DNA of 64,000 nucleotides. It comes from Acidobacteriota bacterium (GTDB lineage: Bacteria; Acidobacteriota; Vicinamibacteria; Vicinamibacterales; UBA2999). The translations under genes were made by a program, and so were the position numbers. Positions 1 to 64,000 of the stretch are shown in pieces. Position 1 is the first letter of the stretch. Each line of letters opens with the position of its first letter. Below the pieces are notes generated by a model, which had not been told where the DNA came from, searched no databases, and saw only the letters and a program-made list of their open reading frames with translations. The stretch lies in the NCBI GenBank assembly GCA_947482665.1, contig CANKJK010000003.1, positions 1-64,000 of the forward strand. The letters run 5' to 3'.

Positions 1-1
1 G

Positions 2-2272
2 AGGCGCATCGCCGTGGTCGGCGCCGGCCCCGCGGGCCTCATCGTCGCCCGGGAGCTCCGGCGGCTCCAGCCGCGTACGGCCGTCGCGGTGTACGAGCGC
101 CGGGCCGAGGGTGTGGCGGGAGACGGCACGGGCCTCGTGCTGTCGCAGGGCGCGGTGGACACCTGGCGCGTACGCGACCCGGAGCTCGTGGCCGCGCTGA
201 CGCCCCAGCTGACCGCCTGGAACACGCTCGCAGTCCGGACACCAGGAGGCGCGGCCGTCGACGTGGGCGGCCATGCCTTCGTCAGTCTCACGCGCGGTGC
301 GCTGCTCGACGTGTTGACGGATGCCGCCAGGCGCGCGGGCGCCGTACTGAAATGGAATGAGTCTGTCGAGGCACTCGACCGCCTGGACGCCGACCTGATC
401 GTCGGCGCGGACGGCGTCAATAGCCGCGTGCGCGCGCTCGCCGGACCGGGCATCGGCGCCACGCGCCGCACAGGAGCCGGGCGCCACATCTGGTTGACCA
501 CACCATTCCGGTTCCCCACGTTCACTTTTCTCTTTCGTGCGACCCCGCACGGTGTCTGGTGCGGCCACGCCTACCCGGCAGGTGCGGGCAGCACGCTCAT
601 CGTCGAGGCGCCGGCGGCGATGATCGCGGCCGCCGGACTTGCGGATGCGACGGGCGAGGCCCTCGCGGCCGCACTCGGGGCAGTGTTTGCCTCGGAGCTG
701 GAGGGGCAGCCACTGTCGGCTGTGGATGGCTGGCGCACATTTGACACGCTGACGTGCGCGCGGTGGTCGTCTGGCACCACCGTCCTCATCGGGGATGCCG
801 CGCACACGGCGCACTTCTCGGTCGGGTCTGGCACGCGCCTCGCGATGGAGGACGCCGTTGGCCTCGCCGATGCCGTGGCGGCGCATGACCGGCTGGACGC
901 GGCGCTCGCGGCGTATGAGGGCGCACGGCGCCCGGCGGTGGAGAGTCTCCAACGAGCCGCCGCGGCGTCGGCCGACTGGTTTGCGGGTGCGCACCGCTAT
1001 GCGCGTCTCGACCCGGACCAGTTCGCCTTCGCGCTGCTGACGCGGTCGCTTCGGATGACGCGCGGACAACTGGCCGCGGGCGACCCATCGTTCGTGGCGC
1101 GCGTCGATGGCCGTGTGGCCGACGAGGCGACGCGGCAGACGTCTGGTCAGACGGCCGCGCCTGGGGCCTCTGTGCCACCGCCGATGTTCACGCCGCTACG
1201 GCTGCGCGAACTCGTACTACCAAACCGGATCGCGGTCTCGCCGATGTGCCAGTACATGGCCGAGGACGGCGCGCCGATGGACTGGCACCTCGTCCATCTC
1301 GGCAGCCGTGCCATCGGTGGCGCGGGTCTGGTGATCGCCGAGATGACGGACGTCACGCCGACTGGCCGCATCACGCCTGGATGCACAGGGCTCTACGCCG
1401 ATGCGCACGCAACCGCCTGGCGGCGGATCGTGGAGTTCATCCACCGCGAGACACCCGCGAAGGTCGGCATTCAGCTCGGGCACGCGGGACGGAAGGCGTC
1501 CGTGGCGCGGCCATGGGAGGGCAGACCGGACGAGCCACTCACGGAAGGTGGCTGGCCGATCGTGGGCCCCTCAGCGCTCCCGTACAACCCTGGCGTGAGC
1601 CCGGTGCCACACGCGTTGACACTGCGCGAGATGGGCGGGCTCGTCGTGGACTACGTCCGCGCCGTCGAGCGGGCCGAGGCCGCCGGCTTCGACCTCATCG
1701 AGCTCCACATGGCGCACGGGTACCTGCTCGCCTCGTTCCTCTCGCCACTGAGCAACCAGCGGAGCGATGGGTATGGGGGAGCACTGGAGAACCGCCTGCG
1801 CTTCCCCCTCGAAGTGCTCGAGGCCTGCCGGCGGGCCTGGCCCGCGCACAAGCCGCTGACCGTGCGCATCTCGGCCGTCGACTGGGTGGACGGCGGCACC
1901 TCGCTCGACGACGCGGTGGTGATCGCCCGGGCGCTCAAGGCGCACGGCGCCGAAGCGGTGGACTGCTCCAGCGGCTTCACGACGCCGGTGTGGCCGCCAT
2001 TTGCGCGCCAGTTCCAGACACCGTTCGCGGACCGCATCCGCCATGAGGCCGGGATCGCCACGATGGCGGTCGGCTCAATCAGCTCCTACGACGATGCGAA
2101 CACCATCATCGCGGCGGGGCGCGCGGATCTCGTGCTCCTTGGGCAGGAGCATCTCTTCAATCCGTACTGGACCCACCACGCTGCCGCCGCGCAGGGCTAC
2201 CCGCTGCCGTGGCCGGCCCCGTACGCGCTGCTCGACCGGTATCGCTCCCACAGCGGCCCGGGCGGCGAGTAG
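2..2272 (+). CDS. Bifunctional FAD monooxygenase / Old Yellow Enzyme fusion (2-aminobenzoyl-CoA or salicylyl-CoA type), 5' partial
   Basis: The N-terminal ~390 residues are a class A flavin monooxygenase: a Rossmann GAGPAG motif at the very start and a GDAAHTAHFSVGSG FAD-binding motif near residue 260. From about residue 395 the chain continues as a YqjM-class NADH:flavin oxidoreductase, with SPMCQYMAEDG and the flavin-site HMAHGYLL. This order and length (over 752 residues) match the fusion enzymes known as 2-aminobenzoyl-CoA monooxygenase/reductase and bifunctional salicylyl-CoA 5-hydroxylase/oxidoreductase, which dearomatise or hydroxylate aromatic acyl-CoAs. An internal GTG at 14 exists, but four more in-frame codons (R-R-I-A or similar) precede it and complete the usual beta-strand, so the true start is probably just outside the window. 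An aromatic acyl-CoA ligase lies at 6333-7799. The substrate cannot be fixed from sequence. Confidence 0.88.
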   Translation, partial: RRIAVVGAGPAGLIVARELRRLQPRTAVAVYERRAEGVAGDGTGLVLSQGAVDTWRVRDPELVAALTPQLTAWNTLAVRTPGGAAVDVGGHAFVSLTRGALLDVLTDAARRAGAVLKWNESVEALDRLDADLIVGADGVNSRVRALAGPGIGATRRTGAGRHIWLTTPFRFPTFTFLFRATPHGVWCGHAYPAGAGSTLIVEAPAAMIAAAGLADATGEALAAALGAVFASELEGQPLSAVDGWRTFDTLTCARWSSGTTVLIGDAAHTAHFSVGSGTRLAMEDAVGLADAVAAHDRLDAALAAYEGARRPAVESLQRAAAASADWFAGAHRYARLDPDQFAFALLTRSLRMTRGQLAAGDPSFVARVDGRVADEATRQTSGQTAAPGASVPPPMFTPLRLRELVLPNRIAVSPMCQYMAEDGAPMDWHLVHLGSRAIGGAGLVIAEMTDVTPTGRITPGCTGLYADAHATAWRRIVEFIHRETPAKVGIQLGHAGRKASVARPWEGRPDEPLTEGGWPIVGPSALPYNPGVSPVPHALTLREMGGLVVDYVRAVERAEAAGFDLIELHMAHGYLLASFLSPLSNQRSDGYGGALENRLRFPLEVLEACRRAWPAHKPLTVRISAVDWVDGGTSLDDAVVIARALKAHGAEAVDCSSGFTTPVWPPFARQFQTPFADRIRHEAGIATMAVGSISSYDDANTIIAAGRADLVLLGQEHLFNPYWTHHAAAAQGYPLPWPAPYALLDRYRSHSGPGGE

Positions 2273-2310
2273 CGCGGCGGCGCGACCACGGGGCCACACA
2301 CCCGCACGGC

Positions 2311-2338
2311 TTGACATATTCCGTTATGGGCATAAACT
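2311..2338 (+). promoter_or_regulatory. Promoter with ArsR-type palindromic operator
   Basis: A perfect -35 TTGACA (2311-2316) is followed 16 nt later by a weak -10 (TAAACT, 2333-2338). A palindrome, TTATG-GG-CATAA (2324-2335), sits over the spacer and -10. It lies just upstream of the ArsR-family gene at 2346, as expected for autorepression: a dimer bound here would exclude RNA polymerase. Few promoters in this window are this clear. Confidence 0.65.
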
Positions 2339-2345
2339 CACAGCC

Positions 2346-2675
2346 GTGCCCAGGGCCGCCACAACGTCCGACGTGTTCAACGCCATCGCCGAAACCCGCC
2401 GCCGCGACATCCTCGCGTTCCTGGCGGACGGCGAGCATGCCGTCAGCGACATCGTCGACCGCTTCGAGATGAGCCAGCCGTCGGTCTCCAAGCACCTGCG
2501 GGTGCTGGCCGGCGTCGGACTCGTGGATGCTCGGCGTGACGGCCAACGGGTGCTCTACCGGACCAACGCCGAGGCGCTCCGGCCCATCCACGAGTGGACG
2601 GGCCGCTTCGAGCGCTATTGGGGACGCCAACTGCTGCGCGTGAAGGAACGCGCGGAACGGAAAGGACGCGCATGA
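2346..2675 (+). CDS. ArsR-family winged-helix transcriptional repressor
   Basis: A 109-residue HTH_5 protein. The winged helix runs from about residue 8 (DVFNAIAETRRRDILAFL) through the recognition helix QPSVSKHLRVLAGVGLV to the wing (RRDGQRVLYRTN). The start is taken as GTG 2346, giving the usual length with the domain close to the N terminus. No cysteine metal site of the arsenic-sensor kind is visible. This subgroup typically controls a neighbouring SRPBCC gene, and here that gene overlaps the repressor stop by 4 nt (ATGA). The palindrome at 2324-2335 is its likely operator, so the unit is probably autoregulated. The ligand is unknown. Confidence 0.87.
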   Translation: MPRAATTSDVFNAIAETRRRDILAFLADGEHAVSDIVDRFEMSQPSVSKHLRVLAGVGLVDARRDGQRVLYRTNAEALRPIHEWTGRFERYWGRQLLRVKERAERKGRA

Positions 2676-3130
2676 CCGCCACCGCTACGCCACAGGACAC
2701 GCTGCTGCAGATCACGCACGAGATGCTCGTACGAGCCTCCATCGAGGCGACGTTCGAGGCCCTGCTCGAACAGATGGGGCCCGGGAACGAGTCACCGGAC
2801 GGCAGCCCGATGCCCATGGTGCTCGAAGCGCGGCCCGGTGGCCGCTGGTTCCGCGACCTCGGGAGCGACAACGGGCACTTCTGGGGCCACGTCCAGGCGA
2901 TCAAGCGGCCCTCGCTACTCGAAGTGACCGGCCCGCTCTTTCTCTCGACGGCCGCTGTCTCCAACCTGCAGTACCGCCTGAAGGCCGCCGAGGGCGGCAC
3001 GCTCGTCTCGTTTCGCCACACCGCGTTCGGTGTCGTGCCGGATGAGATGCGCAAGGGCACGGCCATCGGCTGGCAGGCCCTGTTCGATCGCATCACCGCA
3101 CAGGCCGAGGGCCGGCGCCTCACCCACTAG
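2672..3130 (+). CDS. SRPBCC (AHSA1/START-like) domain protein
   Basis: A 152-residue protein of the activator-of-Hsp90-ATPase-like SRPBCC fold. It shows the opening strand and helix (MLVRASIEATFEALLEQM), a central segment with PGGRWFRDLG and WGHVQAIKRP, and a closing long helix (GWQALFDRITAQ). These small cytoplasmic proteins have a deep hydrophobic ligand pocket; most lack a proven activity. The ATG overlaps the ArsR stop by 4 nt, so the two are almost certainly co-translated and under the same operator. A DinB-like gene follows after 9 nt. Confidence 0.82.
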   Translation: MTATATPQDTLLQITHEMLVRASIEATFEALLEQMGPGNESPDGSPMPMVLEARPGGRWFRDLGSDNGHFWGHVQAIKRPSLLEVTGPLFLSTAAVSNLQYRLKAAEGGTLVSFRHTAFGVVPDEMRKGTAIGWQALFDRITAQAEGRRLTH

Positions 3131-3139
3131 GAGACCGCC

Positions 3140-3643
3140 ATGTCGATGATTCAGGGAATGCTGCAGGAGTTGGAGATAGAAGCGGTCGCGACGCGGCGTC
3201 TGTTGGAGCGCGTGCCGCACGACAAGCTGGGCTGGAAACCGCATGACCGGTCGATGTCGCTCGGGCAGCTGGCCATGCACGTGGCGACCGTGCCCGGCGC
3301 CGTCGCGAGCATGTCGCAGCTGCCCTCAATGCCTGTGCCGAAGTTTTCGCAGGGCGCCGTCGACAACGCCGCCCAACTGGTGCCCCTCCTCGACGAGAGT
3401 CTGGCCACGGCACGGACGGTCCTCGGCCCGCTCGATGACGCCGCCCTCGGTCGCGTGTGGAAGATGGTCGACGGCGACCGGGAGATCCTCGTGCTTCCCG
3501 TGGGCGCGCTGCTGCGGACGCTGATGCTGAACCACTGGTATCACCACCGCGGTCAGCTTTCGGTCTACCTCCGCGAGCTGAACGTGCCGCTCCCGTCCAT
3601 CTACGGACCGAGCGCCGACACCAATCCCTTCGCGATGGCGTAG
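3140..3643 (+). CDS. DinB-family four-helix metal-binding protein
   Basis: A 167-residue DinB/YfiT-superfamily protein. The expected histidine triad is present: H47 in the second helix (LAMHVATV), and H132 with H136 in NHWYHHRGQL, the H-x3-H signature. Members bind Ni or Zn and include thiol-dependent transferases; the reaction here is unknown. A good Shine-Dalgarno (AGGAG) precedes the ATG, and the gene follows the SRPBCC gene after 9 nt, completing an ArsR-SRPBCC-DinB cassette. A strong hairpin lies 27 nt past the stop. Confidence 0.85.
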   Translation: MSMIQGMLQELEIEAVATRRLLERVPHDKLGWKPHDRSMSLGQLAMHVATVPGAVASMSQLPSMPVPKFSQGAVDNAAQLVPLLDESLATARTVLGPLDDAALGRVWKMVDGDREILVLPVGALLRTLMLNHWYHHRGQLSVYLRELNVPLPSIYGPSADTNPFAMA

Positions 3644-3670
3644 ACCGGCGCAAGGCGGCGCACGACTCAG

Positions 3671-3701
3671 CGGGCTCGCCGGCCACGTACCGGCGGGCCC
3701 G
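3671..3701 (+). terminator. GC-rich hairpin after the ArsR-SRPBCC-DinB cassette
   Basis: Twelve-base arms (3671-3682 and 3690-3701) pair with one G-U wobble around a 7-nt loop. It follows the DinB stop and precedes an unrelated gene, so it probably ends that transcript. There is no T-run, so it is not a classical intrinsic terminator. Confidence 0.4.
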
Positions 3702-3764
3702 TTCAACGTACGAGGCTGTTAACCCTTGGTCTACCGGCGCGTATTGGTCAGGGAGAGGACACTG

Positions 3765-4739
3765 ATGCGCCACCCCCGACTGCTTTCGACCCTCGCCGCC
3801 ACGCTGCTGCTGACGGCCGCCACGCGCGCCGCTGACGCGCAATCGTCCGCGCCACAGGCGCCGGCGACGCCGCGCACCCAGGCCGCACCCACGGCCCCGG
3901 CACCCACACCCGGCACGACCACGCGCACCTCAACTGCCCCCGCGACACCGGCATCGCCCGGGCAGATGGGCGCTCCAGCGATAGCCAACTCCGGCACTAC
4001 CAGCTACGCCGCGACCCGAATGGGGGAGATAGACCCACCGACCGTGGCCCGTGACACGACGCGGGACCTGCGGCGGGGCCTGGCCCAGTACCCACCGTCG
4101 GTCGTCGAGGTGTTGGCGCTGGACCCCACGCTCTTGTCCAACGCGCCGTTCCTCGAGTCGTATCCCTGGCTCAGGGCCTTTCTGGATCAGCATCCCGAGG
4201 TCAGGCGGAACCCCGAGTTCTTCTTTCCACGGCAGACGCCCCGACCGAGGAGCGGTGCAGCGGACCTGGCCGATGCGATCTGGGTGGTGGTGCCGGTCGG
4301 AGCGATGACCCTTACGTTCCTGCTCGCGCTGGGCGTGCTCCGGCATCGACGGTGGCGTCAGGCCTTCCTGACGCAGAAGGACGCGCAGACGAAACTGCTG
4401 GACCGACTGCTGGCGCGGGAGGACATCGTGGCCTACCTCGATACACCGGCCGGCCGCCGACTCTTTGAAGCGGCCCCCGTGCTGGCGGACCCGCAGCCCG
4501 GCTCGACACCCATGAGCCGCATCATCTCGTCCGCACAGGCTGGCATCCTCCTGCTGACACTCGGCTCGGGGTTTGGCCTCATCCGGGCGTTCGCCGCGAC
4601 CGAGGACGGGCGCTTCGGCTTCCTGGTCATCACCGTCGTACTGCTCACGGTCGGTCTGGGCAGCCTCCTGTCGTCCGGCGCGTCGTACCTCTTGTCGCGG
4701 CGGTTCGGATTGCTCGACACTACTCGTACCCGTGACTGA
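3765..4739 (+). CDS. Membrane protein of unknown function with signal peptide
   Basis: A 324-residue protein. The ATG at 3765 is preceded by a GGGAGAGG ribosome-binding site and opens a signal peptide (MRHPRLLSTLAATLLL, A-D-A cleavage region). A Pro/Ala/Thr-rich linker runs to about residue 85. A conserved-looking acidic region follows (YPPSVVEVLALDPTLLSN), then a transmembrane helix (VVPVGAMTLTFLLALGV) and, near the C terminus, two more (AGILLLTLGSGFGLIRAF and FLVITVVLLTVGLGSLL). The stop lies 61 nt before the preferred start of the ECF sigma factor gene, and a membrane-anchored small protein follows that. It may be an envelope partner of the sigma factor, but no anti-sigma motif is recognisable. 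Confidence 0.72.
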   Translation: MRHPRLLSTLAATLLLTAATRAADAQSSAPQAPATPRTQAAPTAPAPTPGTTTRTSTAPATPASPGQMGAPAIANSGTTSYAATRMGEIDPPTVARDTTRDLRRGLAQYPPSVVEVLALDPTLLSNAPFLESYPWLRAFLDQHPEVRRNPEFFFPRQTPRPRSGAADLADAIWVVVPVGAMTLTFLLALGVLRHRRWRQAFLTQKDAQTKLLDRLLAREDIVAYLDTPAGRRLFEAAPVLADPQPGSTPMSRIISSAQAGILLLTLGSGFGLIRAFAATEDGRFGFLVITVVLLTVGLGSLLSSGASYLLSRRFGLLDTTRTRD

Positions 4740-4800
4740 CCTGCCGTTGACCCGCGTGGATGCTCTGGCCATTGCCGCCGGCGAACGGGAGGCGCTCTCG

Positions 4801-5310
4801 ATGACCGAGGACGCCTTCCGTGCCTTCTACGAGCGCACCGCGCCTGGCGTGTGGGCCTACCTGGTCCGCACGACCGGCGACCGCGCGCAGGCGGACGACC
4901 TGCTGCAGGAGGCCTGCTACCGGATGCTGCGGTCGGGACGGGAGTACGAAAGCGCCGAACACCAGCGACACGCGCTCTACGTGATTGCCACCAACCTGGC
5001 ACGGGACACGTGGCGCCGGCGAAGGCACGCGCCCGAGACCGCGGTGGAATTGCCCGACGAATTGAGCGACAGCACGGTGGACGTGGCGGGACGCGCGATC
5101 GCGCGGACGGACCTGCATCGTGCGCTGGGCCGCCTTCGCGTGCGCGACCGGCAGCTTCTGCTGCTGGCCTACGCTCACGGGTGGACGCACAAGGAGATCT
5201 CCGAGGCGCTCGGCGTGACGACGGCCAGCGTGAAGCTCCTACTCTGGCGGGCGCGTCGCCGGGTTCTGCTCCATCTGCAACCGGCAACGCTCGACGGGGT
5301 GCAGCCATGA
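4801..5310 (+). CDS. ECF-type RNA polymerase sigma factor
   Basis: A 169-residue sigma-70 family protein. Region 2 runs from FRAFYERTAPGVWAYLVRTTG through ADDLLQEACYRML, and region 4 contains LRVRDRQLLLLAYAHGWTHKEIS followed by the recognition helix SVKLLLWRARRRV. The start is placed at ATG 4801 because GGGAGG lies 8 nt upstream and the protein then begins as ECF factors usually do. A GTG at 4732, overlapping the upstream stop by 8 nt, would add 23 residues. The next gene overlaps by 4 nt (ATGA) and encodes a small membrane protein where an anti-sigma factor usually sits. Confidence 0.88.
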   Translation: MTEDAFRAFYERTAPGVWAYLVRTTGDRAQADDLLQEACYRMLRSGREYESAEHQRHALYVIATNLARDTWRRRRHAPETAVELPDELSDSTVDVAGRAIARTDLHRALGRLRVRDRQLLLLAYAHGWTHKEISEALGVTTASVKLLLWRARRRVLLHLQPATLDGVQP

Positions 5311-5702
5311 CCGCGCCCACGTCGCAGACGTCGAAAGAGTTGGGCCGGGCCCTCCAGCGGGATCTCGAGACGCTGGCGCGCACCGCCCCGGTGCCCCCGG
5401 CCTCCGCTGTGTGGTTCCGCGCGGAACGGAGAGCGCGGCTTGAGGCGATCAGGAGAGCCGACCAGCCAATCTGGCTCGCGGAACGACTCGCACTCGTGGG
5501 CGGGGGCGTTGTGGCGGGTTGGCTCGGGAACGCCCTGTTGCCGTGGTTTCGGGAACAGGACCTCCTGACACGCCTGGGTTCGTCGGCAACGTCGACAGCG
5601 GGTGCCATGGGCCACCTGCCGCTGACGGTGCTGGGACTCTCGCTCGTCGGCGCCATCGGCGCCTCCATCGCGGTACTGGTTGCGACGGCCGGGGAACGGT
5701 AG
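5307..5702 (+). CDS. Small membrane protein downstream of ECF sigma factor
   Basis: A 131-residue protein with a cytoplasmic-looking helical N terminus (SKELGRALQRDLETLART, then an Arg/Glu-rich stretch). Two hydrophobic segments follow: LALVGGGVVAGWLGNALLPW near residue 65 and LTVLGLSLVGAIGASIAVLV near the C terminus. The ATG overlaps the sigma-factor stop by 4 nt, so translation is coupled. Position and topology suit an anti-sigma factor, but no zinc HxxxCxxC anti-sigma motif is present, so that role is inference only. Confidence 0.7.
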   Translation: MTAPTSQTSKELGRALQRDLETLARTAPVPPASAVWFRAERRARLEAIRRADQPIWLAERLALVGGGVVAGWLGNALLPWFREQDLLTRLGSSATSTAGAMGHLPLTVLGLSLVGAIGASIAVLVATAGER

Positions 5703-5753
5703 CGCAACCGTTGCCGGGGCCGGGCTCAGCCCCGGTCTGACGACGGCCCGCTT

Positions 5754-6317
5754 ATGATCGGCACGATGACCGGGATGCGACGTCGCCCACGCTCTGCCAG
5801 CGCGCTCATCCTCACGCTCCTGTGCACGGCGCTAGCCGCGGGAACAACCACGTCCCCGGCGGCCCAGTCGGCGCCGGTCGGCAGCGCCTGTGACGCGCAC
5901 CCGAAGACCGCGAATCTCAACTTCACGCTGAAGGACATGTCCGGCGCGAACGTGTCGCTGTCGAGTTTCGCAGGCAAGGTCCTGATTCTGGACTTCTGGG
6001 CCACGTGGTGCAGCCCGTGCAAGGAGGAGATCCCGGAGTTCATCGCGCTGCAGAAGCGGTACGGCACGCGAGGCCTGCAGGTGATCGGCGTCTCGGTCGA
6101 CGACTCCCCTGCCAAGATGAGGGCCTACGCGGCCGAGCTGCAGGTGAACTACCCGCTGTTGGACGGACGCAAGGCGGACGACCTGATGAAGGCCTTTGCG
6201 CCCATCACAAAGATTCCCACGGCGTTCGTGATCGGCCCGGATGGCGCGATCTGCCGGAAGCACTCAGGCTTCGCATCGCCGGAGACCTTCGAGCGCGAAG
6301 TGACCGCGCTCTTCTGA
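5754..6317 (+). CDS. TlpA-like periplasmic thiol-disulfide oxidoreductase
   Basis: A 187-residue thioredoxin-fold protein with an N-terminal signal peptide (SASALILTLLCTALAAG). The redox motif WCSPC is at C86-C89 within LILDFWATWCSPCKEE, and the cis-proline segment is TKIPTAFVIGPDG. The family (AhpC/TSA, TlpA/ResA branch) reduces or exchanges disulfides outside the cytoplasm, often for cytochrome c maturation or envelope quality control. Three ATGs (5754, 5766, 5775) could start it; the first gives an ordinary signal peptide. It stands alone and converges on the ligase gene, whose stop is 15 nt away. Confidence 0.88.
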   Translation: MIGTMTGMRRRPRSASALILTLLCTALAAGTTTSPAAQSAPVGSACDAHPKTANLNFTLKDMSGANVSLSSFAGKVLILDFWATWCSPCKEEIPEFIALQKRYGTRGLQVIGVSVDDSPAKMRAYAAELQVNYPLLDGRKADDLMKAFAPITKIPTAFVIGPDGAICRKHSGFASPETFEREVTALF

Positions 6318-6327
6318 CTGAAGCGAG

Positions 6328-6345
6328 CACCCTCAGATGAGGGTG
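6328..6345. terminator. Palindromic hairpin between convergent genes
   Basis: CACCCTCA-GA-TGAGGGTG is a perfect inverted repeat with 8-nt arms in the gap between the TlpA gene and the convergent ligase gene, overlapping the ligase stop codon. It is well placed to separate the two transcripts, but neither side has a T-run. Confidence 0.4.
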
Positions 6346-7799
6346 AGGAGTTCCGCCCGGTCGATCTTGCCGGTCGCGGTCCGCGGCAGGGCGCCCACGT
6401 AGGTGACGCCGCGGGGATGCGCATGCGGTGCAAGCCGCGCCCGCACCAGCGCCTGCAATTCGCCGGTGAGCGACCCGCTCAGGTGATCGGCCACGACGAT
6501 GGCATGGGGGCGGACAAGCCCGTCGTCGTCACGCACGCCCACGACGGCGGCTTCGCGCACCGCGGGGTGCGTCAGCAGGCACTCCTCGACGACGCGGGGC
6601 GCGACCCACTGGCCATTGACCTTCAGCATGTCGTCGGCACGGCCGCAGAACTCCACGCCCCCACCGGGCAGACGCCGCACCATATCGCCGGGCACGCACC
6701 AGCCATCACGAAACACACGCGCCTCGGCCTCCGGCCGCTGCCAATACCCCTGTGCCACGGACGGTCCGCGCACCCACAGCTCTCCAGGCTCACCGTCGGG
6801 TACGCCGACGCCCGCGTGATCGCACACCCGCACTTCGTAGCCGGGTACGGGCTGCCCCAGTGAACCGGGAACGATGGCCCCGATCCGGTTGCTGATCACG
6901 ATGTGACACGTCTCGGTCATGCCGAGTCCGTCGAGCACGGGGGTGCCAAAACGGGCCGACCACGCCGCCGCGACGCCATCAGGGAGCGCCTCGCCCGCAG
7001 ACGTGGCCACGCGCAGCGAGGCGAGCTGGCCGGGCGTGATGTCGCTTGCGAGGGTCATCTGACGCAGCGAGGCGGGCGTGGACACGAGTACCGTTGCACG
7101 GTGGCGGGCGATGCGCGCCCCAAGCGCAGCCGGCGTGGGCCGCTCGTCGAAGAGCACAACGGAGGCGCCGACCGAGAACGGAAACAGCAGGTTCGCTCCC
7201 ATCGCGTAGCCGAAGTACAGACGGGGCGCAGCAATCGTGATGTCGCCGGCTACGAGCCCGAGCACACCGCGGCCATAGGCGTCGGCCGCGGCAGCGAAGG
7301 CCCAGTGGGAATGCCGCACCGCCTTGGGCTCGCCGCTCGACCCGCTGGTGAACTGCCACACCGCGTCATCGCCGGGCGAGCCACGATGCAGCGGCGGCAC
7401 ACCCGCGCTTGCGGCCTCGACATCCTCGGGCGTGAGGACCGGACGGTCATCGGCCGCGCACTCCCCGAGCCGCGTACCGGTCGTCACCACGACCGCCGCT
7501 TCGATGTACCCGGCGAGCCGGGCCAGGAGTCCGGCGGGGGCATGTGGATTGGCGGGCGCGGCGATAGCCCCGAGGCGGAGCGCGCCGAAGAACGCCGCGA
7601 CGAACTCGCTGCCATCCGGGAGCGCCAGGAGTACCCGGCTGCCGGGCGTCGCTCCGGCCGCGTGCAGGCGCGCCGCCCACGCCGCAGCGCGGGCCTCGAG
7701 CGCGCGGTAGCTGACGCGGTCGGTGTCCGTCAGCAGCGCGGCGTGACCGCCGCGGCCGTCCCGGAGACGGGCTTCAAGAAAGTCCGTGTAAAGGTGCAT
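6333..7799 (-). CDS. Aromatic acid-CoA ligase (benzoate/aminobenzoate-CoA ligase family)
   Basis: A 488-residue ANL adenylating enzyme. The P-loop-like TSGSSGEPKAVRHSH, the DGLGMTETCHIV (A5) region, the W-V-R-G-P-S segment, GDMVRRL (A7), and the C-terminal hinge and catalytic lysine (RTATGKIDRAELL) are all present. The segment ITIAAPRLYFGYAMGANLLFPF is characteristic of the benzoate-CoA ligase branch, so the likely reaction is ATP-dependent thioesterification of an aromatic carboxylate. At 488 residues it is slightly shorter than typical members (~520). A DoxX gene lies 3 nt upstream of its start and is probably co-transcribed. The aromatic acyl-CoA monooxygenase/reductase at the window start would use such a product. 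Confidence 0.85.
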   Translation of the reverse strand: MHLYTDFLEARLRDGRGGHAALLTDTDRVSYRALEARAAAWAARLHAAGATPGSRVLLALPDGSEFVAAFFGALRLGAIAAPANPHAPAGLLARLAGYIEAAVVVTTGTRLGECAADDRPVLTPEDVEAASAGVPPLHRGSPGDDAVWQFTSGSSGEPKAVRHSHWAFAAAADAYGRGVLGLVAGDITIAAPRLYFGYAMGANLLFPFSVGASVVLFDERPTPAALGARIARHRATVLVSTPASLRQMTLASDITPGQLASLRVATSAGEALPDGVAAAWSARFGTPVLDGLGMTETCHIVISNRIGAIVPGSLGQPVPGYEVRVCDHAGVGVPDGEPGELWVRGPSVAQGYWQRPEAEARVFRDGWCVPGDMVRRLPGGGVEFCGRADDMLKVNGQWVAPRVVEECLLTHPAVREAAVVGVRDDDGLVRPHAIVVADHLSGSLTGELQALVRARLAPHAHPRGVTYVGALPRTATGKIDRAELLTLI

Positions 7800-7802
7800 G
7801 CC

Positions 7803-8186
7803 TCAGGATCGCGACGACTCCTTCAGCCCGGCATCGACGCTCCACGCGCCAGGCCCGTTCGCCCAGACGAAGAGGAACGTGAAGCAGAGCAGCACCGCGG
7901 CGTCACCACCGTTCTGGATTGGGAGCAGCCCCTTGGCGAGGTGGGCAATGAAATACGCGGCGGCCATCTGGCCGCTGGCGAGGAACGCGGCGGGCCGGGT
8001 CAAGAGGCCGATAAGAATCAGGCCACCAGCACCGACCTCGATCACCGCGGCCGCTCCGAGGAGTGACGCCACCGGCTGGGCCGTGCCACCGAACATCCCG
8101 AACTTCTGCAGGCCGTGCGAGAGATAGACGAACCCGGCCACGATGCGTAGCAGGCTGTAGAGGGACGGCGCGAACCGGGCGGGCAT
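7803..8186 (-). CDS. DoxX-family membrane protein
   Basis: A 127-residue protein with four predicted membrane helices and the DoxX opening LLRIVAGFVYLSHGLQKFGMF. The second helix carries the acidic residue typical of the family (AAAVIEVGAGGLILIGLLTRPAA), and the rest matches DoxX in length and hydrophobicity. DoxX proteins have been linked to quinone or thiosulfate-related redox functions and to small membrane redox complexes; no specific role can be inferred here. It lies 9 nt after an upstream unknown gene and 3 nt before the ligase gene, so these three form a minus-strand operon. Confidence 0.88.
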   Translation of the reverse strand: MPARFAPSLYSLLRIVAGFVYLSHGLQKFGMFGGTAQPVASLLGAAAVIEVGAGGLILIGLLTRPAAFLASGQMAAAYFIAHLAKGLLPIQNGGDAAVLLCFTFLFVWANGPGAWSVDAGLKESSRS

Positions 8187-8195
8187 CGGCGGCTC

Positions 8196-8621
8196 CTATT
8201 TCTTGGCCATCGCCGCGAGGCGGCGCTTGACGCCTTCCAGCTTGGTGAGTGCCTCGGGCGAGCCCGTCACGAGCTGCTCGACCTGGGCCAGATAGGCCTG
8301 CGAGCCCATGGCCGTGCGGTACTCGGCCAGATACGGCTGGAGCTTCGCGAAGATGAACACGTGTTCGCCGTTGGCATCGTTGAACATCGCCGCATCGATC
8401 GCGCCGCGGTTCACGAGGGCCGCCGCCATGTCCCAGTAAGAGGTGACCATCCGGAAGTACGCGCTGTGCTCTCCCTGGATGACGGAAACGAGGTCCTGCG
8501 CGGACTGCGGGAAGAATCCGCCGAACCAGGCGCGCGCCTTGCGCATCGTGTCTTCGCGGCGCATCTCGTAGAGACGCAGAATCAGGTCGGCGCTTTCGTA
8601 AGGGGTGCTCATAGGGAGCAT
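8196..8621 (-). CDS. Hypothetical helical protein
   Basis: A 141-residue soluble, mostly helical protein that I do not recognise. It starts STPYESADLILRLYEMRRED and contains an aromatic stretch (FRMVTSYWDMAAALVNRGAI) and an acidic/aromatic segment near FNDANGEHVFIFAKLQPYL. There is no signal peptide or membrane helix. An AGGAGG lies 12 nt before ATG 8621; ATG 8612 (MSTPYES) is an equally plausible start. It heads the operon with DoxX and the acyl-CoA ligase. Homologues look like small conserved acidobacterial proteins, but that is an impression, not a search. Confidence 0.7.
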   Translation of the reverse strand: MLPMSTPYESADLILRLYEMRREDTMRKARAWFGGFFPQSAQDLVSVIQGEHSAYFRMVTSYWDMAAALVNRGAIDAAMFNDANGEHVFIFAKLQPYLAEYRTAMGSQAYLAQVEQLVTGSPEALTKLEGVKRRLAAMAKK

Positions 8622-8733
8622 GTTATATCCCCGCCTCCTGTCCCCACCTCGGAAAGGGTTACGCGGCCGTTACACTGGCGTTACACTCAGCCGGCCGACG
8701 CCCTTGGGGCCGACGACCACGAGGCCACCACCC

Positions 8734-10437
8734 ATGCCGACTGCCGCCATCGACCCGAGCACACTCACGCCGCCGCGCCCCGGCGCCTGGGAGCTGGAGC
8801 GCACCCACCTGACGCGTCCGCCCTCCGGGTTCGTCAAGAGCATCTTCCCGCTGGCGATGCCGCGTGGCTTCTCGAAGAGCCTGCGGGAGTATGGGGCGCT
8901 CCTCGAAAAATTCGACGTGGCCATCATCGGCGGCTTCGTCTACATGTGCACGCGCGGTGTTGGCGCGCCCGAGAGCGCGCAGGGCGCACCGCCCCGATTC
9001 GTCTTCGAAGTCATGCGCCGCCTCCACCCCGAGATCCGGTGGCGGGTGAAGCGAGCACAGTCGGTCTTCACCGAGCGGCGCTGGCGGCAGGACGTGGCCC
9101 TCTGGGACAACGAGGTGAAGCCGTCACTCCTGCGCGAGGCCGCGGCGCTCAGGGCCGAAGACGTGGCACGGATGACCGACGCGCAACTGGCGGACCACGT
9201 CACGCGCGCCGCGGCGTTCCTGGACCGCGCGATCGAATCGCACCACCGCTTCAATATGTGCGCACTGCTGCCGGTGGGCGACTTCCTCGCACAGGCCACC
9301 GCGTGGACGGGCCTCACGCCCTCGGCGCTGCTCGAAGCCTGTAGAGGTCTGTCGGCTCCCTCGGCCGGGGCCGCACCGGAAATGGCGCGCCTCGCGACTG
9401 CCCTCGGCACGGACGCGGACGCGAAGTCGCTGCTGCTCTCGAGCGCCGCGGCGGCCGCCATCATCGAGGGCCTGCTCGCCCGGCCAGGCTCGGTCGGCGA
9501 AGCGATGCGCGCCTACATGGACGAAGTCGGGCTTCGCTGCATGGGCGGGTACGACGTCTCCGAGCGGCACGCGCACGAAAGCCCTGAGCTGCTCGTGCGG
9601 AGCATCAAGGCCGCGCTCGCCAAGCCCGCGACAGAGGGAGCCCCGGCCGCGACCAGCCGCGCGCTGGCCGCCGCACGGGCCACGGTGCCGCCGGAGCATC
9701 AGGCCGCCTTCGACACGCTCTTCGAGGAAGTGCGGATCACTTATCGCATCCGCGATGAGCGGAACTTCTTCGGCGACGCCCTGGCCACGGGCCTGGCCCG
9801 CCGCGCCATTCTCGAAACAGGCCGGCGCCTGGTGGCCGCGGGCAAGCTCCGCAACGCCGAACACGCCCTCGATGCCGCGGCCGAGGAACTGGTCGCGCTC
9901 CTGACCGGCAAGCCCGGCCCCTCGAGCGATGAGCTGGCAGAGCGGTCTCGCTTCCGTCTCGAGGCCGACATCAACGCCATGCCCGACAACCTCGGCTTCA
10001 TGCCCTCACCGCCGCCACCGGCCTCGTGGCTGCCAGGTGACGCGGCCCGGGTCGCCCGCGCGATCGGCATGGCCATCGACCTGATGTTCGGCGTGCGGAC
10101 GGAGCCGCAGACGGCCAAGCTGCTCAAGGGCTTTCCAGCCAGTCCGGGCGTATTCGAGGGTCCAGCCCGCGTGGTCCGCGAGGCATCGGAACTGAGCACC
10201 GTCCGCGAGGGAGAGGTGCTGGTGACGCCCGCGACATCGCCCACCTTCAACGTGGTGCTCCCGCTCATCGGGGCCATCGTCACCGAGCGTGGCGGGGCCT
10301 TGTGCCACGCGGCGATTGTGGCGCGCGAGTACGGCCTGCCCGCCGTGGTCGGATCCCTCGGTGTGATGAAGGCCATTCAGACCGGCACCCGCCTTCGCGT
10401 GGATGGCGGGACGGGCGAAGTGGCGATCCTCGACTGA
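8734..10437 (+). CDS. PEP-utilising / phosphohistidine-domain subunit of a split dikinase (PEP synthase-, Rph- or phenylphosphate synthase-like)
   Basis: A 567-residue protein. Its last ~100 residues are the PEP-utilising mobile (swivelling phosphohistidine) domain: FPASPGVFEGPARVV, then VLVTPATSPTFNVVLPLIGA, then GGALCHAAIVAREYGLPAVV with the catalytic histidine. The N-terminal ~430 residues are a long helical domain of the kind found between the ATP and His domains of rifampicin phosphotransferase and PEP synthase. No ATP-binding domain is present; it is encoded by the next gene, which starts inside this stop codon (TGATG). In canonical dikinases the ATP domain comes first in one chain, so this is a split and reordered enzyme. 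Phenylphosphate synthase (PpsA/PpsB) is the best-known enzyme with this arrangement. The substrate is unknown. Confidence 0.82.
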   Translation: MPTAAIDPSTLTPPRPGAWELERTHLTRPPSGFVKSIFPLAMPRGFSKSLREYGALLEKFDVAIIGGFVYMCTRGVGAPESAQGAPPRFVFEVMRRLHPEIRWRVKRAQSVFTERRWRQDVALWDNEVKPSLLREAAALRAEDVARMTDAQLADHVTRAAAFLDRAIESHHRFNMCALLPVGDFLAQATAWTGLTPSALLEACRGLSAPSAGAAPEMARLATALGTDADAKSLLLSSAAAAAIIEGLLARPGSVGEAMRAYMDEVGLRCMGGYDVSERHAHESPELLVRSIKAALAKPATEGAPAATSRALAAARATVPPEHQAAFDTLFEEVRITYRIRDERNFFGDALATGLARRAILETGRRLVAAGKLRNAEHALDAAAEELVALLTGKPGPSSDELAERSRFRLEADINAMPDNLGFMPSPPPPASWLPGDAARVARAIGMAIDLMFGVRTEPQTAKLLKGFPASPGVFEGPARVVREASELSTVREGEVLVTPATSPTFNVVLPLIGAIVTERGGALCHAAIVAREYGLPAVVGSLGVMKAIQTGTRLRVDGGTGEVAILD

Positions 10438-11261
10438 TGCCTCCCTGGTGCATTCTCCTCGGGGACGCGGAACACGAACCGCTGTTTGGTGGCAAGGCGG
10501 TGAGCCTCGGCGCGGCCATCCGCGCGGGACTCCCCGTGCCGGGCGGCGTGGCGCTGGCCTCCCCGCTCGTGGACCGCATCGCCGAGGGCGATGCCGCCGC
10601 GCTGGAGAAGCTCGAGGCGTTTGCGCACCTGCTGGAGGGCCGGCTCGCGGTGCGCTCCTCGGCCGTCGGCGAGGACTCGGCGGGCGCCAGCTTTGCCGGA
10701 CAGCACCAGACGGTCCTGAACGTGCGGCGCGCGGGCATCCAGAGCGCGGTCGTCACCGTCCGCGACTCGGGCCGGTCGGCAGCCGCGCTCGCTTATCGGA
10801 AGAAGCAGGGGCTGACGATGGAGGCTGCGGTTGGCGTCGTGGTGCAGCGGCTCATCGAACCACTGGCCGCGGGCGTGCTCTTCACGCGCCATCCCATCAC
10901 GGGCTCGCGCGAGCGTTTGATCGAGGCGGCCTGGGGTCTCGGTGAAGTGGTCGTCAGCGGCGCGGTCACACCGGACTCCTTCCGCGTGAGCACGGCAGGT
11001 CAGTTGCTCGAAGCGACGCCGGGCCACAAGGACATCCGCGTCTGGTGGGCCGACCACGGCCACGGCACCGACACGCACCCGCTGCCCGAGGATGATCACG
11101 CGCGGTTGTGCCTCGACGACGGACACCTGGCAGCGCTCCATGAGCTGGCCGCGCGATGCGAGGCACTCTACGGGCCGGACCTCGACCTCGAATGGGCGGT
11201 GGATGCCACCGGGGCGGTACATCTGCTGCAGGCGCGCCCCATCACGGCCGGCGCGCGGTGA
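10437..11261 (+). CDS. PEP/pyruvate-binding ATP-grasp subunit of the split dikinase
   Basis: A 274-residue PPDK N-terminal domain protein. It begins FGGKAVSLGAAIRAGLPVPGGVAL, followed by the ATP-site motif LAVRSSAVGEDSAGASFAGQH, the lid VVVQRLIEPLAAGVLFTRHP, and the C-terminal LDLEWAVDATGAVHLLQARP that ends this domain in PEP synthases. It would bind ATP and phosphorylate the histidine of the partner at 8734-10437, with which it shares TGATG coupling. It ends where the canonical enzyme would continue into the His domain, so it is a natural stand-alone subunit, not a truncation. A transporter gene overlaps its stop by 4 nt. Confidence 0.85.
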   Translation: MPPWCILLGDAEHEPLFGGKAVSLGAAIRAGLPVPGGVALASPLVDRIAEGDAAALEKLEAFAHLLEGRLAVRSSAVGEDSAGASFAGQHQTVLNVRRAGIQSAVVTVRDSGRSAAALAYRKKQGLTMEAAVGVVVQRLIEPLAAGVLFTRHPITGSRERLIEAAWGLGEVVVSGAVTPDSFRVSTAGQLLEATPGHKDIRVWWADHGHGTDTHPLPEDDHARLCLDDGHLAALHELAARCEALYGPDLDLEWAVDATGAVHLLQARPITAGAR

Positions 11262-12610
11262 CGGAGACGACCCAGGCCGCCAGCGGCAAGGTGCTGACCG
11301 CGGTCGCCCTGGCCGCGGCGCTCACGCCCCTCAACTCCACGATGATTGCCGTGGCGCTGCCGGCGATGTCGCAGGGATTCGGCGTGGCGCCCTCAAGCGT
11401 CACGCTCTCGGTCATCACCGGGTATCTGGTCGCGACCATCGTCTGCCAGATGCCGGCGGGCAGCATTGCCGACCGACTTGGCTACGGGCATGCGCTCACG
11501 CTCGGCCGATGGATCTTCGGCGCCGGAGCACTCGCGGCCGTGCTGGCGCCGACGCTGCCGGTAGTCGTCCTGGGCCGGTTGCTCATGGCGGCAGGCGGGG
11601 CGCTGATGGTGCCCACCGCGATGGCGTTGCTCCGCGTGGCGGTGCCTCCCGAACGACGCGCGCGCGCCTTCGGCACGATGGGCGCGGTGATGGGTGGCGC
11701 GGCCGCGATTGGGCCGGCCATCGGCGGCCTGATGCTGGCCCGCTTCGGCTGGCGGTCACTCTTCCTGATCAACCTGCCACTCCTCCTCGCCTCGTGGCTG
11801 CTGCAGGGGCCGGCACGCGCACAGCCCGAGCGACGCGCACCGCGGAGATTCGACTGGCTCGGCACCGTGCTGCTGGGCGGCGGCCTCACGCTGCTCGTCA
11901 TGGCGTCGCGCGCCGGGGGACGCACCGCAGCGGCCTGCGCGGTGAGCGGCCTGCTGCTCCTCGCGGCACTGGTCTGGCAGGAGCGCCGCGCGCCCGCGCC
12001 CGTGATCGACCTGATGCTGTTTCGGAATCGCGGCTTCATGGCTGGCTCGAGCGTGATCGCGCTGCAGAACCTCGCGATGTACTCGCTCCTGGCGCTGGTG
12101 CCGTTTCTCTTTGGCGCCGGACGCGACGCCGCGGGCCGCGCCTCAATCAGCCTCGCGATTGTCGCGATGACGGCTGCGATGGCGGTCTCGGCACCGATCG
12201 GCGGCTGGCTCACGGAACGCACCGGCCTGCGCGGCCTCATCGTGACGGGGTGCCTGCTCGGCGCGGGCGCGATCGTCTGGCTCGCGGCGCTGCCGGCCTC
12301 GGCCTCGCCGGGCGCGCTCGGCGCGCGACTGCTGCTGGTCGGACTGGCGATTGGTCTCACCACCGGTCCGGCCCAGGCGGGCGCCCTGGGCGCGGTGGAG
12401 GCCGGACACTCGGGGATGGCGTCGGCGGCGCTGTCGATGCTGCGCTACGTAGGTGGCATCGTCGGCACCGTCATCCTCGGCTACGCCATGGGTGGCGCAG
12501 GCCACGTGACCGTGGCCATGCGCCTCTTCGTCGGCGCGTTCGCCCTCGCGGCGCTGGCGGGCACGGCGCTCAGCACACGGGAGCCGCAGGCGATCAACCG
12601 CACCGCCTGA
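11258..12610 (+). CDS. MFS transporter, DHA2-like drug exporter family
   Basis: A 450-residue polytopic membrane protein with about 12-14 helices. The motif-A-like loop QMPAGSIADRLGYGHAL follows helix 2, the antiporter motif C-like GGAAAIGPAIGGLMLARFGWRSLFLI marks helix 5, and LNSTMIAVALPAM is the DHA2-type first helix. The GTG start overlaps the ATP-grasp subunit stop (GTGA), so the exporter is in the same operon as the split dikinase. If the dikinase modifies a small molecule, this pump may move the substrate or product. Predicted function: proton-driven export from the cytoplasm. Confidence 0.88.
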   Translation: MTETTQAASGKVLTAVALAAALTPLNSTMIAVALPAMSQGFGVAPSSVTLSVITGYLVATIVCQMPAGSIADRLGYGHALTLGRWIFGAGALAAVLAPTLPVVVLGRLLMAAGGALMVPTAMALLRVAVPPERRARAFGTMGAVMGGAAAIGPAIGGLMLARFGWRSLFLINLPLLLASWLLQGPARAQPERRAPRRFDWLGTVLLGGGLTLLVMASRAGGRTAAACAVSGLLLLAALVWQERRAPAPVIDLMLFRNRGFMAGSSVIALQNLAMYSLLALVPFLFGAGRDAAGRASISLAIVAMTAAMAVSAPIGGWLTERTGLRGLIVTGCLLGAGAIVWLAALPASASPGALGARLLLVGLAIGLTTGPAQAGALGAVEAGHSGMASAALSMLRYVGGIVGTVILGYAMGGAGHVTVAMRLFVGAFALAALAGTALSTREPQAINRTA

Positions 12611-12642
12611 GCGCGGAGTAGGATCGGCGGGCGAGGTCCTCC

Positions 12643-13170
12643 ATGGCACCCACCGATTCGAGTTACCCCGTCGGGCGGTTCGACCGCCAGGCGCCCATCA
12701 CCGCCGCGCTCCGCCAGGCGGCGATCACCGACATCGCCACGCTGCCCGGACATCTCCGGGTCGCCGTCGCAGGCCTGTCCGACACACAGCTCGATACGCC
12801 CTACCGCGAAGGCGGATGGACCGTGCGCCAGCTGGTGCATCACGTGGCCGACAGCCACATGAACGGCTACATCCGGTTGAAGCTCGGTCTCACCGAGGAT
12901 AACCCGACGATCAAGCCCTACGAGCAGGACCCGTGGGCGTCCCTTCCGGACAGCCAGATGCCGATTGCGGTCTCGCTCGGGATCATCGACGGCGTCCACG
13001 CCCGGTGGACCGTGCTGTGGCAGTCGCTGGACGAAGCGACGCTGCAGCGCACGTTCACGCACCCCGAACTGGGGCCGCTCACGCTGGACCGCCACCTCCA
13101 GCTCTATGCCTGGCATTCACGGCATCACACCGCCCACGTGACCGCGCTCCGCGCCGCGCGCGGCTGGTGA
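12643..13170 (+). CDS. yfiT: YfiT-type DinB-family metal-dependent hydrolase/thiol transferase
   Basis: A 175-residue protein with the highly characteristic YfiT block YREGGWTVRQLVHHVADSHM followed by a segment ending LTEDNPTIKPYEQDPWASL. The metal ligands of the DinB fold are H67, H158 and H162 (WHSRHHTAH). The Bacillus homologue acts as a bacillithiol S-transferase. In bacteria without bacillithiol the thiol substrate is uncertain. GAGG lies upstream of the ATG. It stands between the MFS gene and the BMC shell gene in the same direction. Confidence 0.9.
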   Translation: MAPTDSSYPVGRFDRQAPITAALRQAAITDIATLPGHLRVAVAGLSDTQLDTPYREGGWTVRQLVHHVADSHMNGYIRLKLGLTEDNPTIKPYEQDPWASLPDSQMPIAVSLGIIDGVHARWTVLWQSLDEATLQRTFTHPELGPLTLDRHLQLYAWHSRHHTAHVTALRAARGW

Positions 13171-13194
13171 ATGAAGTAGTAAGATGGCCTCGCA

Positions 13195-13506
13195 ATGACG
13201 GCAAAACGCGCAGACGGCTCCGAACCCCGCGAAGTTGGCGACGCGCTCGGCATGATCGAGACGCGCGGACTCATCGGCATGATCGAGGCGGCGGACGCCA
13301 TGCTGAAGACCGCGAACGTCACGCTGGTGAGCTGGGAGAAGGTGGATGCCGGACTCGTCACCGCCATCATCCGCGGTGACGTGGGCAGCGTGAAGGCCGC
13401 CACCGACGCCGGTGCCGCCGCCGCGCGCCGCGTGGGCGAGCTGGTCGGCGTGCACGTCATTCCGAGGCCGGCTGACGACCTCGAGACAATCTTTCCGATC
13501 CGCTAG
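13195..13506 (+). CDS. Bacterial microcompartment hexameric shell protein (BMC-H), orphan
   Basis: A 103-residue single BMC-domain protein. The signature [20 protein letters not shown] is followed by a segment with [19 protein letters not shown] and [18 protein letters not shown], matching PduA/EutM/CcmK-type shell tiles over their whole length. Such proteins form hexamers with a central pore that tile the facets of a protein organelle. No other shell protein (BMC-P, BMC-T), encapsulated enzyme or activator is present within 64 kb, so this is either a satellite shell gene for a compartment encoded elsewhere or a repurposed hexamer. The last 50 nt overlap the convergent MerR-type gene. Confidence 0.92.
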
Positions 13507-13951
13507 AGCGCTTCCGCCGCTCCCGCGCCTCCAGGGGGCGCAGTTTCCTCTCGTCTGGCGGCACCAGTAAGGCCTGAGCCGGGTCCGCCATCTCGAACAA
13601 CTGTCCGCCCGCATCCCGCAGGTAGAGCTGGTCGCCGCCGATGAGCAGCGTCATGGGTCCTTCCTCGCCGATCACTTCGTAGAGCCGCACACCGAACACG
13701 TCGCGCAGCGCCGTGAGCAGGTGCCTGATCCGCGGAACCGAGAAGCCCCGGCGCAGCAGGTCCGCGAGCAGTTGCAGCTCAATCACATCCGTCGGGGTGT
13801 ATCGGCGCTCGGTGAAACCGCCCGCATCGGTGCGGCGTGTCCCGACAGCCGGCGCGAAGAGCCGGTGCGCATCCCACCACTGAAGCTGACGGGCGGTGAG
13901 GCCGGTGAGCACCGCCACTTCACGCGACGCGTACAGCTTCTTGAGCTTCAC
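13457..13951 (-). CDS. MerR-family transcriptional regulator
   Basis: A 164-residue regulator. The winged HTH occupies residues ~5-75 ([20 protein letters not shown], then [26 protein letters not shown]). It is followed by a dimerisation region and a short basic tail ([18 protein letters not shown]). It has no cysteine metal site, so it is of the HTH-only/atypical MerR type. The GTG start overlaps the phhB stop by 4 nt. Its 3' end overlaps the BMC gene on the other strand by 50 nt, so antisense interference between the two is possible. Target genes are unknown. Confidence 0.82.
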
Positions 13952-14250
13952 GGCACGGGAGCCCTCGCCCCCTCCGCCATCGTGGCCCCTGCCACATCCT
14001 TCTCTGTGAGACCGCGCTCGTCGTGGGTCGTGTAGGAGACCGTCACGTGCCGGTAGTGGATGGTGACGTCCGGGTGATGAGCCGCCGCCTCGGCTCCAGG
14101 AACGAGCCGCGCCACAAACGCCACCGCCTCAGGGAATCCGGCAAACTCGAATTCCCGGAGGATCGTGTCCCCCTGGCGAGACCAGCCTGGCAGCCCAGCC
14201 AGCGCCACAGTGACTTCCGCGTCGGTGAGCAGGGCCATGCGCCGCATCAT
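13948..14250 (-). CDS. phhB: 4a-hydroxytetrahydrobiopterin dehydratase (pterin carbinolamine dehydratase)
   Basis: A 100-residue PCD/DCoH protein. The family signature is complete: AAAHHPDVTIHYRHVTVSYT followed by THDERGLTEKD, containing the catalytic histidines. The enzyme dehydrates the 4a-carbinolamine formed by aromatic amino acid hydroxylases, recycling the pterin cofactor in the cytoplasm. No aromatic amino acid hydroxylase is in the window; many bacteria use PCD with other pterins such as molybdopterin-related ones. It lies 18 nt after thiO and overlaps the MerR gene by 4 nt, so it sits inside a thiO-phhB-merR operon. ATG 14238 (MALLTDAE) is an alternative start. Confidence 0.9.
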   Translation of the reverse strand: MMRRMALLTDAEVTVALAGLPGWSRQGDTILREFEFAGFPEAVAFVARLVPGAEAAAHHPDVTIHYRHVTVSYTTHDERGLTEKDVAGATMAEGARAPVP

Positions 14251-14268
14251 ACGGCGGCGGCGCGAGGA

Positions 14269-15366
14269 CTACAGCCCGAATCGCGCGGGGTTGGCCAGCC
14301 TCAATTCGGGCGCGGCTCGCCCATCCAGCAGCAGGTCGGCCACGAGCGCCGCGGTGAGCGGCGCCAGCAGGACGCCGTTGCGGTAGTGGCCCGTGGCAAA
14401 CACCACGCGCGACGACGCGGCTGACGCGCCGATGATCGGCAGATGGTCGGGCGTGCCGGGACGAAGTCCGACGCGCACTTCCTTGAGCGCAGCGGCGGCA
14501 CTGGCCGGCAGCAGCGCCGCGGCGGCTCGGCGCAACCCCTCGACGCCGGCTTCCGTGGACCGCTCGTCGAAGCCGACGTGCTCCACCGTCGCGCCCACCA
14601 GGAGGCTGCCGTCGCGCCACGGCACGAGGTAGCAGTCGGTGCCCCAGATGACGCGTGCGGCGAGTGGCGCCGACGCCGTCAAATGCAGAAGTTGTCCTCG
14701 TACGGGCGTGACGGGCGTGGCCGCCACGGGCCGGAAGGCGTCGTCGCTCGACCAGCTCCCCGCCGCAAGCACGGCGTAGTCCGCGTCGAAGGTGCCCGTC
14801 TCCGTGAGCGCGGAGACGCCTGTCGCCGTCGGAACAATCTCACGCACTCGAACGCCGGGCTGGCACACCGCGCCGGCGCGACCGGCCGCGAGGAGCAGCG
14901 CGCCGGTGAGATCCCGCGCGCGAACGTAACCCTGATCCGTCAGCAGGAGTCCCGCGCGCGCCTCGGGTCCGACGCCAGGCTCACGTGCGCGCACCGCGGC
15001 TTCGTCGAGCCACGCGTGCGGAATGCCGCGCACCGCGTGCCGCGCCGCGTCCCGCCGGAGCGCGTCTTCCTGCTCGGCGGTCAGCGCGACCTCCAGGGTG
15101 CCGGACCGCGCGTATTCAATCTCGGCGCCGCTGGCCTCGCGCACGCCGGCGATGAAGGCGTCATACCGCCGCAGGCTGGCCTCGCCGAGCTCCAGCAATC
15201 CGCCCGAGTGCGCCTCGATCCACGGCGCCAGCACGCCCGCCGCGGCCTGCGTCGACCCGGCTGCCGGCGCACGCATATCGACCACCGTGACCGCGGCGCC
15301 CCGCCGCGCCAGCTCATGTGTAATCGCGGCGCCCACCACGCCCGCGCCGACCACCAGCACTTTCAC
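14269..15366 (-). CDS. thiO: Glycine oxidase-like FAD-dependent amine oxidase (ThiO family)
   Basis: A 365-residue DAO-superfamily flavoprotein. It opens with the FAD Rossmann motif VLVVGAGVVGAAITHELARRG. It has the ThiO-type AAAGVLAPWIEAHSGG flavin-contact segment and ends with FATGHYRNGVLLAPLTA, the C-terminal signature of glycine oxidases. It oxidises glycine to iminoacetate for thiazole formation in aerobic thiamine synthesis. No thiG/thiS is adjacent, so another small amine substrate is possible. The gene starts with GTG and is divergent from the LOG gene across a 63-nt gap that must hold both promoters. No TPP riboswitch fits in that space. Confidence 0.85.
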   Translation of the reverse strand: MKVLVVGAGVVGAAITHELARRGAAVTVVDMRAPAAGSTQAAAGVLAPWIEAHSGGLLELGEASLRRYDAFIAGVREASGAEIEYARSGTLEVALTAEQEDALRRDAARHAVRGIPHAWLDEAAVRAREPGVGPEARAGLLLTDQGYVRARDLTGALLLAAGRAGAVCQPGVRVREIVPTATGVSALTETGTFDADYAVLAAGSWSSDDAFRPVAATPVTPVRGQLLHLTASAPLAARVIWGTDCYLVPWRDGSLLVGATVEHVGFDERSTEAGVEGLRRAAAALLPASAAAALKEVRVGLRPGTPDHLPIIGASAASSRVVFATGHYRNGVLLAPLTAALVADLLLDGRAAPELRLANPARFGL

Positions 15367-15429
15367 GCGAACGAGTGTAGAACGGCGGCGTGCCTTGCGG
15401 CGCCGTCAGCACGGGCGCACAATCGCGCC

Positions 15430-16017
15430 ATGTCCCGCACCCGGCTCTGCGTCTTCTGCGGATCGACGACCGGCACACGCCCTGAGTATCCGGCCGCGGC
15501 GATCGCCCTGGCCGACGCGATGACCACCGCGGGTGTCGGCCTCGTCTACGGCGGCGGAGCCATCGGCCTGATGGGCGTCATCGCGGATGCGATGCTCGCG
15601 CGGGGCGGCGAGGTCATCGGCGTCATCCCGCAGGCCCTCGCCAGCCGGGAGATCGCGCACGCGGGCCTGACCGAGTTGCACGTGGTCGCCTCGATGCACG
15701 AGCGCAAAGCGCTCATGGCGAGTCTCTCGGATGGCTTCGTCGCCTTGCCGGGCGGTTTCGGCACCTTCGAGGAGTTCTGCGAGGTGGTGACCTGGACGCA
15801 GCTGGGCCTGCATCCAAAGCGCTGCGGCCTGCTGAACGTGTCCGGCTACTACGATGCGCTGCTGAGCCAGTTCGACCGTGCGGTCGGCGACGGCTTCGTG
15901 AGAGCGGCGAACCGCGAAATCGTGATCGCCGACACGGACCCGGCTCGCCTCCTGGGCCGCGTGCTGGTGCCAGCGCCCGGAGCACAGGCCGGCCGCGTCT
16001 CCCCTGGTGACCTGTAG
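15430..16017 (+). CDS. LOG-family cytokinin-type nucleoside 5'-monophosphate phosphoribohydrolase
   Basis: A 195-residue TIGR00730/LOG protein. It has the N-terminal CVFCGSTTGTRPEYP, the nucleotide-binding GVGLVYGGGAIGLMGVIADA, and the catalytic MHERKALM plus PGGFGTFEEFCEVVTWTQLG motifs. Enzymes of this family release the free base from AMP-like nucleotides, including cytokinin ribotides. In most bacteria they act as AMP or purine nucleosidases, so plant-hormone synthesis should not be assumed. The start is ATG 15430. It is a monocistronic gene divergent from thiO. Confidence 0.9.
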   Translation: MSRTRLCVFCGSTTGTRPEYPAAAIALADAMTTAGVGLVYGGGAIGLMGVIADAMLARGGEVIGVIPQALASREIAHAGLTELHVVASMHERKALMASLSDGFVALPGGFGTFEEFCEVVTWTQLGLHPKRCGLLNVSGYYDALLSQFDRAVGDGFVRAANREIVIADTDPARLLGRVLVPAPGAQAGRVSPGDL

Positions 16018-16161
16018 AGCGTGTGCAAAAGGCAGGACGACTGGGCAGAAATGGTGGGCCCGCGGAGACCTCATGCGTCGAAATGCGCCGGATGACGTGC
16101 GACCTCCCCGGGCACAGGCCTTGCTCAGATAGCCATATCGACCTTCATTGAGGAGTTGCCT

Positions 16162-17130
16162 ATGCCGTTCACGAAGACCAGCGTTGCCGCCATTGCCGTC
16201 GGGTTCCTCGCCATCGGCGTGGGCGCTACGTGGATGCTGACGCGGCCCGCGCCTGTCGCCCCCGCCGATACCAACCTCGCCTCGGCTGTCGCAGGCGACA
16301 CGCCCGGGCAAGCGAATCCTCCTTCATCCGCTGCGGCTGAGCCGGAAGCAGTCGCCTCGACCGCCTCAGCACGGTCCGCCGAGGAGGCCTCGCGTGCCTC
16401 CGCGGCACCACCGACACGCTCAATCCGTCCGGCCGACAAGACGGTTGCCCATTCGGCGTCGGCCACGTCGGCCACGCCGGCCCCGGAGTCGCGGCCAACG
16501 GCGAGCAACCGCCCGGCCCCGGAACCATCGGGAACGGCAGCAGATGCCCGCCCGGCCCAGGCGTCACCCGCTCCGGCGGCACCAGCCAGGGCGCCGGAAC
16601 CGATGTTCGAGGAACTGCTCGTTTCGGCTGACTCGGTCATCGGACTCCGTATCGACACGGCCGTCTCCTCCGAGACAGCGCGCGTCGAGGACAAGGTGGT
16701 CGCAACCGTGACGCGCGATGTCCGCGTTGGCGATCGCGTGGCCATTCCCGCAGGCGCCAAGGCGTACGGCGAGGTCACACTCGTCGAGCTGGGCGGCAAG
16801 GTGAAGGAGCGCGCCAGGCTCGGCGTGCGGTTCACGAGCATCGCGCTGGGATCGGGGAGGCGGACAGCGATCGAGACCGACGTCCTGCTCCGCGAGGGTG
16901 AGTCGGCAGCCAAGGAAAGCGCGGCCAAGATCGGCGGCGGCGCGCTGGGCGGCGCCATCATCGGCGGCATCCTCGGTGGCAAGAAGGGCGCGGCTATCGG
17001 CAGCACCATCGGCGGCGGCGCAGGCACTACGGCGGTGATGACTGGCGGACGCAATGCGGCCACGCTCGAGAGCGGCGCTGCGGTCACCGTGCGGTTGACG
17101 AAGCCGGCCGCCGTCGCCGTCGAGCGCTAG
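16162..17130 (+). CDS. Membrane-anchored protein with Pro/Ala linker and glycine-zipper tail
   Basis: A 322-residue protein with AGGAG 6 nt before ATG 16162. Residues ~8-28 form an anchor helix (SVAAIAVGFLAIGVGATWML). A Pro/Ala/Ser-rich linker extends to about residue 145. A beta-rich domain follows (VIGLRIDTAVSSETARVEDK, then VAIPAGAKAYGEVTLVELGG), and a glycine zipper comes near residue 250 (GGGALGGAIIGGILGGKKGA). The beta domain resembles the TrbI/VirB10-like fold of inner-to-outer membrane spanning proteins, but no secretion genes are nearby. The glycine zipper suggests self-association in a membrane. Function unknown. Confidence 0.75.
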   Translation: MPFTKTSVAAIAVGFLAIGVGATWMLTRPAPVAPADTNLASAVAGDTPGQANPPSSAAAEPEAVASTASARSAEEASRASAAPPTRSIRPADKTVAHSASATSATPAPESRPTASNRPAPEPSGTAADARPAQASPAPAAPARAPEPMFEELLVSADSVIGLRIDTAVSSETARVEDKVVATVTRDVRVGDRVAIPAGAKAYGEVTLVELGGKVKERARLGVRFTSIALGSGRRTAIETDVLLREGESAAKESAAKIGGGALGGAIIGGILGGKKGAAIGSTIGGGAGTTAVMTGGRNAATLESGAAVTVRLTKPAAVAVER

Positions 17131-17150
17131 CAGTCGAGCGAGGGTGGCTC

Positions 17151-17609
17151 TTACGGCGCCGCGGGAGAGCTGACCCGCCAGCGCTCGGTCCACCCCGCCT
17201 CATCGCCCTCAAGTGCCACAGCGCCGTGCAGGGGGAAGGTCGCGCCTGCGCCATCGCGCGGCTGGCCCAGCAGGAGTCCGAGCAGGGCGGGCAGGTGCGG
17301 CATGTGGCCGACGACGACGATGGTTCGTGGGTCACCCGCCAGCATGTCCCGCATCCATTCGGGTGGGTCGCCCGGCAGGAGCCCACGGACGGCCGTCATG
17401 GGGGCGAAGGGGTTCGAGGCGCGCCAGCACGCCTCGGCCGTCTGCCGCGCACGCAGCTTCCCGCTGTGCCAGACGACATCGGGTTTCAGTCCTCGAGCCG
17501 CCACATCCAGCGCCACCAGTTCAGCCTGCGCCCGGCCCCGGGCCGAGAGCGGCCGGCGGGGGTCGACGTCCGGGGGTTCGGCCTCAGCGTGGTGCACCAG
17601 CAGGAGCAT
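17151..17609 (-). CDS. sixA: SixA-like phosphohistidine phosphatase
   Basis: A 152-residue histidine phosphatase (phosphoglycerate-mutase superfamily). The second catalytic histidine is in TIVVVGHMPHLPALLGLLLG, and the length matches SixA. The N-terminal catalytic motif, normally L-V-R-H-G, reads LLLVHHAEAEP. The nucleophilic histidine is retained, but the preceding arginine is histidine and the glycine is alanine. SixA removes phosphate from HPt histidines and from the nitrogen-PTS protein NPr. The ATG lies between the -35 and -10 of the metK promoter on the opposite strand. Confidence 0.8.
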   Translation of the reverse strand: MLLLVHHAEAEPPDVDPRRPLSARGRAQAELVALDVAARGLKPDVVWHSGKLRARQTAEACWRASNPFAPMTAVRGLLPGDPPEWMRDMLAGDPRTIVVVGHMPHLPALLGLLLGQPRDGAGATFPLHGAVALEGDEAGWTERWRVSSPAAP

Positions 17610-17621
17610 CCCTGTTATACT
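17593..17621 (+). promoter_or_regulatory. Predicted metK promoter
   Basis: TATACT (17616-17621) is a near-consensus -10, with a weak -35 (TGCACC, 17593-17598) 17 nt upstream. Transcription would start near 17628 and give a ~130-nt leader containing the SAM-II-like element. It overlaps the start of the divergent sixA gene. Confidence 0.55.
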
Positions 17622-17635
17622 GGCACGTTCGAGCG

Positions 17636-17709
17636 CGCGGCGATTTCACCGACTTGATGGGCCGCGATCCGGGTGTGTTCCCGGGCGCTCTTCACTATCT
17701 AAGTCGCGC
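17636..17709 (+). promoter_or_regulatory. SAM-II-like riboswitch aptamer in the metK leader
   Basis: A perfect 6-bp stem, CGCGGC (17636-17641) with GCCGCG (17661-17666), closes a loop reading GATTTCACCGACTTGATGG. This closely resembles the SAM-II (SAM_alpha) loop as I recall it (GAUUUAACCGUAUUGCA inside a GC-rich stem). Loop bases GACTT (17651-17655) can pair with AAGTC (17701-17705), and GAT (17656-17658) with ATC (17697-17699), forming the H-type pseudoknot that defines this class. An optional hairpin (17669-17684) sits between. CTAAG (17699-17703) lies where SAM-II has its GCUAAA strand. The terminator at 17716 provides an expression platform. The gene controlled makes S-adenosylmethionine, so feedback repression is expected. 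Confidence 0.72.
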
Positions 17710-17715
17710 ACAGGG

Positions 17716-17739
17716 CCCGCGACTCTCGCGGGTTTTTTT
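17716..17739 (+). terminator. Rho-independent terminator (attenuator) in the metK leader
   Basis: CCCGCGA-CTC-TCGCGGG (17716-17732) followed by seven T residues, ending 18 nt before the metK ATG. Inside a leader, such a terminator must be conditional. AGTCGCG (17702-17708) is perfectly complementary to CGCGACT (17718-17724), so it can act as antiterminator. The same AAGTC bases are needed by the pseudoknot of the upstream aptamer, so the two folds exclude each other. Confidence 0.85.
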
Positions 17740-17757
17740 GTGGGCCGAAGGAGCTGC

Positions 17758-18867
17758 ATGTCACGTTTCACGTTCACGTCTGAATCCGTGTCCGAGGGAC
17801 ACCCCGATAAGGTCTGCGACTACATCTCGGACTCCGTCCTCGACGCCTGCCTCACCGAGGATCCGACGAGCCGCGTGGCCTGCGAAACACTTTGCAAGAG
17901 CGACACTGTGGTCATCGCCGGCGAGATCACGACGAACGCCAAGCTGGACTTCGACAAAATCGTCCGCCAGGCGGTCAAGGAGATCGGCTACACGGACACG
18001 ACCGAGCCGTTCTGTGACACGACGCTGAAACTCATCTCCATCATCACGCAGCAGTCCTCGCAGATCTCCCAGGGCGTGACGGCCACGACGAGCCAGAGCG
18101 GCGACCAGGGCGCCGGCGACCAGGGCATCATGTTCGGCTACGCCTCGGCGGAATCGGACGAGCTCATGCCGCTGCCGATTCTGCTCGCGCACCGCCTGAC
18201 GAAGGGTCTCGCCGACGACCGCAAGAGCGGCAAGGTCAACTTCCTCCGCCCGGACAGCAAGTCACAGGTCTCGGTGGTCTACGAGAACAACCAGCCGCAG
18301 TTTGTGTCGGCCGTGGTGATCTCGACGCAGCACACGCCGGACGCCAACCAGAAGGGCATCACCGACTACGTGCGCGAGGACCTCGGCCCGCGGATGCTCG
18401 GCAAGTGGTGGAGCAAGGACGCCGCGCTCTTCGTGAATCCGACCGGCGACTTCAGCCACGGCGGCCCCTCGGCCGACGCGGGCGTGACCGGCCGCAAGAT
18501 CATCGTCGACAGCTACGGCGGCTGGGGCCGCCACGGCGGCGGCGCATTCAGCGGCAAGGACCCCTCGAAGGTGGACCGCAGCAGCGCCTACTACTGCCGC
18601 TATGTCGCGCGCCAGGTCGTGAAGAAGGGCTTCGCGCGAATGGCCGAAATCCAGGTGGGCTACGCCATCGGCATGGCCAAGCCTGTCTCCGTCAAGGTCG
18701 ACACGTTCGGCACGGGCGACGAGCGCGCCGCGGAGGAGTTCGTGATGAACAACTTCGACTTCCGGCCGCGCGCCATCATCGACCAGCTCAACCTGCTCCG
18801 CCCGATCTACCGGTCGACGACCAACTACGGGCACTTCGGCCGTCCCGGCCTGCCCTGGGAAGCCTAA
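17758..18867 (+). CDS. metK: S-adenosylmethionine synthase (methionine adenosyltransferase)
   Basis: A 369-residue MetK that makes SAM from methionine and ATP in the cytoplasm. It carries the N-terminal SESVSEGHPDKVCDYISDSV with the ATP-contact histidine, the central GDQGAGDQGIMFGYA hexapeptide region, the glycine-rich GGWGRHGGGAFSGKDPSKVD P-loop-like segment, and the closing YGHFGRPGLPWE. GAAGGAG precedes the ATG. It is monocistronic, with a SAM-II-like leader upstream and a strong terminator 31 nt after the stop. Confidence 0.98.
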   Translation: MSRFTFTSESVSEGHPDKVCDYISDSVLDACLTEDPTSRVACETLCKSDTVVIAGEITTNAKLDFDKIVRQAVKEIGYTDTTEPFCDTTLKLISIITQQSSQISQGVTATTSQSGDQGAGDQGIMFGYASAESDELMPLPILLAHRLTKGLADDRKSGKVNFLRPDSKSQVSVVYENNQPQFVSAVVISTQHTPDANQKGITDYVREDLGPRMLGKWWSKDAALFVNPTGDFSHGGPSADAGVTGRKIIVDSYGGWGRHGGGAFSGKDPSKVDRSSAYYCRYVARQVVKKGFARMAEIQVGYAIGMAKPVSVKVDTFGTGDERAAEEFVMNNFDFRPRAIIDQLNLLRPIYRSTTNYGHFGRPGLPWEA

Positions 18868-18897
18868 ACCCGCGCGGCACCACGCCGGAACGTTCGA

Positions 18898-18934
18898 AGG
18901 GCGCCACGATGCTCACGCATCGGGCGCCCTTTTT
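18898..18934 (+). terminator. Rho-independent terminator after metK
   Basis: A long hairpin: AGGGCGCC (18898-18905) with GGCGCCCT (18923-18930), continued by CGATGC/GCATCG around a TCAC loop, followed by a T-run. It ends the metK transcript. Confidence 0.9.
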
Positions 18935-18939
18935 CTATG

Positions 18940-18973
18940 CTGAGTGCAACCGGCCACGGCCGGCTGCACTCAG
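18940..18973. repeat. Near-perfect 34-nt inverted repeat at lipoprotein gene 3' end
   Basis: CTGAGTGCA-A-CCGGCC (18940-18955) pairs with GGCCGG-C-TGCACTCAG (18958-18973): 15 of 16 positions. It covers the stop codon of the minus-strand lipoprotein gene. It would fold in transcripts of either strand, but there is no T-run on the minus side, so its use as an intrinsic terminator is uncertain. It may protect the 3' end or block read-through from metK. Confidence 0.6.
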
Positions 18974-19464
18974 AAGAATTCGTACCACTTGGCCTGCCGC
19001 TGGTTGACAGCCTTCTGCACGACTTCCATCTGCTGGAGGATCGCGGACGAATCCGTGACGCCCGCCGACGTGAGAAGCTGCTTCACTTCCTCGCGCAGGG
19101 CCTTTCCCTGGGACTTGCTGATTTCGCGACCCGCGACGGTCTGCCACAGCGCGGTCCCCAGTTTGACGGCGTCGGGCATGGTCAGCTTGCCACCGGTGGT
19201 CACGGCCGCCGCCACCTTCGTGGCCAGATCTTTTGAGGGAGCCTCGCCTGGCTTCTCGGGGCAGAGCTTGCTCAGGTCGTCAATGAAATCGTCGACGCCC
19301 CCCTTGTCCTTCCTCTGCGCCGACATCAGGTCCTTGCCGATGTCGCTCATATCGCCCACGCGGTCCGGGACCGAGGCATCCTGCAGCGGACCGTCCGCCT
19401 GCTTACAGCCGGCAGCCGTCAACGCCACCGCCACCAGCGCCGCCATCGCGAACTTCTTCACCAT
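18970..19464 (-). CDS. Small secreted lipoprotein of unknown function
   Basis: A 164-residue protein. The signal peptide KKFAMAALVAVALTAAGC ends in a plausible lipobox cysteine at about residue 20. The mature part is helical and charged, with SKLCPEKPGEAPSKDLATKV and a C-terminal helix reading QQMEVVQKAVNQRQAKWYEF. A GGAAGGA ribosome-binding site lies 8 nt before ATG 19464. I do not recognise the family. The promoter region holds a 17-bp palindrome. The gene is divergent from the his leader. Confidence 0.75.
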   Translation of the reverse strand: MVKKFAMAALVAVALTAAGCKQADGPLQDASVPDRVGDMSDIGKDLMSAQRKDKGGVDDFIDDLSKLCPEKPGEAPSKDLATKVAAAVTTGGKLTMPDAVKLGTALWQTVAGREISKSQGKALREEVKQLLTSAGVTDSSAILQQMEVVQKAVNQRQAKWYEFF

Positions 19465-19483
19465 GTGTCGTCCTTCCATCTGA

Positions 19484-19500
19484 CTGGGGGTCACCCCCAG
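19484..19500. promoter_or_regulatory. 17-bp palindrome upstream of the lipoprotein gene
   Basis: CTGGGGGT-C-ACCCCCAG has perfect 8-nt arms around one central base. It lies 20 nt before the lipoprotein ATG, between a possible -10 (GATAAC on the minus strand near 19517) and the ribosome-binding site. It could be a repressor operator or a translation-blocking hairpin. Confidence 0.4.
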
Positions 19501-19737
19501 AAGATTTGAAGTTATCACACGCGAATCCCAGGGATTAACTGACGGCACGTGAGCGGCACTCCCGGCGGCTCCCGCCGGATCGGCGGCCCATTCCGAGCGC
19601 GGTCGCCATGCCACCGCTGACGTTCTGACCAGGGAACACCGGCCGGGAGTAAACGGGAGTCCTGCCGCCCCTGGTCCGTGGGCGAGTGACCCGTAGCTTG
19701 CGCCCTGGCGCGCCCCTGAAGTACCCTCAGGACACTC

Positions 19738-19812
19738 ATGGTTTCGACGCTCCACCACGCGCACCTCCACCACCACGGCCACCATGCCGTCCGGCAGGGC
19801 TGCGCGCGCTGA
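19738..19812 (+). CDS. hisL: His operon leader peptide
   Basis: A 24-residue reading frame (ATG 19738 to TGA 19810-19812) with eight histidines among residues 6-16: STLHHAHLHHHGHHAV. AGGA lies 5 nt before the ATG. It sits immediately upstream of a mutually exclusive antiterminator/terminator pair and the hisIGDCBHFA genes. Clustered histidine codons in a short translated leader are the hallmark of ribosome-mediated his attenuation: scarce charged tRNA-His stalls the ribosome and allows read-through. Confidence 0.88.
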   Translation: MVSTLHHAHLHHHGHHAVRQGCAR

Positions 19813-19878
19813 GCGTCTTTTCACCACCAGACACCAGAGCCTCGAAGCTGCCCCGCCGGACCTCAGGCGGGGTTTTTT
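19791..19878 (+). promoter_or_regulatory. His attenuator: antiterminator and intrinsic terminator
   Basis: The terminator is CCCCGCC (19851-19857) with GGCGGGG (19866-19872), an 8-nt loop and six T residues (19873-19878). The competing antiterminator pairs 19791-19803 with 19847-19859 (11 of 13 positions), using the same CCCCGCC arm. The 5' antiterminator arm lies within the last codons of the leader peptide. A ribosome that finishes the peptide would cover it and let the terminator form. A ribosome stalled on the early His codons would leave it free. Confidence 0.83.
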
Positions 19879-19956
19879 GTTGTACGGGCCGGGGCGGCCC
19901 GGCCCCCGTCTGGCGGTGGAGCACCAGAGCATACGGAGAGAGCGAGAGACACGCAC

Positions 19957-20289
19957 ATGGCAATGGACTTCACGAAACTCGACGGCCTGATTCCCGCCGT
20001 CGTCCAGGACTACTTGAGCAACGAAGTGCTGATGGTGGGCTTCATGAACGCCGAAGCCTGGGACATCACGCAGAAGACGGGCTACGTCACCTTCTACAGC
20101 CGCACGCGCAACACGCTGTGGACGAAGGGCGAGACGTCGGGCAATCGGCTGGCGGTGAAGGAAGTCTTCATTGACTGTGACGAGGACACCGTGCTCGTGA
20201 AGGCGGAGCGGCAGGGCGACGGCAACGTCTGCCACACCGGGGAGCGCACCTGTTTCTTCGTGAAGGCGGAAGGAGTGACCGTTCGATGA
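19957..20289 (+). CDS. hisI: Phosphoribosyl-AMP cyclohydrolase
   Basis: A 110-residue monofunctional HisI. It opens the purine ring of phosphoribosyl-AMP, the third step of histidine synthesis. The metal-site motif [13 protein letters not shown] and the cysteine pair in [15 protein letters not shown] bind Mg and Zn. It has no HisE (phosphoribosyl-ATP pyrophosphatase) domain, unlike the fused enterobacterial protein. A GGAGAGAG region precedes the ATG. It is the first structural gene after the attenuator and overlaps hisG by 4 nt. Confidence 0.96.
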
Positions 20290-21173
20290 CCCTCAAGCTC
20301 GGCATCCCCAAGGGATCGCTCCAGGACGCCACCGTGCAGCTGTTCGCGCGGGCGGGGTTCAACATCCAGGTGAGCTCGCGCTCCTACTTTCCCACCATCG
20401 ACGACCCGGAGATCGAGTGCATGCTCATCCGGGCGCAGGAGATGGCGCGCTACGTGTCGGACGGCGTGCTTGATGCCGGCCTGACCGGACTCGACTGGAT
20501 CGCGGAGCACGAAGCGGGCGACGGTACGACTGGCGTCATCGAGCCGATCGCGGATCTGGTCTACGCCAAGCAGAGCTTCGGCAAGGTGCGCTGGGTCCTG
20601 GCCGTGCCCGAGGACTCGCCCTACCAGACCGCAAAAGACCTCGAGGGCAAGACCATCGCAACGGAACTGGTGCGGGCCACCAGGGCGTACTTTGCGAAGC
20701 AGGGCGTCAACGTGAAGACGGAGTTCTCCTGGGGCGCCACGGAAGTGAAGCCGCCGCGCCTGGCCGACGCGATCGTGGAAGTCACCGAAACGGGCTCGTC
20801 GCTCCGCGCGAACCGGCTGCGCATCATCGACACCCTGATGGAGTCCAACACCCAGCTCATCGCCAACAAGACGGCGCTGGCGGACGGCTGGAAGAAGTCG
20901 AAGCTCCAGAACATCGCGCTGCTCCTGAACGCGGCAATCGCCGCGCAGGGGCGTGTCGGACTGATGCTGAACGTCGAGAAGGCGAAGCTCACGAGCATCC
21001 TGTCGCTGCTCCCCGCGCTGCAGCGGCCGACCATCTCGTCGCTCAGCGACGAGGCGTGGGTGGCCGTCAACACGATCATCGAAGAGAAGACGGTGCGCGA
21101 CCTCGTGCCGAAATTGAAGGCGGCTGGCGCGCAGGGCATCGTCGAGTACCCGCTCAACAAGATCGTCCTCTAG
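20286..21173 (+). CDS. hisG: ATP phosphoribosyltransferase, long (HisG-L) form
   Basis: A 295-residue enzyme for the first committed step: ATP plus PRPP to phosphoribosyl-ATP. The catalytic half starts [22 protein letters not shown] and contains [12 protein letters not shown] and the PRPP-loop-like [17 protein letters not shown]. The C-terminal ~80 residues ([20 protein letters not shown] and onward) are the ACT-like regulatory domain that binds histidine. So it is the self-sufficient long form needing no HisZ. The ATG overlaps hisI by 4 nt. Confidence 0.97.
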
Positions 21174-21175
21174 CC

Positions 21176-22447
21176 ATGATTCGCATCATCGACGCGGAGG
21201 ATCGGGACGGGGTCGCGGCCCTGCTGTCGGCCGCGCGCGTGCGGGACGCGGCCACCGACCGCCGCGTCGCCCGTATCGTGGCCGACGTGCGCAGCGGCGG
21301 CGACGCCGCGCTCCTCCGCTACGCCAGGAAGTTCGACAAGCTGGACGGTGGCCTTGAGGTGCCGCACAGCGACATCCGTGCGCTCGCGGCAACCGTGCCC
21401 GCGGCGGTGCGAGCGGCCATCAAGGACGCCGCGAAGCACATCCGGGCCGTGGCGAAGAAGCAGGTGCCGAAGGGCTGGCGCCTGCAGGTGACGCCGGGTG
21501 TGACCGTCGAGCAACGCGTCACGCCGCTCGACCGCGTCGGGTGTTATGTCCCCGGCGGGCGGTATCCCCTGCCGTCGTCGCTTCTGATGACGGCGATTCC
21601 GGCACGGGCCGCCGGCGTGGCTGAAATCATCGTCGCCTGCCCGCGCACGGATCCCACCGTGATGGCGGCCGCGCTCGAGGCCGGCGCCACGCGCGTCTTC
21701 CGCATCGGCGGCGCGCACGCCGTCGCGGCGATGGCCTACGGCACCGAGTCCGTCCCGCGGGTGGACAAGATCGTGGGTCCGGGCAACCGCTTCGTGGCCT
21801 CCGCCAAATCCCTCATCGCCACCGACTGCGGCATCGACTTCTTCGCCGGACCGACCGAAATCCTGATCGTGGCCGCGCGGGGCTCGGCGGAGTGGATCGC
21901 CGCGGACCTCATCGCCCAGGCCGAGCACGACCCGGATGCCCGAGCGGTCCTCATCACGCCGAACCGCGCGCTCGCGGAGGCCGTCGTGCGCGCGGTCACG
22001 GACCTGGCACCGCAGGATGGCCCGGCTCGCACGGCACTCGCCGCGCACGGGGGCGTCATCGTCACGCAGACGATGGACCAGGCGATGGCCCTCAGCAACA
22101 CGGCCGCGCCCGAGCATCTCGTGCTCGAGCGGGAATCGCTCCTGGCGCAGACCACGTGTGCCGGGTCGATCTTCATCGGCCCGTGGACGGCGCAGGTTGC
22201 CGGCGACTACGCCATCGGCTCCAACCACGTGCTGCCAACGGCGGGGGCCTCGCGCGTGCGCGGCGGCCTCTCGGCCGCGGACTTCGTGCGGCAGGTGACC
22301 GTGCAGCGCCTCACTGAGGCCGGGCTCCGCCGCATCGGTCCGACGGTGACGACACTCGCCCGTGCCGAGGGCCTTGAAGGCCACGCCGCCTCCATTGAGA
22401 TCCGCACGGGCACCGCGAGACCGGGCAAGAAGAAGGCGACGCGATGA
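21176..22447 (+). CDS. hisD: Histidinol dehydrogenase
   Basis: A 423-residue HisD that oxidises L-histidinol to L-histidine in two NAD-dependent steps, the last reactions of the pathway. The family markers are present: VGCYVPGGRYPLPSSLLMTA, KIVGPGNRFVASAK, DFFAGPTEILIVA, the zinc/catalytic block LIAQAEHDPDA, and YAIGSNHVLPTAG. Two nucleotides separate it from hisG, and it ends with a basic tail (RPGKKKATR) overlapping hisC by 4 nt. Confidence 0.97.
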   Translation: MIRIIDAEDRDGVAALLSAARVRDAATDRRVARIVADVRSGGDAALLRYARKFDKLDGGLEVPHSDIRALAATVPAAVRAAIKDAAKHIRAVAKKQVPKGWRLQVTPGVTVEQRVTPLDRVGCYVPGGRYPLPSSLLMTAIPARAAGVAEIIVACPRTDPTVMAAALEAGATRVFRIGGAHAVAAMAYGTESVPRVDKIVGPGNRFVASAKSLIATDCGIDFFAGPTEILIVAARGSAEWIAADLIAQAEHDPDARAVLITPNRALAEAVVRAVTDLAPQDGPARTALAAHGGVIVTQTMDQAMALSNTAAPEHLVLERESLLAQTTCAGSIFIGPWTAQVAGDYAIGSNHVLPTAGASRVRGGLSAADFVRQVTVQRLTEAGLRRIGPTVTTLARAEGLEGHAASIEIRTGTARPGKKKATR

Positions 22448-23502
22448 CCGTCCAGGGCATTCCGAGTCCGGGCGACGGCCTCCGCCTGCACCTCAACGAA
22501 AATACCGGCGGGTGCTCCGAGCGCGTGATGGAGGCCATCCGGGCGCTCCGCGGCACGGACATCGCCACGTATCCCGACTACCGGCATGATGTCGCCGCCG
22601 TCGGCCGCCACTTCGGCGTGGACCCGGACTGGCTCGTCCTCACCAACGGGCTGGACGAAGGTATCTTTCTGGCCGCCATCGCGACGTTCGGCCGCGCGCA
22701 CGATGCCTCCCTCGAAGCGATTGTGCCTGTCCCGGCCTTCGACCCGTACCTGACGGCCACGGCCGCGGTAGACGCGGTGACGATCCGTATTCCGCCCGGT
22801 CCCGACTTCGCGTTTCCGGCGGATGCCGTGATCGCGGCCGTGACGCCGAAGACCCGCCTCATCTTTCTCAACACGCCGAACAACCCGACCGGGCAGACCA
22901 TCCCGCGCGAGGTGCTGCGGCGGATCATTGCGGCAGCGCCGCAGGCGACGGTCGTCATCGATGAAGCGTACGTGGAGTTCGACCCGGCTGGGAGCGTCCT
23001 CGACGAACTGCCCCGCCACGCGAACGTGATCATTGGCCGCACGTTCTCCAAGGCTTATGGCCTGGCGGGCATGCGGATCGGCGTCCTCATCGGCCACCCT
23101 GAGCGGCTGGAGGCCATCCGCGCCGTCACGCCCGTCTTCAACATGAACACGGTGGCGATGACGGCCCTGCACGCCGCCCTCGCCGACACGACCTTCCTGC
23201 CCGCCTACGTCGCGGCCGTGGACGACTCGCGTCGCCGCCTCTACGCGGCCTGCGAGCGGCTCGGGATTGCGTACTGGCCGAGCGCGGCGAACTTCGTGCT
23301 GATGCACGTGGGCACGCGCGCCAGTGAGATCGTCGCGCACCTGGCGGGCCGGGGTGTGCACGTGCGCGACCGCTCGAAGGATCCCCACAGCCCCGGCTGC
23401 ATCCGGGTCACCGCCGGCGTCACCGCGCACACAGATCAGGCCGTCGCCGCGCTAGAGGCGGTCGTGGCGGCCGGATTGGTCGAGACGAGGAGCACGCGAT
23501 GA
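22444..23502 (+). CDS. hisC: Histidinol-phosphate aminotransferase
   Basis: A 352-residue fold-type I PLP enzyme that transaminates imidazole acetol phosphate to histidinol phosphate. It carries [18 protein letters not shown] at the N terminus, the [16 protein letters not shown] substrate segment, [10 protein letters not shown], and the PLP-lysine motif [15 protein letters not shown]. The assignment as HisC rather than another class II aminotransferase rests on its place between hisD and hisB with 4-nt overlaps on both sides. Confidence 0.95.
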
Positions 23503-24203
23503 GCGCGAAGACCATGAAGCGCAGCACGAAGAATGCGGCGAGGACGAGCACGCGACGGGGCACGACACCGGTACGTGCGCGCGCGCCGAAGACCGTTGTC
23601 CCGAAGGCTGGGTCAGCGCGTGAGGCACGGTTCGACCGGCGGACCACCGAAACGCAGATCGCGGGCCGCTTCGTCGTCGACGGCGACGGCACCTATCAGG
23701 TCTCGACCGGCATCCGGTTCCTGGATCACATGCTCGAACTCTTCACGCGTCATGGCGGCTTCAGCCTGCAGCTGACGGCGACGGGCGACCTCGACGTGGA
23801 CCAGCACCACACGGTCGAGGACATCGGCATCGTCCTCGGGGAGGCCGTGGCCGCGGCGCTGGGCGACAAGAAGGGCATCAACCGCGCGGGCTACTTCGTG
23901 ATGCCGATGGATGAGACGCTCGCGGTCGCGGCCGTGGATCTCTCCGGCCGGCCCCATGCGGTCGTGAAGCTCAAGGTCGCCGTGGAGAAGGTCGGCGACC
24001 TCCAGACGGAGCTCGTGCACGACTTCTTCGACGGCTTTGCCATGGGTGCGCGCGCCAATGTGCACGCGATCGTGCTCTACGGCCGGTCGAGTCACCACCA
24101 TATCGAGGCGGTGTTCAAGGCGTTTGCCAGGGCGCTCCGGGTGGCCTGCGCCAAGGATGCGCGGCTCGCGAAGATGCTGCCCAGTACGAAGGGATTGCTG
24201 TGA
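23499..24203 (+). CDS. hisB: Imidazoleglycerol-phosphate dehydratase with basic N-terminal tail
   Basis: A 234-residue protein whose residues ~43-234 are a complete IGPD. It has the manganese-binding repeats [40 protein letters not shown] and [15 protein letters not shown]. It dehydrates imidazoleglycerol phosphate. It lacks the histidinol-phosphatase domain of the enterobacterial fusion. The first ~42 residues form an extra Lys/Arg/Thr/Ala-rich tail ([20 protein letters not shown] and onward) not needed for the fold. No internal ATG would remove it, and the start overlaps hisC by 4 nt. Confidence 0.96.
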
Positions 24204-24814
24204 TCGCGCTGGTGGACTACAAGGCGGGCAACCTCACGTCCGTACGCAAGGCGCTTGGGACGTTGGGCGCGGCCTTCTTCACGCCGGAGTCGTCGGCGGA
24301 GCTGGAAGGCGTCGACGGCGTCATCGTGCCAGGCGTCGGTCACTTCTCCTCGACGGCCCATCTGGACGCCGGGTGGCGCCAGGCCATCGAGGGCCGGGTG
24401 CTGGCGGGTGTTCCGCTCCTCGGTATCTGTGTCGGCATGCAGTGGCTGTTTGAAGGCAGCGAGGAATCGCCAGACTGCCCAGGGCTCGGCGTGCTGCCTG
24501 GTCACTGCACGCGGCTGGCAGGCAACCAGGCCGCGGGCGTCAAGGTGCCGCACGTGGGATGGAATGCCCTGGTGCCGCCGGCCGGAGCGTCCTCGCGGCT
24601 CCTCGCGGGCGTTGCACCTGGCGCGCAGGTCTACTTCACCCACTCCTACGCGGGCCCGGTCACCAACGATTGCGTGGCGGCCACGACGCACGGCACAGAG
24701 ACCTTCTCAGCGGCGGTCGAGCGCGGCAAGGTCTTCGGGGTGCAGTTCCACCCGGAGAAGTCCTCTGATGTGGGCCTGCGCATTCTCACGAACTTTCTTG
24801 AGGTCTGCCGCTGA
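24200..24814 (+). CDS. hisH: Imidazole glycerol phosphate synthase, glutaminase subunit
   Basis: A 204-residue class I glutamine amidotransferase that supplies ammonia to HisF. The triad is visible: the nucleophile in [17 protein letters not shown], and the His-Glu pair in [17 protein letters not shown]. The oxyanion-strand region is [14 protein letters not shown]. The GTG start overlaps the hisB stop (GTGA) and its own stop shares one base with hisF (TGATG), which suits equimolar synthesis of the heterodimer. Confidence 0.96.
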
Positions 24815-25569
24815 TGCTGTCCAAGCGCGTCATCGCCTGCATGGACGTCCGCGACGGCCAGGTCGTCAAGGGTGTCCAGTTCCAGGACCTGCGGCACGCG
24901 GGAGATCCGGCCGAGTTGGCGAAGCGCTACAACGTGGAAGGCATCGACGAAGTCGTGGTGCTCGACATCACGGCCACGCTCGAGGGACGCCGCACGCTCG
25001 CCGACACGGTCCGCGCGGTGGCGGCGGAGATCTTCCTGCCGCTCGCCGTGGGTGGAGGCATCCGCTCCGAGTCGGATGCCGCGACGGTGATCGAGGCCGG
25101 CGCCGACAAGGTCAGCCTCAACACGGCCGCGCTGAAGCAGCCTGAGCTCATCACCGCGCTTGCCAACCGTTACGGCAGTCAGGCGGTGATCGTCGCGATC
25201 GACGCCAAGCGGCACGACGACCGGTTTGCGGTGTACGTGCGGAGCGGCTCCACCGACGCCGCGCGCGACGCCGTGGAGTGGGCCCGCGAGGCCGAGGCCC
25301 GTGGCGCGGGCGAGATCCTGCTGACCTCCATGGACCGTGATGGCACGAAGTCCGGCTTCGACTGTGCGCTCACGGCCGCCGTTTCGCGCGCCGTCAACAT
25401 CCCCGTGATTGCCTCGGGCGGGGCGGGCGGCGTCGAGCATTTCGTGGATGTGTTCACCGACGGGTGCGCCGATGCGGCCCTGGCGGCCTCCATCTTTCAC
25501 TACGCCGAGTCGAGCGTGCACGAACTCAAGGTGCACCTGCGCGATCACGGTATTCCCGTCCGGCTCTAG
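24814..25569 (+). CDS. hisF: Imidazole glycerol phosphate synthase, cyclase subunit
   Basis: A 251-residue (beta/alpha)8 barrel that combines PRFAR with ammonia to give IGP and AICAR. The catalytic aspartates are in [17 protein letters not shown] (the usual motif is RVIPCLDV) and [10 protein letters not shown]. The phosphate loops LAVGGGIRS and [12 protein letters not shown] are intact. It is coupled to hisH by TGATG. In many operons hisA comes before hisF; here the order is H-F-A. Confidence 0.95.
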
Positions 25570-25590
25570 CCGCGCGTTCGTCCGGTTGCC

Positions 25591-26268
25591 ATGCTGATTC
25601 CATCGATCGACCTCCAGAACGGCCACATCGTCCAGCTCGTGCAAGGCGACAAGCTCGCCATCCAGACCGACGACATGGAGCTGTGGATCACGCGCTTCTC
25701 GCGCTTTCCCAAGGTGCAGCTCATTGATCTGGACGCCGCCATGGGCAAGGCCAGCAATCTCCCGATCGCCAAGTCGATCTGCGCGCGCCTGCCCTGTCGC
25801 ATGGGCGGCGGCATCCGGACCGTGGACAAGGCGTTCGAGGTGCTGCAGGCCGGTGCGCACGCCGTCATCGTGAGCTCGTCGCTCTTCAAGGACGGCGCGG
25901 TCGATGTGCGCTTCGCCGAGGCGCTCGCCGCGGCGGTCGGGCCCGAACGCGTCATCGCCGCCGTGGACAGCAAGGGTGGCCACGTGGCGATTCATGGCTG
26001 GAAGACGATTCTGCCGATCACTGCCGTCGAAGCCGTCACGGAGCTTGAGCCCTATTGCGGCGAGTTCCTCTACACGCACGTGGACAACGAAGGCCTGATG
26101 AAGGGCACCGACATGAACGCCATCATGGCGGTGCACCGCGCCACCTCCCGGCGGCTCACGGCGGCGGGCGGCATTACAACACGCGCCGAAATTGACGCAC
26201 TCGACGCCGAGGGCATTGACGCCGTCGTCGGCATGGCGATCTACACCGGTCAGCTCGCCCTCGAGTAA
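25591..26268 (+). CDS. hisA: Phosphoribosylformimino-AICAR-P isomerase (ProFAR isomerase)
   Basis: A 225-residue half-barrel-duplicated isomerase, homologous to HisF. It has MLIPSIDLQNGHIVQLVQGD with the first catalytic aspartate, the second in VIAAVDSKGGHVAIHGW, and the phosphate-binding CRMGGGIRT and LTAAGGITTRAEID. The Q-N-G-H and V-D-S-K-G variants differ slightly from typical HisA (D-L-x-x-G-x-x-V-R-L), but the glycine loops match. A 21-nt gap separates it from hisF. It is the last recognisable his gene here; hisE and a histidinol-phosphatase gene are absent. Confidence 0.9.
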   Translation: MLIPSIDLQNGHIVQLVQGDKLAIQTDDMELWITRFSRFPKVQLIDLDAAMGKASNLPIAKSICARLPCRMGGGIRTVDKAFEVLQAGAHAVIVSSSLFKDGAVDVRFAEALAAAVGPERVIAAVDSKGGHVAIHGWKTILPITAVEAVTELEPYCGEFLYTHVDNEGLMKGTDMNAIMAVHRATSRRLTAAGGITTRAEIDALDAEGIDAVVGMAIYTGQLALE

Positions 26269-26350
26269 GCCGGCCGCACACGGCCCGCAGGCCTGACGCG
26301 TCTCGCGCGCCTGGCCGCCTGACAATCACGCGGGGCGTCCAGCGTGTGCC

Positions 26351-26363
26351 CTGTACGGTACAG
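26351..26363. promoter_or_regulatory. Palindrome upstream of the UMF1 transporter
   Basis: CTGTAC-G-GTACAG has perfect 6-nt arms and lies 7 nt before the ATG of the UMF1-family gene. It resembles a small dimeric-repressor operator and overlaps where a ribosome would bind. Confidence 0.35.
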
Positions 26364-26370
26364 TCCCCCG

Positions 26371-27663
26371 ATGTCCGTGTTGCGTCGCATCGGCCTTGAC
26401 CGCACAGAGTTGCGGGCGTGGGCGATGTACGACTGGGCCAACTCCGGCCACCAGTGCACGATCGTCACGGCGATCTTTCCGCTCTTCTTCAGCCAGGTGG
26501 CCGCCGCCAGTCTGCCGCCCGCGGTCGCCACCGCGCGCTTCGCCTGGGTCACCACCATTGGCGTCGCGGTCGTCGCCATCCTCGGCCCGATCCTCGGCGT
26601 CCTCGCAGATCGCCGCGCGCTCAAGAAGCCGCTGCTGGCCGCCTGCGTGGCCATCGGTGCCGTGTCCGCCGCCGCAATGGTCTTCATCGATTACGGAGAC
26701 TGGAAGCTGGCCTCCGTGCTGTTTCTCATCACGAACATCGCCATCGCGACGAGCCTCGTGTTCTACGATGCGCTCCTGCCCCACGTGGCCGCGCCGGAGG
26801 AAATGGACCGTGTCTCCACTGCGGGCTACGCGCTCGGCTACATCGGCGGCGGACTCCTCCTGGCACTCAATCTCGCGTGGATTCTCGCGCCGGCGATGTG
26901 GGGCCTGCCAAACACCGTCACGGCCATCAAGCTCTCTTTTCTGAGCGTCGCCGTGTGGTGGGTGGCGTTTTCCGTGCCGCTCTTCCGGACCATCCCCGAG
27001 CCTCCTGCCGCCAGCGGTGGTCTCGAGGGCGGCATCCTCTCGCTCGTCCGCCACACATGGTCCACCCTCGGAGAGCTGCGCCAGCACCGCCACGCCTTCT
27101 GGATGCTCATCGCGTTTCTGCTCTACAACGACGGCATCCAGACCATGATCAAGATGTCGGCCGTCTATGGTGCCGAGATCGGCATCGACAGAAACGCGCA
27201 GATCGCAGCCTTCGTCCTGGTGCAGTTTGTCGGCGTGCCGTTCGCATTCCTCTTCGGCGCTCTCGCCGATCGCGTCGGCGCCAAGCCGGCGCTGCACGGT
27301 GCGCTGGCGGTGTACGTCGGGATCGTCGTCGTCGCCTACTTCATGACGCGCACGTGGGAGTTCTTCCTGCTGGCGGGACTGGTCGGCATGGTCCAGGGCG
27401 GCGCGCAGGCGCTCAGCCGGTCGATGTTCGCGCGCATGATCCCGGCGGATCGCTCCACGGAGTACTTCGGGTTCTTCTCGGTGTTTGAGAAGATCGCCGG
27501 CATCTTCGGACCGCTGGTCTTCGGTGTGGCTGTCACGATCACCGGCTCCAGCCGGCCGGCCATTCTGGTGCTCGTGGCCTTCTTCGTGCTCGGGGCAGCC
27601 GCGCTCACCCGCGTCAACGTCGCCGAAGGCGAACGCGAAGTCCGCCAGGGCGCGTATCGCTAA
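26371..27663 (+). CDS. MFS transporter, UMF1 family
   Basis: A 430-residue 12-helix permease. The UMF1/Atg22-like opening is clear: LRAWAMYDWANSGHQCTIVT, then the motif-A loop region GPILGVLADRRALKKPLL. The second half begins near FWMLIAFLLYNDGIQTMIKM, the segment most typical of this family. Substrates are unknown; relatives in fungal vacuoles export amino acids. ATG 26371 is chosen; a GTG at 26344 would add nine unlikely residues. It follows hisA by ~100 nt in the same direction, but no coupling is evident. Confidence 0.88.
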   Translation: MSVLRRIGLDRTELRAWAMYDWANSGHQCTIVTAIFPLFFSQVAAASLPPAVATARFAWVTTIGVAVVAILGPILGVLADRRALKKPLLAACVAIGAVSAAAMVFIDYGDWKLASVLFLITNIAIATSLVFYDALLPHVAAPEEMDRVSTAGYALGYIGGGLLLALNLAWILAPAMWGLPNTVTAIKLSFLSVAVWWVAFSVPLFRTIPEPPAASGGLEGGILSLVRHTWSTLGELRQHRHAFWMLIAFLLYNDGIQTMIKMSAVYGAEIGIDRNAQIAAFVLVQFVGVPFAFLFGALADRVGAKPALHGALAVYVGIVVVAYFMTRTWEFFLLAGLVGMVQGGAQALSRSMFARMIPADRSTEYFGFFSVFEKIAGIFGPLVFGVAVTITGSSRPAILVLVAFFVLGAAALTRVNVAEGEREVRQGAYR

Positions 27664-27672
27664 GGGGCGGGG

Positions 27673-28356
27673 CTACTTCGCGAACTTCCGGAGTGCGGCC
27701 TGCCACGCCGGTACGGGCGCCGGAGCGCCACCCGCGTGGTCGAAGAGAATCTGGCGGCTCAGATAGGGCTTGCCGTAGAAGCGCTCGTGCGCATCGCGGT
27801 CCTGCCGGATGGTGCTGCCGTTGATGGAGACGCCGGCAAACACGCCACGCGCCCGGGAGTAACTGAGGATCTCGGCGCGCATCTGGAGGTCGGTGCCAGC
27901 CTGCGCGTCGCGGCCAACCGGGCCCGCGGCCACCGACGCATCCGCCCCGAGCTTGAACTGGTTCTTCACCAGCGTCTCGACGCCCTTGCGGTTGTTGATC
28001 ACGAGCACCAGATCCGTCTCCTGCCCGCCGATCTGCAGACCGAAGCTCACGCCCGTCAGGGTCAGAAAGGCCGGAGAGGACCAGGCGCCGTCCTTGCCGC
28101 GCAGGCTGATGATGCCGCGGCCCCGCGTGCCGCCCACGCCAAACGCGCCCTTCTTGGTACCCGGGAACACGGCGATCGCCTCGGCGCGGCCGAGGATCGA
28201 CTTCGGGATCGCCTTGTCCTCGGCGCCCATGATTTCCTGGAAGACTTCGGTCGCATCCGAGATCCGACGAGCCTCGTCGGACGACTTCTCCGCCCGGGGC
28301 GCGGCAACAGACGCGAGGAGAGCGAGGCAGGCCATGACGAGGGTGCGCTTGGTCAT
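27673..28356 (-). CDS. SYLF (Ysc84-like) domain secreted protein
   Basis: A 227-residue protein with a signal peptide (TLVMACLALLASVAAPRA). The SYLF domain includes IPKSILGRAEAIAVFPGTKK, GVGGTRGRGIISLRGKDGAW, FGLQIGGQETDLVLVINNRK and a C-terminal SYSRARGVFAGVSINGSTI. The domain binds phosphoinositides in eukaryotes; bacterial members are periplasmic or outer-membrane-associated and may bind lipids. Its gene is convergent with the UMF1 gene, 9 nt apart, and downstream of the DUF1501 gene on the same strand. Confidence 0.9.
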   Translation of the reverse strand: MTKRTLVMACLALLASVAAPRAEKSSDEARRISDATEVFQEIMGAEDKAIPKSILGRAEAIAVFPGTKKGAFGVGGTRGRGIISLRGKDGAWSSPAFLTLTGVSFGLQIGGQETDLVLVINNRKGVETLVKNQFKLGADASVAAGPVGRDAQAGTDLQMRAEILSYSRARGVFAGVSINGSTIRQDRDAHERFYGKPYLSRQILFDHAGGAPAPVPAWQAALRKFAK

Positions 28357-28424
28357 GCGCTCATGATAGCGCGCAGGTCCAGGACTGCCGTGACCGCCTG
28401 ACGTTTGTGGGGCCTGTCTGTGAA

Positions 28425-28443
28425 CCGCGCCCTGCAGGCGCGG
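28425..28443 (-). terminator. Hairpin downstream of the DUF1501 gene
   Basis: CCGCGCC-CTGCA-GGCGCGG, perfect 7-nt arms, lies 33 nt past the DUF1501 stop and before SYLF on the minus strand. There is no T-run, so intrinsic termination is uncertain. Confidence 0.3.
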
Positions 28444-28476
28444 ACACCACCGGCATCACGGCCTGGCCAGAACGGC

Positions 28477-29739
28477 TCAGATAATCGCCGGGGCGCCTGC
28501 GCGGAAGTCGCCGCCCAGGATCGGCACCGAGGACGCGCCGAGCCAGTTATCGAGCACGCGCGCATAGACCGAGCGGAAGTCCGTCTGGTAGGTCACGTCT
28601 CCACCGGCATTCTCGAGTGTGGGGTTCTGCCCCGCCGGGTCGAGCGATGCGGCCGTGCCGTAGATACCTCCGCGCACGGCGCCGCCCATCGCCATCATCA
28701 CGCCCGCTGCACCATGGTCGGTGCCAGCGCTGCCGTTCTCCGAGATGCGCCGGCCGAATTCCGAGTAGAGCAGGACGAGCGTGTTACTGAGCAGGCCCTG
28801 TCCGCGCAGGTCGTTGTAGAACGCAAACACGCTGTCATTCAACGTGCTCATCAGCGTGGCGTAGGCGCCGCCGCCCGTGTTGCCCTGCGCCGAGTGGGTG
28901 TCGAACCCGCCCGTCTGCACCCAGAACACACGCGTGCCCGTGCCGCGCACGAGCGACCCGGCCACCGTGCGGAGCGCGAGCGCCAGGCCGTTGTTGGGAT
29001 AGGCCACCGTGCCGGTGTAGCTGGCCACGGCAGCCACGCGATCAAGCGTCGCCATCGCGCCTTGCGCCGCCGCGTTGACGAAGGTCAGTGAAGGCTGCGA
29101 GGCCGGCGCGAAGGCGGACATGCGGAGCGCCGCCGCGCGTTCATCGGCCGCCGCTGCACCGGTATTCGGACTCGCAAAGCTGTAGGTGCGCGCGTCCGGA
29201 ATCGCGGGCACGGGAATACTGCGGGAGACGAGCGGCCGCGGCACCTCCTGGGTGGCGGCCCACCCGGCGAGCGGGTCGACAGGAGACGGCAGCGTGGCGA
29301 GGTACTTACCGAGCCACCCCTCGCCGGAGGGCTGCACCGGATCGGCGGTGCCCCAGATGTCGAAGCCGACGAAGTGCGAGCGGCTGGAGTTGGCGTAGCC
29401 GGTGCGCTGAATGACGGCGAGACTGCCGGCATCGAAGATCTGACGCAGCCCGGTCATCCGCGGATGCAGGCCGAGCGCCTTGCCGGATGAATCACTGCCG
29501 ATCTGCACGACCTGGCCCGCGGGGATAGCGATGTTCGGCCGCCGGCTGTAATAGAACGGGTCGGTATAGGGAATCACCGTGCTCAGTGCATCGTTCCCAC
29601 CGGCGAGATAGAGCACCACGATGTTCCGGGAGGACGCCCCCTGGGCGCGGGCGATCTCCGAAAGAAACGCGGGCGCGGCCATGCTGACCGTGAAGGCCGA
29701 CACGCCGTTGCGGATGAAACTGCGTCGCGAAAGACCCAT
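28477..29739 (-). CDS. DUF1501 family secreted protein (Tat substrate)
   Basis: A 420-residue protein. The N terminus is a twin-arginine signal (LSRRSFIRNGVSAFTVSMAA), so it is folded before export. The DUF1501 domain follows: NIVVLYLAGGNDALSTVIPY, then SSRSHFVGFDIWGTADP, FWVQTGGFDTHSAQGNTGG and LYSEFGRRISENGSAGTDHG, an alkaline-phosphatase-superfamily-like histidine/aspartate pattern. The family almost always pairs with DUF1800, as here (14 nt upstream on the same strand). The pair is common in Planctomycetes and Acidobacteria; biochemical function is unproven. Confidence 0.93.
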   Translation of the reverse strand: MGLSRRSFIRNGVSAFTVSMAAPAFLSEIARAQGASSRNIVVLYLAGGNDALSTVIPYTDPFYYSRRPNIAIPAGQVVQIGSDSSGKALGLHPRMTGLRQIFDAGSLAVIQRTGYANSSRSHFVGFDIWGTADPVQPSGEGWLGKYLATLPSPVDPLAGWAATQEVPRPLVSRSIPVPAIPDARTYSFASPNTGAAAADERAAALRMSAFAPASQPSLTFVNAAAQGAMATLDRVAAVASYTGTVAYPNNGLALALRTVAGSLVRGTGTRVFWVQTGGFDTHSAQGNTGGGAYATLMSTLNDSVFAFYNDLRGQGLLSNTLVLLYSEFGRRISENGSAGTDHGAAGVMMAMGGAVRGGIYGTAASLDPAGQNPTLENAGGDVTYQTDFRSVYARVLDNWLGASSVPILGGDFRAGAPAII

Positions 29740-29753
29740 GATGGCGGCGCCCC

Positions 29754-31211
29754 CTAGATGAACTGATACTCGCCGCTGCCCGTGATGAGGCGCGCGAGTC
29801 CCGAGGTTCTGGTCTGCAACTGCGCGTCCGCCCCAGTCCACGCGCCCCCGGCGCGGAGATAGGCGGCCAGCTCCGAGCGCTGCGCAAGGTCCAGCGGCTG
29901 CGGCGTCAACCGCTCCAGCAGGTAGTTCAGCACGCGCTCGGGCGTCGCGCGATAAGGCTGCGCATCGCGGGCCAGCGCGAACTTCTGATTGCCCGCAAGC
30001 CCTGCGGCGAAATTCATGCGCGCCAGCATCGAGCCGGTGCCGAACCAGTCGCGGCCCAGCGCCCACCCGGCCACGTCGGGTGGTTCGAAGAGGGTCTGCC
30101 CCATCCCGGGCAGCGCGGCGCGGGCGCTGTCGATCGAGAACCCGTTCCAGCCGATTTCCTTGAGCGACTTGACGACAAACTCAACCGGCCACGAGTAGCG
30201 GGCGAAGTAGGCGTCCGGGCTCTGGAACCACGGCGAGCGGAAGATGGCGCGCAGCGTGGCCCTGATGTCCGTGCCGGACTGGAGATAGGTTTGCGCCACG
30301 CTCTCGACGAACTGGGCGTCCGGCTCGGCCGTTTCCGAGACGAAGTAGCCCCAGAACTTCCGGGCGAGGCGGCGCGCCGTCTCGGGGTGCGTAGCCAGCG
30401 CCGTGATGAAGTCGATGCCGTCCTGCTCACCGGCCGCAGCCGTGCGTGCCGGAATCGTCTTGTCGCCGTTGGGATACACCGCGAAGGTAAAGGTCTTGGC
30501 CGTGGTGTCGTGCTGCCCGGCGTTGTAGATGAACTCGTAGTAGCCGGTGGCCACGTCAGCCAGCGTCCCGCTGGTGCGCAGGTTCCAGCCGGTGAACACG
30601 CGGGCAGCGGCGTAGACATCCGCTTCCACGTAGTTGCCGACGCCCCACGTGAACAGCTCCATGATCTCGCGGCCGAAGTTCTCCTGCGGACGGGTGCGCG
30701 TATTGGTGCGGCCGTCGAGCCAGATGACCATGGCCGGGTCACGCGCCACGGCGAGCAGCAGGTCGCGGAAGCTGCCGAGTCCGTACTGCCGGAAGAGTTC
30801 GTACTGCCCGGGCGGGCCTGGCACCTCTCCGGGCTTGCCAGCCATGAGGCGCGCCCCCTGCGCCGTGCCGGCAAATCCGGCCACCTTCGTGTAGCCGGTC
30901 GAGAAGTGGTTGTGCCAGAAGAGCGCCATCTTCTCCTGCAACTGGCGCTCGGAGTGCACCATGCGGAAGAGCCAGCGCTGACGCGAATCGTTGATGACGG
31001 TGTTGGGGGAGAACGGAGCCCCGCGCGTGGTGATACCGAGATACCCGTTGGTCCCGATCCGTGAGTCGACGTCGTCGGGCAGCCGTTCGTAGTCGACGAG
31101 GCGGTCGATGGCGGCCGATACGGAGAGCTCGCCGTAGATCGCGAGGTCTTCCGGGGTCGCGCCAAAGGCGGCTCGCCGCAGCAGATGATCGATAGGTCGA
31201 GTGCCAGCCAT
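29754..31211 (-). CDS. DUF1800 family protein
   Basis: A 485-residue protein of the DUF1800 family: IDHLLRRAAFGATPEDLAIY at the N terminus, then EKMALFWHNHFSTGYTKVAG, the strongly conserved PQENFGREIMELFTWGVGNY, ARVFTGWNLR, and near the end FEPPDVAGWALGRDWFGTGS. No signal peptide is obvious, yet its partner DUF1501 is a Tat substrate; hitch-hiker export as a complex would explain this. Start at ATG 31211 (MAGTRPIDHLL) with a weak upstream GGAG. It is the promoter-proximal gene of the pair. Confidence 0.93.
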   Translation of the reverse strand: MAGTRPIDHLLRRAAFGATPEDLAIYGELSVSAAIDRLVDYERLPDDVDSRIGTNGYLGITTRGAPFSPNTVINDSRQRWLFRMVHSERQLQEKMALFWHNHFSTGYTKVAGFAGTAQGARLMAGKPGEVPGPPGQYELFRQYGLGSFRDLLLAVARDPAMVIWLDGRTNTRTRPQENFGREIMELFTWGVGNYVEADVYAAARVFTGWNLRTSGTLADVATGYYEFIYNAGQHDTTAKTFTFAVYPNGDKTIPARTAAAGEQDGIDFITALATHPETARRLARKFWGYFVSETAEPDAQFVESVAQTYLQSGTDIRATLRAIFRSPWFQSPDAYFARYSWPVEFVVKSLKEIGWNGFSIDSARAALPGMGQTLFEPPDVAGWALGRDWFGTGSMLARMNFAAGLAGNQKFALARDAQPYRATPERVLNYLLERLTPQPLDLAQRSELAAYLRAGGAWTGADAQLQTRTSGLARLITGSGEYQFI

Positions 31212-31433
31212 CGTGAAAGGCTCCAGCGTCGTGTCAGAACCGGTCGGGGTACTACCGTATTGTCGGTCGAACCCGCCTTCGGGGACACCCAGCTTCCTGT
31301 CTCTGCCAGTTTGGTGCCAGACGCACCCGGTGCGGGCTCGGTTCGGTGCATCCGCGTGCCGCACCGGCTCAGGACGGACCTGACGGCTCTGACTCACCCG
31401 CCCGACGGTCATCCGGCGCAATAATTGAGGCAC

Positions 31434-31982
31434 ATGGCGCGCACCCAGAAAGCGGCGGGTTCCAAGGCGAGGCCACCCGCGCGGAAAGCGACGCGGAAGA
31501 TCGCCGCTGCCTCCACGGCCAGGAAGGTGACCCGCAAGCCCGCAGCCGCCACGCGCGCGAGGACCCCGCGCGCCAGCGAACCGTCCTCCGGCCTGGCTCC
31601 CGGGATGCAGCCCATCAGCGCCTATCTCGCCGTCCGGAGCGTCGAGGCCGCCGCGGCCTTTCTCGAATCGGTCGTGGGCCTGACGCGCGGCGTCGTGCTG
31701 GCGGGCCCGGATGGCGCCGCCCGCTACGCCGAGATGCGCCACGGCCACTCGACGGTCGTGCTGGTGCCGGCCGGCGAGGCCTCGAGCGCCACCGGCGGCG
31801 CGCCGGCGCTCTACACCTACGTGGACGACGTCGACGAGCGCCTCGCGGCGGCCACCCGGTCCGGCGCCACGACGGCACGGGCCGAAGACGCCCCGTGGGG
31901 CGACCGCGTGGGCACCGTGGTCGACCCGGACGGCTACCGCTGGGTGCTCGCCACCTTCAAGAAACTCGCGCCTTTCTCCTGA
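31434..31982 (+). CDS. VOC (glyoxalase/PhnB-like) protein with histone-H1-like basic N terminus
   Basis: A 182-residue protein. Residues ~60-182 are one VOC domain of the PhnB type (ISAYLAVRSVEAAAAFLESV, then YAEMRHGHSTVVLVPAGEAS, YVDDVDERLAAATRSGATT and GTVVDPDGYRWVLATFKKLA). VOC proteins bind metal and act as glyoxalases, dioxygenases or antibiotic-binding proteins. The first ~55 residues are Ala/Lys/Arg/Thr-rich (KATRKIAAASTARKVTRKPA), like bacterial histone-H1-type tails, suggesting nucleic acid or polyanion binding. A TTG at 31425 would add three residues. It is divergent from DUF1800. Confidence 0.85.
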   Translation: MARTQKAAGSKARPPARKATRKIAAASTARKVTRKPAAATRARTPRASEPSSGLAPGMQPISAYLAVRSVEAAAAFLESVVGLTRGVVLAGPDGAARYAEMRHGHSTVVLVPAGEASSATGGAPALYTYVDDVDERLAAATRSGATTARAEDAPWGDRVGTVVDPDGYRWVLATFKKLAPFS

Positions 31983-32004
31983 CCATTTCCGACGGACCCA
32001 CGCC

Positions 32005-32850
32005 ATGGACGCCGAACACGAAACCATCGCCTGCCAACGCTTCTTCGACAGCCTCACGGAACTCTGCGTGGTGCGGTCCATCAAGCTCTATCGCTTCAAG
32101 CTGGATCCGGTGCCGCGCGTGCCTGTGCTCCCATGCCTGGACCACGAGGCGATGCTGCACGAGGGTATCCCCCGGCACGCGTCGGCCTATGTGGAGGAGC
32201 GCGCCTCTCACGACATCCACGAAGTGCTCTTCGTGCCCGCGGACTCGCTCATCGAGCTCGACATCGTCTCGACGTTCGACGAGCACTCGCAGCGCTCGCG
32301 CGACCGGCTGATGGCACAGCTCACGGAGCGCTTCCCGAGCTACACCGTGCGCACGAACAAGGCGTCATACCTGCGCGGTGACAAGCGGGTGATGCAGGCC
32401 TGCCGTGCCCAGGTGTCGCTGCGCGAGGTCCTGCACAGCGGCGACTTCGACCGGCTCGAGGGCGCGCTCGACCGCATCAAGACCATCGCGTCGCTGATGG
32501 AAAAGGAATCGCGCGTGGCCTCGTGGGGCGTGCGCACGGTGACCACACCGCTCCTCGCCGCGGCCGGCTTCGTGGTCTTTGCCCTCATCGGCGGGATGAG
32601 CGCGTCGATCGGCGCCTTCACCGTCCGCGCCATCCAGGCCGTGGTCGTCGGCGCCCTGGGCGCCCTGTTCCTCTACTACGGCATCAAGGCCGTGCACCTG
32701 ACCGAGATGGCCAATCGCCTCTGGAAACGGGCCGCCGAGTATTCCCTGATCGTGTCGGAACGGCGGCGGATCAGCCAGAAGGGACACGGCTTCGAGACCT
32801 CGGTCGGTGACGCCGTGCCCGCCGGCATCATCCGCACGGATCGGAGCTGA
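32005..32850 (+). CDS. Hypothetical protein with two membrane helices
   Basis: A 281-residue protein. Residues ~1-170 are soluble and mixed alpha/beta (AYVEERASHDIHEVLFVPAD and so on). Two transmembrane helices follow near residues 180-225 (TPLLAAAGFVVFALIGGMSA and QAVVVGALGALFLYYGIKAV), then a charged C-terminal tail (LWKRAAEYSLIVSERRRISQ). I do not recognise the family. It lies 22 nt after the VOC gene and 17 nt before the pseudouridine synthase gene, so these three are probably one transcript. Confidence 0.72.
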   Translation: MDAEHETIACQRFFDSLTELCVVRSIKLYRFKLDPVPRVPVLPCLDHEAMLHEGIPRHASAYVEERASHDIHEVLFVPADSLIELDIVSTFDEHSQRSRDRLMAQLTERFPSYTVRTNKASYLRGDKRVMQACRAQVSLREVLHSGDFDRLEGALDRIKTIASLMEKESRVASWGVRTVTTPLLAAAGFVVFALIGGMSASIGAFTVRAIQAVVVGALGALFLYYGIKAVHLTEMANRLWKRAAEYSLIVSERRRISQKGHGFETSVGDAVPAGIIRTDRS

Positions 32851-32867
32851 GGGCGGCCCGCCCGCAG

Positions 32868-33797
32868 GTGGATACCACCGACTGGCGCGTGTCCGGGCCG
32901 GACGCCGGCACCCGGCTCGACAAGTTCCTCGCGGGCGCCGACCGCCTCGCATCTCGGTCACGCGCCGCCGACGCGCTGCGGAAGGGGAAGGTGTTCCTCA
33001 ACGAGGCCGAGATGGGGCTCCACGACGCCGCGCGCCCACTGGTGGAGGGCGACGCAGTCCGCCTGTGGATGGACCGACCCGGCAGCGCCGCACGTCGCGG
33101 CCCGCACCGGGCCGGCGTGCTCGACATCGTCTACGAAGACGCCGCCATCATCGCCGTGAACAAGCCGGCTGGCCTCCTCAGCGTGCCGCTGAAACGCCGC
33201 GAAGAGGCGCCATCCGTCTTTTCGCTCCTCGGGGAGAGCAGCTCGGGACGCGGCTTCCGCCGCCCGCTCATCGTCCACCGGATCGACCGCGATACCTCCG
33301 GGCTGGTCCTCTTCGCGCGCACGCACGCCGCGCAGCTGGACCTGAAGGAGCAGTTCCTCCGGCGGCAGCCCGAGCGCGTGTACTGGGCCATGGTGCACGG
33401 CCACGTGCGGCAGACGCGCGCGGAGTGGCGCGACCTCCTCGCGTGGGATCGCACGGAGCTGCGCCAGGAGGAAGCCGAGGAAGACGACCTGCGCGCCACC
33501 GAAGCCATCTCGGACGTGCAGGTACTCGAGCACCTGCGCGACGCCTCGCTCGTGGAGGTGCGGCTGGTCACCGGCAAGCGAAACCAGATCCGGATCCAGG
33601 CCGCCCTCCGCGGACACCCACTCGTCGGGGAACGGCAGTATCTGGGACCCCGGCCGCCGTCACCCGCGATTGCGTTCGACCGGCAGGCGCTGCACGCCCG
33701 GCGGCTGAACCTCACCCACCCGATCTCGGGGGAGTTCCTGCACCTGGAGTGCCCACTGCCCCCTGACATGGCTCAGCTGCTCGCACGCCTGCGCTGA
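32868..33797 (+). CDS. RluA-family 23S rRNA/tRNA pseudouridine synthase
   Basis: A 309-residue enzyme. An S4 RNA-binding domain occupies residues ~8-60 (GTRLDKFLAGADRLASRSRA). The catalytic core begins LDIVYEDAAIIAVNKPAGLL and carries the RluA signature HRIDRDTSGLVLFART with the nucleophilic aspartate, then EVRLVTGKRNQIRIQAALRG. It isomerises uridine to pseudouridine in structured RNA. The target position cannot be read from sequence. It starts with GTG. Confidence 0.93.
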   Translation: MDTTDWRVSGPDAGTRLDKFLAGADRLASRSRAADALRKGKVFLNEAEMGLHDAARPLVEGDAVRLWMDRPGSAARRGPHRAGVLDIVYEDAAIIAVNKPAGLLSVPLKRREEAPSVFSLLGESSSGRGFRRPLIVHRIDRDTSGLVLFARTHAAQLDLKEQFLRRQPERVYWAMVHGHVRQTRAEWRDLLAWDRTELRQEEAEEDDLRATEAISDVQVLEHLRDASLVEVRLVTGKRNQIRIQAALRGHPLVGERQYLGPRPPSPAIAFDRQALHARRLNLTHPISGEFLHLECPLPPDMAQLLARLR

Positions 33798-33830
33798 TTC
33801 CCGTTACACTTTCGCCCAAGGAGTTTGGCT

Positions 33831-35381
33831 ATGAAGAAGGCAGTGCTTTCCCTCAGCGTGGTGGCCCTGGTGGCCGCAAGTCTCGGGGCCGCAACGGCCA
33901 ACCTGGCGGTCGTGGCAGACGTGGCCGAACAGGGTAATTCCGCCGCTGTGCTGGCGCTCGTCAAGAAGGGCGCGGACGTCAACCGGCCGCAGGCTGACGG
34001 CGCGACGGCCCTGCACTGGGCTGCGCATCACAACGACGTCGCGCTGGCCAAGCGCCTGATCGCCTCCGGCGCCAAACCGAACTCGACCAATGACTACGGC
34101 ATCACGCCGCTGTTTCTGGCGGCCGTCAACGGCAGTGCGGAAATGATCGATACGCTCCTGACCGCCGGAGCCAACGCCAGTGCCGCCAGGCCCTCTGGTG
34201 AAACGGTGCTCATGACGGCCGTGCGCAGTGGCAACACGGCCGCCGTCGCGCGGCTGCTCAAGGGTGGCGCGAACGTCAACGCGGTGCAGACCTCCAAGAG
34301 CCAGTCGGCGCTGCACTGGGCCGTGGCCGAGGGTCACGTCGACATCGCCCGCGCGCTCATCGAAACCGGCGCCGACCTGACGTCCCGCTCGGCCGGTGGC
34401 TACACGCCCCTGATGGGCGCGGCCCGGCAGGGCAACGTCGAGATGGCGAGACTGCTCCTGCAGAAGGGGGAGGCGCTCGAGGCCTCCGCCAAGGACGGCA
34501 GCACGCCCCTCTTGATTGCCACCGTGAAGGGGAACACGGCGCTCGCCACCTTCCTGCTGGAGTCGGGCGCGAAGCCGGATGGTGACGTCTCGACGGCCGG
34601 CTATACGCCGCTGATGTGGGCCGTGGGCACGTTTGAAACCATTCCGATGACCTACAAGGGCCTCGACGCCGAGGGCGAGTGGAATACGTTTGCCGGCATC
34701 CCGGACCGTGCCGCCAAGCTCGCGCTCATCAATCTGCTCATCGGCAAGGGCGCCAACATCAATGGGCAGGGCACAAAGAGGATTCCCGAGCTGTCACCGC
34801 ACAACGGCAGCGGCAATCGCCCGCCACACCTCGGTGCGACCCCCTACATCATCGCGGCGCAGTCGGCCGATGCCGACATCATGAAGCTGCTCAAGGACAA
34901 GGGCGCCAACCCGTTGCTGACGGCGAAGGACGGCCAGACGGCGCTGATGGCCGCCTGCGAAGGCATCCTTGAGAACACGGTGCTGCTCAGCGAGGAGAAG
35001 CGGCAGGAAGCGGCGCAGATGGCGCTGACCCACGGGGTCTCACTCGAAGCCGAGGACCAGGGTGGACTCCGCGCGATGCACCAGGCTGCCAAGGGCGGCT
35101 ACCACGGGCTCATCACATTCCTGCTGTCCAAGGGCGCCGACCTCAATCCTGTGAGCAAGCCGGTCAACGGTTCCGGCCTGGCGCGCGCCTATCAGGAAGG
35201 CCAGAGCCCGCTCGGTCTGGTGGAAGGCACCATCGACGCGATCTTCTACGAGCGCCCCGACACCGCGGCGTTCCTGCGGACGCTCGGCGCCAAGTCCATT
35301 GGCCGTTTCCGGCCGCACGACTTCGATCAGAACTCGCCTGAAGCCGCCGACAAGAAGGGCATCAAGGGCTACAGCTTCTAA
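33831..35381 (+). CDS. Secreted ankyrin-repeat protein
   Basis: A 516-residue protein. AAGGAG lies 7 nt before ATG 33831, followed by a signal peptide (MKKAVLSLSVVALVAASLGA). At least eight ankyrin repeats follow from residue ~30, with clear units such as DGATALHWAAHHNDVALAKR, YGITPLFLAAVNGSAEMIDT and GYTPLMGAARQGNVEMARLL. The array is interrupted near residues 260-330 by a non-repeat insert (TYKGLDAEGEWNTFAG, SPHNGSGNRPPHLGATPY). Ankyrin stacks are protein-binding scaffolds. Export suggests a periplasmic or surface partner. Confidence 0.92.
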   Translation: MKKAVLSLSVVALVAASLGAATANLAVVADVAEQGNSAAVLALVKKGADVNRPQADGATALHWAAHHNDVALAKRLIASGAKPNSTNDYGITPLFLAAVNGSAEMIDTLLTAGANASAARPSGETVLMTAVRSGNTAAVARLLKGGANVNAVQTSKSQSALHWAVAEGHVDIARALIETGADLTSRSAGGYTPLMGAARQGNVEMARLLLQKGEALEASAKDGSTPLLIATVKGNTALATFLLESGAKPDGDVSTAGYTPLMWAVGTFETIPMTYKGLDAEGEWNTFAGIPDRAAKLALINLLIGKGANINGQGTKRIPELSPHNGSGNRPPHLGATPYIIAAQSADADIMKLLKDKGANPLLTAKDGQTALMAACEGILENTVLLSEEKRQEAAQMALTHGVSLEAEDQGGLRAMHQAAKGGYHGLITFLLSKGADLNPVSKPVNGSGLARAYQEGQSPLGLVEGTIDAIFYERPDTAAFLRTLGAKSIGRFRPHDFDQNSPEAADKKGIKGYSF

Positions 35382-35384
35382 GGC

Positions 35385-36269
35385 TCACGCCAGTGAGACG
35401 ACGCCGCCGAGCTTCGCGGGGTTGACGATCGAATACATCGTCCGGATGCGCCCATCCGCCCACTCGAAGCAGACGGCGTCGAGCACCACGCCACCCAGAC
35501 GCACGACGAGCGCCGGCTGCGCGTTGAGCACGTCAACGCTGTAGCTGGCCTCTGGACCAATCTTCGTGATGAGCCCCAGGATCAGCCGGGCCACGTTCTG
35601 ACGTCCGGCGACGGGCCGCGTGCCCGCGCCGGGCACCACGCCCCCACCATCGGCCACCGCCGTCACATCCTCCGTCAACATCGCCATCACGGCTTCGGGG
35701 TCGCCCGTCTGGCACGCCGCCATGAAGGCCGCGAGCGCGGACTCGGCGCGCGCCACGTCGGGCTCGTAGCGCGGACGGCGCAGCTCGATGGCCCGCCGCG
35801 CCCGCGTCACAAGCTGACGACAGGCCGCCTGCTCGCGCCCGAGCAGCACCTGCAGATCGTCATAGCCATAACCGAACACGTCGTGCAGCAGGAGCGCCGC
35901 CCGCTCGGCCGGCGAGAGCGACTGCAGCAGCACGAGGAACGCCATGCTCAGCGATTCGGCCAGCTCGAGGTGGTCATGCGGCGAGACCGCAGGCTCCGCG
36001 CGCACCGGCTCCGGCAGCCACGGCCCGACGTACACCTCGCGCTGCACCTGCGCGCGCTTCAACCGATCCAGACAGAGGTTCGTGGCGACGCGGACGAGCC
36101 ACGCACGCGGGTTCTCGGGCTCCACCTCGCGCCCGAACCACCGGAGCCAGGCATCCTGCACCACGTCCTCGGCATCCTGCTTCGTGCCGCACATCCGGTA
36201 GGCGAGCGCCCTCAGCACCGAACGGTGCGACTCGAAGAGGTCATCGGGCCCAGGCGAAGCTGTAGGCAT
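35385..36269 (-). CDS. ECF41-family sigma factor (SigJ-like) with SnoaL-like C-terminal domain
   Basis: A 294-residue sigma factor. Regions 2 and 4 occupy residues ~8-165 (VLRALAYRMCGTKQDAEDVV, then LLLHDVFGYGYDDLQVLLGR). An extra ~120-residue SnoaL/NTF2-like domain follows, carrying the ECF41 landmarks DGGGVVPGAG and the C-terminal VNPAKL. In this group the appended domain replaces a separate anti-sigma factor and modulates polymerase binding. Its start overlaps the upstream membrane-protein gene by 29 nt, and its stop converges on the ankyrin gene 3 nt away. Confidence 0.92.
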   Translation of the reverse strand: MPTASPGPDDLFESHRSVLRALAYRMCGTKQDAEDVVQDAWLRWFGREVEPENPRAWLVRVATNLCLDRLKRAQVQREVYVGPWLPEPVRAEPAVSPHDHLELAESLSMAFLVLLQSLSPAERAALLLHDVFGYGYDDLQVLLGREQAACRQLVTRARRAIELRRPRYEPDVARAESALAAFMAACQTGDPEAVMAMLTEDVTAVADGGGVVPGAGTRPVAGRQNVARLILGLITKIGPEASYSVDVLNAQPALVVRLGGVVLDAVCFEWADGRIRTMYSIVNPAKLGGVVSLA

Positions 36270-36852
36270 AGGCCTCCGGCAGAGTGATGGGAAAGAGGCT
36301 CCCCGAAAAGGCGAGCAGGACGAGCACGGCGGTCACCACGGCCAGAACCACGGGTGCGGCCAACGCCACGCGACGCCTGGGTCTGGGCACGCGCCAGTAC
36401 GCCACGGCGCCCAGGTGCACACCGACCGCGATGATACCTGCCGCGTAGTACGGCACGAACCACACGGGCAACCAGCCAGAGAGCAGCGGCGCAGCGCCGT
36501 AGAAGAAGTTCGTGTCGAGGTGCCAGGCAACGCGACCCAGCAGAATCGCCGTGGTGTGCGCGAGCAGGAAGAACGCCAGAACGGCGCCGGACACCGCCTG
36601 CCCGCGCGGCACACCCTGCCGTCGCCACGCGGAGCGGAGGCCGGTGAGGCCGCTGCCCACCTGCAGGAGGATGGCCCCCAGGAGAATCGCCTCGCCAACC
36701 GGGTGCCGGTAGATGAGCCGCAGAGCGGTCATCGTCCGGATGTGCGCGTCAATGCCGCCGAGCGCGGCGAGGTGGTTACTGATGTGAGCCAGCGTGAACG
36801 TGCCGACCACGGCGGCTGCGAGCCTATGAAGCCGGCGGAAGCGTCTCGTCAT
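36241..36852 (-). CDS. Polytopic membrane protein, likely partner of the ECF41 sigma factor
   Basis: A 203-residue protein with about five transmembrane helices. The first carries histidines (VVGTFTLAHISNHLAALGG), a later one has LAFFLLAHTTAILLGRVAWH, and the C-terminal pair is VPYYAAGIIAVGVHLGAVAY and LAAPVVLAVVTAVLVLLAFS. The membrane histidines recall heme-b-binding cytochrome subunits, but no family signature is certain. ATG 36852 is preferred over a GTG 12 codons upstream. The last 29 nt overlap the sigma-factor start, so the two are co-translated. Known ECF41 partners are usually oxidoreductases or carboxymuconolactone decarboxylase-like proteins, so a membrane partner is unusual. Confidence 0.78.
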   Translation of the reverse strand: MTRRFRRLHRLAAAVVGTFTLAHISNHLAALGGIDAHIRTMTALRLIYRHPVGEAILLGAILLQVGSGLTGLRSAWRRQGVPRGQAVSGAVLAFFLLAHTTAILLGRVAWHLDTNFFYGAAPLLSGWLPVWFVPYYAAGIIAVGVHLGAVAYWRVPRPRRRVALAAPVVLAVVTAVLVLLAFSGSLFPITLPEAYAYSFAWAR

Positions 36853-36936
36853 ACCCCCAAGACGACCCAGCCCGCCGGTTTGTGACACGCGGGATTGGCC
36901 GCCAGGCTCGCCAGCCTGACAGGGCTCGCGATGCGG

Positions 36937-38163
36937 CTAGCCGAGGCGCTTCCAGGAGAAGGCTTCGTCTGACTTCTCAGGCTTGCCCTGGACGCCGCGC
37001 AGCAGGATCCGGGCCGCAAGGAAGGCCTCGGTGAGCGAATCGGCCGACCCGGCCAGCGCCAGCAGGTGGTGCGGAAAGAAGCGATGCGGCCCGATGCAGG
37101 GGAGGCCGTCGAGCGTGTGCCCGTAGCTGGACTCCCACCCGAACTCGGGCTTGAGGCCGTAGATCGAGGGATACATCAGGAGCGTTTCGTACATCAGCTC
37201 GTTGGTCTGATGCGTCCGTGCGGCGTCGAGCGCCGCCGCGCCGAGCGCCTTCTGGTCACCCCCGCTGATGAGCAGCCGGCCGTCGGCCGTCCACCGCAGG
37301 CGCCGCTGCGGGCGGCGCGCATCCACGAGCAGCGCGCCCTCGGGGAACATCGTCTTGCGCATGGCCGCCGTGAGCGGCTCGGTCAGCACATGGAAGCGCT
37401 GGCGCACGGCGACGTGACGCTGCAGCTGCTTGGTTTCCGTTGTGGCGACGTTGGTCGTGATGACCACATTGCCAGTGGTGATGACGGCCTTCCCCGCCAT
37501 GACGCGGGCCACCTTGCGATCAAAGGTCACTTTGGAGACCTTCGTCTTCTCGTAGACCTTGGCCTTGGCAGCCACGGCCGCCCGCAGCATGCCAAGCGTG
37601 GCGGCGTAGGGATCGATGAGGAGGGCGCCCTTCGTCTTCCGCCCACCCTCGGCATCCAGCTTCACGGCCCGCTGCACCGCCGTGCGCGACACCCACGCAC
37701 CGTCGAGGCCAGCGTCGGCCTTCGCCTGGTGCTCCTTCAGCAGCTCCCGCTCGCTTTCGCGCCACGGCAGAGCGAGCGTCTCCACAGGCGTCGCCCCGCA
37801 CGGAATCTTGAGCCTCTTGAGGAGCGCCGCGCCCTCGACCGCACCCTCGGCCCACAGTCCAAAGGCCTGACGGGCGTGCTTGAGGCCCAGGCGCTCCACC
37901 ACCTCGCGGAATGGCTGGTCTGGCTCGCTGGCCAGGACGCCGCCGCTCCGGCCACTGGCCCCGAGGCCCACGCGGTCTGCCTCGAGCACGAGCGTGGAGT
38001 AGCCGGCCTTGGCGCAGAGATAGGCCGTGATGGCGCCGGTCAACCCGGCCCCGACGATGACGACGTCGGCCGTGTATTCCCCCTTCGGGAGCGGGGCAAA
38101 GGTGGGCCGGCGCGTGTCCGGATACTGCTGAATCCAGGGGGAGATCCCGTACCGCATGCGCAT
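36937..38163 (-). CDS. FAD-dependent amine/amino-acid oxidase (DAO superfamily, PuuB-like)
   Basis: A 408-residue flavoprotein. An N-terminal lead (GISPWIQQYPDTRRPTFAPL) precedes the Rossmann motif DVVIVGAGLTGAITAYLCAK. GLGASGRSGGVLASEPDQPF is the flavin-attachment loop region seen in PuuB/gamma-glutamylputrescine oxidases, and the C terminus has ESSYGHTLDGLPCIGPHRFF. Expected reaction: oxidative deamination of an amine or D-amino acid. It stands alone. The region upstream contains the large inverted repeat 38245-38356. Confidence 0.85.
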   Translation of the reverse strand: MRMRYGISPWIQQYPDTRRPTFAPLPKGEYTADVVIVGAGLTGAITAYLCAKAGYSTLVLEADRVGLGASGRSGGVLASEPDQPFREVVERLGLKHARQAFGLWAEGAVEGAALLKRLKIPCGATPVETLALPWRESERELLKEHQAKADAGLDGAWVSRTAVQRAVKLDAEGGRKTKGALLIDPYAATLGMLRAAVAAKAKVYEKTKVSKVTFDRKVARVMAGKAVITTGNVVITTNVATTETKQLQRHVAVRQRFHVLTEPLTAAMRKTMFPEGALLVDARRPQRRLRWTADGRLLISGGDQKALGAAALDAARTHQTNELMYETLLMYPSIYGLKPEFGWESSYGHTLDGLPCIGPHRFFPHHLLALAGSADSLTEAFLAARILLRGVQGKPEKSDEAFSWKRLG

Positions 38164-38244
38164 CGTCTGCGAAGTATGCCGAGAGTCGCGGCAGATGCCA
38201 AATGCCGAGGCGCGGCGTCGCTGGCTACCGTGGCACGCTCACTC

Positions 38245-38356
38245 AGGCGGCGCACGGTCGGGGACTCGCTTCCTGCGCTCCGCGGGCGCCTGGAACGGGC
38301 ACCCGGCTTGTTCACTTCAGTCGCGCTGGAAGCGAGCCCCCGACCGTGCACCGCCT
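38245..38356. repeat. Large imperfect inverted repeat (34-nt arms)
   Basis: Arms 38245-38278 and 38323-38356 are complementary at 31 of 34 positions; the three mismatches are at 38251, 38264 and 38274. They flank a 44-nt spacer. It fills most of the gap between the ada stop and the upstream region of the oxidase gene. Folded RNA would be a very stable long hairpin. There is no T-run. It could be a REP/MITE-like element or an unusual terminator of ada. Confidence 0.8.
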
Positions 38357-38376
38357 GGCACTCGTATCCCGCTCGC

Positions 38377-39453
38377 CTACCTGCGCTCGGCCTTGAGCAG
38401 CGCCGCCTTGCGCTCCACACCCCAGCGATAGCCCGTCAGCGACCCGTCCTTGCCGATCACGCGGTGACATGGCACGACCAGCGCGACCTGGTTGGTGGCG
38501 CAGGCCCGGGCGACGGCACGGACTGCGGAGGCGCGGCGAATGCCCTTGGCCACCTCGCTGTAGGTGCGCGTCTCCCCGGGTGGAATGGACTGGAGATACC
38601 GCCAGACCTGCCACTGGAACGCGGTGCCGCGGACATCGAGCGGCAGCGCTTCGTCGGGCACGCGGCCCTCGGTGCAGGTGCGCAGGGCGCGGGTCCAGGG
38701 GCGCAGGGCGGCCGCGTTCGGCTCCAGCGTCGCTCGCGGAAACTCCTTCTGCAGTTCCGCCAGCAGCGGCGCGTCGGCCTCGCCCAGTTTCACCGCGCAC
38801 ACGCCCTGGGCGGTGCCGGCCACCAGGAGCCGCCCCAGGACGCAGTCGGTCACGGCCCATCGCACGACAAGGCCTTTGCCTCCGGCGCGGTAGTCGCCAG
38901 GCGTCATGCCGCCGGTGGGCTTGCGTTCATAGACGCGGCTTGAGGAGCCGTAGCCTGCCTCATACACGGCCGCGGCCAGCGTACGCTTTGCGTTTCTCAG
39001 GCCCTCGCGAAAGCGCAACGCCCGGACGGCCTCGAGATACACCTTGGGCGAGAGTCCGACCAGCCGCGTGAAGGTGCGCTGGAGATGAAAGCGGCTCAGC
39101 CCGGCGTGGGCCGCGATCCGCGCGAGGTCCAGCGGCGCCTCGGCGTGCGCCGTGATGAACGCGCAAGCCCGGCGGACGGCAGCCAGCGCGGGGTCCGCGG
39201 AGCGCAGCAGCCTCGGGCGGCAGCGCTTGCAGGCACGGAATCCATGCGCCTCGGCGGCCTCGGGTGATGGGAAGAAGTCCACCGACGTGCGCAGTGGCCT
39301 CCGGCTCGCGCATCCGGGCTGACAGTAGATGCGCGTGCTGCGGACGGCATAGACGAACTCGCCCGCGCGAGACCGGTCACGCGCCACCACGGCCTGCCAG
39401 CGCGTGTCGGCGGCATCCGGACGAGCCACACCTGAGGAAGAAGACGACGACAT
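38377..39453 (-). CDS. ada: Ada: methylated-DNA repair protein and transcriptional activator
   Basis: A 358-residue three-part protein. The N-terminal zinc domain has C44, C48 (IYCQPGC), C75 and C78 (ACKRC), the site that takes methyl groups from phosphotriesters. An AraC-type helix-turn-helix follows (LARIAAHAGLSRFHLQRTFT). The C-terminal O6-alkylguanine methyltransferase has the PCHRV motif with C329. Methylated Ada normally activates its own gene and other alkylation-repair genes. Start ATG 39453; a GTG or CTG-like start five codons upstream is less likely. It is divergent from the acylase gene. Confidence 0.95.
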   Translation of the reverse strand: MSSSSSSGVARPDAADTRWQAVVARDRSRAGEFVYAVRSTRIYCQPGCASRRPLRTSVDFFPSPEAAEAHGFRACKRCRPRLLRSADPALAAVRRACAFITAHAEAPLDLARIAAHAGLSRFHLQRTFTRLVGLSPKVYLEAVRALRFREGLRNAKRTLAAAVYEAGYGSSSRVYERKPTGGMTPGDYRAGGKGLVVRWAVTDCVLGRLLVAGTAQGVCAVKLGEADAPLLAELQKEFPRATLEPNAAALRPWTRALRTCTEGRVPDEALPLDVRGTAFQWQVWRYLQSIPPGETRTYSEVAKGIRRASAVRAVARACATNQVALVVPCHRVIGKDGSLTGYRWGVERKAALLKAERR

Positions 39454-39534
39454 GACCAGATTCAGCATGGCCCGAGGCTACCGGGCCGGCGCCCACACAC
39501 TCTATCCGGGTCTTGCGGTCAAATAGGAGTCTCC

Positions 39535-42006
39535 GTGCCTCGCCTCTCCCGCGTTCTCGCCCTGACGGGTCTGACCCTCCTGACGACCCTCGTGCTCGCT
39601 GGTGCCTGGGCAGGCTGGCAGTTGCGCGCAAGCCTGCCGACGCTAGACGGCGAGGCGCGCGTGGCCGGGCTTGAGGCGCGTGTGCGCGTCGAGCGAGACC
39701 ACCTCGGCGTGCCGACGATTCACGGCGCAAGCCGCGCGGATGTGGCGCGAGCCACGGGCTACCTCCACGCCCAGGACCGCTTCTTCCAGATGGACCTGAC
39801 ACGTCGCCGCGCCGCCGGTGAGCTGGCGGAACTGATTGGCCCCCCCGCCCTCGAGGCGGACTCGGCCATCCGCCTCCACCGCCTGCGCACCGTCGCGGAC
39901 GAAGCGGTTACGCACCTCTCGCGTGACGATCGGGCGGTGCTGACCGCCTATGTGGCCGGCGTCAATGCCGGGCTCGCCTCGCTCGGTGCGCGCCCCCCGG
40001 AATATCTGCTGCTTCGCCAGACGCCACGGCCGTGGACGGAGGCGGACTCGATGCTGGTCGTGCTCTCGATGTTCGTGGCACAGCAGGACCACCGGGGGGC
40101 CTACGAATCCATGCTGACCACCATGCGCGAGATGCTGCCCGCGGAGATGGTCGCGTTCCTCTCGCCGCGCGGCACGGAGTGGGATTCTCCCGTCGCCGGC
40201 GAAATGTTTGCGACGCCGCCGGTGCCGGGACCGGACGTCTACAACCCGCGTGAGCGTCCGGCGAATGGCGCGCCCGCAACCGCCAGCCGGGTGCCCACGA
40301 CCGGGACGTTGTCTCTGACGCCGTCTCCGCTCCCCGCGAACTGGGCGGAAGCCATGGGTACGCGGGTGGCGCTCGAAGGCGAACATGACGCGCTCGGCAG
40401 CAACAACTTCGCCGTGTCAGGCGCGCACACCGCGCATGGCGGTGCGCTCCTCGCGGACGACATGCACTTCCCCATCCGCGTGCCGAATACCTGGTACCGT
40501 GCGGCCTTCGAGTGGCCCGGGGCTGGCGGAGAGCTCAACCGCCTGGACGGTCTTACGCTCCCAGGCGTGCCCGCGCTCGTGGCCGGCAGCAACACCTTCA
40601 TCGCCTGGGGCTTCACGACGGCCTTCGGCGACTGGAGCGACGTCGTCCTCATCGAGCGCGACCCGGCGAGTGCGGACCGCTATCGCACGCCCTCGGGCTG
40701 GCGCGCCTTTGACCATCACGACGAGATCGTCCACGTGGCCGGGCAGCCCGATGTGACGGTGCGTGTGGACTCGACGATCTGGGGGCCACTCCTGCCGCCT
40801 GACCATGCAGGCCGCACCCGAGCCATCCGATGGGTGGCGCAGGACGCCGCCACGGTCGCATCGTCCCTGCTGCCCATGGAATCCGCGCGGACGCTTGATG
40901 AGGGCGTGGCGAGCGCGGATTCGGCCGGCACGCCCGCCTTCAACCAGATCATTGCGAGCCGCGACGGCCACATCGCCTGGACGATCTACGGCGGCATGCC
41001 GCGACGGGAGGGCATCAACGGGCAGGTGCCGTCGTCGTGGGCCGATGGCTCGCGTGGGTGGCGCGGCTACCTCGCGGCCTCCGAGCATCCGCGCATCGTT
41101 GACCCGCCGGGTGGGCGGCTCTGGACCGCCAACGCCCGCGTGGTCGACGGCCCGATGCTCGACGCGATCGGCGATGGCAGCTACGACATCGGCGCGCGCG
41201 CCCGAATCATCCGCGAACGGCTGAAGGCGAAGGAGCAGTTCGCGCCGCGCGACATGCTCTCGATTCAGCTCGACGACTCGGCACTCTTCCTTGAGCGCTG
41301 GCGCATCCTCCTGCTCCGGTTGCTGGACGGCCCAGCCAGCGGACACGACCTCAGGCGCGCCACACTGCTCTCGCTCGTCGAGCACGACTGGAGCGGGCAC
41401 GCCAGGCCGGACTCGACCGGCTACCGGTTCACACGCGCCTTCCGCGATCGGGTGTCGCGGTCCGTCTTCGCATTCCTGCTGGCGCCCTGCCTGGAAGCAG
41501 ACCCGCACTTCGACTTCACGCTCGAACGCAAGCGCGAGGGGCCGCTCTGGGCGCTCGTCTCGACGCGGCCTGAACACATGCTCGACTCTCGCTACGCCAC
41601 ATGGGACGCGTTTCTGCTGGCGGCCGTGGACGCCGTCATCGGTGACGCGGAGAAGGCATACGGTCAGGACCTCTCACTGCGCACCTGGGGCGAGTTGAAT
41701 CGCACGCGCTACCGGCATCCGCTGAGCGCCGCGGTGCCGCTGCTCGGGCACTGGCTCGACATGCCAGAGGTGCCGCTGCCCGGCGACCTCTACACCCCGC
41801 GCATGGCCTACGGGTCGGACTCCGCCTCGGAGCGCTTCGTGGTCGCGCCCGGGCATGAGGCCGAGGGCATCCTGCACATGCCGACCGGGCAGAGCGGTCA
41901 TCCCCTCTCTCCGCATTACGCGGACAGCCACCCCGCGTGGGTGGCCGGGGAGGCCACGCCGTTTCTGCCGGGGCCGGCCGCACACACGATCACGCTTACG
42001 CCCTGA
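39535..42006 (+). CDS. Penicillin acylase family Ntn-hydrolase
   Basis: An 823-residue precursor. An N-terminal hydrophobic segment (VLALTGLTLLTTLVLAGAWA) is followed by an alpha region with VERDHLGVPTIHGASRADVA and GYLHAQDRFFQMDLTRRRAA. Self-cleavage would occur before S289 in DALGSNNFAVSGAHTAHGGA, making Ser the N-terminal nucleophile of the beta subunit. The C-terminal GQSGHPLSPHYADSHPAWV is also typical. The family hydrolyses amide bonds of beta-lactams, N-acyl-homoserine lactones or N-acyl amino acids; substrate unknown. A GTG start has AGGAG 6 nt upstream. Confidence 0.93.
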   Translation: MPRLSRVLALTGLTLLTTLVLAGAWAGWQLRASLPTLDGEARVAGLEARVRVERDHLGVPTIHGASRADVARATGYLHAQDRFFQMDLTRRRAAGELAELIGPPALEADSAIRLHRLRTVADEAVTHLSRDDRAVLTAYVAGVNAGLASLGARPPEYLLLRQTPRPWTEADSMLVVLSMFVAQQDHRGAYESMLTTMREMLPAEMVAFLSPRGTEWDSPVAGEMFATPPVPGPDVYNPRERPANGAPATASRVPTTGTLSLTPSPLPANWAEAMGTRVALEGEHDALGSNNFAVSGAHTAHGGALLADDMHFPIRVPNTWYRAAFEWPGAGGELNRLDGLTLPGVPALVAGSNTFIAWGFTTAFGDWSDVVLIERDPASADRYRTPSGWRAFDHHDEIVHVAGQPDVTVRVDSTIWGPLLPPDHAGRTRAIRWVAQDAATVASSLLPMESARTLDEGVASADSAGTPAFNQIIASRDGHIAWTIYGGMPRREGINGQVPSSWADGSRGWRGYLAASEHPRIVDPPGGRLWTANARVVDGPMLDAIGDGSYDIGARARIIRERLKAKEQFAPRDMLSIQLDDSALFLERWRILLLRLLDGPASGHDLRRATLLSLVEHDWSGHARPDSTGYRFTRAFRDRVSRSVFAFLLAPCLEADPHFDFTLERKREGPLWALVSTRPEHMLDSRYATWDAFLLAAVDAVIGDAEKAYGQDLSLRTWGELNRTRYRHPLSAAVPLLGHWLDMPEVPLPGDLYTPRMAYGSDSASERFVVAPGHEAEGILHMPTGQSGHPLSPHYADSHPAWVAGEATPFLPGPAAHTITLTP

Positions 42007-42033
42007 GCGCCAGGCGCGGGCAGGCCCGCGGGC

Positions 42034-42072
42034 AAAAGAAAAGCCCCGCACCACCCGAAGGTGATGCGGGGC
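42034..42072 (-). terminator. Rho-independent terminator for the NHL gene pair
   Basis: GCCCCGCA (42043-42050) and TGCGGGGC (42065-42072) pair, continued by CACC/GGTG around a short loop. On the minus strand the stem is followed by a T-rich stretch (complement of 42034-42042), 27 nt after the NHL gene stop. It also lies in the gap with the convergent acylase gene. Confidence 0.85.
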
Positions 42073-42098
42073 CTCTTGTGACTCCGCTGCGAACCGGG

Positions 42099-43304
42099 TT
42101 ACTTCTTCGCGACGGGGGCCGACTGGAGCAGGAAGCGCTGCACGCGCTTGCCCTCCCACGCCTCGCCCACGTACACGTTGCCCTGCAGGTCCGTCACGAT
42201 GCTGAACGCCTCGGTGAAGCCGCCACCAGCGTGGCTGCCGAAGCCGAACGAGCCCACCGTCTGCAGCGACTGCCGGTCGAGGATCCAGACCTTCTCGTTC
42301 ATGCCGTCCGCGACGTAGGCGTACTTCTGGTCCTTGTCGCGCGAGAAGGCGATGCCGTAGACCGACCCACCCTTGGTGCCTGGCGCCACCACACCCTGCT
42401 TCACGAACGTGCCATCCGTCTTGAAGACCTGGATACGGTTGTTCGCCTTGTCGCAGACGTAGAGCAGCTTGTCGTCGCTCTGGCCGATGCAGTGGACGTT
42501 GCCGAACTGCGGGCTGTCCGGATCGGGCGAATCCACCTTGGTCGGCACCGAGTCATCCGGCGCCTTGCCGTAGGCGCCCCAGTGCCGGAGGTACTTGCCG
42601 GTGGTGGCGTCGATGACGAGCACACGGCGGTTGTGGAGACCGTCGGCGATGTAGGCCTCGTTGGCCTTCACGTCGACGACCACGCCGGCCGCACCGCGCG
42701 CGTTCATCTTGTCGCTGCTGTCGGCCTTGCCCTGACCGGGCTTGCCGAACTGCACGATCTTCCGGCCGAAGCGCGAGAGCTTCAGGACCTGGCCGTCGCC
42801 ATGACCATCGGCACCGAGCCAGACGTTGTCCTGTCCGTCGACGAAGATACCGCGCTCACCGAACGGCGCCCCGCCAAGGGCGCCATCCACGCCCTTCGGC
42901 GCGGGCGTCGGCCAGTCGAAGGCGTCGGTCTTGCCGCCGTAGCCCTGCACCCAGTTGCCCTGCTGGTCGAACTCGATGACCGGCGGAGCGGGGCGGCAGC
43001 AACCCGCGACGGCGCCCTTCATGGCGCCGTAGCTGCCGTCAACGGCCTCGCGCTCGGAATCCTTCAACGTGCCAGGACGCTGCACGATCCAGATGTGATT
43101 GCGAGAGTCGACGGCAACGCCCACCACCTGCCCGATCTTCCAGTTGTTCGGGAAGGGCTTGGGGAACGATTTGTCGTACTTGAACTGCGGCACGGCCGAC
43201 TTGGCGGCCGGAGCAGCCTGCTGCGCAGCGACGCGCTGGCTGGCCGAGAATGCCACCAGCACGAGGGCGACGGCGCCCAGTGTCAGAACGATACGCGTCT
43301 TCAT
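42099..43304 (-). CDS. Secreted NHL-repeat beta-propeller protein (paralogue 1)
   Basis: A 401-residue protein with a signal peptide (TRIVLTLGAVALVLVAFSAS) and a six-bladed NHL propeller resembling peptidyl-alpha-hydroxyglycine amidating lyase. Blades are recognisable as IGQVVGVAVDSRNHIWIVQR, GIFVDGQDNVWLGADGHGDG, AYIADGLHNRRVLVIDATTG and YVADGMNEKVWILDRQSLQT. A vicinal cysteine pair lies in VAGCCRPAPPVIEFD. Exported, periplasmic or surface. Its ATG shares one base with the stop of a paralogue directly upstream (TAATG), so it is the second gene of a tandem pair. The catalytic metal site of the lyase cannot be confirmed. Confidence 0.85.
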   Translation of the reverse strand: MKTRIVLTLGAVALVLVAFSASQRVAAQQAAPAAKSAVPQFKYDKSFPKPFPNNWKIGQVVGVAVDSRNHIWIVQRPGTLKDSEREAVDGSYGAMKGAVAGCCRPAPPVIEFDQQGNWVQGYGGKTDAFDWPTPAPKGVDGALGGAPFGERGIFVDGQDNVWLGADGHGDGQVLKLSRFGRKIVQFGKPGQGKADSSDKMNARGAAGVVVDVKANEAYIADGLHNRRVLVIDATTGKYLRHWGAYGKAPDDSVPTKVDSPDPDSPQFGNVHCIGQSDDKLLYVCDKANNRIQVFKTDGTFVKQGVVAPGTKGGSVYGIAFSRDKDQKYAYVADGMNEKVWILDRQSLQTVGSFGFGSHAGGGFTEAFSIVTDLQGNVYVGEAWEGKRVQRFLLQSAPVAKK

Positions 43305-44497
43305 TACTGAGCCCTCATCCCCTTATAGAGGAACCGCTGCACGCGCTTCCCTTCCCACGTTTCCCCAATGTAGATATTGCCGCGCTGGTCGGTCGCGATG
43401 CTGTGCGGCGTCGTCATGCAGCCGCCGGCGTGACCGGCGCAGCCGAACGAGCCGACGATCTCCAGCGTCTTCCGCTCGAGGATCCAGACCTTCTCGTCGC
43501 GGCCATCAGGCACGTAGAGGTACTTCTGCTCGGGCTTCTGCGAGAGAGCCACGCCGAACACGGTGCCGCTCATCGAATGCGGCTCGATGAACCGCTCGCC
43601 GACGTAGGTGCCATCCACCTTGAAGTCCTGCACGCGGCTGTTGTTGCGGTCCGCCAGGTAGACGTGGCCGTCTTCGCTGACGGCAATGCCGTGCGGCGTC
43701 GAGAACTGCGGATTCGGCTTGTTCGGGTCGTAGGGCGGCGTCTTGGCGCTGTCGTCCGGGACCTTGCCGTAGGCGCCCCAGTGCCGCTTGTAGGCACCGG
43801 TCTTCTGGTCGACGACGAACACGCGGCGGTTCCCGTAACCATCCGAGACGTACGCCTCGCCCTTGTAGATCTGCACGCCGGTGGCCCGGCCCATGTCCTG
43901 GTGATCGTTGCTCGTCGGTCCCTTCAGGCCCGTGTGCCCGACCTGCAGGAGGAACTTGCCGCTGCGGGAGAACTTGAGCATCTGGCCATCGCCACTGCCC
44001 GTGCCCGTCAACCAGACGTTGTCCTCGTCATCCACGGCGATGCTGTGCATGCCGTTCGGCGAGCCACCACCCGTCGGGTCCTTGCTCTGCTCGCCCGCGG
44101 TGGGCCAGTCGTACTCGCCGTTCTTGGCGGGGCCGCCCCACGCCTGGATCAGATTGCCGGCAAAGTCGAACTCGATGACGTGCGGCGCCTTCACGCAGCA
44201 GTCGCCGCGGCCGCGCTCGGCCTCCAACTCATCGGGCCGGAGCGTTTCCGCACGATGCGCGATCCAGATGTGCTCTTTCTTGTCGACCGCCACGCCGACC
44301 ACCGTGCCGGTGTTCCACTTGTTCGGCAGCGGCATCTTCGGGAAGGTTTCGTCCCACTCGAAATACGGCACCATCTTGACGCCCGGCCGTGCCGGCGCGT
44401 CGGCCGCACCTGCACCCGCGCTCAGCGTCTGGTAGCCCACCAGCCCGGCTACGGCAGCCACTGCCGCGATCATTCCAGCTCGTTTCACAGTCATCAA
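43304..44497 (-). CDS. Secreted NHL-repeat beta-propeller protein (paralogue 2)
   Basis: A 397-residue homologue of the downstream gene, similar along its whole length: GTVVGVAVDKKEHIWIAHRA, IAVDDEDNVWLTGTGSGDGQ, VFVVDQKTGAYKRHWGAYGK, VPDGRDEKVWILERKTLEIV and the identical ending GETWEGKRVQRFLYKG (paralogue 1: GEAWEGKRVQRFLLQS). The cysteine pair is kept (GDCCVKAPHVIEFD). The N-terminal hydrophobic segment (GMIAAVAAVAGLVGYQTLSA) is a signal peptide or anchor. It is the first gene of the pair; tandem duplication followed by divergence is the simplest origin. Confidence 0.85.
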   Translation of the reverse strand: MMTVKRAGMIAAVAAVAGLVGYQTLSAGAGAADAPARPGVKMVPYFEWDETFPKMPLPNKWNTGTVVGVAVDKKEHIWIAHRAETLRPDELEAERGRGDCCVKAPHVIEFDFAGNLIQAWGGPAKNGEYDWPTAGEQSKDPTGGGSPNGMHSIAVDDEDNVWLTGTGSGDGQMLKFSRSGKFLLQVGHTGLKGPTSNDHQDMGRATGVQIYKGEAYVSDGYGNRRVFVVDQKTGAYKRHWGAYGKVPDDSAKTPPYDPNKPNPQFSTPHGIAVSEDGHVYLADRNNSRVQDFKVDGTYVGERFIEPHSMSGTVFGVALSQKPEQKYLYVPDGRDEKVWILERKTLEIVGSFGCAGHAGGCMTTPHSIATDQRGNIYIGETWEGKRVQRFLYKGMRAQ

Positions 44498-44625
44498 CAG
44501 CTCCCCCTCGCCTGCCCCAGTGGTGTGCGGGGCAGCGGCCCATGATACGTGGACTTCGGGTTCCAGGCGCAGGTTTGGGACGGCGCAAGTTGTCGCCAGC
44601 CTGGAGGGAGAGCGAAGCGTGAGGG

Positions 44626-44670
44626 GCGCGCCAGCCCTGGGGTGCCCGATACCCCCCGCGGCTGGCGCGC
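44626..44670 (-). terminator. Strong hairpin downstream of the giant secreted protein gene
   Basis: GCGCGCCAGCC (44626-44636) and GGCTGGCGCGC (44660-44670) are perfectly complementary, with a GGGG/CCCC pairing inside the loop. It begins 20 nt after the stop of the 1,623-residue gene on the minus strand. There is no T-run. Confidence 0.5.
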
Positions 44671-44689
44671 GTGTGTGATGCCCCGGCGG

Positions 44690-47600
44690 TTACAGGCCGG
44701 ACCCGGTCAGGGTCACGGTGGCCGTCGGGTTGGTCGCGCCGCTCACAATCGTCAGGGTGCCGGCGCGCGAACCGGCCATGGACGGCGTGAGCGTGAGTTG
44801 GACCGTGCACGACCCGTTGACCGATCCCACTTTCGCCGGCACCGAGGACCCGCACGTGCTGCCGGTGACCGTGAAGTCGCGGCTGCTGGTCTGGAGGTCC
44901 GTGAGCGGAATCGCCATGCCGCTTACATTCGTCAGCGTCACCGAACGCGCCGAACTCGCGGTGCCGACCGGCACGTTGCCAAAGTCGACCACCGAGACCG
45001 AGGTGGCCAGGACCAGCGTGCCCGTGCCCGTGAGCGACACGGTGACCGCGCTGTTGGTGGCGTCACTGAGGATGGTCAGCGTGCCCGTCCGCGTCCCGGC
45101 CGCGCCGGGCGTGAATGTCAACTGCACGATGCAGGAGCCGTTGGTGGCGCCCACCTTGGCGGGCACCGCAGTGCCGCAGGTGCTGCCCGTGATGATGAAT
45201 TCGGCGCTGCCCGTCGCAATACTGGTCAGCGCCATCGGCACCCCACTGGCGTTGTTGAGCGAGACGGTCTGGGTGGAGCTGGTCAGGGCCAGGGGCATGT
45301 TGCCGAACTGGATGGCCGACATACCCGTGGCCAGGACCAGCGTGCCCGCACCCGCCAGCGACACCGTCGGCGCGTTGGTCGCGCCGCTCTGAATCGCCAG
45401 CGTCGCCGTCCGCGCCCCCACGACGCTCGGGGTGAACGCGATCTGCACGGTGCACATGCCGTTGGTCGTGCCCACGCGAGCCGGGACGGCCGTTCCGCAC
45501 GTGCCGCCGATGATTACGAACTCGCGGCTACCGGTGGAGATGCTGGTCAGCGGGATCGGAGCGCCATTCGCGTTCTGGAGCGACACCCACTGCATCGAGC
45601 TGGTCAAGGCCAGTGGCATGTTGCCGAACTGCATGGCGGACATGCCGGTCGCGAGGACGAACGTGCCCGCGGCGCTCAGGCTCACCGTGTGAGGACTGCC
45701 GGCGGCCTCACTGGTAATCGTCAGCGCTCCGGGACGTGACCCGGCCGCGGACGGCGTGAACGTCACCAGGATGGTGCAGGAACCGCTGGCGGGAACGGCC
45801 GTCGTGCAGGTGCCTCCCCCAACCGTGTAGTCAGACGCACCCGACGTGATCTGGATGGCCGACAGTGGCACGGGCACGCTGTTCGCGTTGCTGAGCGTCA
45901 CCGTCTTCGCGGTGCTGGGAATGCCCACCGCGCTGTTCCCGAACGACAGGCTCGAGACCGACAGCGAGATGCTGTAGCTGCCCACGCCGGTCAACGGGAC
46001 GGACGGGGTGTCATCGGCCGCGCTCGTGATGATGAGACGGCCCGCACTCGCCCCCAGGGTCGACGGCGCGAACTTCACCGTCACGGTGCAGGAGAGTCCC
46101 GCACCCAGTGATGAGCCGCAGGTGCTCGTCTGGCTGTAGCCGGTACCGCTGACGCCCAGGCTCAGCCCTGTCACGGCCAGGCCATTCGGATTGGTCAGCG
46201 TGACCGTCCTGGTGACGCCGGCGGTGCCGCGCGCCACATTGCCGAAGTCTAGACTCCCTGGCGCGGCGAGCAGCGCGAAGGTGCCGGTGCCCTTGAGGAG
46301 CAGGGGCATGGTCCGGCCATTCACGTCGGTCACCGTGACCGTGGACCACACGGTGGTGCCCGCCAGCGGAGCGTGTTCCACCGGAGCAAACGAGACCGTC
46401 ACCGAGCACGATGCCGCCGCGTTCGGATTGTTGGCGTCATACGCAGCCAGCGTCCGGTTGCCGCAGGTGTCATCCGCGAGCGTGAAGGGGCCCTGCGGGA
46501 GACTCACCGGCCGAACGCCCGTCTGAATCGACTCGCCGCTCACGTTCACGAACGTGAAGGTCTTCTGCGTGCTCGTCGTCCCGACCGCGACGCTGCCCAT
46601 GTCGAAGATGAAGGGCTGCCAGGGCGTCCGTGGTCCGGAAATCGGCGTCACCTGAGGACGGTCCGCCTTGTTGTGCGTGACCACCAGTTGCCCGGTCCGC
46701 ACGACGGTCGGCACGTAGGCAGCCGAGGGCGCGAAGCTCAGGGTGATGGTGCACGACGCGCCGCTGGCCACGGTGGGCTGACAGGTGTCGCTCACCCAGC
46801 GGAACGCGTCGTCGCCCGTCACGGCGATGGAGGCCACCGTCAGCGGTCCATCTCCGACGTAGCGGAGCGTCACCTGACGGGTCATCGGACTCGTCACGCC
46901 CGCGAGGGTCGGCAGCCACGGGGCGAACGTCGTCCCCGCCTCGCCGATGGTCACGCCGGTGATGTTGAACGCGCCCGTGGAGGCCGGGGCGAGCCCGTTC
47001 GCCCGCGCCGTCAGCACGTAGCCGATTCCCGCCTGGTCAAGGGACAGGTCGCTGAAGGTTGCGACACCCCCAGCCACGCGGACCGGCGTCGCACCGCCCA
47101 GCGTGGCGCCCGCCCGATTCGTCGCCAGCACCAGCGAGACCACGGTCCCGTTGTCGCCCGAGGCGAGATTGTTGTTCGCATCGAACACCTGCACCGTGAC
47201 CGGCGCGAGACGCGTCCCGGCGGGGCTCGTCACAGGCGACGACACGAAGGCCATCCGAACGGCCGCACCCGGGAGGAACTGGACCGAGGCCGCCTGCGCG
47301 ACCGTGATGGCGTCTGTCAGATCCGTCGCGACAAACGTCACCGCACCAGCCGTGACCGAACGCACCGCGAAGCTGGCGGCGCCCGACGCATCAGTGGTGC
47401 CCTGCAACGTGGTCACAACGGCCACGCCCGGACCACCGGCCTGCGCCAGGGAGACCATCTTGCCGCTCACTGGATTCCCATTCGGGTCCAGCAGCGTCAC
47501 CACCACCGAGGACGGCGTCAGTCCGTCCGCGGGTACCGCGGCCGGCAGAACGCTCACCGACGACCGCGTCGACGAGACAGCCTGCGTAATCGTGAAGGCC

Positions 47601-49561
47601 CCCGGCTCCGCCGTGAGGTCGTAGTTGCTCACGCCCGCGCCACTGGCGCTTGGTGTCAGCACGTAGCTGCCCACCGTCTCGCCCGTCGTGCGCGTCGCCG
47701 CCAGGGTCAGCCCCGCCACGTCCGCCGACAGCAGGCCGGTCTGCGTCACCGTGAAGGCCGGATCCGCCGTGCCGTAGCTCTTCGTCGCGTCCGCGACGCG
47801 CAGCGTCGCGGTCTTTGGCGTGATGTCCGCCGTCGTGCTGACCAGACTGGTCACCGTGTAGTTCCCCGCGCGGCTGCCCGCGAGCGTCACGGTCGTCGTG
47901 GCCGCTACTCCCCGGCCCGCCGCCGCGGCGGCAAACACGCCCGTCGCGCTGCAGCTCACCAGGCCCGCATCACCCGCGGCCACGCCGCTCAGCGTGCACC
48001 CCGTGACCGTCGCGGCCGTTGTGCCGTCATACACCTTGTTCGACACGGTCACCGTCGCCGTCAGCGCCCGCCGGGTCAACCAGGTGAACGATGCCGGAGT
48101 CGCGTCAACATTGCCGGCGCTATCAATAGCCCGCACCTGAAGCGTGTGGGAGCCGGGAGTGAGGCCGGAAAGCGCAAATGGGCTCACGCAGTCCGCGAAG
48201 CCATTGCCATCGAGCTGACACGCGAAGGTGGCACTCTCGGACGCATGAAATCTGAACCCGGGATTGGTGTCGTACGTGGGGTTGGACGGCGCGGCGTCTA
48301 GCAGTGTGTCCGGGGCCGTCGTATCGACCGTCCACGACGCACTGGCCGGGGTCTGATCCGTGTATCCGGCCGGGTTCTTCGCGCGCACCTTATAGGTGTG
48401 GCTTCCATCGGTGAGACCCGATGCGCTCGAGGGACTCACGCAAGCGCTCCACGCACCTGCGTCCAGCTGGCACTCAAACGTGCTGCCGGCATCGGTCGCG
48501 TGGAAAAAGAACGACGCGAGCGTGTCGCGCACGAGGCTGCCGGGCCAGCTGTCCAGCACGGTGTCTGGCGCGCCGTCCGTGACAGTGAACCCGTTACTGA
48601 CTCCGGCCGCGCCGGACGCGCCCAGGACGCCAATCGTCTGTGCCGTGCCCTGGGCGGACACCGTCACCGTGTCCGTGCGAACGCCATCAACGAATGAGCC
48701 GGATGTCGCGGGCGTGATCGTGCCTGCCGTTGTGGAGAATTGCACGGGTCCCGTGAAGCCCGTCGCCGTGCTGTTGTCTGCGTACTGGGCGGTCACCTTG
48801 ACGCCAAACGGCGCGCCGGCGCGTTGCGTGCCGATGTCTCCCCCGTTGGCGGCTTCCACGCGGAAGTGATCTGTCAGGGCCTTCTGCACCGTCAGCGTAA
48901 AGGATGTGGCCTGGGCCTGCGCACCGATGCCGCTGGCGTACACGGTGATGGGATAGGCTCCGGGTTGAATCGTGGAGTCCGTCACGAGACTCAGCACGGT
49001 GGAACACGTGGGCGAGCAGGAATCGGGCGACAGAGAGACGCGACTCCCGTCTGGCACGCCGACGAGGTCGAATACCACGGTGCCGGTCGTGGTGCCTGAG
49101 GCCAACTTCGCCGAGAGCACCTCGGTCGCGGTCTGACCAGGAGAGATGGACTTGTCACCGTCTCCCGACAGCGAAAAGCTGAAGAGGAAGCCCTTCACGA
49201 TCAGGGACTGCTTGGCAACAAACGACGCCGCTTGCGTGGAGTCGTTAAAGTTGCCGCTGAAGTCTTCCGACATCTGGACCACCTGGAACGTGCCGTCGTC
49301 GTTGACGAAGCAGGTGCCGTAGTGGGTCAGGTTGTTGTCGACGGCGAGATCCGCGCCCGAGATGTGGGCGCAGGGGTCGCTCTTGGGTCCGTCAAGGTTG
49401 ATCCAGAACACCGAGTAGAAGTGGCTGGAGACCACGTCGGTGACGGACACGGCGCCGCCAATGGCGGGGTGCGTGTCCGAGAGCGAGAGAGCGAGCGACG
49501 GGCCGGCCAGGCCCCAGAGCACGACGGCACACGCCAGCAGACAACGACGGATCAACAACAT
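44690..49561 (-). CDS. Giant secreted multidomain protein with MBG, Ig-like and seven choice-of-anchor-D (ASH-like) repeats
   Basis: About 1,623 residues. A signal peptide (LLIRRCLLACAVVLWGLAGP) is followed by a ~170-residue N-terminal domain. Then come Ig-like segments, including two similar units with SGLTDGSHTYKVRAKNPAGY and SGLTPGSHTLQVRAIDSAGN. An MBG-type domain follows (KVYDGTTAATVTGC, DATKSYGTADPAFTVTQTGL), then Big-like domains. From about residue 900 seven ~100-residue choice-of-anchor-D repeats run to the C terminus, each with a xFGNxxxG core and CxVxxxFxP (FGNVARGTAG; CTVTVKFAPS). No LPXTG, PEP-CTERM or outer-membrane anchor is visible at the C terminus, so secretion and retention are unexplained. 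ATG 49561 preferred over GTG 49570. Likely an adhesin or surface fibre. Confidence 0.9.
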   Translation of the reverse strand: MLLIRRCLLACAVVLWGLAGPSLALSLSDTHPAIGGAVSVTDVVSSHFYSVFWINLDGPKSDPCAHISGADLAVDNNLTHYGTCFVNDDGTFQVVQMSEDFSGNFNDSTQAASFVAKQSLIVKGFLFSFSLSGDGDKSISPGQTATEVLSAKLASGTTTGTVVFDLVGVPDGSRVSLSPDSCSPTCSTVLSLVTDSTIQPGAYPITVYASGIGAQAQATSFTLTVQKALTDHFRVEAANGGDIGTQRAGAPFGVKVTAQYADNSTATGFTGPVQFSTTAGTITPATSGSFVDGVRTDTVTVSAQGTAQTIGVLGASGAAGVSNGFTVTDGAPDTVLDSWPGSLVRDTLASFFFHATDAGSTFECQLDAGAWSACVSPSSASGLTDGSHTYKVRAKNPAGYTDQTPASASWTVDTTAPDTLLDAAPSNPTYDTNPGFRFHASESATFACQLDGNGFADCVSPFALSGLTPGSHTLQVRAIDSAGNVDATPASFTWLTRRALTATVTVSNKVYDGTTAATVTGCTLSGVAAGDAGLVSCSATGVFAAAAAGRGVAATTTVTLAGSRAGNYTVTSLVSTTADITPKTATLRVADATKSYGTADPAFTVTQTGLLSADVAGLTLAATRTTGETVGSYVLTPSASGAGVSNYDLTAEPGAFTITQAVSSTRSSVSVLPAAVPADGLTPSSVVVTLLDPNGNPVSGKMVSLAQAGGPGVAVVTTLQGTTDASGAASFAVRSVTAGAVTFVATDLTDAITVAQAASVQFLPGAAVRMAFVSSPVTSPAGTRLAPVTVQVFDANNNLASGDNGTVVSLVLATNRAGATLGGATPVRVAGGVATFSDLSLDQAGIGYVLTARANGLAPASTGAFNITGVTIGEAGTTFAPWLPTLAGVTSPMTRQVTLRYVGDGPLTVASIAVTGDDAFRWVSDTCQPTVASGASCTITLSFAPSAAYVPTVVRTGQLVVTHNKADRPQVTPISGPRTPWQPFIFDMGSVAVGTTSTQKTFTFVNVSGESIQTGVRPVSLPQGPFTLADDTCGNRTLAAYDANNPNAAASCSVTVSFAPVEHAPLAGTTVWSTVTVTDVNGRTMPLLLKGTGTFALLAAPGSLDFGNVARGTAGVTRTVTLTNPNGLAVTGLSLGVSGTGYSQTSTCGSSLGAGLSCTVTVKFAPSTLGASAGRLIITSAADDTPSVPLTGVGSYSISLSVSSLSFGNSAVGIPSTAKTVTLSNANSVPVPLSAIQITSGASDYTVGGGTCTTAVPASGSCTILVTFTPSAAGSRPGALTITSEAAGSPHTVSLSAAGTFVLATGMSAMQFGNMPLALTSSMQWVSLQNANGAPIPLTSISTGSREFVIIGGTCGTAVPARVGTTNGMCTVQIAFTPSVVGARTATLAIQSGATNAPTVSLAGAGTLVLATGMSAIQFGNMPLALTSSTQTVSLNNASGVPMALTSIATGSAEFIITGSTCGTAVPAKVGATNGSCIVQLTFTPGAAGTRTGTLTILSDATNSAVTVSLTGTGTLVLATSVSVVDFGNVPVGTASSARSVTLTNVSGMAIPLTDLQTSSRDFTVTGSTCGSSVPAKVGSVNGSCTVQLTLTPSMAGSRAGTLTIVSGATNPTATVTLTGSGL
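44699..45665 (-). repeat. Tandem coding repeats: last three choice-of-anchor-D units
   Basis: Three consecutive ~320-bp units encode the last repeats of the giant protein. Two share long identical protein stretches (ATGMSA-[IM]-QFGNMPLALTSS, then TCGTAVPA) and obvious DNA similarity (GGCATGTTGCCGAACTG appears in both). The remaining four repeats are far more diverged. This points to recent local duplication at the 3' end of the gene. Confidence 0.7.
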
Positions 49562-49643
49562 GAGGCACACCTGCCAGCGCCGAGGCGTCTGGTCCTGAAG
49601 AAGTGAGAGCGATGTCGCAGGGACATCACCGATGGGCGGGCGC

Positions 49644-50147
49644 TTAGTAGGTGCCCTGGAAGCCGAAGTTGATGAAGCCGGAGCAGGTGCCCACTTCTAC
49701 GAACGAGACCTGAATGGAGTCCCCCGGGTTGACGGTCACCGCGCTGGTCGTATTCGCGCAGGTCTTCTTGCTGGTCGGCGTGATGGAGCAGGACAGCGCC
49801 GTTGAGGCATAGGCCCCGGTGCCGCCGGGCGAGACCTTCACGACGAACGAGCAGGTCGAGGCCGTCGCCGGCGCCGTGGCCTGGAAGGCGTAGAGGTTGC
49901 TGAGCGTCATCGCGAAAGGCACGCGCTGGCCGACCGCGGCCGTCGTGGTGCTGCTGCAGACGCCACCGCTCGGCGGACAGACCGCGTTTGCCGTCAGGGC
50001 CGCTGAACTGGCTCCGCCGAACGCGACCTTGCCCTGCGCGTGGGCGCTGCGCGTGCCGACGAGTGCGAGAAAGAGAATCGCCAGCGCCATGGGAACAAGG
50101 CGTGGTGCGGAGAAGCGGTGCGACGGGCGGCCGTTGAGGGTCGACAT
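49644..50147 (-). CDS. Small secreted protein, unknown family
   Basis: A 167-residue protein with a long signal peptide (RLVPMALAILFLALVGTRSA, cleavage near A-H-A-Q). The mature part is Ser/Thr/Ala-rich with two probable disulfide pairs (VCPPSGGVCSST and, later, SCSITPTSKKTCANT) and ends INFGFQGTY. The beta-rich, cysteine-paired pattern resembles small surface or pilus-like subunits, but no family is recognised. AAGGA lies 7 nt before ATG 50147. The gene is 82 nt upstream of the giant secreted protein gene on the same strand, so the two may be co-expressed. Confidence 0.75.
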   Translation of the reverse strand: MSTLNGRPSHRFSAPRLVPMALAILFLALVGTRSAHAQGKVAFGGASSAALTANAVCPPSGGVCSSTTTAAVGQRVPFAMTLSNLYAFQATAPATASTCSFVVKVSPGGTGAYASTALSCSITPTSKKTCANTTSAVTVNPGDSIQVSFVEVGTCSGFINFGFQGTY

Positions 50148-50589
50148 GAGTGAGTCCTTGCTGCCAGGGCCCTGCCACGAACAGTCGTGGCGCCGGGCGT
50201 TATCGAGGTTGAAGTCACGCCACCGCGACCTGTTCGTGGTGGCATCTCTCAAATTGGCAAGGGCGATGCCAGGCTGGATCACGCGACAACGCCACGCAGG
50301 GTGACGCCCTTTCGAGCGAGGCCTTGGGATCGACACAGTGCACTGACTCAGAGTGAGGCGGGTGAGTCACTCGCGGCCTCTCACGAGTCCTTGCACGATC
50401 AACCCAATGCGAGCACGGCTCCGCCGCGCGCGCGTCACCGCGCGCCATATCGGATGTCCTCGGAGAAATGACGCGCGTGGCGCGTGAACGACGCGCCGCC
50501 TTTTCAGGAGAGCGCCGTGCGCGTGTGCGCGTCGCAGAGAGCAGTGAGGTGAATGCCGAGTAGACGAGCGCTCCCGCGCGGCGGACCGC
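50148..50589. other. Intergenic region without a convincing gene
   Basis: This 442-nt gap separates the small secreted protein gene from the exopolysaccharide operon. No reading frame has recognisable protein features. It contains TGACTCA/TGAGTCA inverted half-sites (near 50343-50370), a GC-rich hairpin with alternating GC runs near 50425-50445, and further GACGCGC repeats near 50470-50500. A weak sigma-54-like match (TGGCAGGGCCCTGGCA, minus strand, 50162-50177) lies just upstream of the 50147 start, but it overlaps that gene's ribosome-binding region and I do not trust it. Confidence 0.4.
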
Positions 50590-51879
50590 TCAGGAGACCG
50601 GCGAGCGGTGGCCGCGGAACAGGTTCCGGTCGAGGCGCACGCCAACACGAAGTCCCTGACCCGTCATGCGCTCGAACGATGTCGACTGGACTGGCTGGAG
50701 CGTGCCGCGACGGCTGTGCCAGGCGTACTCGAGGTAGATGGGTGCGCCGCCGACCAGTACATCTGCTCGCGCCACGCCGGTCGTGCTCACAAGATCCTGG
50801 CCCGATCCCGCGGACGATGCGGACCGCGCCACGCCGCCGGTGAGCCGGATCGTGCGACTGACTTCCCACGTGCCCGAACCGCGCCACGTCGTCAGGGGCA
50901 CCGCACGGGTGGTTCCCTGCGGATACGACAACTGGCGCTGATAGCCGAGGTCCAGCGCCGTGTTGGCGCTGGCCCGGTATTCCATGTCCGCTCCGCCCTC
51001 AATCGCCGTGCTGCCCGACTGACCTGGGCGTGCGGCCATCCGGCCCGGAGCCGCCGTCAGACGCAATGCCGTCCGGCGCCAGGCTGCGGGGTGATATTCC
51101 AGACGCACCTCGGCCAGGGTCGTGGCCGCTGGCGCGCCAGCCGACCCATGATTCGTACCGCGGAGGCGTCCGCCGCCGACCCAGAGTTGCGCAGTGCGCG
51201 TGAGACGCCGGCCGACGCGCAGGCTGATGCGGTCATCCACCGCGGGCACACCGCACGAGGCGGCCGCAAGCCGGTCGTGCCGGTACGCGGCCTGCAGGGT
51301 CGTGCGCCGGGAGAGGCTGCGCTCCGCGGTGACCGCTGCGCCGAGCGTCATGTTGGACTGGGCCGCGGTCACGCTGCCGGGACCAGCCAGCAGGTTATTG
51401 TCGGCGGGCAGTTGACTGGTGCTGAAGGTGCCCAGCACGCACTGCGGTGAGTAGGCCATGCGCTCAGACGCCGTGAGGCTGAAGCGCGGCGTCACCGGCA
51501 TCCGCGCGCCCATCTCAATCCACTGATTGTCGACACCGAACCCGGTGCGGCCAGTCTCGAACTGCACACCGCCCGCGACCGCATATTCGAGCCGGCGCGT
51601 GGTCCGCGCGAATTGCAGTTCCGCCCGTGCCCCTTCCCGGCGCTGCGCCACGTCGACGGGATTGCCCTCCCGAGATTCGCGTTCGGCGGATTCGAACAAC
51701 CGCACAGACAGAAGACCGGTCGGCATCTTTCGCGATGACACACCAGCTGGCGCGTCTGGCACCTTGAACAGCCCGGCATAGGCGCGCCCGGTGCTGGCCT
51801 CCTGCGCACGCGCGGCGTCTGCCATCAGGGCACAGCACGTCACCAGGACGGCCACCACCGTCAGTCGTGCGCGACTCAC
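50590..51879 (-). CDS. Predicted outer-membrane beta-barrel protein of the exopolysaccharide locus
   Basis: A 429-residue protein with a signal peptide (RLTVVAVLVTCCALMADAAR). It then runs in alternating amphipathic strands with frequent aromatic girdle residues (LEYAVAGGVQFETGRTGFGV, TAQLWVGGGRLRGTNHGS, NTALDLGYQRQLSYPQG) and ends RVGVRLDRNLFRGHRSPVS. This is the pattern of an outer-membrane beta-barrel of the kind often found last in Wza/Wzx/Wzy-type clusters. Its GTG overlaps the stop of the polysaccharide export gene (GTGA). Possible roles: secretion porin or surface attachment of the glycan. Confidence 0.75.
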   Translation of the reverse strand: MSRARLTVVAVLVTCCALMADAARAQEASTGRAYAGLFKVPDAPAGVSSRKMPTGLLSVRLFESAERESREGNPVDVAQRREGARAELQFARTTRRLEYAVAGGVQFETGRTGFGVDNQWIEMGARMPVTPRFSLTASERMAYSPQCVLGTFSTSQLPADNNLLAGPGSVTAAQSNMTLGAAVTAERSLSRRTTLQAAYRHDRLAAASCGVPAVDDRISLRVGRRLTRTAQLWVGGGRLRGTNHGSAGAPAATTLAEVRLEYHPAAWRRTALRLTAAPGRMAARPGQSGSTAIEGGADMEYRASANTALDLGYQRQLSYPQGTTRAVPLTTWRGSGTWEVSRTIRLTGGVARSASSAGSGQDLVSTTGVARADVLVGGAPIYLEYAWHSRRGTLQPVQSTSFERMTGQGLRVGVRLDRNLFRGHRSPVS

Positions 51880-52463
51880 CGCACCAGCACCGTGTCGCCA
51901 GGCAGCAGCACGATGTTCTCGCGCAAGTCCTGCACCTTCGCGGCGCGCTTGTAGTTGAAGCGGAAGGTCACTGGCCCGTCGGCACCCTCTCTGATGATGC
52001 TGATGTGCTCGCGATCGGCGTACTCGGTCAACCCGCCGGACTGCGCAATCAGCTGCAGCACCGTCGTGGATCCACCAAGCACATAAGCCCCGGGGCGCAC
52101 CACCTCGCCGGTGATGTAGACCTTGCGGCTGTTGATCTGCTTCACGGTGACCGTCACGCGCGGGTCGTCCAGCAGCGCGGCCGCGCGACTCCGGATGCGC
52201 TCGCTCAATTGGGCGGGCGTCACGCCAAGCGCGGAGATGTCCTCCAGCAGGGGTAGCGAGATGAAGCCGTCGGGCCGGACAGCCACCTGGGCGGAGAGTT
52301 CCTTCTCACCCCAGTAGCTGACATCCAGCACGTCATCGGCGCCGATCAGATAGTGCTGTGGCGCCGGTTCGGCTTGCCGCCATTCCGGTGTCGCCGCCGC
52401 CGCGGGCAGGGTGATCGCAAGCACCGCGAGCACTGCCAGGAGACATGACTGACTGATTTTCAT
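51876..52463 (-). CDS. Polysaccharide export protein (Wza/EpsA-like)
   Basis: A 195-residue periplasmic/outer-membrane export protein with a signal peptide (SCLLAVLAVLAITLPAAAA). The poly_export domain begins YLIGADDVLDVSYWGEKELS, and a SLBB domain follows (SRKVYITGEVVRPGAYVLGG, then LTEYADREHISIIREG). Such proteins form the outer-membrane channel for capsule or exopolysaccharide. It is shorter than E. coli Wza (~380) and has no lipobox, like other short EpsA/GumB-type forms. GGAGG lies 5 nt before the ATG, which overlaps the flippase stop. Confidence 0.93.
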   Translation of the reverse strand: MKISQSCLLAVLAVLAITLPAAAATPEWRQAEPAPQHYLIGADDVLDVSYWGEKELSAQVAVRPDGFISLPLLEDISALGVTPAQLSERIRSRAAALLDDPRVTVTVKQINSRKVYITGEVVRPGAYVLGGSTTVLQLIAQSGGLTEYADREHISIIREGADGPVTFRFNYKRAAKVQDLRENIVLLPGDTVLVR

Positions 52464-53959
52464 AAGACCTCCACTGCCAGCACGGGCGCGGGCGCTCGGC
52501 GCCGCTGCCATGCGTGGGATACGAACGCGACGTCGTCGCTGCCAATGCCACCGGCCACAGAGACGGCCGCCACCGCCGCCACCGCCGCCAGCAGCGCCGG
52601 CAGGACGCCGGACACCGGGCGCGTCAGCGCCGCGGCCACCGCCAGTGCGGCCACCCCGGCCAGACCGGCCGTAGTGCGGAGCAGGCGCGGCTCGCACCAC
52701 GAGCGCCAGGTCAGACCCGCCAGCACCGCCGTGACCGTCACTTCAGTGATGAGCGTCGCCCAGGCCGCGCCGGCACCGCCGCCGGGCACGCCAAGAGCCA
52801 CCCCACCGCCACCGATCAGCCACGCGTTGAGTGGCACCGAGGCCACCACGCCGGCCAGGGAGACGGCCGCCATCGTCCACGCCCGTCCCTCCTGCAACAG
52901 CGCAATCGCACAGACCGTGGAGACATACGCGAGGGCAAAGGTGGGGGCGAGCGCACGCAGCATCGGCACCGCGCCGGCAAAGCCTGGCCCGAAGCAGAGG
53001 GCGAGCACCTGCGGCGCCGCGACCGCGCAGGCCAGCGCCACCGGCACCGCGCCCAGCAGCGACAGCCGGAGCGTGCCCGTCACCAGCCCACGCATGTCGT
53101 CGCCGGAGCTGGCCGCGGCTCGGGCCGCCGAGGGCACCAGCACCCACGTGAGGATCGGCATGCCCAGCAGCGCGAGCGAGGCCACGTTGGAGGCGGCGCC
53201 GTAGAGCCCCACTTCGACAGGCCCACTCACCGCACCGAGCCAGCCCGTGCCGACGCGTGCGTAGAACGTGTGCGCGAGCGCATTGACGAAGAGCGGCACG
53301 CTGGCGAGAACCATGCCTGACGCCAGCCGCAAGTCCGGCCGCAGCAGCAGGCCGTGCTGGCGCCGGGCCCGCCGGGTCAGCCAGGCGAACCGCACGGCCT
53401 CCACCGCGAGACCGACCAGCGCGACGGCCAGCCCCGTACGCCACGCCGAGAGCGCCAGGACGGTGATGCCGGCCCAGCCCACTTTCATGCCGATGTTGGT
53501 GCGGGCCAGCCAGCTCACGTCACCAGCGGCGTGCTCGAATGCCGCGTAGGTGTTGTTGAGCACGACGAGCACCTGCGAGACGCCGAGCCCGACGAAGACC
53601 GCGACGACGGTGCGCGACGCACCGGTCCGGTGTAGAATCGCCACGACGGCCGCGACTGCCAGCGCACCGAGCGCAACCCGCAGGACCGTCAGGCCGCCAA
53701 GAGACCGCAGCGTCCGGGCCGGATCCGTGGCCGCCTCCCGTCTGAGCTGCGAGTCGATGCCGAAGGTCAGCAGCACAAGCAGCAGGTCCGCGTAGCTCTC
53801 GGCCAGACGCAGCTCGCCGAAGTCTCCCGGGCCGAGCACCCGCGGCACCAGCAGGCGGACGCCCAGGGCGACGGCCGTGGTCACGGCGAGGGATGCGCCG
53901 AGACGCAGCGCGTGATCCAGCGCCACCACGCTCTCGGAGTGGCCCGACCTGGCGCTCAC
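52460..53959 (-). CDS. wzx: Wzx-type polysaccharide flippase
   Basis: A 499-residue polytopic protein of the MOP/oligosaccharide flippase family. It has about 14 helices, starting [20 protein letters not shown], with the amphipathic [20 protein letters not shown] after helix 1, and [20 protein letters not shown] in the middle. It would flip the undecaprenyl-linked repeat unit across the inner membrane for periplasmic polymerisation. The GTG start overlaps the acyltransferase stop by 4 nt, and it is embedded between other exopolysaccharide genes. Confidence 0.88.
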
Positions 53960-54582
53960 GAGGCCTCCCGCACGATGAAGCGCCGAGGGTCGAGCGTGCC
54001 CATCGGGCGCGCAGGCACACCGCCGACGATGGTGAACGGCGGCACGTCGTGCGTGACGACGGACCCGACGCCGACGATGGCGCCCCGGCCGATCCGGACG
54101 CCCTTGAGCACGGACGCCTTGGCGCCGATCCAGACGTCGTCCTCGATCACCACGGGCCGTGCACCCTGCCGCGACTCGCGATCAAGCGGGTCATGGAAGT
54201 CCGTGTCCACGATCATCGCGTAGGGTCCGATACGAACCCGATCGCCAATCGTCACAGAGCGGTCCGCGTTGATGGACGTGCCGTAATTCACGCGCACGCC
54301 ACGGCCCACTCGCAGGATGGCCCCGGGGCCGGTCACCAGCTCGACAGGTACCGGCAGGCTCCGCAGGAGGACGTGACCACCGATCTCGATCCGTCCGTCA
54401 TTGACGATCCGTGGCGTGCCGAGCGTGCGCGGGTGCGCACCGATGACATCGACGCGCCGCAGGCGCAGGCGCGCGGTCACCAACTCGCCCGCGTACCGCA
54501 GACCGCGTTTGGTCACGAGACGCCAGCCAAGACCACGATCCCGGCGCAGCTTCGCCAGGATGGTGCGAAGGGTTGTGGGCAC
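53956..54582 (-). CDS. Left-handed beta-helix acyltransferase (WcaF/colanic-acid type)
   Basis: A 208-residue hexapeptide-repeat acyltransferase. Repeats run from [20 protein letters not shown] to [20 protein letters not shown] and [20 protein letters not shown], with the catalytic histidine region [20 protein letters not shown]. It probably O-acetylates a sugar of the repeat unit in the cytoplasm before flipping. GTG 54582 is chosen because it follows the upstream stop by one base and has GAGGGG at good distance. An ATG at 54630 would overlap the upstream gene by 47 nt. Confidence 0.88.
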
Positions 54583-54583
54583 G

Positions 54584-55573
54584 TTAGCTCGCCCCACGGC
54601 CGCTGACGACCACCGGAACAGTTCTGCCAATCAGGGACACATCGGTGCCGAGCGACCACTGATCGACGTACTGCAGGTCGAGCATCATCCACTCGTCGAA
54701 CCCGATGGAGTTACGGCCCTGCACCTGCCAGAGGCACGTCAGCCCTGGCCGTACCGAGAGGCGCCGGCGCTGCCACGGCTGGTACTGCGCCACTTCGCGC
54801 GGCACGGGCGGCCGGGGACCGACGATCGACATGTGGCCGAGGAGGATGTTGAAGAGCTGCGGAAGCTCGTCGATGCTGTAGGCCCGGATGAAGCGCCCGA
54901 CCCGCGTGACCCGCGGATCGCACTGCATCTTGAACACCGGTCCGGTCTGCTCGTTCTTCGCGGCCAGCGTCTCGAGCAGGCGCTCGGCGTCGACCACCAT
55001 CGACCGGAACTTGAACATCTCGAAGTACCGGCCCCGCAGACCTACGCGGACCTGCTTGAAGAAGACGGGACCGCGCGAGGTGAGTTTGATGGCCGCCGCC
55101 GTGGCCAGCAGCAGTGGCGACAGCGCGGCGAGGGCAACCAGACTGAGCCCAATGTCAGCGGCGCGCTTCACGGCGTCCTCGACGGGCCTGGATATCGTCA
55201 GCCGGTAGTGGAGGTAGCCATCCTGCGTCGCCGTGGCATGTACGGGCAGCGCCCGGCCGAGGCGGAAGACGTGCGCGGGCACCGCGAACGGAATCCCGAG
55301 CTGTTCGCAGACCTGGACAGCGGACTGGAGCCGGTCGTGGTGGCTCTGAATGTCGGTGGCGAAGTACACCTCGTCAACCGGATTCATCGTGAGGAACGCC
55401 GCGAGCTGGTCGACCGGGCCCAGCTGAGGCACGTCGAGTCCGGGCGCCGGCGTCTCGTCGCCCACGCTGAACGCGCCGACCACCCGGGCGCGGCCGGCCA
55501 GGTCACGCAGGGTCTCGCGGGCCAACGCGCCGCGGCCCACCAGAACGATTTCGGGAAGTGAGGTCTTCAACAC
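54584..55573 (-). CDS. Short polyprenyl-phosphate sugar-1-phosphate transferase (initiating glycosyltransferase)
   Basis: A 329-residue bacterial sugar transferase. The C-terminal catalytic domain is complete: [56 protein letters not shown] and [10 protein letters not shown]. It starts glycan assembly by loading a sugar phosphate on undecaprenyl phosphate at the inner membrane. The N terminus has only a Rossmann-like CoA-binding-type region ([20 protein letters not shown]), without the four-helix membrane bundle of WbaP-type enzymes. GTG 55573 has AGGAG 8 nt upstream and overlaps the wecG-like stop. Confidence 0.88.
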
Positions 55574-56397
55574 GTGGAGGACTCCTGAACAGTCGCGGTT
55601 GTGGTCGGGCGCGGTACGGGGCGTGATGCGATGCGGGCATTCCAGAGTGCTCTGGCGAAGATCGGGAGCGCCTGCATGTCGCGGACGAGATAGCGGTAGG
55701 CCATACGCCTGGGCTCCTGCGCCAACCGATAGAGCCACTCAAGACCGGCGCGGGACATCCAGCGGGGTGCCCGGCGCACGACGCCTCCCGCGAAATCAAG
55801 CGAGGCACCGAGGCCGAAGGCCACCGCGGGTGCTATCGCATCGGCGTGGCGCTCCATCCACTGCTCCTGCCGTGGGCAGGAGAGCGCCAGCACGACGATC
55901 TCCGCGCCGGACTCGCGGATGGCCCGCACGACCCGGGACTCCTCGGCGGGCGTCTCATCGTCGGCCCGCCAGAACGAGGTGTCCTGTCCGACAATCCGCA
56001 ACGCCGGGTGCGACTGCTCGAAGCGCTCTCGCGCGATAGCAAGAGTGTCGGGCGTCGAGCCGAAGAAGAAGACGCCGCGGTTGGCGCGCGCGGCGTAGGC
56101 CATGAGCGGGTCGAGGAGATCAGAGCCGGAGACTTTCTCAGGCACCGGGGCCCGGAGCAGCCGGCTCATCCAGACGAGCGGCTGGCCATCCGCCAACGAG
56201 AGCGCCGCGCGTGCATGCGCACGCCGCAGCGCTTCGTGACGAGTGGCCAATACCAGGTGGTCCACATTCGGCGTGACGACGTATCCACCTCGCTCACGCC
56301 GGATGAGTGCGTCCACCGCCTCGATCGTCTGCGCCTGTGTCAGGCGATCGAGGCCGAGGTCACCAATCCATGTGCGTCCTGATGTTGACTCGTGCAT
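55567..56397 (-). CDS. WecG/TagA/CpsF-family glycosyltransferase (GT26)
   Basis: A 276-residue GT26 enzyme: GGYVVTPNVDHLVLATRHEA with the conserved TPN, LSLADGQPLVWMSRLL (the ADGxG-like motif), SGSDLLDPLMAYA, and VVLALSCPRQEQWMERHADA. It adds a second sugar, typically N-acetylmannosaminuronic acid or related, to the lipid-linked primer. It is the first gene of the minus-strand exopolysaccharide operon. Its ATG lies at predicted +3 of a sigma-54 promoter (56410-56425), with no Shine-Dalgarno inside that short leader. Confidence 0.92.
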   Translation of the reverse strand: MHESTSGRTWIGDLGLDRLTQAQTIEAVDALIRRERGGYVVTPNVDHLVLATRHEALRRAHARAALSLADGQPLVWMSRLLRAPVPEKVSGSDLLDPLMAYAARANRGVFFFGSTPDTLAIARERFEQSHPALRIVGQDTSFWRADDETPAEESRVVRAIRESGAEIVVLALSCPRQEQWMERHADAIAPAVAFGLGASLDFAGGVVRRAPRWMSRAGLEWLYRLAQEPRRMAYRYLVRDMQALPIFARALWNARIASRPVPRPTTTATVQESSTC

Positions 56398-56409
56398 GGA
56401 GAGCCTTAG

Positions 56410-56425
56410 TGCAAGGCACGGGCCA
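56410..56425 (-). promoter_or_regulatory. Sigma-54 promoter of the minus-strand exopolysaccharide operon
   Basis: On the minus strand: TGGCCCGTGCCTTGCA, matching the consensus TGGCACG-N4-TTGCW at every position but one, with exact GG-N10-GC spacing. The predicted start is 56399, two bases before the wecG-like ATG at 56397. Confidence 0.8.
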
Positions 56426-56486
56426 CACTGAAAACAGCAGGTCTTGCCTGACAAACGGCCATTCACCGGATGCGCGCTCGCGCTTC

Positions 56487-56517
56487 TGAGACGCCCCCGC
56501 TGTTTCATTCCGAGACA
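56487..56517. promoter_or_regulatory. Shared enhancer-binding-protein site (UAS) of the divergent exopolysaccharide operons
   Basis: Three half-sites: GAGAC (56488-56492), GTTTC (56502-56506) and GAGAC (56512-56516), embedded in TGAGAC-N9-GTTTCA and TGTTTC-N5-GAGACA. Its centre is about 103 bp upstream of the minus-strand start and about 112 bp upstream of the plus-strand start, the usual distance for a sigma-54 activator. The same array occurs in reverse at 62995-63022 before the GH44 gene. Confidence 0.65.
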
Positions 56518-56587
56518 GAGCGAACAGTCGCCTTCGGCACTCACGCCATTTCAGGCCTGTTTGGCGATCACCCGCGCCATTGGAAGG

Positions 56588-56603
56588 CGGCACGAATGCT
56601 GCT
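56588..56603 (+). promoter_or_regulatory. Sigma-54 promoter of the plus-strand exopolysaccharide operon
   Basis: CGGCACGAATGCTGCT: GGCACG at -24 and TGCT at -12 with exact GG-N10-GC spacing. The predicted start is 56614, two bases before ATG 56616. Confidence 0.72.
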
Positions 56604-56615
56604 CTGTCTGTCTGC

Positions 56616-56780
56616 ATGCAGAAGGTCATTCTCGCGTCGGTCCTCATGGCCACCTTCCTGATCCCGGCCTCGTTCACCACATCCGGGGCGGTGCGCTATG
56701 GGTCCTTCCTCATTCGCATGTGCACGTTCACGGCCGCCTACGTGGCCCTCCTGCTCTTTGTCTATCCGCGTCTGTTCTGA
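56616..56780 (+). CDS. Small membrane protein at the head of the exopolysaccharide operon
   Basis: A 54-residue protein with two hydrophobic segments (VILASVLMATFLIPASFTTS and TFTAAYVALLLFVYPRLF) joined by a short polar loop (GAVRYGSFLIRMC). I do not recognise it. Support comes from position: the ATG is at predicted +3 of a sigma-54 promoter, the next gene starts 10 nt after its stop, and the composition is coherent for a membrane hairpin. There is no Shine-Dalgarno. ATG 56646 would give 44 residues. Confidence 0.6.
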   Translation: MQKVILASVLMATFLIPASFTTSGAVRYGSFLIRMCTFTAAYVALLLFVYPRLF

Positions 56781-56789
56781 GTCATCCCC

Positions 56790-57182
56790 ATGCACACCAC
56801 ACGCAAAGCGCTGATCGTTGACGATGCCCCGGAGTTCCGGCTCCTGCTCGGGTCCCTGTTCCGGGAGCTCGGACTGGAGTCGGTGACGGTCCGCGACGGA
56901 GACACGGCGCTCGCGATGGCCCGCGAGGAACGGCCCGCGATCATCTGTGTCGACCTCATGCTCCCAACCCTCTCTGGCCTTGAGGTCTGCACCGCGCTCC
57001 GCCAGCGGCCCGAAACAGCCGATGTGCCGATCGTCATGGTCTCGGCGCGCCGCTTCCCGCAGGACCGCGCGGCGGCCAGCCAGGCAGGGGCTGACGCCTA
57101 CGTGACCAAGCCAGTCGACCGCACGGACTTCTCCAACCAGGTGCGTTCCCTGCTCTGGCAGCGGCAGCAGGCAGAGGCGTAA
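56790..57182 (+). CDS. Stand-alone response-regulator receiver domain protein
   Basis: A 130-residue CheY-like protein. The acidic pocket is D11/D12 (ALIVDDAPEF), the phospho-acceptor is D55 (ICVDLMLPT), with S85 (MVSARR) and K107 (YVTKPVD). There is no output domain. Single receivers in polysaccharide clusters usually act as phospho-controlled protein-binding switches. No histidine kinase is in the window. It is 3 nt upstream of the Wzz-like gene, so it is made with the synthesis machinery. Confidence 0.9.
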   Translation: MHTTRKALIVDDAPEFRLLLGSLFRELGLESVTVRDGDTALAMAREERPAIICVDLMLPTLSGLEVCTALRQRPETADVPIVMVSARRFPQDRAAASQAGADAYVTKPVDRTDFSNQVRSLLWQRQQAEA

Positions 57183-57185
57183 GCC

Positions 57186-58628
57186 ATGTCCGACCAGGTC
57201 ACCCTTCTTCCGCTGGGACATCCTGCCGTCTGGGCGCGCGGGCTGCGTCTGGCGACGCAGGCCGTCCGTGCGCGCTGGGTGTCGGTGGCTCTGCTCACGG
57301 CGATCTTCGCGGGTGCGGGCTTCGGCGCCGGCCTGGTGCTCCCCCGTACCTATGAGAGCCGGACGCGCCTGCTCGTGCAGCGCAACGTGGTGATGCCGGC
57401 ACTGGCGTCCCCGACGCGGTCGGTGCCGTCCAACTCGGACGCGCCGACGCAGGCCGCCACGGAGTTCGTGCTGAACCGTCCGGCGCTGGAAGGCATTCTC
57501 GAACGCGCCGACCTGATGGCCCGCTGGGCTGGGGAGCGGCCACCCGCACTGCGCCTCAAGGATCAGTTGCTCGAGCGTCTCAGCGGTCCAATCTCGCCGG
57601 AAGACCGCGCGGATGCCCTCGTCGAGGTGCTGTCGAACCGGTTGACCGTCAGCGTGAACAACGACGTCATCACCATCAACGCCACGTGGTGGACCCCCGG
57701 CACGGCGCTCGACATCGTCAACGCCGCCGCGGAGGCCTTCCTGGAAGCCCGCCGCAAGGTGGACGTGCAGGCGATCGACGACACGGCGGCGCTCCTGGGA
57801 CGGTCCGTGGAGGAGCACCGCGCGCGGCTCGAGGCGCAGATGGCGGTGGTCACCGCACGCGTCTCGGCCCCGCGCCGCGTGCATTCGGAATCCGCGCCGC
57901 CCGTGTCACGGGTCGCCGGGCCGGCAAAGAAGGCGGACTCGCGCCTGGAGGATCTGCGCCAGCGTGTGACGAGTGCCCGGCAGGCCGTCGTCGACACGGA
58001 GCGACGCTACAAGGATTCCGTGCGCGACGCCGAAGTCCGTCTGGCGACGGTCCGGGCAGGGCGCACCGAGCGTCATCCTGACGTCGTCGGGGCGCAGCGG
58101 ACCTTCGACCGCCTCCGGGAAGAACCCGAGGCCCTCCGCGCGGCCCGGATGGCTGAGACGGCCACCGTGAGCGAGTGGCTGGCCAGTGGCGGCTCCCTCG
58201 ATGCCCCCGCGGCGCCCGCGACATCGACTGCCGCGGAGGCCGTGATCCCCGCCGTGCTTCGCTCGCCCGCGATGGAGGCCGAGGCGCGCGTGCCTGCGGC
58301 GTCTGTCGAGGACGGCTACTCGCGCGCACTGCTGGATAACCTGGTCGCCACCTATCAGGACCTGCTGACACGGCAGGCCAATGCCCAGGTGGAACTCGCC
58401 ACGGCGAAGGCGGCGTTCCGGTATCGCTACTCGGTGATGTATCCGGCCCGGCTCGCCAAGAAGGCCTCGGGGCCGAATCGTCCCGTCATCCTCATGGGTG
58501 CGCTGATGGCCGGCCTGCTCGCCGGTCTGTTGCGCGCCCTCATGGCCGAGCTCAAGGCGAAGCAGTTGCTCTCGCCGGCCGCCCTCATGGCGCACCTGTC
58601 GGAAGGCGCCCCGCAGGGGCAGGCGTGA
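57186..58628 (+). CDS. Wzz/GumC-like polysaccharide chain-length determinant
   Basis: A 480-residue polysaccharide co-polymerase. The first transmembrane helix is near residues 31-52 (WVSVALLTAIFAGAGFGAGL), followed by the Wzz region (LVLPRTYESRTRLLVQRNVV, then NRLTVSVNNDVITINATWWT). A long coiled-coil segment runs about residues 195-330, and a second transmembrane helix is at ~437-458 (PVILMGALMAGLLAGLLRAL). It lacks a C-terminal BY-kinase domain. It would set glycan length with the Wzy-like protein, whose GTG overlaps its stop by 4 nt. Confidence 0.88.
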   Translation: MSDQVTLLPLGHPAVWARGLRLATQAVRARWVSVALLTAIFAGAGFGAGLVLPRTYESRTRLLVQRNVVMPALASPTRSVPSNSDAPTQAATEFVLNRPALEGILERADLMARWAGERPPALRLKDQLLERLSGPISPEDRADALVEVLSNRLTVSVNNDVITINATWWTPGTALDIVNAAAEAFLEARRKVDVQAIDDTAALLGRSVEEHRARLEAQMAVVTARVSAPRRVHSESAPPVSRVAGPAKKADSRLEDLRQRVTSARQAVVDTERRYKDSVRDAEVRLATVRAGRTERHPDVVGAQRTFDRLREEPEALRAARMAETATVSEWLASGGSLDAPAAPATSTAAEAVIPAVLRSPAMEAEARVPAASVEDGYSRALLDNLVATYQDLLTRQANAQVELATAKAAFRYRYSVMYPARLAKKASGPNRPVILMGALMAGLLAGLLRALMAELKAKQLLSPAALMAHLSEGAPQGQA

Positions 58629-60109
58629 GCACGCTCTCGGCACGGGTCGCACCCGCGCGCATTCTGGTCTGGCCTGCTATCGGGTTGTCCTTCGTCCTCG
58701 TACTGGCCGGCGCGGGCATCATCGCTCCGGCCGCGCCGCTCCTGGCGGTGCTCGCGCTGGCGGCCGTGCTCGCCGCGCCGATGCGGGTCACGGCGCTGGC
58801 CGTGCTGGCTGTGAGCCTCATCGCCGACAACCCGGGCGAGCGACCGATGTCGGGTCTGTGGCGATCGCCGGTGGCAGGCATCGGGGATCTGCTGTATCTC
58901 AATCTGCACGCCCACACCCACATCGAGGCCCTCCGGTTCTCGCTGCTGGAACTGCTCGTGAGCCTGCTGGTCGTCATCGTCCTGGTCCGCAAGATGTCGA
59001 AGGACCCGCTCGACGATCCGGACGGTCAGGGTGTCCTGCCCAATCCGCTGAAGATGGCGTTCGTCGTCTTCTTCCTCGCCATCGTTGGACTCGAAGTCCT
59101 GGGCCTCGCCCGTGGCGGCGACTTCCGCAATTCGCTCTGGCAGCTGCGGCAGCTCTTCTGGCTACCCGCGCTGGGGCTGCTCTTCGGCCATGCGTTCCGG
59201 TCCTCGCGGGCGCGCACCGCCCTCCTGCGCACGCTGATGGTGGCGGCCGCCGCACGGGCCTCCCTCGGCATCTACTTCTACTTCGCCCGGGTGCGCCCGG
59301 GCGCGCTGCAGGTGGACTACGTCACCACGCACTCCGACTCGATTCTGGCCGTGGTCGCGATGCTGATTGCCGTGGCGGCCTTCGTGGAGCGCCGGACTCT
59401 GGGCCACCTGCTTCTGAACCTTGGCCTCCAGCCGCTGCTCATCCTCGGCCTCGTGGTCAACAACCGGCGCATTGCCCTGGTAGCCCTCGCGGCCGGCATC
59501 GCCACGCTGCTCCTGATCGGGCCCGCGGCCCTCCGGAGAGGGCTTGCGCGCAGCCTCATCGTGATCCTGCCCCTCGCCGGCCTCTACGTCGCGGCCGGCT
59601 GGAACTCCCACGCGGCCGTCTTCGGACCGGTGCACACGCTGCGGTCGATCTCCTCGAGCGAGGACGACTCCACCAAGACACGCGACATCGAGAACTTCAA
59701 CCTGATCCAGACGCTCAAGGAGCACCCGCTGCTCGGGTCCGGCTTCGGCCACGAGTACCACGAGCAGGTGCAGGGTGATCGCGTCGATCAGTTCTTCGCC
59801 CAGTATCGCTACATCGCCCACAACAGCGTGCTCTGGCTGCTGTCGCTCTCGGGCTGGATCGGCTTCAGCCTCGTCTGGACGGTCTTCCTCGTGATGGCGT
59901 TCGTCGCACGCCTCGCCTACAGCCGGGCGCGTGCGCTGCCGGATCGGGTGACGGCATTCGGTGCCCTCGCCGCGGTGCTCTGCTTCGTGATTCAGGCCTG
60001 GGGGGACATGGGTCTCCAGAGCTGGATGGGCACGTTGACACTCACGAGCCTGACGGGTGCCGCCGGGGCGCTCTTCACGGCACAGAACCAGGAAGAGACC
60101 CTCGCATGA
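58625..60109 (+). CDS. O-antigen polymerase/ligase family protein (Wzy-like)
   Basis: A 494-residue inner-membrane protein with about a dozen helices (IGLSFVLVLAGAGIIAPAAP and onward). A large periplasmic loop follows (SISSSEDDSTKTRDIENFNL, then HPLLGSGFGHEYHEQVQGD) and ends in the conserved YIAHNSVLWLLSLSGWIGFS of the Wzy_C/O-antigen ligase domain. It probably polymerises flipped repeat units. Assignment to polymerase over ligase rests on the adjacent Wzz- and Wzx-like genes. GTGA and ATGA overlaps link it to both neighbours. Confidence 0.87.
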   Translation: MSTLSARVAPARILVWPAIGLSFVLVLAGAGIIAPAAPLLAVLALAAVLAAPMRVTALAVLAVSLIADNPGERPMSGLWRSPVAGIGDLLYLNLHAHTHIEALRFSLLELLVSLLVVIVLVRKMSKDPLDDPDGQGVLPNPLKMAFVVFFLAIVGLEVLGLARGGDFRNSLWQLRQLFWLPALGLLFGHAFRSSRARTALLRTLMVAAAARASLGIYFYFARVRPGALQVDYVTTHSDSILAVVAMLIAVAAFVERRTLGHLLLNLGLQPLLILGLVVNNRRIALVALAAGIATLLLIGPAALRRGLARSLIVILPLAGLYVAAGWNSHAAVFGPVHTLRSISSSEDDSTKTRDIENFNLIQTLKEHPLLGSGFGHEYHEQVQGDRVDQFFAQYRYIAHNSVLWLLSLSGWIGFSLVWTVFLVMAFVARLAYSRARALPDRVTAFGALAAVLCFVIQAWGDMGLQSWMGTLTLTSLTGAAGALFTAQNQEETLA

Positions 60110-61347
60110 GTACTGTTCTGTCCAGTCTGCTGATACTCGCTGCCGTGCCCGTCGTGTTGGCGGGCACGTACCTGCTGGCGCTGACCCTGCTCTGGCGACG
60201 GCCGCGCGCCGCGGCCGCGCCGCCCTCAATCGCGGAGTCTGCCTCTGCGTCCGCGTCGGCGCTGTCGTGCTGCGTGCTCGTGCCGGCTCACAACGAGGCC
60301 TCCGGCATCGCCGCCACGCTGGCCAGCCTGATGCAGGTCGACTATCCCCGCGACCGGTTCCGAGTGGTCGTCGTCGCTGACAACTGCACGGACGACACGG
60401 CGGCGATCGCCGCGCAATGCGGCGCGGCGGTGCTGACGAGGACCGACACCTCCCGGCGCGGGAAGGGCTGGGCCCTGCGGTTCGCCATCGACCACCTGCT
60501 TGCCGAGGCCGCGGCTTCCTGGGATGTCCTGCTGGTGGTCGACGCCGACAGCCGCGTGTCTCCGAATTTGCTGACGGCCGTCACGGCCCGCGTGGCCGCA
60601 GGCGCACGCGCGGTCCAGGCCACCTATCTGCCGGCACCCTCCGCGCCTGGTCCGACCTCGGTCATCACGGACGTGGCGTTCACGGCGTTTCACTGCATCC
60701 GCTCGGCGGGCCGTGAGCGGCTCGGCCTCTCCACAGGCCTGCGCGGCAATGGCATGGCCTTCACCAGGGACCTGCTGCGCCAGGTACCGCACGGCGCGTT
60801 CTCACGCACCGAGGATCTGGAGTTCGGCGTGCTGCTGGGGCTGCGCGGCGTGCGGGTGGCGTACGCGGACGATGCGGTCGTCCAGGGTGAGATGCCGACG
60901 CGCCCGGATGTCGTCGCCGGACAGCGTGAGCGGTGGATTGGCGGGCGCGCGGAGATGGCCCGCCGCTTCGTGCCGGGACTCGCCACGGCCGCGTGGCGCA
61001 CGCGCAGCCTCATGCTGGCGGACCTGGCGTGCGACCTGCTGATGCCGCCGCTCTCGGCCGTGGTGCTCGCCGCGTTCGCCGGGCTCGGCGTCAGCGCGAT
61101 GGCGGCGCTCTTGTTCGAGACGGGGGCGGTGGCCATCTGGCTTTGGGCCACGGCCTGTGCGGCCCTGGCCATCCACGTCGCCGTTGCGGCACACGTGGCC
61201 GGACGGACAGGTGATCTGGTGCGCGCGGCGTGGGCCATCCCCCGCTACGCATGGCTCAAGACAGCGATCACGACACGAGCGGCGTGGCGCTCCGGCGAGG
61301 CGAATACCTCGTGGATTCGAACGGCTCGCGAAGGAGAACTTCAGTGA
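60106..61347 (+). CDS. Membrane-associated glycosyltransferase family 2
   Basis: A 413-residue GT2. An N-terminal helix (LLILAAVPVVLAGTYLLALT) precedes the GT-A domain: CVLVPAHNEASGIAATLASL, VVVADNCTDDTAAIA, LLVVDADSRVSP (the DxD metal site), TEDLEFGVLLGLRGVRVAYA, and QRERW, the processive-type Q-x-x-R-W motif. C-terminal helices follow. The motif set resembles cellulose/hyaluronan-type and N-glycan-type membrane GT2s, so it may add sugars to lipid carrier in the membrane. ATG overlaps the Wzy-like stop by 4 nt. Confidence 0.9.
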   Translation: MSTVLSSLLILAAVPVVLAGTYLLALTLLWRRPRAAAAPPSIAESASASASALSCCVLVPAHNEASGIAATLASLMQVDYPRDRFRVVVVADNCTDDTAAIAAQCGAAVLTRTDTSRRGKGWALRFAIDHLLAEAAASWDVLLVVDADSRVSPNLLTAVTARVAAGARAVQATYLPAPSAPGPTSVITDVAFTAFHCIRSAGRERLGLSTGLRGNGMAFTRDLLRQVPHGAFSRTEDLEFGVLLGLRGVRVAYADDAVVQGEMPTRPDVVAGQRERWIGGRAEMARRFVPGLATAAWRTRSLMLADLACDLLMPPLSAVVLAAFAGLGVSAMAALLFETGAVAIWLWATACAALAIHVAVAAHVAGRTGDLVRAAWAIPRYAWLKTAITTRAAWRSGEANTSWIRTAREGELQ

Positions 61348-62957
61348 CGACAGCGCACGGTCAGTATCCGGAGATCAGCGTGGTCATCGCCACGCGCGAG
61401 CGCACGGCCTCGGTCGTGCGCCTGCTCACGCAGTTGAACGACCAGGCGCTGGATGCGTCTGCATTCGAGGTGATCGTCGTCGACGACGGCTCGCCCGAGC
61501 CCGCCGGGCCGGCGCTGGATCGGCTTCAGCTCCGCTACGCGATGTCGCATCACCGGATTGACTGGAGTGGACAGGCCGCCGCCCGGCATCACGGCGCGTT
61601 GACCGCGCGCGGTGACGTGCTGGTGTTCATGGACGACGACATGCAGGTGCCCTCCGACTTCCTGCCCGCGCACCTGGCGCGTCATCAGGCCAGCCCCCAC
61701 ACGGTGGTGCTGGGCCGCATTGCCTCCGACCCTGGTCTGGCGGAGATGCCGCCCTTCGAACGGTTCAACGCCCGCCAGCTCGAACGGTGGCGCGCGGGCG
61801 TGCTGGCGGGCGACATCGCCCCGAGGGGCATGCATCTGTGCACGGGTAACGTGTCGATGCGCCGGGAGGACTACCACGCCGTCGGTGGCTTCAACCTCTC
61901 GCTGCGGCGGTCGGAGGATCGGGAACTGGGGATCCGCCTCGAGCGCCACGGCTGCACGATCGTCTACGGGGACGAAGCCCGCACCGTGCACTGCTCGGAC
62001 CACGACGATGCCATCTGGCTCAAGCGCGCCTATCTCTACGGGCGGTTTGACCGTACGATCGCGGCCCTGCACCCGGAGGTGGAGGATGCGCACCCATGGC
62101 GCTTCTGGGGACTGATTCACCCTGCCTCGCGCCCGGTCGTGGGTCTCTCGCTGCTGTCGCCAGCTCTCGGCCGCGCGGCCGCACGCACGGCGTTTCATGC
62201 CGCGCAGTTCACGGACCGGCTCCGCCTGACGCGCGTGGCCGTGCTGCTGGCCGCCGTCGCCTATGCGCTCGAGTACTTCCGCGGTCTGCGTGAGGAGTGC
62301 GGCTCCTTTGGCGCCTTCTGGCGGGACCGGCCGGCCTATCGGAGGAGCCTGTTCGCGGCCGTGGGCGCCATGCGCCACGCCATTCGCGCGGACCACGAAG
62401 AGGTACGCGCGCACCGTCTCAAGTATCAGGACGAGCTGGTGCCGGCCTCGCGGCTCCCGGTCGACCTCGTGCGCCGGGTCGGCTTTCAGATGCTGGCGTG
62501 GTATCGCCTGATGCGCTGCCTCGACACATGCGGCGTGCCCGTCCTCCCGATGGTCATCTCGCGGTTGATTCGGCACCTCTATGGGGCAGACATCCACTGG
62601 CGCACGCAGATTGAACCCGGCGTCTCGGTGGTGCACGGCCAGGGTCTCGTGCTCGGTCGCCACGCCGTGGTCGGCACCGGCTGCATCCTGTTCCAGAACG
62701 TCACGCTCGGAGAGTGTTTCGACGCGGTAACCGGCAAGGTCGGCACGCCGCGACTGGGTGCCCACGTCCACGTGGCGCCGGGCGCCACGCTGCTCGGCCC
62801 CATCGACGTTGGTGCGCGTTCCAAGATTGGTCCCGGCGCGGTGCTGATGCAGAGCGTGCCTGAGTTCAGCCTCGTGTCCTCACCGGTGGCGACCATCACC
62901 TCGCGCCGCTCACCTGCGGCGCTGGCACTCTACGCCTTTGCCAAACGGGCGATCTAG
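61344..62957 (+). CDS. Fusion of GT2 glycosyltransferase with serine-acetyltransferase-like beta-helix domain
   Basis: A 537-residue protein. Residues ~8-260 form a GT2 domain (ISVVIATRERTASVVRLLTQ, VIVVDDGSPEP, LVFMDDDMQVPSDFLPAHLA, CTGNVSMRREDYHAVGGFNL). A helical linker follows. Residues ~413-520 form a CysE-type left-handed beta helix: YGADIHWRTQIEPGVSVVHG, VGTGCILFQNVTLGE, GTPRLGAHVHVAPGATLLGP, ARSKIGPGAVLMQSVPEFSL. One protein may thus add a sugar and acetylate it, or acetylate a serine-like acceptor. The GTG overlaps the upstream stop by 4 nt; it is the last gene of the operon. Confidence 0.9.
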   Translation: MTTAHGQYPEISVVIATRERTASVVRLLTQLNDQALDASAFEVIVVDDGSPEPAGPALDRLQLRYAMSHHRIDWSGQAAARHHGALTARGDVLVFMDDDMQVPSDFLPAHLARHQASPHTVVLGRIASDPGLAEMPPFERFNARQLERWRAGVLAGDIAPRGMHLCTGNVSMRREDYHAVGGFNLSLRRSEDRELGIRLERHGCTIVYGDEARTVHCSDHDDAIWLKRAYLYGRFDRTIAALHPEVEDAHPWRFWGLIHPASRPVVGLSLLSPALGRAAARTAFHAAQFTDRLRLTRVAVLLAAVAYALEYFRGLREECGSFGAFWRDRPAYRRSLFAAVGAMRHAIRADHEEVRAHRLKYQDELVPASRLPVDLVRRVGFQMLAWYRLMRCLDTCGVPVLPMVISRLIRHLYGADIHWRTQIEPGVSVVHGQGLVLGRHAVVGTGCILFQNVTLGECFDAVTGKVGTPRLGAHVHVAPGATLLGPIDVGARSKIGPGAVLMQSVPEFSLVSSPVATITSRRSPAALALYAFAKRAI

Positions 62958-62987
62958 CCAGCGCCATCCTTGCCTCTGACCGCCTGT

Positions 62988-63023
62988 CCGCGGTGTCTCG
63001 GTCTGAGACACCGCGGTGTCTCA
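62988..63023. promoter_or_regulatory. Palindromic UAS upstream of the GH44 gene
   Basis: CCGCGGTGTCTC occurs twice (62988-62999, 63011-63022) around an inverted copy GAGACACCGCGG (63005-63016). The right part, TGAGACACCGCGGTGTCTCA (63004-63023), is a perfect 20-bp palindrome. Half-sites read GTCTC, GAGAC, GTCTC. Its centre is about 103 bp before the predicted sigma-54 start. As RNA it could also form two alternative hairpins at the end of the exopolysaccharide operon. Confidence 0.7.
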
Positions 63024-63083
63024 GGCGCCGCGGCCGACGTGGCCCTTCTCGAAGGAACGCGCCACGGTGGCCGACAGTGAGCA

Positions 63084-63099
63084 TGGCCCGCGTCTTGCT
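63084..63099 (+). promoter_or_regulatory. Sigma-54 promoter of the GH44 gene
   Basis: TGGCCCGCGTCTTGCT: one mismatch to TGGCACG-N4-TTGCW, exact GG-N10-GC spacing. The predicted start is 63110, two bases before ATG 63112. It is nearly identical to the wecG-side promoter (TGGCCCG-N4-TTGC). Confidence 0.82.
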
Positions 63100-63111
63100 C
63101 TGACAACCTCT

Positions 63112-64000
63112 ATGCACAGAGAGTTATCGCGCCGGTCGCTGATGCGAGCAGCGTCACCCTCCCGCAAGGGACGCCGAAACAGCAGCATTGTTGCCATAGC
63201 CCTGCTGAGTGCGGGCTGCCTCGCCACCGGCGCACGCGCACAGGACCCGGTGGTCGAGGTCACCGTGGATGTCACAGCCGGGCGGCATGCCATCAGCCCG
63301 CTCATCTACGGAGTCTCGAAGACGAGCGCCGAGAACCTCGCGGCTCTCAATGCCCCGATGACACGGCTCGGAGGGAACTATACGTCCCGCTACAACTGGC
63401 AGGCCAACGCGTACAACCGGGCCGTCGACTGGTTCTTCGAGAGCGTGCCGGAGACCGGCGAGACGCCCGGGGCGAGCGCGGACGCGTTCATCACCGATGC
63501 GCGGAGCGCCGGCGCGCAGCCACTGGTCACGGTGCCGATGCTGGACTGGGTGGCCAGGCTCAGTGATCGGCGCTCACGCCTCGCCAGTTTCTCCGTGGCC
63601 CGGTACGGTGCACAGACCTCCACGGATGCCCAGTGGTTTCCAGACGCGGGCAATGGCGTGCTGAAGGGCGGCGCGCACGTGCAGGGCAACGACCCGGCCG
63701 ACGCGAACACGCGGGCGGGCGTCGGGTTTCAACAGGCCTGGATCCGCCACCTCGTCTCCACCTGGCGCGGTGCCGCCGATGGCGGCGTCCGCTACTACGT
63801 GGCGGATAACGAACCAAGCCTCTGGCACTCCACGCACCGCGACGTGCACCCTGCCGGCGCGACGATGGACGAAGTGGCCTCCAGGCTCATCGAGTATGCC
63901 GAGGGGATCAAGGCGGTCGACCCGGGCGGCAAGGTCGTGGGTCCCGAGGAGTGGGGATGGCTTGGCTTCCTCTACAGCGGGCACGATCAGCAGTTTGCCG
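63112..64000 (+). CDS. Glycoside hydrolase family 44 enzyme, 3' partial
   Basis: At least 296 residues, running off the window. A basic N terminus and signal peptide (NSSIVAIALLSAGCLATGAR, cleavage near A-R-A-Q) lead into a GH44 catalytic domain: HAISPLIYGVSKTSAENLAA, MTRLGGNYTSRYNWQANAYN, and YYVADNEPSLWHSTHRDVHP, which contains the catalytic acid NEP. GH44 enzymes are endo-beta-1,4-glucanases/xyloglucanases. Placed after the exopolysaccharide operon with its own sigma-54 promoter and the same UAS, it may trim or remodel the exported glycan. ATG 63112 is at predicted +3; ATG 63142 is an alternative that keeps the whole signal peptide and leaves a 32-nt leader. Confidence 0.88.
   Translation, partial: MHRELSRRSLMRAASPSRKGRRNSSIVAIALLSAGCLATGARAQDPVVEVTVDVTAGRHAISPLIYGVSKTSAENLAALNAPMTRLGGNYTSRYNWQANAYNRAVDWFFESVPETGETPGASADAFITDARSAGAQPLVTVPMLDWVARLSDRRSRLASFSVARYGAQTSTDAQWFPDAGNGVLKGGAHVQGNDPADANTRAGVGFQQAWIRHLVSTWRGAADGGVRYYVADNEPSLWHSTHRDVHPAGATMDEVASRLIEYAEGIKAVDPGGKVVGPEEWGWLGFLYSGHDQQFA

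Follow-up and report, generated by a model that had tools for sequence, protein, structure and literature searches.

Three sequences in one exopolysaccharide (eps) locus of an Acidobacteriota bacterium resemble sigma-54 promoters, each at the same short distance before an ATG; the question that this raises is whether they are promoters and, if they are, whether their transcripts carry leaders. In bacteria, leaderless genes have so far been associated with sigma-70-like -10 boxes, and ordinary leaders with sigma-54 genes. We consider it likely that all three are real sigma-54 promoters of a single eps regulon, and that they belong to an order-wide class in which the sigma-54 start lies at the start codon or a few nucleotides before it. 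The whole stretch of DNA analysed (64,000 nt) is referred to as the window. Its gene content suggests a member of Acidobacteriota, perhaps of Vicinamibacteria.

The eps locus and its three sigma-54 elements

The -24/-12 elements and their ATGs lie where the earlier note had placed them, with 13 nt from the -12 GC to the ATG in 3/3 (Table 1), and have GG and GC dinucleotides 10 bp apart in a TGGCAC-N5-TTGCW-like context. The pattern YGGCNCG-N4-YTGC-N13-ATG has three matches in the 64-kb window, exactly the three eps sites, as against a mean of 0.02 in dinucleotide shuffles, none of 100 of which reached three; the view that this geometry is hard to explain by chance held. The genes had been described as unrelated, but all belong to one eps locus, two being divergent first genes and the third epsB-like. 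Homologues of the Myxococcus xanthus eps set (EpsA/B/C/D/U/V/W/Y/Z and Wzx/Wzy) are found together here, with matches that are all significant and mostly below the NCBIfam equivalog cut-offs, i.e. the proteins are homologous and not the same equivalogs. This homology indicates that the three promoters would serve one pathway. A single reading frame (61230-62957) fuses an EpsD-like glycosyltransferase with an EpsC-like serine-acetyltransferase-type domain, which are separate proteins in the NCBIfam eps models. Nothing unusual was seen in RNA structure at the predicted 5' ends of the three eps genes.

Table 1. Positions of the promoter elements, start codons, candidate activator sites and genes
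Feature	Position	Strand	Remarks
Sigma-54 -24/-12 element, epsA-side operon	56410-56425	-	TGGCCCGTGCCTTGCA, TGGCCCG-N4-TTGCA
ATG of epsA-like gene	56395-56397	-	13 nt past GC; C precedes ATG
Sigma-54 element, epsW-side operon	56588-56603	+	CGGCACGAATGCTGCT, CGGCACG-N4-CTGCT
ATG of 54-aa protein gene, epsW-side operon	56616	+	13 nt past GC; C precedes ATG
Sigma-54 element, GH44 gene	63084-63099	+	TGGCCCGCGTCTTGCT, TGGCCCG-N4-TTGCT
ATG of EpsB-like GH44 gene	63112	+	13 nt past GC; T precedes ATG
Putative activator site common to both divergent promoters	56487-56517		core palindrome TGTTTCATTCCGAGACA at 56501-56517
Putative activator site before GH44 promoter	62994-63023		core TGTCTCGGTCTGAGACA at 62994-63010
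Minus-strand operon remainder: EpsZ-like transferase, hexapeptide acetyltransferase, Wzx flippase, EpsY-like export protein, 429-aa protein of unknown function	50590-55738	-	
EpsA-like WecG/TagA/CpsF glycosyltransferase	55567-56397	-	
54-aa hydrophobic protein, first gene of epsW-side operon	56616-56780	+	without family match
EpsW-like single-domain response regulator	56790-57182	+	
EpsV-like chain-length protein, Wzy polymerase, EpsU-like, EpsD-EpsC-like proteins	57186-62957	+	significant, below NCBIfam equivalog cut-offs
EpsB-like GH44 glycoside hydrolase, 574 aa	63112-64000, on past window to C3:64833	+	
comEC element-to-ATG match	C7:96365-96394		whole-genome pattern scan, N13 class
505-aa gene, signal-peptide-like N-terminus	C6:6626-6655		whole-genome pattern scan, N13 class

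Upstream of the elements there is a palindrome, TGTYTC-N5-GAGACA, each copy of which sits inside a similar block of 30-31 bp. The 3.53-Mb genome has just two copies of it without mismatch, both in eps intergenic regions, and the reversed control pattern had no match in the genome. The distances from palindrome centre to the three -24 GG elements are 85, 80 and 83 bp, a placement as expected of an enhancer-binding-protein site, and we regard both copies as putative sites of this kind. A genome without rpoN would have spoken against the promoters; rpoN is present, together with about 20 sigma-54 activators. One of these, a receiver-AAA-Fis protein (C3:70397-71779), is encoded 7 kb beyond the window, next to a PAS histidine kinase of 963 aa; the pair occupies C3:67508-71779, about 3-7 kb downstream of the GH44 gene.

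The nearest named relatives of EpsA (L157-L159) come from Deltaproteobacteria/Anaeromyxobacter, with 44-47% identity as against 33-40% for any found in the bacterium's own order, which suggests that the eps locus was transferred between phyla. The promoter was also looked for before EpsA in other genomes: none of the 11 relatives in the order with an EpsA homologue (0/11) has the arrangement there, and the named Deltaproteobacteria and Anaeromyxobacter relatives have no such promoter before EpsA. In those named relatives a sigma-54 element precedes the start of a nifH-like gene by 54-55 nt, as with ordinary leaders. The case for the EPS promoters rests on their geometry, the common palindrome and the order-wide class.

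Spacing of element and start codon across the order

When the pattern GGCNCG-N4-YTGC-N{1,30}-ATG was run on the whole genome, the N13 class had seven members, five of them with A or T after the GC, i.e. the three eps sites, comEC and the 505-aa gene. In a first sample of 40 genomes of the family and order, this genome included, the pattern TGGCNCG-N4-TTGCW followed by ATG gave 16 matches at 13 nt (two being this genome's own eps sites), compared with about 2.7 per bin elsewhere. A second sample consisted of genomes of the order absent from the first, and among the matches listed there were 14 at 13 nt against 2.6 per bin (Poisson P ~7e-7). Among the matches listed for a control family of the same phylum five fell at 13 nt, in an even spread with no peak. 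The peak does not extend to the phylum as a whole, where there was only a weak, broad excess. A relaxed-matrix scan of 0.92 Mb of this genome, taken in stretches, gave no clear 13-nt peak, which means either that few genes here belong to the class or that the matrix is not strict enough.

The genes opened by ATGs at 12-15 nt encode pseudopilins, PilA-like proteins, YraN, ComM and MlaE, and also 23S-IVP-like four-helix proteins, a PDDEXK_3 protein, mini PEP-CTERM proteins and a small conserved unknown. These families recur under near-leaderless sigma-54 elements in different genera, and in many gene pairs identity upstream of the promoter has fallen to just 20-40%, yet element and distance are kept. 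RecG was rejected as a member, as the sigma-54 element falls inside its coding sequence, going by the conserved LKGVGPRKA stretch.

Several members deserve mention in their own right. comEC, comM, yraN and pseudopilins recur under the arrangement (C7:96395 (-) and C7:86.9 kb (-) in this genome; L080, L284, L286, L287, L297 and L299), a hint that competence and pilus genes of the order form a sigma-54 regulon. Near-leaderless sigma-54 starts are also predicted for small proteins (61-71 aa) made up of little beyond a signal peptide and PEP-CTERM-like sorting signal (L086, L292, L294, L296). The 23S-rRNA-intervening-sequence-type four-helix proteins and the PDDEXK_3 (GxxExxY) protein, families whose function is unclear, start 13 nt past sigma-54 elements (L070, L281, L283, L285, L289).

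Orthologues of yraN were picked by protein similarity alone, not by motif, and scored with a hand-made matrix built from the known consensus (threshold: element score of at least 17.5). The set comprised this genome's locus and the 30 best-scoring relatives, and is therefore biased towards relatives of the query. Within the order 27 of the 31 loci, this genome's included, had a sigma-54 element followed after 13-17 nt by an in-frame start codon; among random start codons 0.9% have such an element at that distance, and as each locus offers a few candidate starts, chance alone would give a few percent. In the control family there was an element at none of 29 loci, despite more candidate starts being allowed. 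This genome's comEC (TIGR00361) has its element at exactly 13 nt.

These results bear on whether all of the matches could be chance occurrences in GC-rich DNA, with no sigma-54 promoters here. At spacings other than 13 nt most genome-wide pattern matches do look like background and the relaxed matrix yields many matches, but the shuffle expectation, the unique palindrome, the second-sample peak, the control family without a peak and the yraN contrast (27/31 vs 0/29) all argue against chance, which the yraN test refutes for the class and which we consider very improbable for the locus. The proposal that near-leaderless starts occur at sigma-54 promoters is instead supported by the presence of rpoN, the shared palindrome, the order-wide spacing and the yraN orthologues chosen without motif selection.

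Predicted starts of transcription and translation

The base before the ATG was C in 39 of 42 predicted near-leaderless sigma-54 genes, a set chosen by the motif, compared with 45 of 126 (36%) Shine-Dalgarno-led starts of this genome (P ~4e-11); it was also C at 15 of 22 TANNNT-led starts, and C, C and T at the three eps genes. At the longer yraN spacings a pyrimidine preceded the start codon in 25 of 27. The usual transcription initiator is a pyrimidine-purine step, and the C before the ATG therefore makes the A of the AUG the likely +1. The earlier note had claimed a strictly fixed ATG at +3, a position that was the outcome of textbook numbering. That claim did not survive, since spacings range over 12-17 nt, with the motif samples peaking at 13 and yraN at 15, and since the C before the ATG favours +1 at the A. 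Nor did ATGCA(C/G) survive as an initiation-region motif, being present in only 1 of the 42 genes.

Textbook numbering could still apply, in which case the promoters would be real, transcription would start slightly upstream, and leaders of 2-5 nt would leave the AUG near but not at the 5' end. A spacing of 13 nt does put the ATG at +3 when the C is counted as -12, and the yraN spacings of 15-17 would mean longer leaders. We nevertheless consider such leaders unlikely, because the frequency of C before the ATG agrees with initiation at the A of the AUG by a pyrimidine-purine step and because the longer-spaced yraN starts mostly keep their preceding pyrimidine.

The supposed lack of Shine-Dalgarno sequences was confirmed at the second and third sites and failed at the first, where AAGG occurs six nucleotides before the ATG, inside the promoter; this sequence is SD-like, but it lies upstream of any canonical sigma-54 start point. 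Across the class an SD-like tetramer precedes the ATG in only 4 of the 42 near-leaderless genes. If translation began instead at downstream in-frame codons, real sigma-54 promoters would be followed by ordinary leaders, and some matches do have a better SD-led start further down, e.g. the cytochrome genes in L094 and L097, with GGAGG before a later ATG. However, the prepilin genes have no other start codon before the cleavage motif, and SD-like sequences were found at only 4 of the 31 candidate yraN starts, and we judge downstream starts to be very unlikely as a general explanation. The box of sigma-70-type leaderless genes was also sought, and TANNNT 6-7 nt before the start codon is absent at all three eps ATGs. 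The genome as a whole has Shine-Dalgarno sequences at many genes, plus an excess of TANNNT 12 nt before ATG; given these sigma-70-type leaderless starts, its ribosomes plausibly accept leaderless mRNAs.

Judged by promoter distance and the C before the ATG, the mRNAs of the class look leaderless or nearly leaderless. In the mechanism that we propose, the histidine kinase/NtrC-type activator pair at C3:67508-71779 would bind the TGTYTC-N5-GAGACA sites, the bound activator would open the RNA polymerase-sigma-54 complex, transcription would begin at the A of the AUG, about 14 nt past the GC, and the ribosome would load on the 5'-terminal AUG without a Shine-Dalgarno sequence. A broader form of this reading, about evenly balanced in our judgement between right and wrong, is that sigma-54 governs, throughout the order, a regulon of genuinely leaderless genes (exopolysaccharide, type IV pilins, pseudopilins, ComEC, ComM and YraN) with +1 at the A of the AUG, such that one sequence sets both activator-controlled opening and start-codon choice, and the translation route is shared and distinct from that of Shine-Dalgarno genes. 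If this is true, surface and DNA-uptake genes would depend on both an ATP-driven activator and leaderless translation, in these mostly uncultured genomes a rule would be gained for finding sigma-54 targets and the right start codons directly from sequence, and whether leaderless translation sets a regulon apart would become testable.

Relation to known systems

Searches of the open-access literature turned up nothing that described leaderless genes driven by sigma-54 as a class, which is weak evidence of absence as most subscription papers lie outside it. The eps region of M. xanthus encodes the NtrC-like EpsI/Nla24 and its kinase, and Nla24 is important there for making EPS (PMC7484181). The present locus resembles that one in its homologous gene set and adjoining kinase and NtrC-type regulator, the comparison being one of gene content; no leaderless starts are reported in the parts of that source consulted. 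The RpoN-dependent pepA of Aquincola tertiaricarbonis likewise has a sigma-54 promoter (TGGCAC/CTGCTT) at a surface-related gene, although the portion of the account consulted describes no leaderless arrangement for it (PMC9850573).

Leaderless mRNAs with primary 5' ends at the AUG have been mapped experimentally in Sinorhizobium meliloti and Bradyrhizobium japonicum, in the same studies as RpoN promoters (PMC3616915, PMC4842269). There, the leaderless mRNAs of B. japonicum are preceded by an extended -10 box, and the RpoN motifs are tied to nodule-only starts.

In sigma-70-type leaderless genes TANNNT stands about 12 nt ahead of the start codon (Zheng et al. 2011, PMC3160421); such genes were found in 3/3 Acidobacteria genomes at a mean of 13%, a figure with which the TANNNT excess in the present genome agrees. 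The eps genes resemble them in the short, fixed spacing between promoter and start codon and in having no Shine-Dalgarno sequence. They differ in that the candidate promoter is of the -24/-12 type, which needs an ATP-using activator and falls outside the scope of that survey, by its own statement a search for Pribnow-box-like promoters only.
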